A stretch of 64,000 nt of DNA, taken from NCBI GenBank assembly GCA_027919835.1, contig JANVFP010000013.1:1116001-1180000 (forward strand). Reading direction: 5' to 3'. Under the pieces are notes generated by a model. It had not been told where the DNA came from. It did not search any database and saw only the letters and a list, made by a program, of their open reading frames with translations. Each line of letters begins with the position of its first letter. Within the stretch, counting starts at the first letter, position 1. The translations under genes were made by a program, and so were the position numbers. The stretch comes from Lentinula raphanica. Lineage: Eukaryota; Basidiomycota; Agaricomycetes; Agaricales; Omphalotaceae. Shown piece by piece: positions 1-64,000 of the stretch.

Positions 1-900
1 TAGTCGTTCCTTACCCAATCTATACTCCTGACCTGTCAAACAACTCCCGCACGGACTCAAACTCTTCTCTCTATCCTTCTTCACTGTCTGGTCATGGCCA
101 TCATTATTCCTCTAGCCAACAAGGGCATCGCCCTCCAATGGGTCCACGGACATCAAGCTCGGGAAGTGTGCCCCGGCCTGCACTGAAACAGACAAATACG
201 TGGCATGCTGGAGAATCACCATCTCGTAAGTGACGGTAATGACAAGTGATACCGATGGGACGTCCTGGTCTAATTACTCATTGCAGGCTCTCATGCTCAT
301 GTCTCCTTCGTGAATCCCAAGCGTCGAATAACTCTTCATATGCATCCTCTTCTTGCCACGTCTCAATTCAGTCGTGCACCGATTTGTTATGACGTTTCCC
401 GTCCACCTTCCCCTCAGACAATCGTCGACCGGAGTACTCGAAGCCCTATCCCGGCTCATACGCTCAATCAACCTGCTACAGATCCTCCTACAATGTCTAG
501 GCTTGTCCTCCGTAGCCACAAATTCCCTTGGCCTATCATCGTAGACGCCGGCTGCTCCTCTCAAAAGAAGACCGTTCCCAAGTTTTACGTAGGCGGGTCC
601 TCGCCTACGAGTCTTCATCATCCGTCCTCCCTTCCCGTCTCGTGCGCTGACGTTCTCCACGCGGTGCACAACACCCTTTCGCTTCCTGCCACACCGGAAG
701 AATGGGACGCACTTGGACGTGGTAGTCATGCTCAGCGGAAGATTTCGCGGGCATATGATCGCCGGTGTCGTTCGCTGGGTAGTGGTTGGGATGGAGGGAT
801 CCGGAGAGTGGACTGGTTGGGAGAAAAGTGTCGGTTGATTGGTGTGGAGGTGGACAAGGATTCCGGTTCTAGTGTTGGGAATTTGGTTTTTGGACGGTGA
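1..900 (+). CDS. DUF6699 domain protein, 3' part (5' end outside window)
   Basis: Two coding segments are visible: 3-225 in frame, an intron 226-286 (GTAAGT...TTGCAG), then 287-900 ending in TGA. The first segment is a Ser/Pro/Gly-rich low-complexity stretch. The second carries a compact C-terminal domain with the signature of the basidiomycete DUF6699 family: a PWPIIVD segment, then DVLHAVHNTL, an AQRKISRAYDRRC helix, a RRVDWLGEK segment and a final LIGVEVDKDSG strand. This family is abundant in mushrooms and has no established biochemical function. The true start lies left of the window, so total length is unknown. The splice joins codon CGC across the intron and keeps one frame to the stop, which supports the model. 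Confidence 0.8.
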
Positions 901-1322
901 GGATATCCTGGTCATGCACTCGGCGGACCGGCTATGATGTTATATGCTAGCTTGGTCTGGTGTATAAAATCTTGCATCTGTGTACAGCACACTCTTTTTC
1001 CTCTCTCTTTTTTGTATCATCATCTGGGGTTTTACGGGGTTTTCAGCATTTGTATATGATCTTTTCAACGACTTCTACGGGCAAGGAACAATAGCAATGA
1101 TACAATACGATTCCTACCTATACTACGAAAACATAGTACTGCTACTTACGATTACGAATGGACACTGTATATAAGTATGTACTCAAAAACACGAAAATCG
1201 TTCATGGCTATCTTGGGTACATAAATTGGGCATACATTCAATTTACATAACACAGATGAACAAGCAGGGCAAACTGAGCACTCAACAATGAGTGAGGGGT
1301 GCATTGTTGAAGCCCGTATATT
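901..1322. other. Intergenic, convergent 3' ends
   Basis: This gap lies between the stop of the DUF6699 gene and the stop of the leftward kinase-like gene. It is AT-rich and should hold the two 3' untranslated regions. I see no gene in it. Confidence 0.5.
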
Positions 1323-2297
1323 TCACTCGAAGTCAGCCTGTACAAACCAATCCACAGGTGTCCAATGCTTCTTGCAGAACGCGATCTATACAAACTCGAT
1401 GTTAGAAGCGGGTCAGCGCACAATTCTCTAGGAGAACACTAACGATTTCAGCTGTAGAAGCACCTTTATCCATCGTATAGAGCTCGTATGCTCCCCAGTC
1501 AGTCAATTTGGCAGCGATGACTTTTTTGCCTGACATCGTAACATGGATGTTCTCGATCCTATTGTCACTGTGGTTCGGTAAGGACAATCAATGTCATGAT
1601 CAACGAGTCGACAAATCTGTAAATACTTACTTGTGAAGTATGCCGCTACTCTTACCAACCCGTGCAACTTCGTTACACATCAAGTCGATAGCTTCCTCTT
1701 TCATCTTCTCTTTCTCATCCGTGTGGGCCTTTTTGTACTCATCCGTATCGCTCAAGACCGAACCCGGGACTTTCAACATGATGATCACAGGCTCTTCTTT
1801 TCCTTTGACCTCAAACATCCCAGAGTCAACGTATTCGTCGACTCCTTTGAGAGCTTTGACTTCGGCGTAGGTCTCGTCATCGACGGTTTTGAGGACTTTG
1901 AGAACGATAGAGTCACCCTCGTGGTTTTTGTATTTGCCTTTGATGTTGTAGACTCCCTTGTTGTGCAGCCCTTCAGTGGAGAGGAGTGGGCCGATGTCGA
2001 CGTCCTTCAGTTTTGCCTCTGGAGAAAGAGTGGGTAAATTATTTCCACTGAGTGCAGTTATACACGAGTGAAGTGAACCTACTGAAGACGTGTTTATCTG
2101 CTGCAGTCACAGTCTTTTCGTATTCTTGCAAGATCCATTTTTCCTGGGAAGAAAAGAATTCGTGAGCGTTTGCTTTGGAAGACTGATTAACTTGGAAGCC
2201 TTACCCCTTGCAAGTTTCGAGCAATGAGAGGTAAAGCCCCGACGGCTATCATCATAGAGCCAACGAAGACGAGAAGAGGTTGCGAATTGAAACGCAT
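1323..2297 (-). CDS. Small secreted protein with kinase-like catalytic loop
   Basis: Five exons join without a frame break: 2297-2205, 2143-2083, 2018-1631, 1567-1444 and 1385-1323, giving 242 residues. The first exon is a signal peptide (basic MRF start, then a hydrophobic run to about residue 25). The rest reads like a minimal protein-kinase fold. There is a VLKVLK strand with a candidate ATP lysine, an EVKAL helix with a candidate pairing Glu, the catalytic-loop pattern HxDxxxxN as HNDNRIEN, and a DWG in place of DFG. The catalytic-loop motif appears only after the intron at 1568-1630 is removed, which argues for the model. A glycine-rich loop is not obvious, so it may be a pseudokinase or an atypical kinase. 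Export through the secretory pathway would be unusual for a kinase. No named family is assigned. Confidence 0.7.
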
Positions 2298-3216
2298 AAC
2301 GATGAAATATGATATCAGTAAAGCAAAAAAAAATTTGCTGCTTGCAGCGGAAGTGTTTTCGTAGATGAATCAGACCGACCAGCGGTCAGAAGAGGATTGA
2401 GGCTGAGAGAGAAGGGGGCCTAGCCGCAATGAACGATGTGCTTATGGTTTTTATACCAGACCAGGACGTGAGCCTGGCCACTCGGTTCGTGCCAGAGTTA
2501 AGAGCGGAACAGGACGACTCGGGGTACGGTAACAACAATCACTGTCAGTGGTTTGAGCAGTGTTGAAACAGTGCAGAGCGGGTGCAGAGTAGTAAACCAA
2601 GCGAAGTGTTGTAGACTTCCCAATTTAAGCCTAGTAGAGGCATGAGGTTTTTTGAATATATCATGGGCAGTGGAATGTCCAGTGATTCTTGTGATTTGCA
2701 TAGCCAGAAGCATTGAGTATATCGAGCGGGAACAGTGCACGATAATGATTGATATATTGCAGAGCTGTGCACAGTGTTTCCCAGTTCTACGAGGTAAGTA
2801 GTTCAAGATAGCAGGTCCGTATAGGTCCTAATTTGACTTGTCAAGTTGCAGTGAATCATTCTCAAAGAGTGTACTGAGCAGTGAGTGGTGGTAGCGGGGT
2901 GGTAGTGAATATAGGAGAGAGTTGCCGACCGAGATTGAATTCCGGCTTGATACCGACGTTCTTCGTGACTTTCATCTCCTTCCTTCTTCCAAACTGATGT
3001 AATGCAAATCTTCATGCCGAGCAGGACACGCAAATACTAGATACTCCCGCCGACGATTGACAAAAATTCCTTGTGTCGTTCAGCTCATCCTACGCCGAAA
3101 TGCTTGTCAGCATTACGCGGCATCCGGCGATAGACAATTGCAATCGGTCGAAAACAGTTTATTAGAGACCGTGTCTTCAAACTCCTTTCTAACAATTTCT
3201 CTCCTCCGAGTCCAAA
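2298..3216. other. Divergent intergenic region
   Basis: This region separates two divergently transcribed genes (kinase-like, leftward; SDR, rightward). Short open frames occur but none has homology I recognise, splice logic or a credible start, so I treat it as promoter DNA for both sides. Confidence 0.5.
2448..2455 (-). promoter_or_regulatory. TATA box of the kinase-like gene
   Basis: TATAAAAA on the minus strand, about 150 bases before the ATG at 2297. The spacing suits a TATA promoter with a long leader. Confidence 0.45.
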
Positions 3217-4222
3217 ATGGCCCCTTCACTGTCAGCCATCCGCGCCCTGAACGCATCCTTCGCTCCGTCCTACCTCCCTTGTGCTATCTTCGTGGGAGGC
3301 ACATCAGGCGTCGGTCAAGGAATGGCGGAAGCATTCGCCCGCCACACTAAAGGAAATGCACACATCATCCTCGTCGGGCGCAATTCATCTGCAGCAGAAT
3401 CCATCATTGCCTCGTTCCCAAATCCAACATCTCCCTCTGCCAAACACGAGTTTGTCTCATGCGACGTTTCGCTGATGAAGAACATCCAACAAGCTTCATT
3501 GGAATTACTTTCGCGGACACTGAAAATCAACTTTCTCGTTCTCTCGCCCGGGATGTTGAGTTTGAATGGAAGGGATGAGACAGAGGAGGGTATCGATAAA
3601 AAGATGGCGCTTCATTACTATGCACGTTGGAAATTCATTCATGGGCTCATTCCGGGTTTGGTAAAAGCCAACGAAGCGGGTGAAGACGCGAAGGTGTTTT
3701 CGATCCTAGCGGCTGGGAAGGGCAGTAAAATAGATCTGGATGATCTGGGATTGAAGAAAACATTTTCCCTATCCGCTGCTGGTACCCAAGTACCCACGTA
3801 TAATGATCTCATGATGGAGGTGAGTTCAATGTCGTGTATGTGCATGTTTTAGTTCATGTATGCTGATCGTCTTGGTGATCTATGTGTAGGAATATGCTTC
3901 CCGATATCCTTCACTATCTTTCATTCACGCTTATCCTGGCTGGGTTCGCACCAACATCGGCTCAGCCTCACCTTCTCCTGTCCTTCGCGTCGCAACCAAA
4001 CTCGCAACCAGCCGTCTCAGCCCGCTTTCGTATCTGGCTACTGCGCAAGACGATGCAGGAGAATACCTATTGAACGGGCTTTTGAATACAGTTTCGGCTC
4101 CAGGTGCTTGGAGACTGGATGAACATGGAAATGATATCGGGAAGACACGTTATTTTGGAGACGAGGAATCTCGGAAGAAGCTTTGGGAACATACTGTGCA
4201 AGCGACATATTCGAATGTTTAA
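3217..4222 (+). CDS. Short-chain dehydrogenase/reductase
   Basis: Two exons, 3217-3819 and 3890-4222, with a phase-0 intron (GTGAGT...TGTAG), give 311 residues, a normal SDR length. A Rossmann nucleotide-binding motif GGTSGVGQGMAEAF sits near residue 30, followed by an ILVGRN strand end typical of NAD(P)-dependent SDRs. A strand ending LSPGM follows near residue 110. In the canonical YxxxK position the protein has YNDLM, so the tyrosine is present but the lysine is replaced. The second exon begins with the HAYPGWVRTNIG loop of the fungal subfamily. Substrate unknown; members of this group are annotated only as NAD(P)-binding proteins. The 308 bases to the next stop hold only 3' flanks. Confidence 0.85.
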
Positions 4223-4530
4223 TGGGATGTGAAACATGCTCGCTCAGCGCTCGTGTAACCTACTCTACCCCATGATCTTGATTCTTAATGAACATCGAAC
4301 TTGATGTAGATATCAGTACCGTCCCTATTCGTTCATATGTGCAGACACAAGCACTTGTATGCTTGAAGCTGAGCGTGAATTCATCATCGGCCTTAAGGCT
4401 CGATAGTTGTCGATGGTTCTTCAAACGTGTAACCCAATAAAGATTGTATGCCTTGTTCTAGTACATCTCGAATAAATATGACAAACGAATGGTTGCATGA
4501 TGTTTGGTATAACTTGATAATACGTATAAC

Positions 4531-6264
4531 TTAGACTGGCCATGAGTCTGCGCGCACCTCCTAAATTCAGAGTTGTCATGATCAGTTTCTTCCTATACAT
4601 AACGACGATAGAGAACCGGATACTAACAGCGATCCAAGCTGCAGCTGCATCGGGATATTCCCAGGTCATCACGCCTGCAGCTAGGGAAAGGTAAACATAT
4701 CAGTACCACTGATTGAGCATTGAACATGTGCATCAAATACGTACTCCATCCTTGAGCTTTAGCCTCTTCAACGCAGGTAGCAAGTGTAGCCGGATCGATG
4801 AATCCTCCACCGGTTTCGTCTCTGAAATCATCGCACATAGTCAGAACTTCTTGATACTGCATGTACTGATCCAAACGAGAACTTTGTAGTACTCACCCGG
4901 TAGTTGCGGGCTTGCCAATGACTAGTTTGTCCAATGTTACACCACTGGCGGCAATTTGGAAAAGAGCGGATTCGGGCCAAGTGGACGAAGAGGCGGTGAG
5001 GAGTCCGGCACAGGTTGTGTATTCGGTGGTTCCCTCTGTGATTTCTTGTTGGTCTATGTAGTTCAAAGAGGTAAAAGAGATATATACGCACGGTTATAGA
5101 ACTAGAATGTATTGTGGATCAGCAACTGCAATGTAGTACAGGGGAAAACATGAGATGACATACTTGGACGTTGTACCAATCTATCAAACTTCCGACTTGT
5201 TGGTGAACGGCTATGTAGCCTCCGTTGATCCAGATGTTTGGTGAGAACCTATCGACGAAAAGTCGTTGAATACCACAACACTGATGTACGGTCTTTGAGC
5301 ATCATTACCAAGGAGCGACAGCTGAATGACGTGTTAGCATACGATGAATGCTGTTGATGGTCAAGATACTTACGGGCATGAGTGAGAATGTAAGTGCCTT
5401 GAGGGAGCTGTGTTCGTAGTTGCTTTGTGAAGCTTACGAGCCAAGCCTTGTGATACAATCAATATTGCAAGATATAAATCAGATAAGAACGAAGAAGTGC
5501 TTACCTCGGCAGTACCCGCATCGAAGGCGTTGAAATCCTTCATTAGAATACATGAGTCAGTAAAGTCTCTAGTGAGCGAAACATAAGAGCCGCACCTCAT
5601 AGTCAACATCGATGCCATCCAGACCGAATTCAATCACCCAAGCAGCCATCGTATTTGCAGTAGCGACTGGATCAGCTCCGGAGGATGTTGGGACATCAGA
5701 AGAACCGAATACTGAAACAACCAGGGAAATCCCAGCGGCAGCATACTCCGACTTGATGGTCGCCCGCTCGGCTGCAGTTAGCTGTGTCCATTCCTCAGCC
5801 TAGAGACTCGAGTATGAACATCAAGCGATTAAGGTGATAAGGCCCGAATCCACTGTACCTTATCGAATGCTCCTTCCAATAGAAGAAAAGACATTGCACT
5901 GACGCTATAGTTAGAACGAACAAACGAAGAGCCAGATATAGCTTTGAGCCATACAAGACGTTGAACCCCTGTAGATAACAATGAAGTTAGCCTTCGAACT
6001 AGGTTTTGTGTCTTATCACTCTTCTACCTCTACATCGGCTACAGGAGGCGGTCCAGTCAGACCCGAGACAAATTTATCACTGTAGACCACAAAGCGAGGA
6101 GCCACGGGCACGGCACGAGCAAGAATGTCGCGAGCTTGTTCGCCAAGGCCTTCGAAGCTTGAACTGTTGACGGGTGTACCGTGAACAAGCCCAAAGCAAG
6201 ATAAGAGTAAGGAAGAGAGAACTGCGAGCGAAGGCAAGAACATTGTGAAGCTCCGAAGATTCAA
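4531..6264 (-). CDS. Secreted GH18 chitinase-like glycoside hydrolase
   Basis: A leftward gene with many short introns; the best-defined are 4561-4627 and one near 5950-6020. The start at 6264 opens a signal peptide with a hydrophobic run LAVLSSLLLSCFGLVHG; an internal ATG at 6243 would also work. The GH18 catalytic signature DGxDxDxE is present as LDGIDVDYE near 5600, with the catalytic Glu just before an intron. Upstream is a SLVVSVFG strand and downstream are the SLIDWYNVQFYNR strand and, after splicing at the 4689 region, TAGVMTWEYP, both typical of GH18 barrels. The final exon 4531-4560 ends RADSWPV. Total about 380 residues, secreted. The likely role is chitin hydrolysis in the wall or in fungal or insect debris; an endo-N-acetylglucosaminidase activity is also possible. 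Confidence 0.85.
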
Positions 6265-8575
6265 CCTGGGGTGACCGAATTCTCTGGGAGGAGAGCTGAT
6301 TCGTTGGAAGCTTGGGTCTCAGCTCTTATATCGGGAGGCAAGAAATTTTAGTTCTTCTGTATAGATTGAAGAAGGGAGTGACCGGGTGTTCGAACAATCA
6401 TGCAACTTCGTCCCACCAGGGCCCATGAAGCTCAAAAGGTTGGACCTCGAGGTTCACGGCTGAACTTCGAATGGCAGACCTTGCGAACAAACTGCGAATT
6501 CAAGGAGATTTACGTCTGGAGACCAAAGAGAATCCATCTAGAAGTCCAAAACTGGATGGAGAAAACCAGTTCCCGAACCTCAAGAAAGTTGAGTTTGGTC
6601 TATCAGGAGGAAATATATCAAGCGAGTGAGCATGCTGAGGCATTCAAGAATAGAACTATAGATGAATAGACAGACCTCCCGCTGCCGATCTGTGTTCCCC
6701 ATGGTAAGACTGCAAATGGTGGCAATGAAGTGAAAAAGTTCTGTCAGATTCATGTGAATCTCTCTTTTGGGACGATAGCATCGTGTGCGTGTAGAAGGGC
6801 TCAATGTGGCTCGAACTGAGGATGCTTGTGTCCGAATGATGTAGATCACGAAGCTCAATGGGTTGCGGAAGTGTGTTTTTAGCCACTGTACATGCGGAAA
6901 TGCCGGGAACAGAAGTAACAGATCCCTCTACGAATCTGACTCTGAGCGTACCGAATTCCGGATACCGTGCCAGCAGACGTTTTATCTTCCGTATCAGTAC
7001 GACTTGGAGCGCACTATCTACCTGTTCATCCGTTGCAACGAAGCCTTTGAACCCGTTGGTGCAGAGGACACGAATTTGGATGGAAATGTTCAGAGCAGTA
7101 AGACTTTGCCAGGACGATTCCGATTGAATGCCCGATGAACGGTAGAAAGGGTAACAAGGAAGACATATGGCACAAGTCTTAAACCAGAAGCCTTTCCCAT
7201 TGCTTTACCGCAAAGGATGAGCTGCTGCGTGTGACATGTTCTGACGTGGCCATGTCCCAATCATTGGTCGTGAGTTTAGTGCTTCGTCTCTGGAAAATTG
7301 AATATTGATACAAACGCAAAAAGCCACACGACACACCTTTTGAAGCTGATATCGTTGAATACGCTATTGTGAGTTCTGAATAACTATCATGATGAATTTT
7401 GGGTTATTGGACATGTGGTTTTTTTGCATCGAGTTCTGCTGATAACATGTGCCACCGTGACTCGGAGGGAGTCTGAGAGACCAGATAGCATAGCTTCTAG
7501 AAGCAAGCAGCTCTAAATCGAGCTTTTCCAGAGACCAAAAGCTCACTTGGAGAACCTGCTAGCCTTATCAAGGGATTTTGGCCATCGTCGTCGATTAGTG
7601 ACTCAGGCCGATCGCCTTGCAACAAAAAAATGAGTGATGGAAGTGCAAAGACTTCCCGACAAAGATGAGCATTCAGCAGATGGGAAACTACAGTAATGCC
7701 GTTGAGTTTGACGAGCAGAACATTTGAGGTGGTGGCCCGTGGCCCATATCTGCTTGCCAGGTTATACTTGTCCAATGGAGATCCTTGTTAGTGAATTGAT
7801 CATGGATCCAAATGTAAGATGGGGATCCTCAGATAGCGAATCAACAATCGCTAAACAGCGGTTTTGAACGAAGAAAGAGAGGGAAAGAGTGGCCACCGAG
7901 ACGGAATGAGCCAAGAATGAGCCTGAGAATTCTACGAATTGACGCTCGAGCGCTAACCAGTGTTCGTCATCACAGGCGCTAACCCTCGGCGCCTAACGAA
8001 GAACTTTTTCCCTCTTTGCCATCATCCATGGAGAGCATTCGACACAACATTCCAAGTTTCAACCGTTGGTCTGCGTCGCTATCGGCTCATACGAGTAAAT
8101 TTAATGCAATGTGAGCCTTTCGAACACGAATCTTTTTCTAGAATCTACATGGCTACTTTCTTGTGGGGAACTCAATTCCGCGGAACCCATCGATATCAGC
8201 CTGAAATGTACGCGCCTTTGATCAGTCGTGGGGTGTGGACCTGCCAGTGGAATACATGGTTTGAACGTTGTGATTGACAGGGATACTATTAGTAAATCAG
8301 TTAGGACTGTTCTGAACTGTTCCGCATTCCTCGTAACGGGCTATCCTCCTTGGACCTTTCTGCATTTTTCAAAACCACCAAAGTTCTTCATGCCTGCAGC
8401 AGCAAGCTGTGCAAATTTTTGGTCCGCATACAAAACTGCCAGGTTAGCTGGCATCCGTCGACTACGGTTGGTGATGGTGAGGTTTAATCAAAAGAACTCG
8501 TTAAGTACTTCACTTGAAGACTGAAGTGACTATGAAGGAACGGCTTTCGTTCCGAAGAGCGTTATAACTTATTAC
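6265..8575. other. Gene-poor region with unrecognised open frames
   Basis: About 2.3 kb without a gene I can support. Short frames at 6863-7138 and 7960-8277 (plus) and 7364-7775 (minus, two overlapping frames) read like protein in places, but they have no start, no splice continuity and no recognised domain. They may be decayed exons. The region leads into the foldback element at 8585. Confidence 0.4.
6325..6330 (-). promoter_or_regulatory. TATA-like box of the GH18 gene
   Basis: TATAAG within GATATAAGAGC on the minus strand, about 60 bases before the ATG at 6264. Confidence 0.4.
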
Positions 8576-8584
8576 CTGTTATTA

Positions 8585-9223
8585 CAGACTCCTTCCCATC
8601 CGCTATTGCAGCTGAAAAAAATTATAATCCCAGTAAATTACCATAAATAGATAATCTTATATCTAATCATATTATCTAATCATATCTTATCGTACGTTGA
8701 ATTTTTTTAGCTGCAATAGCGACTGGCATAAATTGTATAAGCGCTTGGTGGCCTTGTTTGGTCCCAGCTTGTAGCACTGTTCGAATATCACTCAACAATG
8801 GAACTTTTGGCCACAATCTGTTCAAAGAGTCATATAGGATGCTAGTTATGTACTGTGCTGAAGGATACCTGTCTCAATTTTCAAACCAATGGGCATTTGT
8901 GAGATGGGCGCTATAAAATTGAATCCTGGAACCAAACAAGGCCACCAAGCGCTTATACAATTTATGCCAGTCGCTATTGCAGCTTAAAAAATTCAACGTT
9001 GATAAGATATGACTACATAATATGATTAGATATAAGATTAGCTATTTACGGTAACTGGGATTATAATTTTTTAAGCTGCGATAGCGGATGGGAAGGAGTC
9101 TGGCTTAAAAAATTCAACGTTGATAAGATATGATTACATAATATGATTAGATATAAGATTAGCTATTTACGGTAACTGGGATTATAATTTTTTAAGCTGC
9201 GATAGCGGATGGGAAGGAGTCTG
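8585..9223. mobile_element. Non-autonomous foldback element (MULE-like MITE)
   Basis: The left arm (8585 to about 8772) begins CAGACTCCTTCCCATCCGCT. Its reverse complement ends the right side twice, at 9102 and 9223. The arms match over about 180 bases, down to a block containing GCGCTTGGTGGCCTTGTTTGG, and flank a spacer of about 150 bases with no coding capacity. The 9-base sequence CTGTTATTA occurs immediately outside both ends (8576-8584 and 9224-9232), a target-site duplication. Long inverted repeats plus a 9-bp duplication fit Mutator-like elements. Within each arm is a smaller inverted pair (CGCTATTGCAGCT / AGCTGCAATAGCG), so the structure is nested. Confidence 0.8.
8982..9223 (+). repeat. 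Two tandem copies of a 121-bp right-arm segment
   Basis: Positions 8982-9102 are repeated at 9103-9223 with only a base or so changed (GACTACATAA versus GATTACATAA). The right terminal segment of the foldback element has been duplicated in place, so the outer copy abuts the target-site duplication. Confidence 0.85.
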
Positions 9224-9490
9224 CTGTTATTACTGAACATTCAGTGTTCTGATGGAACGGTGTAGTATGCCCTGAGTACGGCTTGAGTATATGAGAGAGG
9301 GCGAGAACGCGTTTGGGCAGTTTGGTCGACTCATGCCCAGTACTAGATGGGTATATACATGAACACGAGCCGATAGATGCACACGAGGACACATGAGGCA
9401 GAAGAATATTTTCTGTGGATTTTTCTGGGCGAAACTAGTTGTACTTACATATTGCCGCAGATTTAAGGCCTTACAGTGGGCAGCGCAAGT

Positions 9491-9580
9491 GTCTTAAATT
9501 GACAGGTGGGAGTTGAACCGTCTTGCATTGACAGATTGGGAATTGAGCCGTATTGCAGTGACAGTTACTTATTGAAGGCA
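9491..9580 (+). repeat. Three imperfect 30-bp repeats at the left edge
   Basis: Units start at about 9491, 9521 and 9551. Each carries a TTGACAG or GTGACAG core followed by a TTGAACCG/TTGAGCCG-like segment. Similar TTAAATT-plus-GACAG words occur near the right edge (22284-22301, 22505-22519, 22539-22553), so these may be recombinase or accessory-protein sites. Confidence 0.55.
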
Positions 9581-9587
9581 ATATTGA

Positions 9588-9905
9588 GAAGTGTAAATTT
9601 TTGACATCTGTTTTGAGAACTGTAAATTTTTGACATCTGTTTTGAGAACTGTAAATTTTTGACATCTGCTTTGAGAACTGTAAATTCTGGACATCTGCTT
9701 TGAGAACTGTAAATTTTTGACATCTGCTTTGAGAACTGTAAATTTTTGACATCTGTTTTGAGAACTGTAAATTTTTGACATCTGCTTTGAGAACTGTAAA
9801 TTTTTGACATCTGTTTTGAGAACTGTAAATTTTTGACATCTGCTTTGAGAACTGTAAATTCTGGACATCTGCTTTGAGAACTGTAAATTCTTGACATCTT
9901 CTTTG
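9588..9905 (+). repeat. 29-bp minisatellite, about 11 copies
   Basis: The unit is GAACTGTAAATTTTTGACAT plus CTGYTTTGA, repeated about eleven times with few substitutions (TTTTTG versus TTCTGG). Because 29 is not a multiple of three and the minus-strand unit lacks stops in every phase, all three minus frames stay open (110-148 codons). These frames are an artefact of the repeat, not genes. Confidence 0.9.
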
Positions 9906-9971
9906 TAGGCCATTCACAAGCTTGAAACGCTGTGTTTGAATTTTACAAACTCTTGTATCTGATCTTAGAAT

Positions 9972-12118
9972 CTACATTCTGTATTTCTTCTCCATTTCAG
10001 CAAGCTCTTCCAAGATCTTCTGTAAAACCTCTTTATCCTTTCCCTCAGTAACTAAACCCTCCAGCTCCGTCACTGCCCATTTAGAGGTGTCAAATATCCT
10101 ATCAGTCTTTGGCTGCAACAACTTCTCTACCTGAAGTCCAGAAACCAGACGTAGAGCATGTTGTATGATGAGAAGGTTGGAGGGACTGAAAGAAAAATCA
10201 TGCTTGTATTCTGGAAGGAGGGCTTGCATGTTGAGCAGAAGATCATCTGCTTCACGGACATAAAGTCCATCTGGGGAGGCTATTTTTTTGATGAATAGTT
10301 CCACAAGAGCAAGAACTTTAGGACAACCACAGTCTAGATGTCCATGGCGCTGTGGTATTTTTTTGCCCCTCCAGTTGACAAGGTCAGAATGGGTGGCACA
10401 TTTTTTGCCACCAACCTAGATTGGAAAGTAAATGAAGTAATCACTAGGCAGGTTGCAAAACTATAATACTTACATGGTTCTTGAGAAGTTGCATAGCCAA
10501 TTCGGGTCCACCCTCAATGGTGCCAGGGTAAGATTCCAATTTCTGCCTGGCATCCTTTGCCTTGGTTTTAGAGAGAACTATACGTTTACCAGTCTCATAA
10601 TCAAAAAACAGAATATCACCAGCCTGGTTACCTGCAACAATTATTACAGAACATATCTGTGTCTATAATATAAATACTTACCTGCAAAGGCAATTGCAGG
10701 TGCCTGAGGAAATCCTGGCTGATACGTAGGCTGAGAAGAGGTAGAATGAGCTGTAGTGATTGGGTTTAACTGTGTGACACTCCAAGTCAGTAGTGAAATA
10801 AACTTGAAATAATAACAAACATTGGTAGTGTCATCTATCTCTGGTATCTCTCTTTTCAGCCATTCCCACAGTTTGATAGCATGGTCTGGTCCTAAGTTTT
10901 CTTCTTCACCATTGATTGGCCAATCTATAGCCGTACCATCTATCTCTAATTTTTTACAGATTGATATACCTTTGATCAACAGTTGACTGGTGGCTAGGCG
11001 TAAAGAGGATGTTGGATCACCATGCCCACTTGTGGAAGGGCTAGTCTGATATTCTTTCCAAGAGTTGGCAAAAGCTTTAATGGAAGCGTATGGGAGATCA
11101 TCCTTGAACTCTGTTAAACTGTCAGAATATGACACAACATTATAACTGAAAGTGTAAAAGAAATGCACTTCAATATGCAATGTAAAAAAAAGGCACTTCA
11201 ATGAGGTGTAAAGAAGAGACACTTTCATATGAAGTGTAGAGGGAATGCACTTCAATGAAGTGTAAAAGAGAGACACTTTCATATGAAGTGTAGAAGGAAT
11301 GCACTTCATTGGGGAGTGTAAAAGAAAGACACTTCAAATGAGGTGTAGTATAATTACACTTCAATATGCAGTGTAAAAAAAAGACACTTTGATATGAAGT
11401 GTAAGAGAAATGCACTTCATTATGAAGTGTAAAGGAAAGACACTTCAAATAGGGTGTAGAAAAAACACACATCAAATGAAGTGTAAAGAAAATACAGCTT
11501 GTAGCAATGTGTCAATAAAGGAATCTTACCTTGTAAAGCCTTCTTCTTGTGCGCTTCCATGTCAAACATTGGAACATCTTCAGTATGATTAGTATTATCT
11601 AAGAAGATATCAACTTCATTTGAGTAGATTGTATTGATATACTTACTGCTAAAATCTCCAATTGTTTCGGAGGTGCCACTACTGCCACTACGGTTGATGG
11701 CACCCGCTAGTTGTTGTACTTGGAGATATCAGTTTAGAGGTAATAACAAGTTAGGCCAAGATCTCACAGGTTGGATCAATATTCATTCCAGCACCAGGTT
11801 GAGCCATGGAAGTGGTTTGAACTAGACATTGTACGTCAATCCACACTCTATCAAAAAGCCAGAGACAGTTGAGATCACGTTTAGAAATGCCTTGGATCTG
11901 AGATTGCACTTGGGCAATATCTTTGTCTAGAGTTTGAACAGTTACTGACCATAGAAATCAGATAGTATCAGAGCAATCAAAAATTGAAACGTACCTCCAG
12001 GGAATTTTTTCTCTCTCAAATTAGTGGAGGTTTTTTTGAACTTGGCACGTTTAGTTTCCAACTCCTCCAGCTGCATATTCAGGGATTCAAGGAGAGTTGC
12101 TGTAGTTTCAGTTGACAT
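9972..12118 (-). CDS. Uncharacterised element-borne protein with coiled-coil N-terminus
   Basis: Exons that join in frame are 12118-11995, about 11950-11780, about 11715-11650, about 11605-11530, about 11116-10830, about 10790-10682, about 10633-10475 and about 10417-9972. The start MSTETTATLLESLN leads into a Glu/Lys-rich coiled coil. A small conserved-looking segment LNCLWLFDRVWIDVQCL follows, then an acidic region with EIDGTAIDWP, and a middle domain with FFDYETGKRIVLSK and a GPELAMQLL helix. Near the end a cysteine/histidine cluster (KKCATHSD, then RHGHLDCGC) could bind metal. The C-terminus is a helical segment ending EMEKKYRM. I do not recognise the family. It is co-oriented with the dioxygenase and recombinase, so it is probably cargo of the same element. 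The intron near 11117-11529 contains the hairpin minisatellite. Confidence 0.65.
11150..11500. repeat. Palindromic minisatellite inside an intron
   Basis: A run of about 13-14 units of about 25 bases, each built around an imperfect palindrome of the form ACACTTCATATGAAGTGT followed by an AAAAGAAAG-type spacer. Every unit can fold on itself. It lies in the large intron of the gene on the minus strand. Some minus frames remain open through it, which I attribute to composition. Confidence 0.85.
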
Positions 12119-12249
12119 CGTTTATAATGACTGGTGTGAAAAGAAGTGTAAAAAGAATTGAAGAGTTCAGAATTCAGATAGAGGTGATGATGGTTACTGA
12201 TAACGTTAAAGGAAGCCTGATTTGTTAGTATTTGTTTGTTCAAATAAGG

Positions 12250-12860
12250 GGTGATTTTTTAACAGCTCAGTGCTGTATATGTTTTATTTTTACACATTCA
12301 TTTGAAGTGTTCAATTATGACAGCTCTCTATAGTATATGTCAAATTCTTACAGGTTCCTTCACAAGTGTCATTTTTTGACACTTCAGTGCTGTATGTGTA
12401 TAGTCTTTACACATTTGTTCAAAGTGTGCATTTATGACACCTCAGTGCTGTATGTGTTTTATTTTTACACATTTGTTTAAAGTGTGCATTTATGACAGGT
12501 CTCTATAGTATATGTCAAATTTTTACATGTTCTTTCACAAGTGTAATTTTTTTGACACCTCAGTGCTGTAAGTGTTTTATTTTTACACATTTGTTTAAAG
12601 TATGCAATTATGACAGGTCTCTATAGTATATGTCAAATTTTTACAGGTTCTTTCACAAGTGTCATTCTTTGACACCTCAGTGCTGTATGTGTATAATCTT
12701 TACACATTTGTTTAAAGTGTGCATTTATAACACCTCAGTGCTGTATATGTTTTATTTTTACACATCTGTTTAAAGTGTGCATTTATGACAGGTCTCTATA
12801 GTATATGTCAAATTTCTACATGTTCTTTCACAAGTGTAATTTTTTGACACCTCAGTATGG
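12250..12860. repeat. Higher-order tandem repeat of about 58-bp monomers
   Basis: The word CAGTGCTGTA recurs at about 12266, 12384, 12441, 12560, 12676 and 12734, with a diverged copy at 12851. The spacings are near 118, 57, 119, 116, 58 and 117. Two monomer types of about 58 bases alternate, one with CAGTGCTGTATGTGT and ACACATTTG...AAGTGT, the other with TCTATAGTATATGTCAAAT and CACAAGTGT. The palindrome ACACATTCATTTGAAGTGT at 12292-12310 links it to the intronic repeat at 11150-11500. It lies between the stop of the dioxygenase gene and the start of the uncharacterised gene. Confidence 0.85.
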
Positions 12861-12926
12861 ATGAAGAATGTCTCTGAGATTATATGGTTTGCGACAATTT
12901 TGTGTGTAATCTGAAGATAACAAAAT

Positions 12927-15900
12927 TTACAGTACAAAAACATTAGACATCCACCCATTCCCATCTTTCTGATAAGAAAATCCCTCTTTGTCAGAATGAA
13001 GTACTAAAGATGACCTAATTCCTTCATAATGAAGATTGAAATGAGTATAAGTTTTTGAAGGAAAGACAACAAAATCCCCATTTTTTACTTCAAGAGTCAA
13101 CTTGGGCTCATATAAGCATAAGTCTCCTCCAGCAAAATCACCAATCACAAGAACAATACAACCTGATCTATCACCTTTATCTCTATGAGCTGTTGTGGAG
13201 CAATTGAGATTTACCACAACACTTCTGAAAGGACGTGCTGGGGTGGAATCATAGAGAGGTACAATGTCAATCTCTGCTTCTATGTCCTCAAAAAAGTCTG
13301 AATGATGTTTGAGGGTCTATATAAAGTGATTTATTGATACCAAAAAAAGTAAGTCTCAAAAATAAACATACCTTTGCTACAACCTCTTCAATGACATCTT
13401 CTAGGCAACAGCATAAAAGATCCCATTCCTCAGCAAATGTTTGCATATCCTGAGAAGCATGGACTTGAAACTGGGAAGTATTGGTATGTTTGCCACCTTT
13501 TCTTCTCAAATACAGGGGATGAGTTCCTTTTGGAGCCAATTTTCCCTAAATATTTCAAAATATTAAAACAGCTTTTAAACAGCTATTTATTATGAAGGGG
13601 GAAGACTTACATCTGGTCCATACTTGCCAAAAAAAGTAAAATGCAAGGCAGTAAAGCCAGAAACTTCCCTTGAATTTTTGCTGACTAACTCAACCCCAGA
13701 GATAGTAGAACTTGCAGCTCTACTCCAGGCCAGTAAACTCATCAGTAGATTCTGCCTTTTATTGGAGCTCAGAGTGCTGTTGACATCCACTATGAGCTGG
13801 CCATCTTGATCTCTAATTTCCAGTCTTTGACTAGAAAAAATAAGTTAAAAGTAAGTGAAAAACAACAGCAAAAAGAAACTTACTTGGCAAAGAGAGAAGA
13901 AGGTATTTTCAACCACTTCTTATTTTTGAGGAGCTCTCCAGAATATTTGTCGTATCTGGTTTTCAACTAATATTGGTTAAAGGATGTTACAAGATTAAAA
14001 CTTTAAAAATTCTTACCTGTTCCTGCAGAGTACTCATGCTATCTACCTCAATAGCTTCGGAAGCTCCTTTTCTTTGCTTTTCAGTCCACTTTGTTCTAGC
14101 AGACTTAGAAGCAGAAAAAGGAAGTTTGGATGGAATGGAAGTTTCTTTAAACCAACTCTGAAGTTTGACTTCATCATCAGATATCTCAAAGCTATCCACA
14201 AAGTGAAAGTTGAGTTGTGGTATCTGAGAAGCAACACTCTCAGATATTCCTTGCTGAGTTAGATGACTTTGAGTGACTAGGTCAAAGCAGAAATCATCAA
14301 TGTTCTGCAAGGAACATGAATAAGATAGACTCTCAGCCCAGAGAGGTTTACTGCGTTGAAGACTAATGAAAGCTCTAGAGTTTTGTTTAGACAGCAGACA
14401 GATTTGTGAAAAAAAATCAATATACCTTGAATGGAAACTATCAAAATATCTATCACTCATCACAATGTCTTGGCAGTCAAGGAAGGTACCAGCAAGGAAG
14501 GTACCAGCAACTTCAGTTTGAGAGGAAGTTGGTGAGAAAAGGAGAGGTATTCGAAGAGGAATAGCTTTTTGGAGTTTTGAAATAGCTGGTGCAAGACGTT
14601 GGGAGACAAATGTCAGGTTCACTAATTGAAGTAAGTTTCCAAGATATAGCTTAGAAAGAGATTTTGGACTAACAAGGATCTTGAGGAAAGCGTATTTCAT
14701 TACAGAGTTCAAAAAGAACCTGAGCAACTAAAGCCTTAGACTTCAACTTTGCAGCAAGACCAGGCTGAGAGGCAATAATAACTAAGAGATAAATAGTTCC
14801 TTCAAGGAAATGTGGCTGTTAGAACAAGATAATGTCAAGAGAGATAGAATTACTCACCGGCACCAGCTAATCTTGCCCATCTTGAGCCAGCGTTAAGCCA
14901 ATCATGCATCTTCTGGCGTGATATACCCTGCTGCTCAATCTTGAGTATGGAAGGATAGGCGCTGGATATAGGTTCTTCAAGAGTCTTGTTCTCATATAAA
15001 AATCTAGAACAATCTATTAGAGAGGTAGAGAAGGGAATTTGAAGACGTACGAGTTAATTTTGGCAGCAAAAGATAGCTCACACATCATTCTAACCAAGAT
15101 GGAAGAAGCCTCAATCTTCTCTGCTCTGTTACATCTCTGAGCAAGATGAAGGAGAGAATCTGTGCTGAAAGCACAACCTTCTTCTTCCCACTTAGTACCG
15201 TAAACAATCTTACACATCTCAGCCACCCATTGATCACTCCCCCAGGAAGTTCCTCCAGTCAGCCTCAACATCAAAGCCAGACCACTGTCGGTAACATGCT
15301 TAGGAGGTCTGCGGGGCTTATCTGTAGCTTCGTAGAGGAAACCATCTTCTAAGCCCTGGGTTTCTTCACCTCCTCCCCCTGGTCCTTCCCTTCCTGCTCC
15401 ACTGACTCCTCCACCGAGTCCTCCACCTTCTCCTCCTGCTCCACCCACTCCTTCCCCAAAAGGACCACTGGCCCCTTCAGAGGAGGAAGGTGCCTGTCCA
15501 AGGTCTTCAGAAGGATCTGAGTCTGTCTCTTCTTCCAAACCCCTGCCAACCCTCCTACGTTTTCGTTGAGCTGCAGCCCCTCCTCTCCCACAGGTGTTTC
15601 GAGGGGCTGGACCAGGGTTGGGACCTTGACCAGCACCATCATCTGGACCACCCCCGGCTAGGACATTGTCTGGACCATCTCCCTCATCGTTCTCTTCTTC
15701 ACCTGCTCCACCTAAGTCTTCTTCTTCTTCTTCTTCTTCTTCAGGACGTGGACGTTTTCGAGATGAAGAAGCCCCATAGGAGCTGTCTAGAGCTTGGGGT
15801 GAATCACCTTTGTCTTGTTCATCTTGAATCAAAGATAACAAGAGATCGTCCAAGTCTTCTTCAAAAGAAGATAATGGCCAGGAGGAGGAGGGTAAACCAT

Positions 15901-17442
15901 CTGGAGCACAGCACTGGTCATCCTCCTCAGGCGTGAATACTTGCATAGGGGAAAGGGCCAGAGTGGGAGAACTGGGGGAACGTCCTACTGTTGAGGAAAG
16001 AGCCAGACTAGGTGAACAAGAGAGTGTAGACGAACAAGGGAGTGTAGGCGATCGAGCCAGCGTGGGTGATAGCGTGGGTGATCGAGCCAGCGTGGGTGAC
16101 CGAGCCAACGTAGGTGACCGAGCCAACGTAGGTGATCGTGCCAACGTAGGCGATCGTGCCAGGATGGGTGATCTAGCCAAAGTAGGGGATCTAGCCAAAG
16201 GAGCAGAATGAGCCAAAGACGGTGACCTAGCAAACTGGGATGAACGTGGCAAAAGAGCCGGCGAATGAGCAAGTTCCGTTGTAGGAGAACGACGCGTAAT
16301 CATAGGAGAATGACGCGTAAGTTCCATCGTAGGAGAACGACGCGTTAGTTCCATCGTAGGAGAACGACGCGTAAGTTCAGTCGTAGGCGTACAAGGTGAA
16401 TGTTCCTTCGTAGTCGTAGGAGAACAAGGCGAATGCGTATGGGCAGGCTGTCTAGCAGGTGGGGGTATGGGGGTATGCAGAAGCTTAGGTGAATGTGCCA
16501 GTGTGGGGGAATAAGCCAGTGTGGGGGAATGAGACAGAGGTCCTAAAGAAAGGAAAGGGATTTTTAGACAGGGTCATGAGTAGGAGAGTAAGAGTTGAAG
16601 ACAGGGGGAGCTCACCTTGGAAAGAAAGCTCAGTCAGTTCAGAAACTCCTGGGAGATCATCTTCCGCGTTTTCAACTTCGTCGGGAGCCCCTGGCCTTCC
16701 TTCTGGCACGCGATGAGTTCTGGGCGGTGACCTCTCAGAGTGTCCTTCGCTGCCTACAGTTCCAACGCTCTCCCCGCGTCGGGCAAGGGAAAGTCTTTCG
16801 CTGGGGCCGGCGATGGGACGTTGGAGCTCGAAGGGGCGTCTTAAGGGTAAATCGAGCTCGTCGAGATTCGGGAAACTCGTTTCGCGATAGTGGAGGGACG
16901 CGGAAAGACGGTCGACGTTGAATGGTCTCGGAGTGAGTTGAAGAGCGTTGGAAGACGCGGGTTCCTGCGAAAAAAGCGCGTGAGTGGGGAGAAAACCCCC
17001 TTTCCAGCCACTCACCAGAATGAGCCGACTTTCATCTACTTGCGTGGCAACATCTCTTCTTGGAGCAGGCATTAGAAGTTTGAGGGCTTGCAACAACGCG
17101 TATTCCTGTTGAAAAAAAGACGGTGTGAGTGGGAGAAAAACTTGACTTCACGCAACTCACCCGAAGACCCGAATTTTCTTCAACTTGCGTGCCTAGCTCT
17201 GTTTTCTTTGTGGAGAACGCCTCCAAGCCTGTAGCAGGGGTCCTAGGGTCCAGATGAGAGGTTGGAAGAGAGGAGGACAGTCCAGGGTTTTCAGAAAGGG
17301 TAGGCCCAGGACTTGAAAGCCGAAGTCGCGTTTGAATCGGCGTCACCAAATCCCTCAAGTCGTCCGGTAGGTCAGGACCTAGCCTGGAGAAAAGTCCCAG
17401 CAAGGAACGAAGCTGAGAAGAGGTGAAAAAAATTTGAGACAT
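12927..17442 (-). CDS. TET/JBP-type 2-oxoglutarate/Fe(II) dioxygenase
   Basis: A large multi-exon gene. Well-placed exons are 17442-17161, 17105-17016 and 16974-16616. A long fourth exon runs from about 16543 to 15050, followed by at least six more to the stop at 12927. The N-terminal half is low complexity: Ser/Pro repeats (LARSPT type), an acidic block with a poly-Glu run, an RKRRR basic patch likely to be a nuclear signal, and a Gly-rich stretch. A helical middle region follows. The C-terminal exon has the double-stranded beta-helix signature of TET/JBP oxygenases: the metal-binding HxD in TTAHRDKGDRSG, IGDFAGGDLCL, NGDFVVFPS, and the distal His and 2-oxoglutarate Arg in THFNLHYEGIRSSLVLH. 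In this family the reaction is stepwise oxidation of 5-methylcytosine in DNA. Activity here is inferred from intact motifs. Basidiomycete TET genes are linked to KDZ transposons; this one sits with a tyrosine recombinase. Confidence 0.85.
15985..16205 (-). repeat. 18-bp coding repeat (Ser-Pro array) in the dioxygenase gene
   Basis: Tandem 18-base units encode ARSPTL/ARSPIL hexapeptides, about nine in a row, within a larger Ser-Pro-rich stretch extending to about 16540. Such arrays are usual phosphorylation targets and may expand or contract by slippage. Confidence 0.85.
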
Positions 17443-17514
17443 GAGAGAAAAAAAGGGAGGCTTGGGGCGCTACCACTAACGGTGAGGAAGCGAGTTGGTC
17501 GTCGGGCGCTTAGC

Positions 17515-17574
17515 CTGGACGCTCAAAAAGGCAAACCTTTCCAGCGCGAAAGGTTTGCCTTTTTGAGCGTCCAG
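17515..17574. repeat. Perfect 27-bp inverted repeat (hairpin) before the dioxygenase start
   Basis: The left arm 17515-17541 begins CTGGACGCTCAAAAAGGCAA. The right arm 17548-17574 is its exact reverse complement, and the loop CAGCGC has six bases. It lies 73 bases upstream of the ATG at 17442, so it is in the promoter or 5' leader. A perfect stem of this length in an otherwise diverged region suggests selection or recent origin. Confidence 0.95.
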
Positions 17575-18420
17575 AAAGAAAGCTGTGCCAGCGCTTCTGT
17601 GGTCCAGATTAGCGCCTCGACTTTTTGGATAAGGCGAAGTTCCTGCACAGAGATCAGCCAGCCTCTCAAGAAAGTGTAAGACTGGAGACCGTTGGTGGTC
17701 TCCCTTGCCTCCTCTGTCCACATTCACGTTCTACACCCAGGGGAGAGAGAAAGACACCGAAAGGAGGACGAGGTAAGAGACGAAGGCGGAAGCTATACAA
17801 CACAGACGACGAATTCGAAGCCTGCAGGCCTGATGCTTCGACTCTTCGTCTTCCGTGTCTTCTTCGTTGTCGATGTCGTCTTCGTTGTCGATGTCGTCTT
17901 CGTTGTCGATGTCGTCTTCGTCTTCGGTGTCGTCCTCGGAGCTCTCGGAACGATCAGGAGCGGGTTCCTCGTCGGCGGTAATCGAGGGCTGATTCTGGTG
18001 TGAGTATTTGTGTGGGGAGAGGGAGGAGGGGTGTGGGAAGGAGGGGTGTATGAGGATGGACAGGTGTATGAGGATGGGAAGGAGGATGGGAAGGAGGAGG
18101 GGCAGGGGGAGTCGAACGGAGACGGAGATGCGCAGTCTAATGGGTCTACCTGGAAGAGTAAGGTTCAAGAAGAGAAAGTGGAGATTGAAAACAAGCCGGG
18201 GAAGACAAATCACGATCACGATCCAGATCCCTATCCCAAACACAAACACAAACTCAATCCAATCTGTCTTCAGTATCAGGTACCTCCCTCATCATCATCT
18301 ACCCCATCACTGTATCCTCCTCTTCAACCCCTTTGTCCACGTTCTCCCTTTCCTAATCCTCATCCTCTTTCTTTAGGCTCCATCTTTATCTCCAACATCA
18401 ATCTAAGACAAGGATGACAA
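17575..18420. other. Upstream region with 18-bp repeats and an acidic minus-strand frame
   Basis: A minus-strand frame (17731-18249) contains an acidic stretch with EDDIDN hexapeptides produced by three 18-base units at 17862-17915, preceded by SITADEEPAPDRSESSEDD. The acidic part looks like real protein. The rest of the frame is hydrophobic or proline noise, and I cannot join it to a start or to the dioxygenase. It may be an unplaced exon or relic. Confidence 0.35.
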
Positions 18421-18449
18421 GGGCGTGAAGAGAAGAGACAACAACCACG

Positions 18450-19430
18450 TAACAAGTTCTTGAAGATGGAAGGTAGACGACGACGATGACCTAGAGAACC
18501 CCGATGGACCTACGAACCAATGACCGACCGACAACAACTCTACTACCTACGACTACTCTGACTATTAGAGAACCCCGATGACTACTACAACCTCCTCGAT
18601 AGCGTTCTGGACTGCAAGTACTGCACTGTTCTTGACCTCAAGAGAGCATACAGCCACCTCTACAACCGAAATGAACCCCTACAGACGACAACAGACAACG
18701 ATCCGACACACGACGACAACACACGATGCTCAAGACAACGACTCTAACACTGCAACCGAAATGAACCCCTACAGACGACAACAGACAACGATCCGACACA
18801 CGACGACGACACACGACGACGACACACGACGACGACACACGACACACGACGACGACACACCGACACACGACGACAACACACCGACACACGACGACAACAC
18901 ACCGACACACGATGCTCAAGACAACGACTCTAACACTGCGAGAGAACTCCGAGAGACTACGATGAATAACGACGACCACGAAGAATACAACATCTATGAC
19001 TTACTAGTTATTCACCGTAAGATATCTCATTACGAGTCTTTGCAGACTGCCTCGACACAAGGTAATAGATCTCTGTCTTCAAAGGAGGGAAGAACATCTT
19101 TTCCAATTACTGATTCCAATTCCTCTTGGACTTTTCTTTGAACCTCAGGATACAACAAGGAACAAAATCACTACGATTAAGACCTACAACGTGACAAGGA
19201 AGGCCGACAACACTCAGACTGACAAACCGACTACAACTACAGATACGACTACAACTACAGACACACCGATTGAGGAAGACGCCGACCGACCTACAACTAC
19301 GATGCTCCAACCGAAGATAAGTACTAAGATGTCGACTACGACTACAAATATCTACTACTGCTATTCTCTCTGACAGCAGACAACAGCAGACAATGACTCC
19401 GACTAAGGATGAACCCGACCGTTATCCTCG
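18450..19430 (+). pseudogene. Possible relic of a Ty3-type reverse transcriptase, broken by simple repeats
   Basis: In one frame near 18585-18680 the translation includes LLDSVLDCKYCTVLDLKRAY, which resembles the reverse-transcriptase segment with a VLDL core (compare the KYFTxLDLxxAY pattern of Ty3/gypsy elements). The frame is then swamped by repeats of ACGACGACAC type (18770-18920) and a duplicated block (ACCGAAATGAACCCCTACAG at 18667 and 18758). Downstream debris is open but uninterpretable. I give it as an old, broken element at low confidence. Confidence 0.3.
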
Positions 19431-19878
19431 TCTGCCGAACTTTATGTACATACCCATCCATAGGTTATCAACTGTTCTAGCATACACCCATACGGTGGTC
19501 ATAGATTGTTTTTCTTAGATACCAACTCATCTTAGTATGTTTGCTACACCGCCTCAAACATGTATTAGAGAAATAACATATTCGAGTGTTAGTGAAAGCG
19601 TTCATCTGGATGGCAAAAATTTTGAAATTCTCTTAAATTCTGCTTAAATTCTGCTTAAATTCTGCTTAAATTTATGATGATATGCTGCATAGTCGCCACA
19701 TAGTAAGCTACATAAGAGGTGTAAATTTAAGACAGTAGCCATAGTGCTTTTTCTACTGGTTAAGGCTTGGCTCACCACTCACTTTTTATGGTTATGCTGC
19801 AACTTATGCAAGCTGAGTAGGTTGATAAAATCATAGAGCATGGATTTGAACGTATTATCATTCTAATTCTAAGGTACC

Positions 19879-22145
19879 CTATTTTCGTCTCCTACTTTTG
19901 GCTTCACCCCTAGCCTTTCTGGCTTCCCTCACCGCATGTAAAAGTTTGGTATAATGAAAACGTAAACCAGGAAAGGAAATGTTGAAGCTATCGTAACAGC
20001 CTTGGTGATAAACAGAAAACTCCTCATAGACAAAGCGTATGTTGCTGAGCTTAACAGCTTCAGACTTGTAGTCCTTCACTTGGAAAAGATGACGCCAGTC
20101 TTTGAGTGGTGTCATAAGGCCACGTCCAGTATCACCTTCTTCCCAATACCTCACAACATCATCCAAACTGTTGACTTCTGGTATACGACTTGGTTTTTTT
20201 GGTTGAGAGTGAGCTGGTGGTGGTGGGACGGTAGACGTAGATGGTGGCTGTGGCTGGGTAGGGAATGGTGGAGGAGGTGGGGTAGGGATAGGGAACGGTG
20301 GAGGTGGTGGGGTAGGGATAGGGAACGGTGGAGGTGGTGGGGTAGGGAACGGTGGCAGCATTGGGGTAGGTGTAGATGGTGGTGGTGGTGTAGACAGTAT
20401 CGCTAGTTTAGTAGGTATGAGTCTAGACGGTTGTAATTAGGGTAAAAGTAAACTTACCACGTAGTGAATCAGAGTCAAGAATTCTCTGTTTTGCTGGTGT
20501 GGCTGGTGGAGTAAGCTGGTAGACGATGTCCTCAAATTTCTTCATCATTCTATACTCCAAAGATAGAATATCGTCTCTAGAAAGAGCATCCCCTGTGTTA
20601 CCAGTCCCCATGAACGTATCATGTCTAGCACTGGCACGGTCTGGCATCATGATATCCGTGAAGCCCTCCTCGTAAGCCATTAGCTCATCCAGTAGATAAC
20701 GCATTATGGTACCAACCTAAAGAAAATTAAAGTTCAGTCCTCCAAACTACAGGACATGCAAGAAATAACAAACATTTTCGTTTGAGGACCAACCTCCCCA
20801 CCATTTCACGGCCTTCAAACTCCATTTATGATCAGCCCACATGAAGCGATATTGAGCACCACCCCTTCTGAAACAATGAGTCGTAAACTTTCCCCTTCTT
20901 CCGCTCATCAAACCTGAAGCATCCACTATCCTTTCCAGCAAATTCTCTATACCCATACGACTCGTATTTTCCCCAAACTTCAGCTGCCCAGTAGAAGCAA
21001 TGCCTGGAAAGACATAATCACTATCCATCAACGGTCTCTGGAGCAGAGCCTGGAGATGCTTCATCCAAGTCGTCATATGGGTATAGCAATCGAACTCAGG
21101 ATGTTGAGGATTGTGAGGTATACGATACGCTTGAACTAAGTTGTGAAAGTTCAGAAAACTGTGACTAAGGTTCGAGGAGTCCTGTAACTCACCTTTGTTG
21201 GGATCCTTATTTGTTTTCCTAAAAATCAAGTGAAATTCAACGTAGCTCACACCAGAGTCGGAAACCAGATTGAGCTTCAAGTCTTTGACCATGAAATGTA
21301 TGAGTTCATCATTCCTTTCCAACGTCAGTCACTTTCAAGAGAAACTCCAGACGTTAGGTACATTCTTGTCTCACCTTGTCCACAAGTTGAAAGCTGTTGA
21401 AGAGAACGCCTTGAAATACAATCGTTGTGTTAGAGTGAATTCTTCACTCCCTCCACAAGAGTCTAGATAGTCGAACAGAATCTTGAGGTCAGCGGGAAGC
21501 ATGGGAAGAGCCTGAGTATAGGTGGAAGTCCTGTTCTCTCTGTTCTTGAGCGACTCATAATAGGCTTTGTAGTCAGTTTCGAAGACTGGATTACCCTCCC
21601 ACTCCAGAGAATGGAAGTTGAACTTCCAGAACTCTCCCTGGCATCCAAGAACTCTGTCAAGAATGATAAAGGCTCAATATATAAGATGAACCATATATCA
21701 CATACCGTTCAAAGTAGTCTTTGAAAGCTGACCTTATGCCCTCAGCAGTAGAGAACTTGAGCCCTTGATGATCACACTTGTAGGCTGTCAGCAATCTAAG
21801 AGCCATAGGCGTATACTTGGAAATACTGTCGAAAGCATGAGCCAGCCCTTCAGTGTCCACAGAGTTGTCTGAGTCCTCGGAAGCATCAAAGTTAGCATTG
21901 GCAGCCCATTCTAGCACCCACTTCTTCCCACTCTTCACATATCCAGCATATCCCTTCTTGGTACTGGAGGATTTATACCAGTCCTCGGTTGTTTGGTAGC
22001 TGTGAGAGAGTAGTTGGGAGGCAGAGGGGTTAATTTCCGTTGAACCTTCTTCAGAAGAGACCTCCTGAGCTTTCTGGCGTCTTTTTCGAGGAGTTGAATG
22101 AGAGGAAGAAACAGGATTAAGCCTAGAGTTTCTTTGAGGTGGCAT
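19879..22145 (-). CDS. Crypton-type tyrosine recombinase with GCR1_C-like tail
   Basis: The ATG at 22145 gives MPPQRNSRLNPV and a basic PRKRRQK nuclear signal. Introns near 21660-21707, 21321-21378, 21135-21190 and 20706-20773, and one near 20410-20450, restore one frame. The catalytic set of tyrosine recombinases is visible in order: Arg in LWTRNDELIHF, the HxxR box as THCFRRGGAQYR, the WWGGWS box, and the nucleophile Tyr in TIMRYLLDEL. The intron removed before that segment (GTTTGT...TTTAG) brings box and tyrosine together. After it come a proline-rich hinge with PPPPPFPIPT repeats and a terminal domain (VRYWEEGDTGRG, PLKDW, then a basic KSRRRK end) like the GCR1_C DNA-binding domain known from Cryptons. 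In Cryptons this enzyme cuts and joins DNA through the tyrosine. It is the first gene at the right edge and points into the block. Confidence 0.85.
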
Positions 22146-22154
22146 GGAAGACAC

Positions 22155-22867
22155 CTAGTACGAAGACGAAGAGGTGAGAGCGTTAGAAGCAAGATGTAGT
22201 GAATGGAACAGAAGTCCATGTCTCGAAGTGCTGAGCTCAGACAGATCCTAAAGGTGTTGAATTTGAACAGATAAGGTAGAGAGTGTCAAATTCAGACAGA
22301 TGTAAGCCTCTGAATCAGATCGAGCAAGTTATTCAACAAGTGTCTTAATTCTACGTTTGAGATTAGGAGTGTAAATGAAAGACGGTACTGGAGAAAGTGT
22401 TGGGCTGCTGCACTTCTGAAGGGATATGTAAAAGGTAGACGGTTCAGTTGAGTTTTGAGCCTCTGGCGCAGGTGTGAGAGCTGGTTCGCCGCTGGAGGCT
22501 AGTGTTTAAATCTGACATGTGCCATTTAGCGGCGTGGGCTTAAATTCGGACGGTTTATGACCTACATATTGAAGTATGAACTGTATGAAAGACCAGGGAG
22601 ACACCTCTTGATGAATAGGAGTATTTACGTAAATAGATCACCTCGTTGTCAGTTGCTCAAAGAGAATCCGGTCCTTCTCCTTGTCTTTTAACAATGCTTC
22701 TTTGATCAACAAACTCTTTTCTCTCCTCTCTGATCGCCTTTTCTTTCACATCTTTCTTTTCTTTCCTGCTCAGTTGGTGAAAGTTGCCCGTCTGCTGAAC
22801 ATATTAATCCCCGTCTTTCTCTTTCTTGCACTGTCACAATCCATCTCTCTTCGACCTTCGAGCAACG
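22155..22867. other. Right edge of the accessory block
   Basis: No gene. It contains the 12-base word CAAGTGTCTTAA at 22337-22348, several AAATT-plus-GACAG-type words (22259-22272, 22284-22301, 22505-22519, 22539-22553) and ACCTACATATTG at 22560-22571. From about 22600 the sequence becomes the pyrimidine-rich promoter of the next rightward gene. Confidence 0.5.
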
Positions 22868-23941
22868 ATGAATACCGAGAGCTCCCAGCGAAATAACCAG
22901 GACAAGAAGACTGTTTCTCCTGCTGCTTACCGTTCATTGGACAAGTCTGCTCGCGAGAACATGGATTGGCAAGAGGAGAGAGTTGGGAAGTCCGAGCAGG
23001 TATCGACGAGGTATGTTCATGATCTTTGTTTAGCTGTCTACGTTTAAAGCTCATCTGAGATCTCTTTACAGTCAACTGGAAGCAGCGTTGAAGAAGATGT
23101 CAAAGCAGGCAGCGCAATATGAATTCCAAATGAAAGAGCTAGAGGTGGGCACCACAATGTCTTGCATGCGAATAGTATGCTGATTGAGAACTACGGCAGT
23201 CGCAACTATCTCAAAATCTCAGTAACTTCCGTGCTATAGACAGTCTCTTCAAAGAGGCGTCTACAGGAATCAAGGTCAGCTACTACAGGTCTCTTTCGTC
23301 TCGATATTTCCCTATCCTTACTTCCTGTACAGCGAAATTACAAACGGGCTGATCGTGCCCTACATTCACAAATCCCTGCCATTGAAAAATCCCTCGAAGA
23401 GTCGTCCAATACCCTCACAGACCTGGCGCACACTTTGCCAAAGATCCGAAGTCAAGTGAGGGACATCCGAGTAGTGTATGACACTGGTCGGGAAAAGGTT
23501 TGCCCTTTCGAGAATCGAGTGCATCATTCAGCAGCTGATTGTCGGTTTACTCTTCCTTCTTTTCGCTCTATCCTGCTTTCTTTGTTGGATGTCCATTTGC
23601 CCCCATGTGATTTTTGGTCTCTCATATAATCATGCTCGCAACACATCTGTCATCCGGTTTGTCCTACCTTTGTCTCTTTCTCGTTCGTCTCTGGTCCACT
23701 CGCGCACCAGGCTCAAAGTCTTGTCATGGATCTCACATGGCTCAACACTTCCTTCCACGAACGCTGGCGTCGTACCATCTTCACACCCAACGCACCAGTG
23801 TCTGTCCGATGGAAGGCATTCATGAGGTTTCTGTTCGCCATCTCGTTCTTCCTGTGCTGCATGGTGGTGTGGGTAGGACTTGGTGGAGCCTACAGGGCCT
23901 ACAGACATAAGCTGGTCTGGGGAGAGCGGTTAATGAGCTAG
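22868..23941 (+). CDS. Coiled-coil protein with C-terminal membrane anchor
   Basis: Exons about 22868-23010, 23072-23142, about 23200-23273, about 23334-23499 and about 23711-23941 join in frame to roughly 228 residues beginning MNTESSQRNNQDKK. The middle is helical and charged (QLEAALKKMSKQAAQYEFQM, later IPAIEKSLEESSNTLTDLAH), consistent with coiled coil. A single hydrophobic segment LFAISFFLCCMVVWVGLGG near the end predicts a tail anchor, followed by a short basic tail. The shape resembles a SNARE or tether accessory, but there is no recognisable SNARE zero layer and I do not name it. Confidence 0.7.
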
Positions 23942-24509
23942 GCCAAAGAAATCTCGGTCACACCGCGGAACTGGCAGACCATATCGACCTATATCAGCCT
24001 ATATCAGATTCTTCCTTCGACCTGTCGACCGCCAGCCCCGACTAATCATCCTTCCGATTATGCTGGCTGTCAGAGCTATAACCATCAAAGCTCGTTGCTG
24101 CGTTTTGTGCGCGCGCCTCAAACCACCGCATCGTGTGTACACGAATGCCTTTTCCTTTACATTCCTTCACACCAAAACAATCGATTCCTGGTTTCAGTGA
24201 ATAAAATCTGTCATTTTTGTAAAATGGAACTTGAACTTCTTTGTGATATACTGATTACTCTGATACCCAAGTTTGTACTATAGACATACATAGTCGTTCA
24301 TGCTCATGTAACATTATCCCTCATTATCCTCGTCCTTGCAATGAGAATTGCTATACATATATGCCTTTATTTTGGATGGCTGCGTCTTGTCAAAGCGGGA
24401 GATATGCTGCCTAAAAAGGTAATTTGCCACGTGTTTTCCTATAACGAAGTTACGAACTTGTCATATTTCATTTTCTGCTCTAAGCCGACATCAACAAATT
24501 GCAATTGAA
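23942..24509. other. Intergenic
   Basis: 3' flank of the membrane protein and promoter of VPS5. No gene, repeat or clear motif seen. Confidence 0.5.
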
Positions 24510-27081
24510 ATGGCCGGATTTGACGATTTACTCGCACCTTCACGCTCAATGTTGGAAGACAACCCGTTCAGTGAAGACCACAATCCTTTTGGCTCCACGG
24601 CGCGCTCAGGCTCTCCAGATCCATGGGCCTCTCCGTTTGGCCATAGTCACGATGCTTGGGCTGAAGATCGTCATACACAATCGTCTGTAGACGAAGAATA
24701 CCACGAACCGGAAACACCTGTTTCGGTTTCGGAATCAACTTCAAGCCATCTAGAGACCACGACGACGGAGACACCATCTGAATCAGTCGGGCCTGCAGAA
24801 CCCAGCGATCCTTTGGATTCGGCCGCTGCCAATGTGGATTCTTCTGACGAGGAAGACAATAAGCCCCTGGGATTCAAACGTGCTAGAAACCCATCGTTAA
24901 AGCCGGCTGGATTCAGAGAGAGCGTTGCTGACGTGCCGGAGGTTCCAAAGGAGAACGAAAGCCGGAAAGACGAGGAGCCGACGAAGAGTTTGGAAAAGGC
25001 GCACGAAGAGTCGGAGCAGGACAAAGTGGACGCAGAACAGGACTCAGATAGTAAAGCAGAGTCTCCCAGAGTTTTCTCAGAAACGGCTACGATTCGACCT
25101 CATATGATTGAGGAGCCCGAAACAAACGTCCAGCACTATTCTACAACTCCGACAGTAACTTCTAGTACATCTTCACTTTCAGGTCCCAGTTCCCCTACCG
25201 CGCCGTGGGGCCCTCTGTCCGGTCAAACTTCAGGTGGTTGGGGTGAGCATCAACCATATAGCCCGCCGGAGTTCAATGATGGGATGTCTGCGTCGGCACC
25301 TGTTATATCGCATACCCAGGATGAAGACGACAGCGATGACGATAAACCTATAGGCCAACTTGCTCAAAGTCTTTCCTTGTCTCCAGTAAGTTCCCATTCA
25401 CGTATCACAATCATGACCACCCAGTTTACATTCGTTTATAGAAATCCCAGAACCGTCTGCTATCCAATCGCATCGACGACCCCTCCCTCCCTCCGCTTTT
25501 CACTATAACAGTCGACGACCCACAGAAAGTTGGGGATCCTATCCGCTCATACGTCATGTACACCGTCCACACACGAACTACCTCTCCTCTCTACCAAAAA
25601 TCCGCGTTCTCCGTCCTTCGTCGATATTCGGATTTCCTCTGGCTGTACAATACACTATCGTATAATAATCCTGGAGTCGTGGTTCCTCCTGTCCCGGAAA
25701 AGAATCCGCTGCTTTTCACCAATCCTATACTAGGATCTGCAGGAAAGAAAGGCTATGTTGGACGGTTCGATGAGGGGTTCATCAGGCAGAGGAGGTAGGC
25801 TTTTATCAAGTTGCTTTATCCGGTTCCTCATTTCATATTGATCTAGGTTCGCGCTCGAGAAGTGTATACAGAAAATTGCAAACCATCCAGTACTGTGCAA
25901 AGACCCAGATTTGAAGTTATTCTTGGAAAGCGATACATTTGCATTGGATGTGGGTCCCTCCGTGTTCTACCTTACTTAACAACTCAATATCTCATGCTCT
26001 CGAAATTCTAGATCAAACACCGTAAACCTGACCCAGGATCACCTGGACCGTCAAGTGGTATCATCTCTTCCATAGGTCAGACCCTAGCCAGCGCAACTGG
26101 GTCAAGATTCCACGAGACGGACGACTACTTCGATTCCAAGAGAATATATTTGGATTCGCTCGAGGCCCAACTTCGTTCCCTTGTGAAGTCGATCGACCTC
26201 GTTTCTAAGCATCGTATGGAATTGGCACAGGCTGTATCTGAATTCAGCGATAGAGCGAAAGAACTTGCGGAATCAGGGGATTTCAATACGGGGTTGAATA
26301 TTTCTGGTACGCTATACCATCCTTTGTCGTTTCTTGTCTTGATTCCAATGAAAGACGGTCACCAAGGCTCTTCACAAGCCCAACAAGTCTCACAGGCCCT
26401 AATGGGTCTGGCTGAGGTTGAGCGGAAGGCGCAGGAGTTGCATGTGATCCAGAGTGAACAAGACATGCTTACCATTATGGGGACTGTCGATGAGTATGCG
26501 AGGTTGATTGGAAGTGTCAGGGTATGTGTCTCGCAATATCGTCCCTTACGGTAATGCAGACCCACGTTTCTTATCTATAAGTTGGCGTTTGCCTCTCGTG
26601 GACGGATGTATCAAGCCTGGAAGAACGCAGATGCAGATGTCATCCGTGTCAAGCAGACACATGAACGCAATCGTGGTACGTCTGCATACGGCGGGAACTC
26701 CCCTACACCGGGGACTCTCAGCAAAGGAGCCGGAGGTGCTCTCGGTCATTCGTTGAGTTTAATAGCAGAGGCAAGTCCAATATAGCATCACTCACTGCAC
26801 ATTCTAGTGACTGACAAATGCTCTGACTTCCACAGACTGAAATGCGTGCTGCGCAAGCCAAGCGTGCATTTGAAAACACGTCGCGGTTATGTAAGGCTGA
26901 GATGGCTAGATTTGAGGAAGAGAGGGTGGAAGATTTCCGTGATGCTCTACGGGCTTGGTTGGAGGGCATGATTGGGAGGCAGTCTGAGCTGATTGCTGCA
27001 TGGGAGAGCTATCAGCAAGGTCTGCTGAGAAGATCTGGTCGCTTGCAGAATGGGAGGAGTCAGTCAATCTCAGCTCAGTAG
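24510..27081 (+). CDS. VPS5: Sorting nexin Vps5 (retromer PX-BAR subunit)
   Basis: The start at 24510 gives MAGFDDLLAPSRSMLEDNPF. Exon 1 (to about 25386) is a disordered, acidic N-terminal region with DNPF/NPFG motifs, as in Vps5 and SNX1. The next exons carry the PX domain: FTITVDDPQK, TTSPLYQKSAFSVLRRYSDF with the phosphoinositide-binding Arg, and PPVPEKN. The C-terminal half is a Vps5-type BAR coiled coil (AQLRSLVKSIDLVSKHRMEL, later FRDALRAWLEGMIGRQSELI). Vps5 with Vps17 forms the membrane-bending half of retromer, which returns cargo from endosomes to the Golgi. Introns are about 50-65 bases with normal borders. Order and length fit the fungal family. Confidence 0.92.
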
Positions 27082-27306
27082 TATACTCTGTGTCACGCTA
27101 TTTGAGTCAATGACCAACGCGTACCGTGAGAAAAACTCTATCTGCCTCTCCACTCATAACTTTCACTTTCTTAGTCTTCGCCTTTCACCTTGATCGTGTC
27201 TTATTTAATAAACCTCGTTATCCTAGCAAAGCAACTCAGGTCTTGGAGCAACGCTATCCCACTCAACATAACTGTCCGAAAACTGTGAAGCTCTACGTTA
27301 TTAGCC

Positions 27307-29377
27307 ATGGCCTCCTCTGTATTCTACCGCTTCAACTCTCGGAAAGACGAGTCTCGAGTGACCTTTGATGGAACTGGTATATCCGTGTTCGATTTGAAGA
27401 GGGATATCATCTTAGCGCATAACCTGGCAAAGGCGAATGATTTTGACTTGAAAGTCATCGATGGAGATTCCAAGGAAGGTGCGTCGGACAGACCAATCTT
27501 CGTGTAACAGTCATCCTCAATGTTTTTTATCCTCCAGAAATTCTGGACGACGGTACCATCATTCCTCGTTCTTCTTTTGTCATCATCAAGCGCGTTCCTG
27601 CGGCACGACCTGGAAAAGGAAAGGCATCAATGTATGTCGCAGGTGCAGCCAACATGGTTCCAACCTCGGAATCAGTCCCTCGCGGCTCTGGATTCATTCA
27701 CAGAGGAGCTATGTCCAAAAGATTCGACGGAAAAGACGACATAAAACACGCAGCGGTACAATAAGATATATATCATCTGGAGTTGATCAACTCACTCATT
27801 TTTATTCAGTCTTCGAACCTTGCTGCTCCAGTCAAGTCGAACGTTGCAACCGACGATGAAGCAGCCGCTATGGCTGCAATGTTCCAGGCGCAGTCGGCCA
27901 ATTGGGAGGAAACACAAGAGAAAATGTCCCAGTTAGTCGAATGCTCCTTTGTCGTTGCCCTATATCTTCTGCGTACTTGTATTACTTTACACATTGAATG
28001 TTCTATCACATTGCTAAACTGTTTCATACTCCCATTGCCATCGATTGTTCCTTTTGAATTTGTCTCATAGTCACTTAGTGCTACGCGCATATACAATCCA
28101 CGAGGGCCACCGCGTCCAGGGAGCAAACCAGGACCTTCGTCATATCAGCCTTCTGATCGTCCCTTACCTGCAAGTTATGTATGTTATCGCTGTGGACAGA
28201 AAGGTGGGCCAGCAACGACCTCTTACGTTTCTTGATACTAACACCTAAATTGATCAGGACACTGGATCAAGGACTGTCCTACGAATAGTGATCGCGATTT
28301 CGACCACAAACCAAGAATCAAACGGACTACTGGTATACCACGTAGTATGCTGAAAGCCGTGGAAAACATCAACAACGGAGAGCTTGGTCAAGGAGTTATG
28401 GTTACTCCTGAGGGTGGGTTTGTTGTTGCTCAACCCGATCTGTAAGGGGCCTTGCTATCAGCTCTCTAACAGAAGCTAACACTTGACCGTAGGGCGTCCT
28501 GGCAGAAGCAGGTTTCCCGAACAAACAAGATACTCACTGCAGCGGAAGTACGAGAGCGCAATACACCTTCGGACGCTACTCTTGTGTGTCCAATCGACAA
28601 CAAACTTTTCCGCGATGCTGTCAAAACACCCTGCTGCGGGACCTCTTATTGCGAGGACTGTATACAGACGCACCTGCTTGAGAGAGACTTCATCTGTCCA
28701 AGCTGTGGCAGAAAAATCGCTAGCTTGGATAAGCTAGTCCCAGACTTTGAACGACGGGGTCGAGTGAACGAATATATTCAGAAAGCCATCGATGAAAGTC
28801 GAAGAGAGGCTGCTGCCTCAGAGGAAATGGAAGATGGTACAAAGGTAAGTTCGAAATCATGAAACTCTCATACAAAAATTCTGACCTTTTTCAACAGGAG
28901 ACCATCAATCTCGAACAAGACTTTTATTCTGACCAACAGCCAGGGATGGACGTACAGCAGCTCATCCCCATGCTTCAAGCACAGATATCACAAATATCTG
29001 TGGCACTACAAAACCCATCTCTACCTCCTCGTGTTCGGCAACAAACAGAGGCGCAACAAGAGCAGCTGAAGATGCAGCTACAGCAAGCACAGACGATCAG
29101 CGTCGCGCTCGCTGCCGCCGAATTCCAACAGCAGCAGCAACAACAAGTTCAGCAGATGCAGATGCAGAATATGCAACAACAACAGGGAGCTATGGGCGGC
29201 GGGATGGGATACAATGCGAATATGTATCCTGTCCAAGGAGGTCAGATTGTGCAGGATTCGGCATATCAAAGGCTTCCGGTGAATAATCGTAGACGGAACC
29301 TAAAGCGGGATAGACCATCGGATTTCCTGGAAATCGGAAATGGAGATGATTCCAAGGTTCCTCGGTATTGGGAGTAG
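27307..29377 (+). CDS. MPE1: Mpe1/RBBP6-like cleavage and polyadenylation factor subunit
   Basis: Domains appear in family order: an N-terminal DWNN ubiquitin-like domain (SSVFYRFNSRKDESRVTFDG), a CCHC zinc knuckle (CYRCGQKGHWIKDC) near 28185-28280, and a C4-type RING/U-box (CPIDNKLF, then TPCCGTSYCEDCI and FICPSCGRKI) near 28590-28710. A Gln/Met-rich tail with an NRRRN patch ends at 29377. Mpe1 is part of the CPF complex that cuts and polyadenylates pre-mRNA in the nucleus. Six or so introns were removed to join these. The RING is intact. Confidence 0.92.
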
Positions 29378-30886
29378 CTTTGAAGTGTATGTTGCAAAAT
29401 ATTAGAGAGGTCAAAGACTAAATCGCTGCAGTTACAGTCGCTGAATGTGCCGCTGAGGGTCATTTGGTTTCGGTGAAAATCCAATTGAACGCCCTTCTTG
29501 TAAATCTTGTAAATCTGCTGAACATATAACGAGCAAATAAGATCCTCCGTGAAGTTCCAACCTATTCCGTGCTCGATCTCTTTCGAACATATCGCTCAGC
29601 TGTCACAGGAGTTGGAATACAAACTCAATCGCGGGCACGGATTACTCGCCTTTACGGCGGTAAACCTACGAGAAAGGAGGCTGAAGTACGAAGGATGATT
29701 CAAGTATAACCCCCTTTCTTCAAGTTGGATCCTTGCTCCCAGAGGTGCATGGGGCGCAGCCGAATGTAACTAAGTATCTATTCGGGATTCAGAAACCTGC
29801 TTCGGATGATGTTGAATACCGTTTTGAGTACACTTCCTAATCGACGCATCAGGAAGGTGCTTATCAAAGTTTTATTCGAATTTCGCTGCTAATTTTGAAA
29901 GTCTCATCATTTCTCCTGACTTAGTGAAAACTCAGACCCAGCATCCATGTTACACATTACACCCACCTTAAATCAAAACTGAAATAGTGACTGCTTTCTA
30001 AACCCATAGTAAAATAACGAAGAGGAACCGTCCCTGGTAGCAAGGACGACCAAGACGAGTAAGGCCTTGCTCCCTTGGTTGTCTGCATGTGGTCAGCACC
30101 TCGAAAGAGAATGCGTGAAGGCACAGGGTAGGCTAATCTACCCATTAGGATGCAATAGCGCAGCTGGCTTTGTCCACCCGCCAAGTGGAGACGTCACATA
30201 TATACGAGCGAAGCCGGCTGAGTGCATTGGATGGTGCGTCGGGGGGTGTATCATCCAGAGTGCTCAGACGAGGCGGGAACAACTATCTAATTCGGTCCTC
30301 TTCGTTTTGTTGTTATTTTTGAAAGTAATTATCCATTGATCATTAAGGATGAGAAAGGTGGAAAATCTGAACGCCAACTTTGAAAGTCCTTCCGACATCG
30401 CTTTCAATCCTTTTCTGCGACCGGGGCCGATTGTCATGTCCGCGGAGGGGTTAATTTCGCGAATCGTGGCACATAGCTATGACCTGGCGACGAGCTTCCG
30501 AGTCCGGTGTGGTGTGGACTTCAAGAACGCTTTTTCAACAATGATAATAGAGTACAGACTATATTTTGTTCCTTGGTATCTTGCCGGGTGACCCTAGTAA
30601 CTAGTTGCGAGTTCATTTCGATCTTTCTTAGTTCAAAAATCGTAGACCCAGTTTGAATGATAATATAAAAACACTCTTCTTCTTCCCGCTATGTCAGCGC
30701 GTCTGGTCAGCTCAAGTTGAAGAAGAGTTCAAAAGACGCGACTCAGACGCGACTCGGAGTCGCGTTATGGCGCGGTCACGTACACAGTATTAGGTAACCC
30801 GGGCCTGAACAATCGTTCGACTTCGAAAAATTTCTTTTAAAGCCTGTTCTGCAAGCCGGGTTTTGCTCAAAAGATTTCCCTGCGAA
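29378..30886. other. 1.5-kb intergenic region
   Basis: No gene I can support. Small frames at 29957-30184 (minus) and 30067-30591 (plus) show no domain. A short palindrome CGCGACTC-G-GAGTCGCG lies near 30747-30763, about 120-140 bases before the ERG4 ATG and next to a GCGCGG patch; it may be a promoter element. Confidence 0.5.
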
Positions 30887-32871
30887 ATGGTTCAAACTGA
30901 CGGCTTGCGTCAACGGAAAACCAACGGAAACTCAGATGTTGTGGCCATCTCTGAAGAAGGCAAAAAGCTGGACCAAAAGCTTGACCAGCACGGATCGTAA
31001 GTCACGTCTCAAGTAGAAGTACTCCACATCCTTGCTGAATGTAGTACAGGTATGAGTTTGGAGGACCCTTGGGCGTACTGGCTATTATGACCGGCTTTCC
31101 TATTCTCATGTACTATCTCTGGATATGTCTTTGGTTTTATGATGGTTCGTTGGTACATCCAACGTCTGTAGACGACATACAACCATTCCTTGGAAGGATG
31201 TGGGCCCATATACGCGAGGTGCGTCTCGGGGATATACACAACGATTGATATAGTGACGGTGATGCAGGATGCCAGTCCAAACCTGTACGCCTGGAAGGTC
31301 TATTCGGGCAACATGCTCTTCCAATTCTTTCTCGCTTGGGTCATGCCTGGTTTCATGCAGGAGGGACTCCCGGTCCCATCTCTGGGTTACAAGACCCTCA
31401 TGTACAACTGCAACGCCCTGACCTCTCTCTATGCTACCATGGGCACTGCTGCTCTCCTTCACTACACTGGCATCTTCCGTCTCACCGAAATCATCGACAA
31501 TTATGGCCATCTCATGTCTGTCGCGATGATATGGGGCTTCGGTGTATCTTTTGGCATGTATTTCGTTGCGGTCGCTACTGGAACGCAGATGCGTATGTCC
31601 GGCAATCTCATATATGATGTCTTCATGGGGGCTTCGTTGAACCCGAGAATTGGGCCTGTGGATTTGAAGATGTGGGCGGAAGTCCGCATTCCTTGGGTTA
31701 TTGTCTTCTTCCTCGCCGTCTCGGGAGCTTGCAAGCAATATGATACTCTGGGATATGTTACTCCGGTGTGTGCTTTTCAAGTGACTGTTGATCGTTCTAG
31801 CTCACTTCGCTGATTCGTTGTTGTTCAGAATATGGCATTTATGTGTTTAGCTACATGGTTCTATATAAATGCATGGTAAGCTATCATTATATCGCTGGAC
31901 TGCTCTGTGCCCATTTTCGGAATAGTGCAAAGGGAGAGGAATGTATTCCACAAACTTGGGATATGTACCATGAAAAGTATGTCTTCGATGTGATGTGAGA
32001 TTTAAGAGACGTACAGCTGACAATGCACAGATGGGGTTTCATGGTTATCTTCTGGAATTTTGCTGGAGTTCCATTCGTATGTGACCTAGCTATCTCCTCC
32101 ACTTGTTCCCCTCACCTGGTTTCTTCAGTCATACGTGTACTCTGTGGTCTACATGGCTTCGCATGATCCTTCCAAATACAAATTTTCAACACCAACATAT
32201 ATTGCATTGTATGTTACATTGTGTACCGCATACTACATGTGAGTAGCTTTTCGCCCATCGTCCTGATCTGATCTTCATGTTCATTCACTTTGTTTTTTCC
32301 ACAGCTGGGACACTGCTATGGCTCAAAAGAGTCATTTCAAAATGCAGACTCAGGGTATCTACACGTTCAGAAAAACATTCCCTCAACTCCCTGGGAACAC
32401 AGTCAAGAACCCGACCTACATACAAACCGCTCATGGGTGCGTTTGAGTCTGGTATCTAGTCGGGACTCTGTAATTGACCGGTGTTTCGAATCTGATTAGT
32501 AACCGACTTTTGACCAGTGGATGGTGGGCATGGTCACGCAAACCTGTGAGTGATGCTAGATGGTGTCATCCACGTAGTTGACCGACTTTTGCTGGGTCTA
32601 GAACTATGTCGCAGACTGGATCATGAGTTTAACATGGGGTCTGGTCATTGGTACCGCCACGCCTATTCCGTATTTCTACTCCGTCTTCTTCATCACCGTC
32701 TTGATACACAGATGCGGACGTGATTTTGAACGGTATGTGTTCCACAACTCATTCATCAAATAACTCGGCTCAATCTGTATCTCTCTGTGTAGCTGTGCGG
32801 TCAAGTATGGCAAAGATTGGGAACGCTATTGCGAAGTCGTTCCATATAAATTCATCCCCTATATCTACTAA
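30887..32871 (+). CDS. ERG4: Delta(24(28))-sterol reductase Erg4
   Basis: The start at 30887 reads [19 protein letters not shown]. About nine exons follow, with several transmembrane segments ([39 protein letters not shown] and others). Conserved family blocks are present: [19 protein letters not shown] and the C-terminal [15 protein letters not shown] ending PYKFIPYIY. Together these mark the ERG4/ERG24 family. Erg4 reduces the C24(28) double bond in the last step of ergosterol synthesis in the endoplasmic reticulum, using NADPH. The ending matches the usual family terminus, so I take 32869-32871 as the true stop. Confidence 0.93.
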
Positions 32872-33845
32872 CTGGAATATATACCTGATGCTCTTAATAC
32901 CATACACTCTCTGCCGTATCGTCTCATCCTCTATCAGTTTCGAAGGACCCGATACTTCAAGATGCTTCGTTGGTCATCTCCAATATGTTACACACATGTT
33001 TCGGTCTTCCCCTTCAGTGACCAGCCCCCCGGCTTGATCGAGAGTCCGGCGAAACTCGATGCAGTCGTCACGGTGCAGGCTCGATTGGAAGGTTTTAACA
33101 GGGCGATAGGTATGAACGGGTAGGTATGCCGATGTCTACGTGGGTAGGTTCAGCACCGCACGGTACCGGCACATACTATGTATACTCTGCCTCATGTCTG
33201 AGCACAATCGATGAGACTGATTCTTTGCAGAGTTTTCATTGCGCAACGACCTGCAACTCCTGCAGCAACCACCCAGTTTGCGATTCTTGAAAAAAGAGCT
33301 TGTACATACTATGTTCATTGACCTGGACCAGCTCTGGTATCCGTCATGACTCATGTATATGTACTTCCCTCCCGCAAGACAGGTGTCAGTCCCGTAAAAG
33401 ATTCATCCGCTACGCGTTTTTGGAATGTGTTGCGATCTACAACAAAAGAATTGGGGTGGCTCCAAACCTTCAAATTCAATTTGAGACAAGAGGAAAGGCG
33501 ACTTTTCCCCGCGCAGGGAACGTTGGTACCTATGGCTAACTGGTGAAGCCCGGGGAACGATAGGGGTCTGGCGAGAATTTTGACCTTCAGACTGTGGGGA
33601 ACCTCTTGCTGCAACAGAGATGAACGCATGGATTTTACAAAGAAAGAGCTCAGCAAAATTTGTTACTTACACCGTTGGTTGAAACATATCCGCTTCAGTG
33701 TTCCAGGCCAAGTCCCCAACATCTTCCCACGATTAGAATTGATTAGAGTCTTTGTACATCCATGAGAGTTTACATTTGTCCCCGCTTATTTCTTTTCTTG
33801 ACTTAACCTTTCCCCTTTCCTCTCCCTACATTCTGGGGTCTTGTT
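32872..33845 (+). pseudogene. Possible decayed gene downstream of ERG4
   Basis: Several segments look protein-like in different plus frames: one reading PPGLIESPAKLDAVVTVQ (about 33020-33110), one reading RNDLQLLQQPPSLRFLKKEL (about 33225-33350), and KKELSKICYLHRWLKHIRF (about 33640-33765). They do not join with normal splice sites and carry stops between them. This fits a broken gene or coincidental composition. I recognise no domain. Confidence 0.3.
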
Positions 33846-36516
33846 ATGCCTTCAGCTCGGGTGCACAAGGGCAAACAACGCGCTGACACTCCATTCTTCC
33901 AACGTCAATGGCCTCGAGATGACTCTGATGATTCCGGAGGAGGCAATGGAATAGTGGTCCCACTCCAATATGTAGGCACATCGGCGTATGATGCGTGCGT
34001 TCATGTTCAAATCATCCGTCTTGAATGCTGCTCATGTTATTTTGACAGTTCCTATACCCTTCCTGTAACTATAGGCTCTAATCATGTTAATGTTTCCCTT
34101 CAAATCGATACCGGCTCGTCTGATCTAGTGCGTCGTATCTTGTCCTTGCTTACATCCCCCTGTTGAGCTTCTAGCCATAGTGGGTAGCAGCTGCATCCTG
34201 CTCCACCTCCTCTTGCAATAACGTCCCCAGTAATAAACGATACGATCCTTCCTCTAGTTCCAACTCCGTAGCGAGTGGTGTCTCCTTCAACGTGACTTAT
34301 TTGGAAGGTCAAGCATTAGGATTAATTGTGTGGGACGCTGTCGACATTGGTGGCTACACTATAGACACTCAAGCTTTGGGTGCGTGCCTGATTTTCGGTT
34401 ATGAAATATCCTAAAAGCTAACGCTTAGCCACATCCGACCTGTAGCCGCAGCTTCCACCGTGAATTCGGAGCCCTTATCTGCTTCTTTCAGCGGCATCAT
34501 AGGTCTTGCGCTTCCAGATAATTCTCTCATCAGCCGAACTATCCCCTCAAGTTCTTCAAGCACAACTGACGGTTCTCAGTTCACCTCCAATATTTTCTCA
34601 CTCTCTCCAAGCTCCCTTTCACCAGCCGCCCGTTTTCTGTCCCTTACGCTCGAACGCCCAGGCTCTTCTAAGATTCCGTCTCTGTTCGGGATTGGAAGGC
34701 ATCCTTCGCAATCTCAAGTATCACAGATAGGAAGTGGGGAAAATGTGCAATATAGCACCCCACTCGCGAGCCTCACCTCTACCGGTATATCTGCTGGTAA
34801 TTTATTTTGGAAAACTGCGATCAACGATATCACTGTCTGGGTCAACGGTCAAGCAAGAGTAGTTTCTCTACAAAAGAATTTCTACGAAAGCACCCCGACC
34901 GCCATACTGGATACTGGTGTACCTGTCATTCTTTCCTCGAAAGACATTGCAGATGCAATCTACGGAGCCATAGGCGTATCACCAGCTCAGGATGGAAATT
35001 GTAAGTGACAACGTTTTCACTACCACATCGTGGTAATCATATGGTCATCTTTCCGCAGACTATGTCAGCTGTACAACTCCCCTCAACCTCACTATCACTC
35101 TCGACAACCGTTTGCCCATTTCAGTACATCCTCTTGATCTTACCACCGAGCCCCCGTCTAGTCAATCTTCCTCCTCAAATTGCATTGGGATCATCCAAGC
35201 TGCAGACTCGTATCTCTCTAGCGTCGGGGTTGACATGATTCTAGGCGTTCCCTTCATTCGTAATACGTACATGGTAATGGCGTACCAACAACCAAATTCT
35301 AACGGGTCTTTCCCTGATCTACGCGATTCAAACAATCCACAAGCAGTAACATACACTGCTATCACCAACCAAATTTCACCGATGCTTGGACTCCAAGGAC
35401 TCACCAATGCCACCGTTGCTATGGGTGAGTATCTATTTCTTGAGAAAGACAATGAGTTTCATCTCATTTTGCTCCTCCCGTCCTCTCGTAGATGAGTTTC
35501 AAAAGGTCCGTGTCATGGGCCAGTCTATCGACGGGACTCCTACAGTCAACTCGGATGATAAGAAGTCTCTCAGTGTAGGACTTGACGTGTTATTTGGATT
35601 AGTTGGATTCTTCGGCCTTTGCTTTGTCCTCTTCGGAATACGCTTCTGCATCATGAAAAGGAAATATCGAGGTTCTGGCGCGTCATCGGATGGCCATGGA
35701 CCCACTCCTCGTACCTTTGGTGATGCTTCCGCTACAACAGGCTCTGCTCCAAGCGGAGGCCTTTTCGCCTGGTTCCGTCCCAAGAAAAAGCCCAGTCCCT
35801 ACATCGGAGACTCGAAAGCACTCGGAGCCTACGAACTCGCCGCAAGGTCTTCTCCCACGACCGACTCGTTCCCCAGTGAAGACGCCCTACGACAAATGCG
35901 ATACCAAGCCTACATGGACAAACAAAGGCTCACATCCGAGTATACCGTGAGCAGCGAGCATACGCGGGTAGGGGATGCCGATGACGGTCATGAGGGAGAG
36001 ATGGGGTGGAGGAAAAAACTGGGCGATAAGTATGTTAGGGATGCGTCTGATGGTCGTACTCTGACTCAAGACGCTGATTGGGATCCGGCGAAGGAGTTGG
36101 ATTGGAATCGAGATACTTTGGTTGGACTGGATTCACCGGTGCATCATAAGGATGCGTCCGACGCTATTGCCAGGGAGGCGTCTACGTCTCCGGAACGACG
36201 ACCTATCGTGCCCAGAAGAGGGTCAAGCGATGCTGCTGGTTCTCGGAGTAGCAGATTCGAGCCCTCTATCAATCTAACAAGTCATGGCAGAGGACAAAGC
36301 CTCTCACTACCCTTGCTGCAAATGCCCGAAACTGCTCTGACGGTAGATGATAATCCCACCACGTCTCGCTCTATCAACCAAGATGTGACCGATAGACATT
36401 CTCCGTCGCATTCGTCTTCTAGTCGCGACGATGTTGTGGATCTAACAGAATTCGGCGGGGCATGGCAGGTGTTGGTAGTGCTAGAAGGAACGAAAGATTA
36501 CGATCAGAGAGCTTAG
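33846..36516 (+). CDS. Membrane-anchored aspartic protease (A1 family)
   Basis: Six or so exons. After a short N-terminus (MPSARVHKGKQRAD) the pepsin fold begins. The first active site is DTGSSD near 34110, followed by WVAAASCST. The second lobe has the catalytic block as LDTGVP near 34910, where most members have DTGT/S, so the third position is altered. A cysteine pair (VSCTT... and SSNCIGI) fits a lobe disulfide. Then come a transmembrane segment (LFGLVGFFGLCFVLFGI, about 35590) and a long cytosolic Ser/Pro-rich tail. No obvious signal peptide is seen at this start, so a further upstream exon is possible. The tail frame ends at 36516, but an overlapping frame 36462-36677 (RSESLDISAD, then RPARTPTGPRQST) also reads like the same tail, so the exact 3' end is uncertain. 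Confidence 0.82.
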
Positions 36517-37023
36517 ATATTTCAGCAGATGTCGTCCTCCCTTCGAGCATCGAGCGTCCTCAATCGTCCTACTCATCATATTCGTCACGCTTCGAACGAG
36601 GAAGACCAGCACGTACACCGACAGGCCCCAGACAATCTACGTTATCGTCTCATTCTTCATCTATCATTCTTGATTAGACAGAATTTGCTTTGCTTATCTA
36701 CCGTTGCGAATCTATATATCATCTTGTTTTCTCAGGACTTAGTTTCGTATATACTTACTGTACTCATTCATGCATATGCTTTGACCATTTGTACCAAATT
36801 GTCTGTTCTCTCTTCGCTCTTTCGATTTGGACACCTCACACTACTAGTCACACATCCACAACATCCCTTTTGCGGAATCTACAACTATCTACACCTTACT
36901 ACCCAAAATCCCATCTGGTTACAGCAATTCCAATCAATCATTGCAGATGATCTTGATAGAGACGTACTACATAACGGCAAGAATAAGTTTACAGTAACAT
37001 GAACATACATTTCAGATCGCAAC
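36517..37023. other. Convergent 3' region
   Basis: Between the protease and the leftward DSK2. Positions 36517-36677 may still be protease coding sequence in the second frame. The remainder is AT-rich with no gene. Confidence 0.45.
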
Positions 37024-38494
37024 TCATATTCCACCTCCTCCCAGAATGTATTCTATTGCAGAGTGGACGTTTCCCGCAGTAGCGAGCAACGCGCGGATGT
37101 TCTGCGCAGCATTCGTGAAACCCATGTCATTCAATTGCTTTTTAAACTAATCAGTGTTAAGCTTCGAATGAGGAGGGCCAATACGAAACCTGTAATTGGA
37201 CTTGGAACCGCTCCTCTGGAGGCCTCGAATCAGCAGGGGCAGCTGGAGCTCCAAATCCACCCATTCCTCCAAATCCTCCTCCGCCAAACATCTGCTGCAT
37301 CATAGCAGGATTGAACATCCCGAATGGATTCGCGGCGCCAGCACCAAGACCAGGAGAAGTAGGCGTTGTGCCTGTTCCAGAAGAAGTGGTAGTGGAATTA
37401 CCGCTAGCTGTCGCCCCAGTGGTTGAAGTGCCCCCAGGGGTACCAGGAGCGGGGAAGCTAGGTGTGTTACCGAACAAACCACCTCCACCCATGCCTCCAC
37501 CCATGCCACCCATACCCCCACCTTGCATCATTGCTGACATTCGGAGCATCATCTGTAAAGATTCCGGGTTCGAACTGTTACCCGGGGGCGTATAATCGTA
37601 ATAGGAAGATGTCAGATTACGAGGTAGAGAAAGGACGGATGCAACAATGAGTAATCAAGGCCAGAGTAAAAAACTTTGGAGTAGGAAGGTTACTGACAGT
37701 AGTGAACGGAATTGCTCGCTTTGGAACGCTTCTCTGACTTGCGGACCCATCGCTTGTAGCTGAGGATTTGAAGCGATGATCTGATCCATGATTGCCGGGT
37801 TCGACATCATGCTGGACATTTGCTGTAGGAACTCCGGCGAGTTCATCATCGTTTGGAGCTGTCAAGAACTGTCATAAGCAAAGGGTGATGAGATTTGGAA
37901 GACCTCGATGTACCATGTTTGGATCGTTGTGGTTCAAACCCATGTCAGCGAATGGGTTCAAGCCGGCCATTGCCCCGAAGCCAAGATGGGAGTTCAGGGT
38001 AGTAAGGGGATCGTGTACGTTCTGTCCTGTCTGCATGCTTGGGAGCGGTTGAGAAGCCGGTGTTGACGAGGCTGCTGTGCTAGAGCTAGCGGCAGATCGT
38101 GCTGCGCCTTTGACCATGTGGATTGTATGGGAAGACTGTATCTTGTAGACGGACAATAAGTCTTCATCCTGTGATCAAATTAGCTGTGCGCGTTGGTGGA
38201 ATCGAATGATAGACGTGCCTTCAACACTCTGCCTTATCAGATCGCGTCAGCAGAGAACAAAGAGCTTGAAGATGATCGCACACACCAGAGTAGATCAATC
38301 TCTGCCGTTCAGCCTCAATCTTGGCAGGTTCTGCAAGAACTTGCTTTAACTCCGCTACAGTTTTGTCGGTGCTGATCGATATCTGTAGCTTGAGTTCATT
38401 GGGTCCTACAGCGAGTTAGCAGCTGCTCAATGAATTGTAGGAATAATCAACCTTTGACGTTGATCTGAATTTCGTTGGATGCTTCGTCGGACAT
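37024..38494 (-). CDS. DSK2: Ubiquilin Dsk2 (UBL-UBA shuttle)
   Basis: The start at 38494 gives MSDEASNEIQINVKG, a ubiquitin-like domain with SISTDKTVAELK and DEDLLSVYKIQSSHTIHMVK. The centre carries STI1-type repeats rich in Met/Asn/Gln (MMNSPEFLQQMSSMMSNPAI, MMLRMSAMM), a Gly/Met/Thr-rich linker, and a C-terminal UBA domain (QLNDMGFTNAAQNIRALLAT, ending EYILGGGGI). Dsk2 carries ubiquitinated proteins to the proteasome. The stop is TGA at 37024-37026. All domains are complete. Confidence 0.92.
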
Positions 38495-38667
38495 GGTGGA
38501 TAGAGAAAATCAAAGGACGTCAGCAAGCGCTTAAGAAGCGCCTCATATCTGTTCACGTGACTACAAAGTAGCGCCCATTAGGCGCCGAAGGCGAACGACG
38601 AGGAGAACATGATATTTTGGAGATTTACACGCATGACCCTGCTGCTGACCCAACGTGTAGGTATCTA

Positions 38668-39184
38668 TCATGACGGAAGATTTCGTCCACGATTCACATA
38701 GCTCGCGAACCCCAACCTAGCATCCATCTCGTCTATTGACCTGAGGTGCAGATATCAGGTCAACATTCTCAAATCAAGGAGCATGCTTCATACCTCGTCT
38801 TCATCTCACTTGCCCATGTTATCTCTTTGAGAGTAGAAGCATTCAATGATGCACCTAGAATGCCCACCGCTAGCCCGACAATCGCTTCCAAAGTGATCTG
38901 AGAACCTCGATGAGCATTGGCATCCAATATTCCGCAAAACGCCCTCACATCATATGGGAGCGATCCTTCAGGCTTTCCAAGTGACTTCAAATGAGATAGG
39001 TCTGGAAAGGATCCATGAGTAACCTTTTCTTGCAAAGCTCGGCGTGGCAGCTCACGTTCATATGTCGAGAAGGCAGCTGGAGTTTCAAGCCTTTAATTAG
39101 AGCTTCCACGACCATTTCTTTGAAGACCTGCTAACCGTGAAGAATGAGAAGCGTTGCGACCAAAAGGAATACGCGGCCAAGCAT
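38668..39184 (-). CDS. EMC5: ER membrane protein complex subunit 5 (EMC5/MMGT)
   Basis: A small five-exon gene. Spliced reading is MLGRVFLLVATLLILHAAFS, then TYE-HLSHLKSLGKPEGSLPYD, then ITLEAIVGLAVGILGASLNA and STLKEITWASEMKTR, ending GFASYVNRGRNLPS. Two hydrophobic segments and the KEITWASEM motif match the EMC5/MMGT family of about 110-130 residues. The EMC inserts membrane proteins at the ER. The model needs short introns with acceptors at CTCCAG, TTCCAG, TCTCAG and CCTCAG; skipping any breaks the family alignment, which supports it. Confidence 0.85.
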
Positions 39185-39295
39185 GTTGATCGAAGTTATG
39201 AGGAAAGAGAGAAATGAAATTGTACACGTGCTCGAACGCGTCTGTAACCACAACTACGACCCCGCTACGAACTTTCATACGGGCTCAGGGCCTTC
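39185..39295. promoter_or_regulatory. Shared divergent promoter, EMC5 and DSL1/ZW10
   Basis: Only 111 bases separate the ATG codons of the two divergent genes. Both therefore share one short promoter region. No TATA box is evident. Confidence 0.6.
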
Positions 39296-42200
39296 ATGGC
39301 TTTCCCAATTCCTTCCCACCTTCCGCGACGAGCAGCGCCTGAAGATGTCACTACAAAGATCTTGTCAAGAATGGACGAAGCGACGAGCAAGTCTCTAACT
39401 GCTTCGCTGGCGCAATCTTGGCTTGAGGAGCTAGATGCAACTATCCAATCTACCAAAGTGTGTAACCCCTTTCATATTCAAAGGTCAAGGGAGCTGACTA
39501 GGTGTGTAAATAGGAAAAGATCCACGACCGTATTCATGCCGACCTACCTGAATTCGAACGACAATGGCAGACTTCAATATCTGTTCAGACACGGCTCCGT
39601 ACATTGACCACCGAAGTTGACTCTCTGAACCATGCTTTACACGACTCAGAGGTATTATCGTCTCCTTTCCTCTCCAGCTCATTCTCAAGACTTATACAGT
39701 CAGGCCTTATTCCTTCATTGGTGAAAACCTTGACGGCTCACTCGACTCTAGCTCAAAAGGCTACGAATGCCAGAATCAAACGCGAGGCTCTCGCACATTT
39801 ACAACAATGTAAGGAAACACTATCTACTCTGGAAGACCTGGAAGGGAATGGTGACCTCCCGGATGCCGTTAATTGTTGTACGAGGATGGAGGAACTGCTG
39901 AGAGATGCACCTGCAGCCCTGGCTCAGTCCGATGTATATATGGGCCTCAAGGTCAGTAACATCACAGTTTTCTTCTCGTTCATACACAAACTATCCTCCA
40001 GCGTAAATGCAATGCAGCAAAAGCGCGTATAGAGGAACAATTAAGCGATGCCTACTCAAGATGTGTTTCGGTCATTCCGCATGAATTGACAATAGCTCAG
40101 TCCGTTCAAGGTTTGTTTCGAGGGAATATTCTTGACTTTTGGCATTCATATGTCTCTAGTTCGTCAATCCGAGCGAACGCTGTCTCTCGCAGAAATCCTT
40201 GCATCCTCATCTTCAACGTCACTGGATAATCACCTCAACACTCTTCGTCGAGATATAACTACTCACTATATTAATATCTTGCTCACGCAGCCAATGTCAG
40301 TCGTGGAACAAGACATCAAGATAACATGCTTTCCCACCCCGCCGAACGAGGAAGTGATAGAAAGCCGCATCGACAACATGTCTCGCACCTTACAATTTCT
40401 CTACACGCACCTCTTCATCCATCTCCCTGAACAGAAACGCACCTCTTTCCTTCAGTCACTATGCAAACCCGTTACTTCCAGTCTACTAAACAAACTCCTC
40501 ATCTCAAACCTTCCTTCCACCTTCTCCCGCCTCCCATCGTTCCTCGAACTCGCCAAATCTGCCGTAGCTTTCGAACAAGAGTGTATCATCGGTCTCTTAG
40601 GCAACGACGCTTCCGACTGCACGATCAAAACCTGGGTTGATGGGCTAGCTGGACACTATGAACGCCAGAGACGAGTACATATACTGGAAAACGCCCGGAA
40701 CAGCATCATAGAGATCGATGATTTCTCAAACTCGTTTCAAGTGGAAGTGGAAATAGTGCAAGCCGCTCCGGAACCTGAAGTGGTACCAGTTCAGGAAGAA
40801 GTTGGTGAAGATGCTTGGGGCTTGGATGAAGGCGATTCTTCGACATCAGCGAAGGTCGAAGATGACAGGTGGGGCTTTGACAAGGATGAAGTATCTGCTG
40901 AGGAGAACGAAGATGGGTGGGGTTTCGATGAGGAAGCAAAGACGGGTGATTCGGAAACGGTCGATGACGGCTGGGGCTTTGATGACACTGCAGAAGAGTC
41001 TACAGGAACAACTGTACACGATTCTTCCTCTGAACCCAAGTTGGAGGCGAACGGCCATGGACCTGAACCTGAACCTGAACCCGACGATGCTTGGGGATTG
41101 GACGATGAAGTGCCAGCAGACGAAGCTTCTTCAGCCGATGAAACAAACTGGGATGATCCTTGGGGAGAAAGTACCTCTGCACCTCCTTCTGCTTCTGTTT
41201 CATTGTCTTCCGTCAAATCACCTCCAAAGGTCGCGACTCGACTGGAGAAACTAGCGAACAGAGGGAAGAAAGGTATTAATGGGAATTCGCCTATGAATTC
41301 CCCGTCAATACCGATGCCTTCCACACCAAATGTCCCCTCTTCTCCCGCAATTCCTTCTACATCTTCCAAGACGAAGGGTTCCCCATCACCATCCTCCCTG
41401 CCTCATGCTTCAAATGCAACTAAAGTTCCAGATAAACGCCCGCCAGATCTCTCGTTTTCTCCTCCTAAAGAGCTGTACCTTGTTTCATCAAGGATGAAAG
41501 ACATCGTGGCTCTCGTTCGAGAGACCCTTAAGGAAGGTCATGACTTTTGTGGATCAAGGCTTCTCTCCGCACCGGAGTCCAGTTCACCTTCCGGCACGAT
41601 TCTTTTTCAAACTGCTGCTTCGATCCTGGATTTGTATCGCGCGCTGTATCCTGTTGTGTTCAGCGGCATACTGCGTTCGATAGAGGGACCGGTTCGGTTT
41701 TCAAATAACTGCTTGTACCTCAGTACTCAAGTTGAAGCAATTGGGAAAGAGTTGCACGGGTCAAACACTCAAACTCAAAGCGTGAAAGGACGCCTGGATG
41801 AATGTGGTCAAGCCTTCAAACTTTTGAGTGAAAGTTGGTATGGTGATGCTATTGTGAGCTACTTCTTGCTTTACAGCAACGTTCTTTTGATGACCACGCA
41901 AACTTGAATCATACAGGAGAAGCAACGTCAGATTATCGACAACATTCTTACAACAGGTACTCAAGGGCTCGACTCTACTGGCGATCAGGAGCGATACGAT
42001 GATTGCGAGAATACCATGAACCAGGTGCTGCAAGAAATCAGACGCATTTCGCAAAAGTGGAAAACCTTGTTGACAAAGAGCAAGTACTACACTGCACTGG
42101 GATCAGTGGTAGACGCGGCGCTGTGTCGTGTCTTACAAGATGTCCTCGCTCTTGGTGATATCCCGGAAGTGGAGTCCCATCGTCTAAGTGAGCTGTGTCG

Positions 42201-42581
42201 GATATTGCTTGCCCTCGAAGGCCTCTTCAGTGAGGATCCGGAGAAGGTAGGTTTTGCTTCATTTTACTCCATTGTATTCTGAACATTCTGCCATAAGCCT
42301 TCATTCGTCGTTGCCTATGTCCCATCGTGGCTGAAATTCTCATATCTGTCCGAGCTATTGGTGAGAGGACAAATCATCTGCTGTTTTCTTGCATTTGTTA
42401 ATCATTAACCAAAAAATAGGAGGCCTCTCTCGCCGACATAACATATCTATTCGAAGAAGGCGCACTTGTGGACTTTGAGGTGGAAGAGTTGGTGAGATTG
42501 GTGAGAGCGTTGTTTGCAGACACGGTGTTGCGGACCAACACTGTTAACAAAATACTGAGTGGACATCCATCACCCAAGTAG
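39296..42581 (+). CDS. Dsl1/ZW10-family vesicle tether or kinetochore subunit
   Basis: A large gene with few introns in the main exon (40132-41907). The N-terminus (SHLPRRAAPEDVTTKILSRM, then SLAQSWLEELDATIQ) and helical bundles (RQSERTLSLAEILASSS, FLYTHLFIHLPEQKRTSF) fit the ZW10/Dsl1 CATCHR fold. The middle holds an acidic linker with repeated tryptophan motifs (DAWGLDEGD, DRWGFDKDE, DGWGFDEE, DGWGFDDT, DAWGLDDE, DDPWGE) and then a Ser/Pro-rich stretch. The C-terminus ends in helices finishing KILSGHPSPK. In yeast the Dsl1 acidic loop with tryptophans binds COPI coat; the same role is inferred. The Golgi-to-ER tether is more likely than the checkpoint role. Confidence 0.8.
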
Positions 42582-42787
42582 TCTGTACTGCTATGATCAT
42601 AGTATTGTTGCCACGTTCTGTGAGAGTTTATGAATACAAGAAACATCTACATAAGCTACCATAGGAGCAAAATAATTGAGTCTGCTATGTAGAGCAAAGT
42701 TCAAACGTAGTACTAGCGGTTCAAACTTCACGGGCGCCTATACATAAATCGAGCACGTGGATCAATAGAACACCTTTCTGTCGCGGA

Positions 42788-44146
42788 ATGCGAGGATGTT
42801 TTATTCTATCTTCACGCTTTCGACGTGTTTCCTCCGTTCAGAGTTGTCGGCCGCTCATCTCTTTGGCCTCTTCTATATCTGCTCATAACACTTCACCATG
42901 TCGACCTGATCCTTTCGCACTCGTTGCCCCTCAATTGGCACAAATCCGAACCGACCTTGTTCGTTTATTAGGATCTGCTCATCCTGGGCTCGAAGAAATC
43001 GCAAACTACTACTTCCTCAGACCATCGAAACAACTACGACCTCTCATAATAATGCTTCTTGCTCAGGCAACGAATGGTCTGGGAAAGAATTGGTCTTTAA
43101 AGAAGTGGACTTCAGAGCAGGCACGACCTGGTGGACGCGCAGAAAGTCTCAACGAGCCGCTGTCGAGAGCAAATATTCTCAATGACTGGAACCCAAAAAT
43201 GGAGGCACAAACGAGCTCTTATGACTCGTTGCTTTCTTTATCCTTACCTTCAACTCCTACTCAATTGCCGGAGCCTCCGACTTCCATATTTTCTACCACG
43301 GAACGTACACTCATCTCCCCAGCATTTATCCTACCTACCCAGCTACGACTGGCACAAATTGTGGAGATGGTACACGCGGCATCTCTCTTACATGACGATG
43401 TCATAGACGAGTCCCCCCTTCGCCGAGGCGGTCTCTCTGCTCCAGAAGCTTTCGGTAATAAATTCGCAGTGCTTGGGGGGAACTTCATTCTGGGGCGAGC
43501 TAGCATTGCTCTTTCACGTCTCGGTGACCCCGAAGTGACTCAACTTATAGCCAGTGTCATGTCAAATCTCGTCGAAGGCGAGATATTGCAGATGCAAGAT
43601 GTGGAATCCCCTGATGGTCAGGAATTTCCTTCCTCCCAAGTCGCCAAAAAAGCATGGACGGTTTACCTCCAGAAAACATACATGAAGACCGCTAGTCTCA
43701 TGGCAAAAGGTGCTCGGAGCTCAGTGATTCTCGGTGGTTGTGCGGATGGAGAAATTTACAAGGAAGTTGCTTACGCCTACGGTCGCAATATCGGGATTGC
43801 ATTCCAATTGGTTGACGATGTGCTAGACTATGAAGCTGTCGAAGATACTCAATTAGGTAAACCCGGTGGTGCTGATTTGCAGTTGGGTTTGGCTACGGGT
43901 CCCGCCTTGTATGCCTGGGAGGAGCATCCAGAGATGGGTCCCCTCATTGAACGCAAATTCAGCGGGGCGGGCGACGTAGAGCTTGCACGAACTCTTGTCA
44001 GAAAATCGGCGGGGGTAGAGCGTACGCGTGCATTAGCTGTCGCTTATGCCACACAGGCCCGGGAAGTACTGCAGGCTTTACCGGAGAGCGAGGCTCGAGC
44101 TGCACTGGAATCTCTCACAGAACGTGTCATAAAGCGAAAATCCTAG
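42788..44146 (+). CDS. COQ1: Polyprenyl diphosphate synthase, ubiquinone side chain (Coq1)
   Basis: A single exon of 452 residues. A mitochondrial presequence rich in Arg/Ser (MRGCFILSSRFRRVSSVQS) comes first. Next are the substrate-binding KQLRP block, the first Asp-rich motif in LLHDDVIDES followed by RRGG, the KTxxL-type block KTASLMAKGA, and the second motif LVDDVLDYE. An insertion of about 85 residues separates KQLRP from the first Asp-rich motif, as in fungal members. The enzyme makes the long isoprenoid tail of coenzyme Q in mitochondria. All catalytic motifs are intact. Confidence 0.93.
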   Translation: MRGCFILSSRFRRVSSVQSCRPLISLASSISAHNTSPCRPDPFALVAPQLAQIRTDLVRLLGSAHPGLEEIANYYFLRPSKQLRPLIIMLLAQATNGLGKNWSLKKWTSEQARPGGRAESLNEPLSRANILNDWNPKMEAQTSSYDSLLSLSLPSTPTQLPEPPTSIFSTTERTLISPAFILPTQLRLAQIVEMVHAASLLHDDVIDESPLRRGGLSAPEAFGNKFAVLGGNFILGRASIALSRLGDPEVTQLIASVMSNLVEGEILQMQDVESPDGQEFPSSQVAKKAWTVYLQKTYMKTASLMAKGARSSVILGGCADGEIYKEVAYAYGRNIGIAFQLVDDVLDYEAVEDTQLGKPGGADLQLGLATGPALYAWEEHPEMGPLIERKFSGAGDVELARTLVRKSAGVERTRALAVAYATQAREVLQALPESEARAALESLTERVIKRKS

Positions 44147-44280
44147 TATTGATACATCTTTAGCTATACTATGAATTACAGTGTGTATAGGTAACAAATC
44201 GAATATGAGCAAGTGGATAATGCAGAATATACTATGTACACTACCAAACTAGACCAGCCGATTAAAGACACAATTTTTTG

Positions 44281-46467
44281 TTATATACAGTTCGAATGAT
44301 AACTCTCTCGTAGTGAGCTAAGTTGGTACGCTATAAATGAAGTGCAATGAGTATCAAGTGGGCGAGATGAGAAAAGATGTGCATACCGATAATTTTACAA
44401 CCAGTTCTGTTACCGAATAATTCCATGGTTAAAAAAAGCTCCTCGAGTAACGCTACCATCTCAACCCTTCCTGTGACCGTCGCTTCTTCTAGTCCCCAGT
44501 TTGGGAGTGAGAATGTTTGTCGGTTGTATGCGTCTAACCTAGATATCTCGCCAATAATAGCCTCTCCTGCTATCTTCCATAATAACCCGAAGATTGGGTT
44601 CACTTCAATCCCAGACAAGTCTCTTCCTCGACCTAGCATTATACATCCTTCTGCACATTCGAGCACCTTCTTACGAGAGAAGGCGTTCGAGCTTGCGAAT
44701 ATCTCGTGTAACTTGATGGTCGCGACCCGACATATCAAGTGCGTGGCCCAAATGATCACAAAGTCTGGGGATGAGGTGTACGTTTGAGACAATGGGGGAA
44801 GCGAGGAGGTAAAGGAATCGATGAGAGAGTCTAGGGAGGTGAACGTTTTCATGTATCGCGAATGCTCGTCCGGATGCAGGTCTGGGGGTTCTAATCAGCT
44901 ATAGATCGCCATCGCGTGACTGCGTACGCGTGTACTAACCTTTCTCAAATGTGCTTCTTAGACTCGCTGCACGCTCAAGCAGCAAAGAAGCTTGGGCGTA
45001 CAAGGCCATCCTCGACATTCCATGAGCCCGTAGTGGCTGTAGAGGTGCTTGAGAGAGGAAATTGCGTACTGTCGAAACACCGATATAGTTCGGCGGTAAG
45101 CGTTCCTATTGTCAGAAAGAGATATAAATAAGTAGAAGCAGATTTTTTGTAAGCAATTCACCTGCCTCTTCATAGTCTTCCATATCCAAAGGCCATGGCG
45201 TATCAATGCGAGATCCATACGATTCAAACATCATGCTTGAAAATCCCCCCACTCCCACTCCCCAACAATTACACATCGTGAATACTGTCCAGAAGGCATT
45301 GATCCTTTCCCCTTCATCGATCAAGTCTTTGGGTTCAGGAAGAGAAGGTCCATCCAGGCCCATAACATTGGCAACGAAAGGACTCATACTGCCTGACCGC
45401 AACTTGTGAAGATTAGCACATGTCGCCAAGCTCACCGCGGCCGAGAGGTGATATTTCCCCTCGAGGATTCTCCCCGTACGGAAAAAGTACGTACTGAGAA
45501 GGATCTCAGCTTGGGTACCATGGATAAGGCGCAGGGGATGGCTAGCGGAGAGGACATTACTGACATGAAGAAGGGCACGCGAGAGAAACGCGGATTCTTC
45601 GTCTTCAGAAGCTCCAGATAGATGGAGTCCTATTAGATAGATTACGCAAATCAGGCCCGGACATGGTCGAGAATAGTCTCCAAGGGTCAGCGGAAGAGTG
45701 GTCGTTGAAATAAAGCGGCGGATGTTTAGGAAAAAGCCAAACGCTCGAGCATGTGGTACAAATGCTTGTAATCTAGATATGTTGTAAGTTTAGTTGAACA
45801 ATTCAGTGGGAGGAACAACATGAAACGACTTACAGGCGCTGGCCTAAGGCGAGCGGTATTTCCTGTGAACACAAGAAAAGTAGCATATGGTTGAGGGACC
45901 AATGTATACAGATAAAACTGTTTTACTTACCTCCTGGAATGCAGTGGCGTAGAGACTCTGTTCAGGAGTCGATGCATCCAGTAAGAGACTACTGCTGCTA
46001 GAAGGGGAGTTGGAGCTGGTGCCGAATGGGGATGAAGAGGTTGAAGGATAGTTCGATGGGTCATAGAGTCTGATAGCGTCGTCGTCTGATTCAGCTCTCT
46101 CCAGCTCACGTATTCTCCTTTCCAGCGTGGAAATGCTTTCTTCCAAGGTCCGTTTGCGAGTATGCCCTACGACTGGATATTCGCACACCAGTTCCATCCC
46201 GGGCTTGCTACGAGCGTGGCATTGAGTGCAGACAGGACGTTTCCCATCGCATTTCTACAACACATAACAGTCAGTCACGGAGATTTTCTGGTCCCTGTTC
46301 GGAACAAATGCGTACTGTCTTTCTTTTTCTGGAAGATTGCGCGTTAGATTTCCACAAAGAGTAAATCAGAAGAGTCGATCACACCTGCAATGATTGCATG
46401 CTTTAGCTCTATTCTGATTTCTAGGTACTTTTGGCTTGATTGGTGCAGTCGATATGGGACCGTCCAT
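44281..46467 (-). CDS. Zn(2)Cys(6) fungal transcription factor
   Basis: The start at 46467 (MDGPISTAPIKPK) leads, after two short introns, to a complete binuclear zinc cluster ACNHCRKRKTKCDGKRPVC, then TQCHARSKPG and VCEYP. A coiled coil follows (ESISTLERRIRELER). The middle contains fungal-TF homology segments (SCGDYSRPCPGLI-like region, HPLRLIHGTQAEILLSTYFF, INAFWTVFTMCNCWG). The last exon spliced at 44337-44390 ends with YQLSSLRESYHSN at 44281; an unspliced stop at 44331 is the alternative. It is nuclear and sequence-specific; targets are unknown. It is convergent with COQ1 and there is no metabolic cluster around it. Confidence 0.85.
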
Positions 46468-48833
46468 GTTGGAGGAAGAAGGATTGGCTCCTCGTATAAG
46501 TAGGTTTGGAGGGTGGGGTCTAGATAGGTTATAAATATAGTGAAGGGGGGTTGCTCCTTATATATGCAAGAGATGTTGATACCATTACTCAACCAATTTT
46601 CTGAGAACCGACTCGATGGATGTGTTTGAATTTGAAGTTCAACTTCGGTTCAAGTCGTCAAGAAATAAGGAAGTTAGGGCCGAGTGTTGACCACGTGGAT
46701 TACGATCCTCTTCGTTCTTCGCGGAGCGCTTGGGGATAGGCTCAAATTTTGATTGATTTCCGGTAGATCGTATTCTCCGCAATACTTCTTCGATAAAACT
46801 TGGGGAAGTCGACTAGCTTTGCGCACAGTCGCATAACCACATAACTCTCCATCTTTTAACGCCACCCCGCGATGGGGGGGACCTTTGCTCGTGAAGATAC
46901 GGGTCCAGCCACATCTGTAGACCTCAAACATCATTCCCGATTGGGGATCAACATGGTACACATACGGTTCCTTGCTGATCCTTACAAAAAATTATATTAT
47001 ACACTATTACACATTTCAAAACATATTACTGACATAACTCCTGGCATATCCTTGTGCCCTTCATCTTCCCTGGTCTATCAATGGACGCAGGCTGTACCAA
47101 TAATATGCCACTATGCACTGAGTAACCGATACAAAGTACGCGCGGTCGTGGGCGTCGGCTTCTGACATAAAAGATCTTGACTGTGCAGCTTGCGTTGGCT
47201 ATTAGATGTTTGCTTCTCTGTTTCGACTCTGCTCAGAGTGTCTCTTCCACTTCTACACTCGTCACCAAGATCAAACTAAATCAAGGTCCCTTGTACTCCA
47301 AAATGGTAGTTTACCTACACTCGATCATCCATCTCTATACATTTTCCATCTCTGCGAAGATTCAACTTTGTTCAAGTGACAACGTCGAGTCTTGACGCAA
47401 TGGCTCATTGCCAGCCGGAAGTATCCTTTGACCAGAACATATATTCCATTTCATTGAGAAGTCTCGTACTACATTCACGTGGATCATCTCGGCGAAAGAG
47501 ATGAAACACGAAGGGCTTCGAGTTGCACTTCAGCGCTCAAGTCTGAGTTAGCTTCGAATTCTTAATTATCGTTCAGAAACAAAGCGCACCATATCCAGTC
47601 AACGAAATCATAGAGGCCAAGTGGCGCAGGAATTTGTGAAGACGTTTTGATGCTTTTCACCGACGAGAACGGCGACCTTCCGCGTCATGATAGAAATCGA
47701 TTGGAATTTGAAGTATGTATAGTGAATCACAAAGGCAATCCGAATGCTGCTGGCAATTGCCTGTTCGACTGGGCAAAACGATGAACGGGACTACTTTCAC
47801 ATCGGATCTGGACCTTTGTTCGAAAATGTTTTCGTGAAACGGTGAATCCACCGATAGCGATGGCAAAAGCCTGTCAGTGAGCCCCTAGACGGAGCATTTA
47901 GGACAATACCGTTGATTAGACACCTATACACCTGCTGCCTGCATATACTGTATTTCTGGTTCAACGGATAAATACAGTCGCAAAATCAACCACCGGTTGG
48001 AAGATATTCTTTGGCGGTTTGTCAGTGATGTCATTAAGAGCTTAGTTTAGCTCCCCGGAAATTGTAACGGGCAAGAGATTCTAATTTCTATAATCCAGAT
48101 TGAACGGAAATAACATCGCGTCAGGTCACCCTCCAAGTTTGAAGTGATCATACAATGAACGAAGTGGCAGGTTCCACATACATATCTTCAAAGCCAGACC
48201 TTTCCCGGTGGATAAGAGCCGCTGACTATGAGGGCATTATGTGTTCAGAAACGTAGTCTGATTCTTGATTCCTGAAAGCTCGAAAGATCGTGAGTCGTGA
48301 CCAACCTCAGGGACTCGTTTCGAGTTCTAGCAGCCCATGGACCCGAAGCCCATAAGAAGGACAAGATAGGCCAGCGTTTGGATTGCCGAAATGGAAGTAT
48401 GCCACGAGGTTGAATCCAGCCTCGAGGTCTTGCGGTGTTGGCAGGGCGTAGGAAGCACAGGGATAGGAGGAGGAACATCACGATAGGCAAAATAAATAAT
48501 TCAAGCCAAGCAAAACACATGCTTACATGGAAGAAAAAACCCACGACAATACTTTCCATTGATAGATCTATTCCTTGACCCAGCCAGCACGGATGTTTGA
48601 CGATGTGCTCAAAGAAACTTGGGGGAATGCACCATCGTCATACACTAACAAAATGAGCTGGGGTAAGTGAGTTACGGGAGTCGAGAAGAACCGGAACAGT
48701 GAGTGTGACACTTGTATGTGACAATAGCGGATCAAAGCAGATCAAAGCACGTGAAAGCGCCACACTGTGACCACAAGTCCAGAGTGAGTCGTGACATCGA
48801 ATTCGGACCCCTATACTTTAAACTCTATCCATC
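46468..48833. other. 2.4-kb intergenic region
   Basis: No gene I can support. A 95-codon minus frame at 46674-46961 (containing YRCGWTRIFTSKGPPHRG) is the best candidate for a small gene, but it has no recognised domain. The remaining frames have no protein-like features. Confidence 0.45.
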
Positions 48834-49793
48834 ATGTCGTCGACGACCCGAAAGGTTGCGAATACAATCCACAAAACCACAAAACGAAACCGCTCACCTT
48901 CTCTAGACGTAATTCACTCTCAAATTGAAACAGCCGTAACAATCAAATCTCAATCCATCTCCGAATCTCCACATCGTGCGAAGAAACAAAAGCTACTCGA
49001 ATCTTACGCTTCCGAATCACCCTTCCTAAACTTTCCTCACCCTACACCTTCCGAGGCTCTCGCAGTTTTCGATATTCTCTCCAAAGCCCATCCGCATCAT
49101 GTTTTAAGTCGAAATTTTCTGTCTCCGAAACCAAACACGAACAATAATTCTGCCGCTACTTGCGGTAACGTTCCCAATGTTATTGATTCTCTCATTGGCA
49201 CCATCTTGTCTCAAAACACATCAGGAAAGAATTCATCTGGTGCAAAGGCCAGTCTAGATGCGGCTTTTGGTCGCAACAACTTTGCGGCAATCGCCAGTGC
49301 CCCGAGAGAAGCCGTGGTGGAAGCGATCCGACATGGGGGTCTGGCGAACAAAAAGGCAGCGACTATTCAAAAGCTGCTTCAGTCCATTGAGGAACGACAC
49401 GGGGGATACTCTCTGCAGCATCTTGCCGATATAGGGAAGGATGGAAAACTTTATTCGGACACAGAGATTATGAAAGAGCTGACGTCCTATGATGGCGTAG
49501 GACCCAAAACTGCGTCTTGCGTTTTGATGTTCTGCTTGGGCCGAGACTCGTTTGCCGTGGACACGCATATCTTTCGTCTGAGCAAGGTCTTGGGTTGGGT
49601 CCCTCCCGATGCTGACCGGATATTAACGCAGGCACACCTCGATATCATGTTACCTGCAGAGTTGAAGTATGGACTTCATGTGCTTATGATACAGCATGGA
49701 AGGACGTGCAAAGGTTGTAAGAAGGTCGAATCGAGCGCAGCCTGTGTGCTGAGAGATTTCGTGAAGGAGAGTAGAGTGTCCAAGTTGTCGTAG
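48834..49793 (+). CDS. HhH-GPD DNA glycosylase (endonuclease III-like)
   Basis: A single exon of 319 residues. A basic N-terminus (KTTKRNRSPS, RAKKQK) should direct nuclear import. The glycosylase domain starts with LIGTILSQNTSGKNSSGAKA. The helix-hairpin-helix follows as YDGVGPKTASCVL, with the lysine found in bifunctional enzymes, then the GPD loop DSFAVDTHIFRL with the catalytic Asp. The C-terminus has HGRTCKGCKKVESSAAC, which has too few correctly spaced cysteines to be a sure iron-sulfur loop. Family members excise oxidised or otherwise modified bases in base-excision repair. Confidence 0.87.
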   Translation: MSSTTRKVANTIHKTTKRNRSPSLDVIHSQIETAVTIKSQSISESPHRAKKQKLLESYASESPFLNFPHPTPSEALAVFDILSKAHPHHVLSRNFLSPKPNTNNNSAATCGNVPNVIDSLIGTILSQNTSGKNSSGAKASLDAAFGRNNFAAIASAPREAVVEAIRHGGLANKKAATIQKLLQSIEERHGGYSLQHLADIGKDGKLYSDTEIMKELTSYDGVGPKTASCVLMFCLGRDSFAVDTHIFRLSKVLGWVPPDADRILTQAHLDIMLPAELKYGLHVLMIQHGRTCKGCKKVESSAACVLRDFVKESRVSKLS

Positions 49794-49891
49794 AGGTATC
49801 ATCAGAACATGGGTACTACTATTTTGGGGTGATCAATTTCGGTCGTAGACGAGAGCAATGTGGTAATGGTTTCATGCGTTATTTGCACCTC

Positions 49892-51548
49892 CTATTCATT
49901 ACCACTTCGTTTTTCTGTATATGATTTCAATCTTCGCATCACATCATAGTCAGTACATTTCAAACTTCATTCAACGAAAAAAAACGAACTGACCGCTGAT
50001 AATCCCGATTCGCCTTAGCCTCTGCATCCAATTTCTTGCCTCCGGCACCCTCTCCACCTTTTTTCTTGTTCTTCCGTTTGTGTTTCTTATCTGCAGCTTC
50101 GGCAGCTTCATCAATCGCAAGTAACTCCTTGATGGACGGAAGCGTCGAGCTAGACAAGGGGACCAGTCGGATAGGCTGTTCTTCATCACTTGCAAGTTCC
50201 CTTTCCTCATCCGGAATAAGGGAAGATTTAGAGTTAGACGGACCAGGTTGAGGTGGTTCGTCCACGACATCCGAAGTGGTTTTAGGAGTAGGGGGAGGAC
50301 CAGAGTCCATCTGTTCATCGGTAGCGAACCATTGTCCGGGGCGTAGAGAGCTAGAGAAGAGTTCGTCGTTTTTCCCTGCTTTCTTTTCGTTCTCTTCACC
50401 GCCACTTTCTTCTTCTTCGTCGTCGTCGCCCACACCCACGCCCTCGTATTCACCAACGCCAGCAAAGATATCGAACTCTTCCAAGGGTTCGGGTTCTTCT
50501 GGTTCGTGTAACTTCAAAGGTGCCTTGGGCGGAACGGATGTAGAGGAAGTAGACTGGACCACCGTAGCCACTCTCGTTGCATTATCTGCTGCGACTTCAA
50601 ACCTCCGCTTCTTCTTCTTCCTCTCTCCATCATCTTTAGTAGCGATCTTTTTCTTCTTCTCCTTCTGCTCTCCGTCACCCCCGATAGGCTTGAACCCAAT
50701 CGGCTTGAACTTGCCCTTGCCCTTGTTCAGAACTGTTTCATCTGCAGACTCCATTGTTGATGCCGTCGTTCCCTGCGTCCTTTTCTCCTTCAACTCACGA
50801 AGAATATCTTCCCGCGTTCGTTTCTTCGGCTGGGAAGAAGAGGATTGTTTGAAAGCTTGTTCGAGGGATTCGTCTTCGTCTGTGGCCAGAGCCGCTTTGG
50901 CTTTGGCTTTGTTTTGTTGGAGAAGGGCCATGTCGAGACCTTTGACTAGGATGGAATGATCGCTGTCGCCTCCCAGGTATTGACGTTGTTCATCGACCTT
51001 CATATAGTACACGAGAAGCATGAGCAATCTCATATAGACATCGAGTAGGGGAGTAGGAAAGTTACTGACAGCATGCTCGTCCTGGTCCGCTGTCCGTTTT
51101 TCGAATTCCTCTAAGACTGCTTCTACCTGGTACAATTGGATTATTCAAAACGTCCTCGAAAATGATGATGAATAGATACACACCTGAGCATAATCGTTGC
51201 CCTCTCCACCTCTACGCTCAGCAGCCCGGTCCCGATACTTTCCCTCTAGTTTTTTGACTTTCCTCGGCTTGAAATTCGAAGTTTCTGATGAGTTTGCGGG
51301 AGCAGACTTTCTCAGTCTGATCTCAGATGTGAGTAGGACGATCAAGACGACAAGGATATTTCAGAACATGGACTGACGTTGAGGCCTTGGAGTAGTTCTT
51401 CTGCGTAAACAGAGATTCTCTGGGCTGGGGTTGGCTAGTACGCGTTTGTGAATGTGAAGGTCCAGAGGAGAGAAGTTGTCTGAAGGAATCCTGCGGTCAT
51501 TGTTGAGAGCACGATGAGATGATTCGTCTAGTAGCTCACCTGGTCCAT
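49892..51548 (-). CDS. RED/IK-like spliceosomal protein
   Basis: The tiny first exon MDQ (ATG at 51548) is spliced to DSFRQLLSSGPSHSQTRTSQ. The RED N-terminal signature follows across introns: FKPRKVKKLEGKYRDRAAER, RRGGEGNDYAQ, then YLGGDSDHSILVKGLDMALL. The rest is acidic and lysine-rich (poly-K blocks) with a KKHKRKNKKK stretch near the end. The last splice (CAGCG|GTCAGT...GCGAAG|A) gives YQRLKSYTEKRSGNE and a stop at 49892. Without that splice the frame ends at 49960. RED (IK) is a component of the precatalytic spliceosome. Confidence 0.85.
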
Positions 51549-52404
51549 TGGGCTTTAGATAGATAAGACGCTCGCGGCTCACGCCTTGGTGGTTGTGATG
51601 AACGTTGACAACGTTGAATTCAATATTTGAATTTGGAGTGTGTGCTTGTTTATGTAAGAGCAACTTTTGTTGATCTCTCATCTTCTCTCATCCTCCGAAA
51701 TTCGAATCGAACTTTGTCCTACAAGTTTGTCCCTCTATCTATAGGCCACTCTTTGTCTTCGTGGCGCCTTTAGTAGCTCCACGACCGCCACGTAGGTCGA
51801 AGTCAAGAATCAAGAGATAACGAGTCCTGGTAATTACTGGTGATCAAGGTTGAAGAATCAAGCTTCAAGCTCAAGCTCAATTTCTACAGACTAGACCGTA
51901 GCCAAAAAAACGAGTGACGAATCCTATTAGGTCCTGGTAATCAAACTCCAGGTTGGACGTCGGTGAAGATTCAGAAGTTCAACAAACAGATTTGAATCTT
52001 GAGTACTCAGCCAACAGAATGGGTCATACATCAACCTACTCTAACACGATCAACCTAGATTCTAGAGTGCTGAAAAACACATACAGGCTGAATTTCGCCG
52101 ATTTAGGTTGTTTAACATGACAGGTTTGGCGGGCATGGGACGACCTACTCAGGATGAAGAATACCCTGCAGTAGGTTGGATTTCAACTGTCTTTAGGTCA
52201 AACATTTCAACCTGTCAGAAGCCCTCACTGGATTGAGCTTGAGCTTGAGACTGTACGTGCTTCCGATTTAAAGATTCAACATAGCGGCCGGTCTGATACA
52301 TAGCTGCAGATTCAAAATATTTCATAAAAAGTAAGGTATATGCTGGTATATGGTGCAATTGATGATACAGCACAAGTCCACATAATCATAACGAGATCCA
52401 TTCT
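51549..52404. other. Intergenic
   Basis: RED promoter and the 3' flank of the hypothetical gene. No gene or repeat seen. Confidence 0.5.
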
Positions 52405-53288
52405 TCAAGCCTGAACAGCACTTAGAGCTGACCCCCTCTCCTTCTTCAACATCACCGACTTTTCCCGACTCTGCACTCCACACTGCTTGAAGACCATCCT
52501 AGCCATATTGACCGCATTCGCTAGCAGCACCGCCTTTCGTAGGGTCTGTCCAGAGGCGTCCTTTTTCCACCCACTAGACTCTTCCGCCTTTGACGATGGT
52601 TTCGTTGAAATAGGGGTTTTAGGGGTATGGACCGAGTCAAGGGCACGCAGTGTATACTTGCGGATGAGTGAGCGAGTCGACTTGGTGCCAGGTTTTGGTT
52701 TTGGTTTTGGCACCGAGGGTGATGGTGATGGTGGAGGAGGCTGACGAGAAATCGATGTTAGAACCCATTCCAACTTCTACACGGAGCCTATAGAATATTC
52801 ACCTGGTTCTCAAACTCCTTCGCAACAAACCCCTCCCATGCCTGACGATCCAGATCAGCAATCACCGTCATGATCGCTCTGTCCATCTCCGAGTTCGTTT
52901 TCTTCTTTGAAACAAACTCGTCGTAATAGCCCTCGTTCGTGCTCGACACGTGCCCGTCGACCCAGTGGGTATAATGGCACCAGAATGTGATTTTGGGGCC
53001 TCCGATTAGGCTAGGGGGAGGGAACACAATTAACACTCGTTGGGAACGCTCCTTGAAGGGGACAGGGGGGTATGCATACCTGCGAAGATTACATTCATCG
53101 GTAAAGCACGAGTCCAATCTACGTTTCCGGCTGTCCTTGAGGATATTGATTTGGGTGTTTCGAACAAACGCGTGAAACTCCGCGAGCTCCGCCTTCCATT
53201 GCGATTCGGTTTTTTGGTCGTCGGCGTTAGCGTCGACGGTCACGCTGATGGTACGGGCATGCGCAGACAAGTTCGTGGATGATGACAT
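52405..53288 (-). CDS. Hypothetical fungal protein, copy A
   Basis: Three exons joined at CGCAG|GTATGC...CCCTAG and at ENCAG|GTGAAT...GTCAG. The protein starts MSSSTNLSAHARTISVTVDA and has KDSRKRRLDSCF and TDECNLR, then IGGPKITFWCHYTHWVDGHV. A Pro/Lys linker (PPPPSPSPSVPKPKPKPG) precedes the tail SGWKKDASGQTLRKAVLLAN that ends at 52405. No family recognised. Its closest relative is copy B at 58716-59737, on the opposite strand, with the same exon plan. Confidence 0.75.
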
Positions 53289-53422
53289 TTGTAAATGGTG
53301 AGTTGGGTGTACGTGTGGGTTCGAACTTTGACGAGGTGTAGATGACGATAGTGCAGATGATGTTCGAGTTAAACGATGTTGGGTTGGGAATAAGATAAGA
53401 GTAGAGGGGGGATTGGGGAGGG

Positions 53423-53431
53423 CTTTTATAG
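53423..53431 (-). promoter_or_regulatory. TATA box of hypothetical copy A
   Basis: CTATAAAAG on the minus strand, about 135 bases before the ATG at 53288. The corresponding site in the inverted copy at 56197-56486 is altered to CTATAGAAG. Confidence 0.55.
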
Positions 53432-53799
53432 ACTCAGGGTATAGGTGAGACTCCAGGAGTATGGAACAGGGATATGATTCTGAATATCTTCGCTGGTCAT
53501 TCGAAACTGATTCAGGGTTGAAGATAATACATAGGAGGGGGACTAGACTCTAGTCGCTACGAGACTCGAGTCGTACAGGGGTTACATAGTACAAAGTTTT
53601 GTGCTATGTGTAAGTTCAAGAAGTTTGAGTTGGGGACTCGGACGAGTCAGAGGGCCCTCCAGCTTCCAGTCACGGATATTCCTAGCCTTCCTCCTATTTG
53701 ATTCAAATTTCGAAAGTCAACTGAGCCCACACTCGCCAGCTGTGAGCCAGGAGATAGGAGTCTTCAAACTTCAAGGCCTTTGACCGTCAAAGTACAAAT

Positions 53800-53985
53800 C
53801 ATGGTACACCGGATAGAGATTCTCGAGTTTGGTGACGCGCTTGTGTAGAGCCAGAGGAGAGAGATTTGGCCAGTAGCTCCCCTTACTACTCCCCTGGTCC
53901 ATTTCCCTATGACCCTGGTAAGACATGCACGCTCGCCGTGCACGCCTTGGTGGTTGTGATGAATGTAAGTACGGCAATCAATTCT
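53800..53985 (-). pseudogene. Relic of the RED gene 5' end
   Basis: The plus-strand text CCTGGTCCATT, then CACGCCTTGGTGGTTGTGAT, and CCAGAGGAGAGA match the 5' end of the RED gene (51400-51620) in the same order and orientation, with a 23-base perfect run. The initiator and first exon region are recognisable but degenerate, and nothing of the main RED body follows. It is a fragment from a local duplication. Confidence 0.7.
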
Positions 53986-54127
53986 CTACGACGTCAACGT
54001 TACAGACTGACATTGACATTGCTCAACAACCCTCAGCCCTGGCCCTGGTCCACTTAAAATCAAGGCCACTGGCAACTAGTGACTAAGGCCCTCCCTGGTC
54101 CTCCCCACTGCTCCAGCCCACACCATC

Positions 54128-55863
54128 ATGGAACCACCTCCAAATTCAATAAACGACTTCCCAAACGAACTCCTTGAAAAAATCTTCCATGCAGGCGTCG
54201 ATATAGACAGGAACGAACGCCTACCCCGCTCACTCATCTCCTACTGCGCCGTCAACTCGCGCTGGCGAGCAATCTGCCTCCAATCTCCCGAGCTATGGAC
54301 AGACATCCGCATACCCATGTATCATCCTCGTCCCGAATGCGTCATCGCACGGGTTACCACCTCTCTCTTAAGGTCCCGGTTTTGTCTATTAGACGTCTCT
54401 CTCGACATCACTCTCGCATGCGCGCAGTCCCGGTGAGTGCGAATTCCGCTCAGGACGAAACGGTCCCGCACGATGTGTCCCGTTTGATGCTTCCCATATT
54501 GGAGCATACGCTCGCACTACCCCACAGTACCATCCCTCGCATCCGGCGATTCCATTTCACCTCCGAGATCCCTTTCATCTCAGGCGACGTCCTCTTCATC
54601 TGTGTCCGTCTTTCTCAGTTCGACGCACCCCAGCTAACCGACATCTCCCTCCGATTCGCGTATATCCCTACTAATAGTCCGAACCCGCCTGTGGTCGAGA
54701 TGAATCGGTATTCGTCGTTGACGATATTCCGGTCTGTGCCGAAGCTGAGAGTTCAGAGGCTTTGTGGGGTTGATGTACACTTTCCGCTCCGGGGTCTGAC
54801 GACGTTGGAGATTGCGGATGTGAGGCCTGATGAGGTGAGTTTGGGGTATCTCGCGAGGTATTCGCCTGCGCTGGAAGAGCTACGGCTGGTTCGGTTACAT
54901 CCGATGATGAACGCTGTGGACCTTCAAAGTAACAGTTCCCAACCCAAGTTCTCCTTTCCTGCATTACGCACACTCATCGTCAGCTTCACCCCACGGACTC
55001 GATTCACTCCCGGAACATGTGCCCTCGCACTCCTATCCTCTCCCAACCTCCAATACCTCGATATCCGCGGCCCCTCCGTCCCCTCAGACCCTGCTACCGC
55101 TTTTCCTAACCCTTCGCGTCTCCCTAACCTCCACACTCTCTGTCTGAAAGACATCGTGTTTACGAATCCTAGTCAACCTCAGGAGGTTCATCATGATCCA
55201 TCGTTTTTCCTCGGGTTCACCTCCGTTCGACATCTGCAGTTGATCGACACTCCACCTCAGGCTCTTTTCCCGAACCAGTTTGAGTCGAAACCAAAGCGTC
55301 TCCTCCGATCCCGCTCGAGTGAGCTTAAAGTGCCTTCGACGGACGGTGTGATGCACCCACTTTCTTGTGCGAACGAACTGAATCATAGGGTACTCTTGAA
55401 ACAAAAAGGGGAGCTTTTGAAGCTATCCTTCTCCTTCCCATCACAAAGCACACCATCGACCGCAGGCCTAGGTACCACGAGCGAGTCTCACACCCACACT
55501 CACTGGCCAAACCTCCACACACTCACACTCTCCACCATCCGCGCCCAAGACGTCCTATGGCTCTGTGAGCTCGTCGCCTCCCGACCAGGGGAGATCAAGA
55601 CGGTGTACCTCTCGCATACGGCGAAGCGGAATTTGGCTGAGTTGGTGAGGATAGACTCAGAGTGTACGATGACGATGACGATGCGGACTCGAGGCGAAGA
55701 TGGTGGTGGTTCGGATGGTGGGGATGGTGGTGAAGGTGAAGGTGAAGATGATGGGAAAAGTGATGGGAAAGATGGTGATATGGATGATATGGATCCTGTG
55801 GCGTGGTTAGAACGGCGTGTTGAGGTTAGGGAGTATCGGTGTGTAAAGGATCGGACTTTTTGA
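54128..55863 (+). pseudogene. F-box/LRR paralogue 1 with frame break
   Basis: The first frame (54128-54436) encodes an F-box: DFPNELLEKIFHAGVDIDRN, then SLISYCAVNSRWRAICLQSP and ELWTDIRIP. At about 54425 the reading continues only in another frame (to 55863), beginning AQDETVPHDVSRLMLPILEH and running through LRR-like segments (SPALEELRLVRLHP, SSPNLQYLDIRG) to an acidic Gly-rich tail. A GTGAGT...CAG stretch of 21 bases at the break is too short to be an intron and would give the wrong frame. The sister copy at 60280 is open throughout. So this copy is either broken by an indel or affected by an assembly error. Confidence 0.7.
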
Positions 55864-56196
55864 ATTTTAGGTGCCACTGCACAGTCTTACCAGTCTCTCC
55901 TAGTCGGATAATGGATTTAATTGTCGTACTGTAAGTCAATGTACCGCCATTTATTGCAGACTGAGATTGCTTTTCTATCTCTCTGAGTGAGCGTCCGATT
56001 ATCAAACTCATAGGCCAATGGACCTGGGATCTGGGACAAGACTCCGACCATCTCCTGGCTTACAGCCTCCTACAACTGGCGAGTAAGTATGGGCTCAGTT
56101 CACTTTCGAATCAATCATCAAACAGGAGGCAGGCTGGGAATATAGGACTGAAGGGCCTTCTGACTCTGAGTACTAGACTACGACTTGTGGCCTTGA
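55864..56196. other. 3' flank of F-box copy 1
   Basis: No gene. Positions about 55900-55995 resemble the sequence after F-box copy 2 (61985-62080), sharing TGTACCGCCAT and ATTGC, so the 3' flank was duplicated with the gene. Confidence 0.5.
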
Positions 56197-56486
56197 CTAG
56201 AGTCTAGTCCCACCCCCTCCTATGTATTATCCTCAACCCTGAGTCAGTTTCGAACCACCAGCGAAGAGATCCAGAAATCATATCCCTGTTTCATTATCCA
56301 TACTCCTGAACAGTCTCACCTATACCCAAGGCTATACTATAGAAGCCCTCCCCAAACTTGCCCCCTGTACTCTCATCTTATTCCCAACCCAACTTTGTTT
56401 TACTCGAACATCATCTGCAGTGTGCACTGTCATCTATAACTCAGAGTCAACGTTCAACCCTACACGTACACACAACTTTCATCATG
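56197..56486 (+). repeat. Inverted, orphan copy of the hypothetical A promoter
   Basis: This stretch matches the reverse complement of about 53290-53565, which is the promoter and 5' leader of hypothetical copy A, including the GACTAGAGTCTAGTCC palindrome and the CATCATCTGCA and CCCAACCCAACTTTG-like blocks. The match ends near an ATG at 56484, but only seven codons follow before a stop. So the promoter was copied without its gene, or the gene was lost. Confidence 0.8.
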
Positions 56487-56626
56487 TACAAGGAAATTTC
56501 GTGGTAACCCTTCGATAACACCTCACCGGTGACACGCCTTATCCTACCACAACTTCCATCTTTAGCGTCTTCTTATCCAGCAATCCCACTGGGTAAACAA
56601 CAAGCGCGCAGACTAGGAGATTCTTA

Positions 56627-57554
56627 CTAGGATTCATCCATAGCCCCTTCGCCGTTAGCTGTTTTGTAAAATTCGTGGCGTATCTGTACAATGAAGGCAA
56701 AGATGTCTTGTGTGGCATTCAATCTGTCTACCAACAGCGGGAGTGACAGTAGCGGAGGCGAAGTCTTCACAACTGCATGTCAAAGTCAGCGCACTCGTAT
56801 CGCGGTTGATGGGTATGCAACGAACCTCTGTAATTTGGACCGGAAACATCCAAAACGAAGCTGAACTCCCGTTCTGGATTCGATATATCGACGCGTCTGA
56901 AACTTATCAGCAGCTGCTCCTTCTCCATTCCTTCTATTGTACAAGCCAGGAGCTTCTCGTACGCGTGCAATTCTGGTGTGACCCGGGACGCGTGCGAGTT
57001 CAGTGTCGACCGTTCTTTGCCCTTGTCTGAGCATCGTCATAGTTAATAACGATAAGAGGAGTGCGTCAAAAGGAGATCAAACAAACCTGTTCTGAGGCTG
57101 GCGATCAAAGCGCGGTATTCATCTATCTGAGCCTGAATAGTTGCGCTACGTTCGTTAAGGGATGTGATCTGCCTTTTGAACGCAGATACAGCGAGCTCTG
57201 CATCTTTTCTCTCAGCCTGTTCTTTCTCCAGAGCTGGATAAAGCACATGTTGGAATTAACCTTCCATTGACGAAGCAGATACTCACTTGCCATCAGTTCG
57301 ATCTCTTGAACTTTGCACTTGCTAATCTCACCCTCAATCTTCTGACATTTATCCTGCATCTTTTTCTTTTCCGCTGCATCCTTCGTCCGTTTGTCCGTAA
57401 TGGCTGTGATGGACCTGTTTTTGTAACTGTTGACAGCCTTCAAGAAGTTCTGCAGAGTTTCTTCGTATACAGGAATGTCAAGGTTGATATGTGGATTTGG
57501 ATCTGACAAGATAGACTTGAGGTCAAGATGAAATCCTCTTGGTACAAAAGCCAT
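56627..57554 (-). CDS. SPC25: Kinetochore protein Spc25 (Ndc80 complex)
   Basis: The start at 57554 gives MAFVPRGFHLDLKSILSDPN. A coiled-coil half follows (KKKMQDKCQKIEGEISKCK; after an intron LEKEQAERKDAELAVSAFKR). The globular C-terminal domain has the family block TIEGMEKEQLLISFRRVDIS, REFSFVLDVSGPNYR, and LVDRLNATQDIFAF, ending GAMDES at 56627. Spc25 pairs with Spc24 at the inner end of the Ndc80 complex, linking microtubules to the kinetochore. It lies between the two copies of the duplicated hypothetical gene. Confidence 0.9.
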
Positions 57555-58159
57555 GGCCGATGAAGCTGAAAGTAGGTGGTCGTTCAAGTTCACTTGTTGT
57601 TCTCGTCACAAGATCGCGACGGGCCATGATTTGTCAGCGCTGCCTCCGGCGTCAAATTTTGAACCCTTCTCCTGCGTTTCCCTTTCATCTCCCCTATCAC
57701 TGCAAGGTTGCCAGCCAATGCAGTTGGTTGACCACGATACAGTAGGTACTCTGTTATTCTTCTCATGGATCTGACATTGTTGATGAAGAATACTAGTTCT
57801 TCAAACGGTTGACTGCGCTCTTTGATTCATCCAAAAATCAAGGCTCGATATGGATCACTCATAAACGACGTACGAGCTTTCAATACAGAGAACATAGGGA
57901 CTCTGCTGATCCAGAGCTCCAGTCTCTCACGATGATGGAGATGTGGCAATGAAAGTCGAGGTCGGCGCCGAGGACTCACGAAGTTATCCTTGTCTAATGC
58001 GAGTCTCGGATGGTGATAAAGTCAAATTTTCCACAACAGTACGCAATGTTCAAATTACGCAATGTGGATTTTTGGGATCTCATGACATGATTATACCAGG
58101 TCAACTCAACGGAGCTTCCTCACTTTCACCAAGTTTATGGTGCTCTTCTCAAATCATCT

Positions 58160-58525
58160 ATGACTACTCTCCGCAAGCGAGACAAGAAGCGCGAAAAGCA
58201 GCGCGCGGAGGACGCCGCAGCTAGGAAGAAGAAACTGTCAGAACCTGTCATTGCGGCTGGACCAAAACGGGGGAATGGACGTAGGAAACGACAACGACGC
58301 ATCAAAGCAGCCTTGAAACAGCAGGAAACCTTGGCGAAGATTAAATCAAAGGAGGACGGAAAAGCCAAGATGAAGTTGACCACAGGAGCTCCATGTCAGT
58401 TTACAATCTCTTCTCAATTCAAGGATCGTGTGACTTCATTGCTTTCATTGTCAATTCCAGAATCATGTTCCGAATCCGATGGCTTTTCAAACCGACGTTG
58501 CATGTTGCGGGAATCCTCTACATAA
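58160..58525 (+). CDS. Small, highly basic hypothetical protein
   Basis: A 121-codon frame that starts MTTLRKRDKKREKQRAEDAA and is strongly Lys/Arg-rich to about residue 75 (GRRKRQRRIKAALKQQ), then becomes Ser-rich. The basic part is plausible for a nucleolar or ribosome-associated protein, but I recognise no domain. An intron in the second half is possible. Confidence 0.4.
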   Translation: MTTLRKRDKKREKQRAEDAAARKKKLSEPVIAAGPKRGNGRRKRQRRIKAALKQQETLAKIKSKEDGKAKMKLTTGAPCQFTISSQFKDRVTSLLSLSIPESCSESDGFSNRRCMLRESST

Positions 58526-58715
58526 GTATGTACAACTGTATGTCCAACCTTTCGTGCCTTTCCTGCTATCGATTTCGCCCATCGATAATATACTCCCTTC
58601 CCCGCCTTTCCTTCCCTGCAATTGATAGTGTCGCTTCCTGGCACAGCCCGCGACCTGCCGTCTTGGCAGTACAAGTTGTACAAAGTGGTACAGCTGCGTT
58701 GAGTACACTTTACAA

Positions 58716-59737
58716 ATGGCATCATCCTCGGATTCCTCCAAGTCTCAGGCTGTGTATGCCCATACCACGACCGTGACCGTCAACGCTGACGCTAGGGAGG
58801 ACCAAAAAGCTGAATCGCAATGGAAGGCGGAGTATCATGCGTGCATTCGAAACACCAGAATCAATATCCTCATGGACAGCCGGAAACGCAGATTGGACTC
58901 GTGCTTTACGAATGAATGTAACTCTCGCCGGTATGCTAGAGCCCATTATCATCATCCCATCGTACTCCCCCCTCTTCACCTTGAAGCATTTCCTGACGAG
59001 TCTTACCTGTATTACCTTCCCCTAGCCTAATCGGAGGCCCCAAAATTACATTCCGGTGCCATTATACTGTCTGGGTAGACGCCCACGTGTCGAGCACGAA
59101 CGAAGGCTATTATGACAAGTTTGTCAATGTCAGGAGAACAAGAAGAGAAGGGAACACGAACGTTGCGGCGGTGCCGGAGTTGGTGATGGATCTGGATCGT
59201 CAGGCATGGGAGGAGTCCATCGCTCAAGAGTTTGAGAACCAGGTGAATGGCATTCTGGTTGGAAATTTGGAATGGTTCTAACACCCGATTGTTGTTCGGC
59301 CTCCTCCTCTGTCAACACCACCACCACCACCACCCTCGAAGTCAAATCCCAATCCCAATCCCATCAAATTCTCCATATCAGAAGCCGCCAAATTGACTTG
59401 CTCGCTCTTGCGTAAAGTCCAGGATCCGCTAGTACACACCCTTCAAGAGTATACCCCTAAAAACCGTCATTCAACGAAACGTATCTCAATGACACGTTCA
59501 AAGGCGGAAGAGTTCAAGGACGCTTCGTCGGGCCCGGTGTCTATTTCACGCAAGCCCAGCCAGGCCAGTGGGTGGAAGAAGGATGCTGAACAGACCCTAA
59601 GAAAGGCGGTGTTGCTAGCGAATGCGAATATGATCAAGATGTCCAGGATGGGGGCCTTGCAGTGTGGAGTGCAGAGTCGGGAAAAGTCGTTGTTGGCGAA
59701 GGAGAGTCGGTCAACTCTGAGCGCAGTTCAGGCTTGA
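58716..59737 (+). CDS. Hypothetical fungal protein, copy B
   Basis: Paralogue of copy A: ADAREDQKAESQWKAEYHAC, MDSRKRRLDSCFTNECNS, then after the intron near 58932-59028 IGGPKITFRCHYTVWVDAHV and STNEGYYDKF. At the second intron the copy A acceptor sequence TCGTCAG has become TTGTTCGG, so no AG exists there. The next AG (CTCGAAG, 59342) restores the frame in phase 0, giving SNPNPNPIKFSISE and the shared tail SGWKKDAEQTLRKAVLLANA ending 59737. So the copy can still be coding with a shorter middle. It is adjacent to F-box copy 2. Confidence 0.65.
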
Positions 59738-60279
59738 ATATCGTTATGCAGTGGACCTGTATTGTATCATAATGCATGATTCATTATGATTAGTATCATG
59801 GAGGACTCTTTGCTGTGACGCTGTAACATTTGTACCCCTCGAAGCTTCCTACGTCTCACCAATTGCTCCCAATGATAACAAGTCTGAATTCCTGTTGTTT
59901 TACTAGGGGAAACATTTGACAAGGAAGAGGACGAGAACGAGGCTGAGGATTGAATCAGAATAGGGTGATGACTTTCAGTGTACGCTGCATGTCTGTGAGC
60001 TCGACTCTGCGTGAAGAGATTGTCCGATGTACCTATGGAAATCGTGGGAATTTTTTCCAATGCAATCAACGCGCGCGCCTGCGCGTACCTCTAATAACCA
60101 ACTAATAACGCATGCGCGAGAGGGGTACCTAGGGAAGACTACAAATCTTTCCGTCTTGAACACTCGTGCAAGAATCACAATTTGAGTAAGTATTCCTATG
60201 CTAGATAACTCTCTATTCATCAATTTCATACTACTAGGTAATCACCAGGTCCAGTTTACTGATACTTCGAACGACGAAG
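59738..60279. other. Intergenic, promoter of F-box copy 2
   Basis: No gene. A GCGCGCGCCTGCGCG-rich patch lies at about 60071-60085. Confidence 0.5.
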
Positions 60280-61989
60280 ATGCCAACTACAATTCCCAGA
60301 ACCCGTGAAAATCCAAATCCTAATCCAATCAGACTGCCAGTGGAAGAATTCACGAATCAGAATCTACCAGATGTGCTCCCAAATGAGCTCTTAGCAAAGA
60401 TATTTCGTGCTGGGGTTGATCTAGAGAGAGACGAGAAACTACCGCGCTCATTGATCACCTATTGTGGTGTCAATTCACGTTGGCGAGCTGTGTGTCACCA
60501 GTCTCCGGAACTTTGGACAAATATCAACATCCCATTGTACCATCCTCGTCCCGAAACAGTAGTTGCGCGAGTTACAACCTGGCTGGAAAGGTCCCGATCT
60601 TGTTTATTGGACATCTCATTCACCATCACTCTAGCCATGCTGTCAACCCCGATCCCGATGGACGCAACTCCTGACCATACGCAGCACGATGAATTCGAAG
60701 TGATGCGTGGCATTGAGTTTGTGCTTGTACCTCATATCCCTCGCATTCGGCGGTTTTATTTTGGGTCAGAATTGCCTTTCTTCACTAGAGAGGTGTTACT
60801 CATTTGCATTCGCCTTGCTACGCGCCACGCACCTCAACTGACCGACATTTCTCTCAAATTTGAGCCTTTAATCAATCCCAATTCCGACCGTCTTCTCATC
60901 AAGATGGATCACCTTCCGAATGCACCGTTATTCAGGTCTGCACCAAACCTTCGACATCAAACCCTTCATGGCGTTGAGGTACACTATCCACTTCATGGAC
61001 TCTCAACTCTGGAGCTCTTTGATGTACTTCCTAACCAGCCGAGTTTTCGTTACCTCTCCACCCAGTCGCCTGCCCTAGAAGAACTACGTCTCCTTCGGTT
61101 ACATCCGATGACAGACGCTGCCGACCTCACACAATCCAAGTTCTCCTTCCCTGCATTGCGCTCGTTAGTGGTGAGCTTTGCACCAGTGAAGTTCGTTCCC
61201 GGCACATGCGTGCTCGCACTGATGTCCTCTCCGAATCTTCGATATCTCGAAATACGTGGCACAACCATTCCCGACCCTGCTACATCTCTCCCTGATCCTG
61301 CTCATCTCACCCAATTGCACACTCTTCGTCTTCGAGAGATCATGTTTGAAAATCCTACTCTGCCTGGAGTGAACTTTCATGATACATCTTTCTTTCTCGC
61401 ACTCACCTCCGTGCGAGATCTCCAATTGATTGACACTGCACCTCAGGCTCTTTTCCCGAAACAAGAGACAAAACCAAAACGTCTTCTGCGATCCCGCTCA
61501 GGGGAACTCAGAGTGCCTGACGGTGCAGTGCACCCAACTTTTCGGGCAAACGAACTGGATCATAGGGTACTTTCGAAACAAAAAGGAGAGCTTTCGAAGT
61601 TATCGTTCTCAGCAGAAGGCACATCATCGAACCCAGGGACCACGAGCGAGTCCCATTCCCACTGGCCAAACATAACCACCATCACACTCGACACGATCCG
61701 CGCCAGAGACGTCGTGTGGCTCTGTGAACTGATCGCCTCGCGACCCGAGATCGACACGGTGTATCTATCGCATTCAGCCAAACGACATCTAACTTCCTCG
61801 GTGACAATGTGGAAAGGTGATCATGATCAAGAAGATAGAGTTTTGTCCTGGGATCTGAACCTGGAGAGGAAGAACTTGACGAGGACGAGGCCGAGGATTG
61901 AAATGGGTGATATGGATCCTGTTGCGTGGTTGAAACAGCGTGTTAAGGTCAGGGAATACCACCCTAAAGGAATGGGCTTTTTGGGTTAG
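60280..61989 (+). CDS. F-box/LRR-type protein, paralogue 2 (intact)
   Basis: A single exon of 569 residues. The F-box comes after a Pro/Asn-rich start (LPDVLPNELLAKIFRAGVDL, SLITYCGVNSRWRAVCHQSP, ELWTNINIP). LRR-like segments follow (SPALEELRLLRLHPM, SSPNLRYLEIRG, LTQLHTLRLREIMF), ending VKVREYHPKGMGFLG. In this superfamily the F-box recruits Skp1 of an SCF ubiquitin ligase and the repeats bind substrates; the substrate is unknown. It is the undamaged member of the local trio. Confidence 0.85.
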   Translation: MPTTIPRTRENPNPNPIRLPVEEFTNQNLPDVLPNELLAKIFRAGVDLERDEKLPRSLITYCGVNSRWRAVCHQSPELWTNINIPLYHPRPETVVARVTTWLERSRSCLLDISFTITLAMLSTPIPMDATPDHTQHDEFEVMRGIEFVLVPHIPRIRRFYFGSELPFFTREVLLICIRLATRHAPQLTDISLKFEPLINPNSDRLLIKMDHLPNAPLFRSAPNLRHQTLHGVEVHYPLHGLSTLELFDVLPNQPSFRYLSTQSPALEELRLLRLHPMTDAADLTQSKFSFPALRSLVVSFAPVKFVPGTCVLALMSSPNLRYLEIRGTTIPDPATSLPDPAHLTQLHTLRLREIMFENPTLPGVNFHDTSFFLALTSVRDLQLIDTAPQALFPKQETKPKRLLRSRSGELRVPDGAVHPTFRANELDHRVLSKQKGELSKLSFSAEGTSSNPGTTSESHSHWPNITTITLDTIRARDVVWLCELIASRPEIDTVYLSHSAKRHLTSSVTMWKGDHDQEDRVLSWDLNLERKNLTRTRPRIEMGDMDPVAWLKQRVKVREYHPKGMGFLG

Positions 61990-62366
61990 CAGTCTCTCCG
62001 AGTCGGATTTACTGTCGTACCAGTGTATGTACCGCCATCTATTGCGAATTGCTTTTTCATCTCTCAGTGTTCGCTGCGTCTCGACTTCATTGAACTTTGT
62101 AATCGCCGTATGTAGATGAGCTGACTGCCTTTAGATGGTTCCTCCTGCGCCGCACGCAACCTCTGCCAACAGCTGCCGACCTGTACTGAGCCGTGGGTAT
62201 ATTCAATGCATTCGACTCCGAACACCCACAATCTACTGTGTTACTCTTCTTCCGTGTTGCTTCATAGAACCAGTCATGGTGAGTAGCTTCTTTCCAGATG
62301 ACCTCCATCCATGAGCCAATCAATCTCGTACATAGCTGTTCAAGTGCTTTACTATCAGTCCAGAAC
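61990..62366. other. Intergenic, between F-box copies 2 and 3
   Basis: It holds the duplicated 3' flank of copy 2 and the promoter of copy 3. No gene seen. Confidence 0.5.
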
Positions 62367-64000
62367 ATGCCTGTCATCACTACTACTACTAGTCAAGGAA
62401 GCCCCGATACTGATCCAGTCAAACCGCAAGTCGAGTCAGCGAATTTGCCAGATGAGCTACCAAACGAGCTACTGGCAAAAATATTTCACGCCGGGGTCGA
62501 TCTAGACAGGGACGAAGAGCAGCCCCGCTCACTGATCACATATTGTGGCGTCAACTCGCGTTGGCGAGCAGTTTGCCCCCAATATCCGGAGCTGTGGACT
62601 GACATTAGGATCCCGTTGATTCACTGTATGCGGTCTCAAGCGGCGTTCGAACGAGCTGAAGTTTGGCTCGAAAGGTCCAAGTCACACCTCATTGACGTTA
62701 CGATCACAGTTGTTGAAGCTATGCAAAAAATGGCGACAGACGATGATTCAAACGAGGCGGCGTACAACACTATAATCATGCTTGAAACTCATATCCCTCG
62801 AATGCGGCGGTTCAACTTCTGGTCAGAATTACCTTCTAGGGCATTCTCCTTCACTACAATCTCGTATCACAGGCTGTTTCAATACTATGATGCACCCCGA
62901 ATGACGGACCTTTGTCTCAAATTTGGCTTTCCCCCCGTCACTATCAATGACAACCGCCATGTTATGTTAATGACCAACCCTGCTAGAGCACCTTTTTTCA
63001 AATCTGCACCACAACTCCGGCACCAAACTCTTCGGGGCATTGATTTACAGTTCCCTTTGACTGGTTTGCGCTCTCTTGATTTATTTGATATAATTCCCGC
63101 CCGGTGGAATCTTCATTACCTCTCCAAAGCATCACCTTCCCTAGAAGAATTGCGCCTGCTATGGTTGTATCCAGTGAGGGACCCGGTCATATTCGCCTCT
63201 TGGCCGTCCGAATACCCTTTTCTTGCGTTGCGCTCATTGATAGTGAGCTTTATACCTTACTGGAATAATCTGGACCATAGCATAAGTGCTCTGGCACTAA
63301 TGTCCTGCCCTAATCTTGAATTCCTCGAAATACGAGGTCCCTTCGTTCGCGATCCCGTCACATCCTTTTTTGATCCCGCTTTGCTCACTCAATTGCACAC
63401 ACTCTGTCTTCGAGATATTGAATTCGTGGAGCCTAGTCCATTTGGAGTAGACTGGCATGCTCTGACTTTCTATCTGGCTCTCACCTCTGTCCAACATCTC
63501 CAGTTGATCAACACTCCACTTGAACCTCTTTTTCCAGAGAGATTGACAAAACAGAAACGTCTTTTGCGATCCCGCTCACTCGACCTCAGAGGGTCTGAGT
63601 CTTCGGACAATGACACTGGAATGCCCCCACCTTTTCGATTCAATGAATTCGAACATAGGATACGAAAGGGCCCAGAGCTTCTGGAGTTGGGGCCTTTCTC
63701 ATCGGAAAATGCAACATCAGATCCCCGAGTCGCGAGTTCTCGTACATACTGGCCGAAGTTGACTGCTATCACGCTGGACACAACCCACGCGAAAGACATA
63801 GTATGTCTTTGTGAGCTGACTGCAGAGCGACCCGAGATCAAGACGGTATATCTCTCGCAATTTGCCAAACGACTTTTAGCGTCCTCGGTGGCAATTCCGA
63901 GAGGTGATCGAGAAGATAGGGCTTCTTACCAGTGGGATCTGAGCATGGAGAAGGAGAGTTGGGTAAGGAGGTGGCCTACAACTTTCAAGCGGGACGATAT
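62367..64000 (+). CDS. F-box/LRR-type protein, paralogue 3 (cut by window end)
   Basis: The ATG at 62367 gives MPVITTTTSQGSPDTDPVKP and an open frame to the window end with no stop. The F-box reads LPDELPNELLAKIFHAGVDL, SLITYCGVNSRWRAVCPQYP and ELWTDIRIP. LRR-like segments follow (SPSLEELRLLWLYPV, CPNLEFLEIRGPF, LTQLHTLCLRDIEF). It is clearly related to copies 1 and 2 along the full length, including the QKRLLRSRSLDLR block. The 3' end is outside the window. Confidence 0.85.
   Translation, partial: MPVITTTTSQGSPDTDPVKPQVESANLPDELPNELLAKIFHAGVDLDRDEEQPRSLITYCGVNSRWRAVCPQYPELWTDIRIPLIHCMRSQAAFERAEVWLERSKSHLIDVTITVVEAMQKMATDDDSNEAAYNTIIMLETHIPRMRRFNFWSELPSRAFSFTTISYHRLFQYYDAPRMTDLCLKFGFPPVTINDNRHVMLMTNPARAPFFKSAPQLRHQTLRGIDLQFPLTGLRSLDLFDIIPARWNLHYLSKASPSLEELRLLWLYPVRDPVIFASWPSEYPFLALRSLIVSFIPYWNNLDHSISALALMSCPNLEFLEIRGPFVRDPVTSFFDPALLTQLHTLCLRDIEFVEPSPFGVDWHALTFYLALTSVQHLQLINTPLEPLFPERLTKQKRLLRSRSLDLRGSESSDNDTGMPPPFRFNEFEHRIRKGPELLELGPFSSENATSDPRVASSRTYWPKLTAITLDTTHAKDIVCLCELTAERPEIKTVYLSQFAKRLLASSVAIPRGDREDRASYQWDLSMEKESWVRRWPTTFKRDD

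Follow-up and report, generated by a model that had tools for sequence, protein, structure and literature searches.

Cryptons terminate in short direct repeats of 4-6 bp, and many CryptonS elements end in TATGG, according to the part of the Crypton description drawn on here (PMC3212892). Transposons that carry a TET/JBP gene (TET+ transposons) were surveyed in 2025; as far as the sections of that survey used here extend, ten TET+ lineages are named, none of which is based on a tyrosine recombinase (YR), and they employ DDD/E transposases or, in case of Helitron, an HUH/Y1 enzyme.(PMC12730594) The main text of the survey contains no occurrence of Crypton, tyrosine recombinase or Lentinula, and its relevant sections report that a role for the TET/JBP gene has already been proposed in other TET+ transposons (PMC12730594). 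The Starships of basidiomycetes are large elements of 42-606 kb in the excerpt consulted (PMC13066641).

The DNA analysed here (the window) is a stretch of 64,000 nucleotides from Lentinula raphanica, contig JANVFP010000013.1, positions 1,116,001-1,180,000 of the forward strand. It harbors an element of 13,122 bp (9447..22568, minus strand, both TATGT ends included) with three intact spliced genes, all on the minus strand, which encode a YR, a TET/JBP-like dioxygenase and a protein that we call P3. By its catalytic set and its ends the element is best read as a complete Crypton-like YR transposon. The ends were set by comparison with copies on contigs C3, C27 and C50, and the extent of 9443-22571 given in the original prediction proved correct to within 4 bp. 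The TATGT of the 5' end, on the YR side (22564..22568, minus strand), is common to all four copies and the bases beyond it differ; the TATGT of the 3' end (9447..9451, minus strand) is common to the three copies that possess a 3' end. Homology stops at TATGT at the four 5' ends and the three 3' ends, with unrelated flanks in every copy. Inverted repeats are absent (4 of 20 terminal positions match as an inverted repeat), and the ends of the compared copies show no target duplication beyond TATGT.

A second full-length copy was found on C3. It is colinear with the window element at approximately 97% identity in the main blocks and agrees with it in gene content, gene order and ends, which bears out the proposal that the three genes move together as recombinase and cargo. 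The C3 copy is larger through later insertions; one copy of the pair is intact and the other interrupted. The 3' end motif occurs three times in 49 Mb, as compared to zero times for a reversed control; this frequency and the colinear copy indicate that the element is more than a product of chance. C27 and C50 harbor two diverged relatives, of which the former agrees with the window element to the base at both ends and the latter at the 5' end only; C50 has no recognisable 3' end, the best local match of 34 bp to the C27 end comprising 23/34 positions. In C27 and C50 another dioxygenase takes the place of the TET-type gene, and P3 is inverted (C27) or undetected (C50). Segmental duplication instead of transposition could be proposed for the two near-identical copies, as these number only two and no empty site was found, the joined flanks of the element matching only their own places in this genome. 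Such an origin is very improbable, since C27 and C50 retain the 5' end, and one of them also the 3' end, to the base, while all flanks are unrelated. Mobility of the Crypton-like element is well supported.

The YR gene (19879..22145, minus strand) encodes 661 amino acids and was spliced by hand into six exons (22145-21706, 21653-21375, 21314-21193, 21135-20774, 20716-20458 and 20402-19879, minus strand); homologs and catalytic residues support the assignment. YR homologs occur in genomes of Mycena, Amanita and Pleurotus, and other sequenced strains of L. raphanica include the EV360, FB446, F5880 and F5878 series. Its ATG lies 423 bp inside the 5' end of the element and the gene reads inward from the right edge. 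The protein is 98% identical over its full length to database record P0005. The catalytic R..HxxR..Y set is present: in an alignment of 28 relatives H367 is invariant and R240, R370, W393 and Y408 are nearly so (P0005 numbering), which confirms the predicted recombinase with its catalytic boxes. Family matches are weak. Pfam Phage_integrase was matched by one exon at E 0.037 and by three of the 28 relatives, and GCR1_C gave weak matches in two of the 28 (best E 0.074) but none at E<=1 in the window YR itself. A PDB sequence search returned no credible match, with Cre at E 0.43. Comparison of the window and C3 genes gave a dN/dS of 0.06, indicating purifying selection; it used only the best match per exon and left aside 26 bases at the start of exon 1 and 195 at the start of the last exon. 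The captain of Starships belongs to the DUF3435 family, to which the window YR has no match at E<=1 (one of the 28 relatives matches at E 0.064). A Starship reading was rejected for lack of such a match.

The dioxygenase gene is located at 12927..17442 (minus strand), the start at 17442 being inferred from P0125; the nine-exon model, running from 16354 to 12927 on the minus strand, encodes 992 amino acids. Its catalytic exon (12930-13316) matches Pfam Tet_JBP at E 6.5e-6, though the 25.9 bits are below the curated cut-off of 34.9. Sub-threshold matches to this family (E 0.0019-0.027) were also found for three of four scanned relatives, P0126 being without a match. The HxD...H...R set of 2OG-Fe(II) oxygenases is present, and its HRD, distal H and R residues (H44, D46, H92, R101) are invariant in a five-sequence alignment, in agreement with the predicted TET-type enzyme. 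PDB sequence searches with the dioxygenases matched no TET and nothing credible, and the AlphaFold model of the family (alignment A1, first row P0126) was too poor to use at a pLDDT of 35.3. The enzyme is predicted to act on methylated DNA. The sub-threshold scores, together with a weak match to the general 2OG-Fe(II) oxygenase family, leave some room for another substrate (RNA, protein or a small molecule) or for ordinary cargo that serves the host; we consider this unlikely, as Tet_JBP is the best family match and TET/JBP genes are carried by related transposons.

P3 (467 amino acids, eight exons) is a spliced frame at 9972..12118 on the minus strand. It has no known domain, its best Pfam match being at E 0.13, so the third protein is as unrecognised as originally described. 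A cluster of cysteine and histidine residues (KKC-x-THS...GHL-x-CGC) is retained in four relatives. The AlphaFold model (alignment A3, first row P0001) was too poor to use (pLDDT 46.3), and dN/dS between window and C3 is 0.56, indistinguishable from neutral. The repeats and the AT-rich left half mentioned in the original prediction correspond to three tandem arrays and a left part with a GC content of 0.33-0.42. One array (9584-9905), close to the 3' end, consists of 11 copies of a 29-bp unit; the others are at 11150-11496 and, between the dioxygenase and P3, at 12254-12856.

The dioxygenases of the four copies are of two types: type A occurs in the window and C3, and a KDZ-like type B in C27 and C50, from which type A is absent. 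Of the 12 genes closest to the C27 dioxygenase, eight have a KDZ transposase no more than 6 kb away, in a count that omitted three short pieces of at least 60% (two in counted loci and one, of 47 amino acids, at C53:107693). Iyer et al. 2014 reportedly treats KDZ and TET/JBP and may also mention YR genes. The original prediction had named a KDZ transposase just outside the three genes as evidence against itself; none was seen, the nearest KDZ among the matches listed being 168 kb from the window element and, for the YRs of the other copies, at distances of 710 kb (C3), 104 kb (C27) and 34 kb (C50). Exon rows of the KDZ matches were merged by hand for these distances. A KDZ reading was rejected, as no KDZ transposase is in or beside the element among the matches listed.

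The predicted co-occurrence of recombinase and dioxygenase was seen at 11 of 14 YR loci, while the other three (C14, C15 and C19) have no dioxygenase nearby. The 14 loci are merged rows, and for ten of them the match covers 46-89 residues in the region of the HxxR box; these ten weak loci include the three unpaired ones, and the other seven lie 1.7-1.8 kb from a dioxygenase. The three of the seven that were examined (L051-L053) are mutually related (66-86% in matching pieces), and the binomial tail for the closeness of YR and dioxygenase therefore overstates independence. In a second YR family (C24 and C38 loci) homology continues leftward at 72-74% without a fixed left edge.

These data bear on the possibility that the YR element acquired the dioxygenase gene by accident, for example within a fragment of another TET+ transposon, and derives no function from it. 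Chance capture would be easy with dioxygenase genes as abundant as they are here (46 type A and 87 type B rows in the genome, after merging exon rows by hand from 83, one C3 gene still being double, and 91, respectively), and the closeness of the C27 gene to KDZ-linked genes and the lack of type A in C27 and C50 point the same way. Against it, the dioxygenase is under purifying selection (dN/dS 0.18, window vs C3, without the first 342 bases of modelled exon 1) and the pairing with a YR recurs in separate YR lineages, which makes such hitchhiking quite unlikely.

CpG is depleted over much of the element, and differences between the window and C3 copies are in excess at CpG (41/253) as compared to GpC (18/633), as methylated DNA would show. 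A segment with a CpG O/E near 1 (16001..20000, calculation windows starting at 16001-18001), diverged between the copies, lies around the 5' portion of the dioxygenase gene and the interval that separates it from the YR gene. The CpG decay is consistent with an effect of the dioxygenase on methylation, and since the element is heavily depleted despite this enzyme any protection would be incomplete. The element is probably a Crypton-like YR transposon equipped with a demethylation module of its own, and one more kind of mobile element may therefore bring along a means to counter its silencing. The YR would recombine the two TATGT ends and release a circle, which could then recombine with a target TATGT to leave one TATGT at each end and no further duplication. 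The dioxygenase may oxidise methylated bases on the element, or more widely, and so ease silencing CpG methylation. P3 would serve the YR lineage as an accessory protein, and the dioxygenase, type A in the window and C3 and type B in C27 and C50, has probably been gained or exchanged separately.

More tentatively, the YR transposons of mushrooms might form a general class of TET carriers that has not been listed before. At least three separate pairings (type A and KDZ-like type B, each with this YR lineage, and type B with the second YR family) would mean that the enzyme against methylation is an exchangeable module, available to a silenced transposon whatever its movement chemistry. In the YR elements this enzyme would protect a CpG-rich segment at its own gene from methylation. 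If the YR class gained TET/JBP separately, it would repeat independently the evolutionary step seen in DDD/E elements and Helitrons (PMC12730594), and this would be good, though circumstantial, support for a benefit of the enzyme to the element. With a close pair of copies, strong CpG decay and a CpG-rich stretch in the region of the dioxygenase gene, the anti-silencing idea is directly testable.

Unlike the DIRS and Ngaro YR retrotransposons, the element has no match to a reverse transcriptase in the ten scanned frames and three spliced proteins. It resembles Starships in having an inward-reading recombinase at the 5' edge with cargo behind it, but its YR has no DUF3435 match at E<=1 and it measures 13 kb, below the size range in the cited excerpt (PMC13066641). 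The KDZ transposons that carry TET/JBP genes are linked to the C27 relative, the closest kin of whose dioxygenase mostly adjoin KDZ transposases; among the matches listed, no such transposase lies in or beside the window element. Similar to CryptonF and CryptonS as portrayed in the portion of PMC3212892 used, its sole recognised mobility enzyme is a YR encoded by an intron-rich gene, and it has short terminal direct repeats, here TATGT, without inverted repeats; unlike these Cryptons it is 13 kb long and contains two further genes, and the GCR1_C domain of CryptonF is barely hinted at. Like the fungal TET+ DNA transposons covered by the relevant sections of PMC12730594, it is a transposon with a TET/JBP-type gene in intact frame, but here the mobility enzyme is a YR.

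The window element is a real tyrosine recombinase (YR) transposon with precise limits, and the TET/JBP-like gene that it carries is under selection. The window occupies C13:1116001-1180000 in a genome of 49.06 Mb (75 contigs). Querying this genome with the finding's YR-bearing and left halves revealed a colinear second copy on contig C3, of the kind that the original prediction had proposed to look for by gene order, and remoter relatives on contigs C27 and C50 (66-84% identity in matching blocks). Aligned ends place the window element at 9447-22568 (13,122 bp, genes on the minus strand), the second copy at C3:1929843-1955242 and the C27 relative at C27:290263-300211. The 5' end reads TATGTAGGTCATA in all four copies and the 3' end CAATATGT in all three 3' ends found, and the bases directly outside differ from copy to copy on both sides; in C50 a 3' end was sought and none was recognisable. 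When the 5' end region was used as query the same four genome places were recovered, and the 3' end pattern, at up to 3 mismatches, occurs three times in the genome as compared to zero times for the reversed control. Compared as inverted repeats, the two ends of the element match at 4 of 20 positions, so that terminal inverted repeats are absent, and the aligned ends show no flank duplication past TATGT. When the two flanks of the window element are joined, the resulting sequence has no match in this genome other than at the flanks' own places, besides short repeats in one flank, and hence no empty site was found there. Mobility is assigned with high confidence, and the predicted mobile element with a recombinase and a TET-type dioxygenase is borne out, with limits at 9447-22568 and selection on the dioxygenase.

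The main blocks of the window and C3 copies are ca. 97% identical (96.8-97.7%), unlike window segment 16012-20207, which shows 66-88% identity to C3:1936065-1940899; recombination between diverged elements or fast repeat evolution could be the cause. The C3 copy is enlarged by two insertions, one of 4 kb inside YR exon 1 (at window 22109-22119) and one of 7.8 kb inside an exon of the third element protein, P3 (at 11093-11103), both bounded by inverted repeats of their own. Just beyond the left end of the window element, repeat units of ca. 121 bp lie in opposite orientations (8585-8711 and 8982-9223); this unit recurs at many genome places, often as inverted pairs ca. 400 bp apart, and has the look of a MITE-like element, short and with inverted repeats. 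A tRNA-like gene is predicted 71 bp past the C3 3' end (C3:1955313-1955411; positions 2313-2411 of the extracted stretch L017), a single case.

All three genes of the window element are encoded on the minus strand. Spliced by hand, they yield an intact YR of 661 amino acids, a P3 of 467 amino acids and a dioxygenase model of 992 amino acids (16354 to 12927). The predicted C3 dioxygenase (database record P0125, 1197 amino acids) aligns back as far as window 17442, so that the gene probably starts there. Among 7995 candidates scored, 178 proteins are related to the YR at E<=0.001, and the best 120 of these, judged by name, are mostly from Agaricomycetes and Mortierellomycotina. The catalytic residues are kept across 28 aligned relatives. 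Weak domain matches were to Phage_integrase (one window YR exon, E 0.037; 3 of the 28 relatives), GCR1_C (2 of 28) and DUF3435 (1 of 28). For a dioxygenase exon the match is to Tet_JBP (E 6.5e-6; 25.9 bits, below the cut-off of 34.9); three of four scanned relatives show weak matches too, with no match in the fourth. The P3 search returned four proteins, all from L. raphanica, one of which is the partial record of the window itself. Of the remaining ones, two lie on contigs of length 62527 (EV360) and 86866 (F5880), and an equally long contig carries a YR match of the same strain series in each case, so that P3 and YR apparently occur together there as well.

Exon-by-exon substitution counts between window and C3 gave 23 synonymous (367 sites) and 5 nonsynonymous changes (1379 sites) for the YR (dN/dS 0.06, Fisher p 5e-12), 27 (586) and 17 (2006) for the dioxygenase (dN/dS 0.18, p 3e-8), and 6 (303) and 12 (1077) for P3 (dN/dS 0.56, p 0.25). 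The aligned C3 codons contain no stop codons.

CpG observed/expected ratios are 0.10-0.27 in the 2-kb windows that start between 10 and 14 kb, where GpC is 0.79-1.06; outside the element, 48 overlapping windows go no lower than 0.76 for CpG (median 0.90). Between window and C3, 41 of 253 CpG positions differ (30 by transitions) as against 18 of 633 GpC positions, and the fifteen other dinucleotides differ at 0.019-0.047. The same blocks are CpG-depleted in the C3 copy, with its two insertions at 0.83 and 0.81. Such a pattern is the trace that deaminated methyl-CpG sites leave, and it may explain some of the AT richness on the left side. The ratio is 0.92-1.01 in the windows that start at 16-18 kb, around the dioxygenase gene's 5' part, and 1.05 beside the C27 dioxygenase (C27:294263-296262). 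These high values could reflect local protection, or the CpG-rich segment could have another origin or composition, since in the window it is the segment that differs between copies and contains simple repeats. The best reading of the dioxygenase would be an anti-silencing role. The second YR family described below is only mildly depleted (0.66-0.99), which does not help the view that methylation shaped all elements alike. The strongest depletion among the stretches measured, down to 0.06-0.16, is at C50:182000-190000, adjoining the truncated C50 copy.

The window-type dioxygenase (type A) is not detectable in the C27 and C50 relatives; these have a different 2OG-Fe(II) dioxygenase (type B), encoded on the strand that does not carry the YR (C27:293640-294209; C50:181028-181492, with an in-frame stop). 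Comparison of the profiles of the two types gives a weak alignment that covers the region of HxD and the distal H (P 9.7e-5, probability 58%). Of the 12 loci counted as having at least 60% identity to the C27 dioxygenase, a set that excludes C27, C50 and three short pieces, 8 have a KDZ transposase within 6 kb, which points to KDZ-linked genes as the source of the C27 gene; no listed KDZ match comes nearer than 100 kb to the C27 YR. A listed KDZ match is present within 10 kb in 2 of 46 type A rows versus 26 of 87 type B rows. Weak matches yielded ten additional YR loci, seven with a type B gene 1.7-1.8 kb away; positions within 2.5 kb of such a gene make up at most 1% of the genome. At one of them a single frame (L053:4052-4996) encodes HSFRRGG and a later tyrosine, and two share 7 kb at 86% identity and the same right end. 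The predicted recurrence of recombinase with dioxygenase is seen at 11 of 14 YR loci (within 8 kb; three are without), for which we count at least three pairings and not 11 independent events. The second YR family, which likewise has a dioxygenase, is found at C24:534000-544500 (stretches L055, L052) and C38:402800-413000 (L054, L053), with a near-perfect 38-bp palindrome close to its right end and, on its left, a gene which we take from its sequence to resemble XPG/PIN nucleases.

Cryptons, as described in PMC3212892, have terminal direct repeats of 4-6 bp and a proposed circular intermediate, and the window element is like them in ends and enzyme. The terms Crypton, tyrosine recombinase and Lentinula do not occur in the main text of Kojima 2025 (PMC12730594), nor do Crypton and tyrosine recombinase in a review from 2026 on DNA methylation in fungi that cites this survey (PMC13297926). 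Among the titles and opening lines of abstracts listed in a literature search with mostly open coverage, subscription journals being largely outside it, none is on a Crypton or YR element that carries a TET-type dioxygenase. Transposons with TET genes are already known, and the novelty of the window element is its mechanistic class, that of the YR, which is outside the list in the main text of the 2025 survey (PMC12730594).
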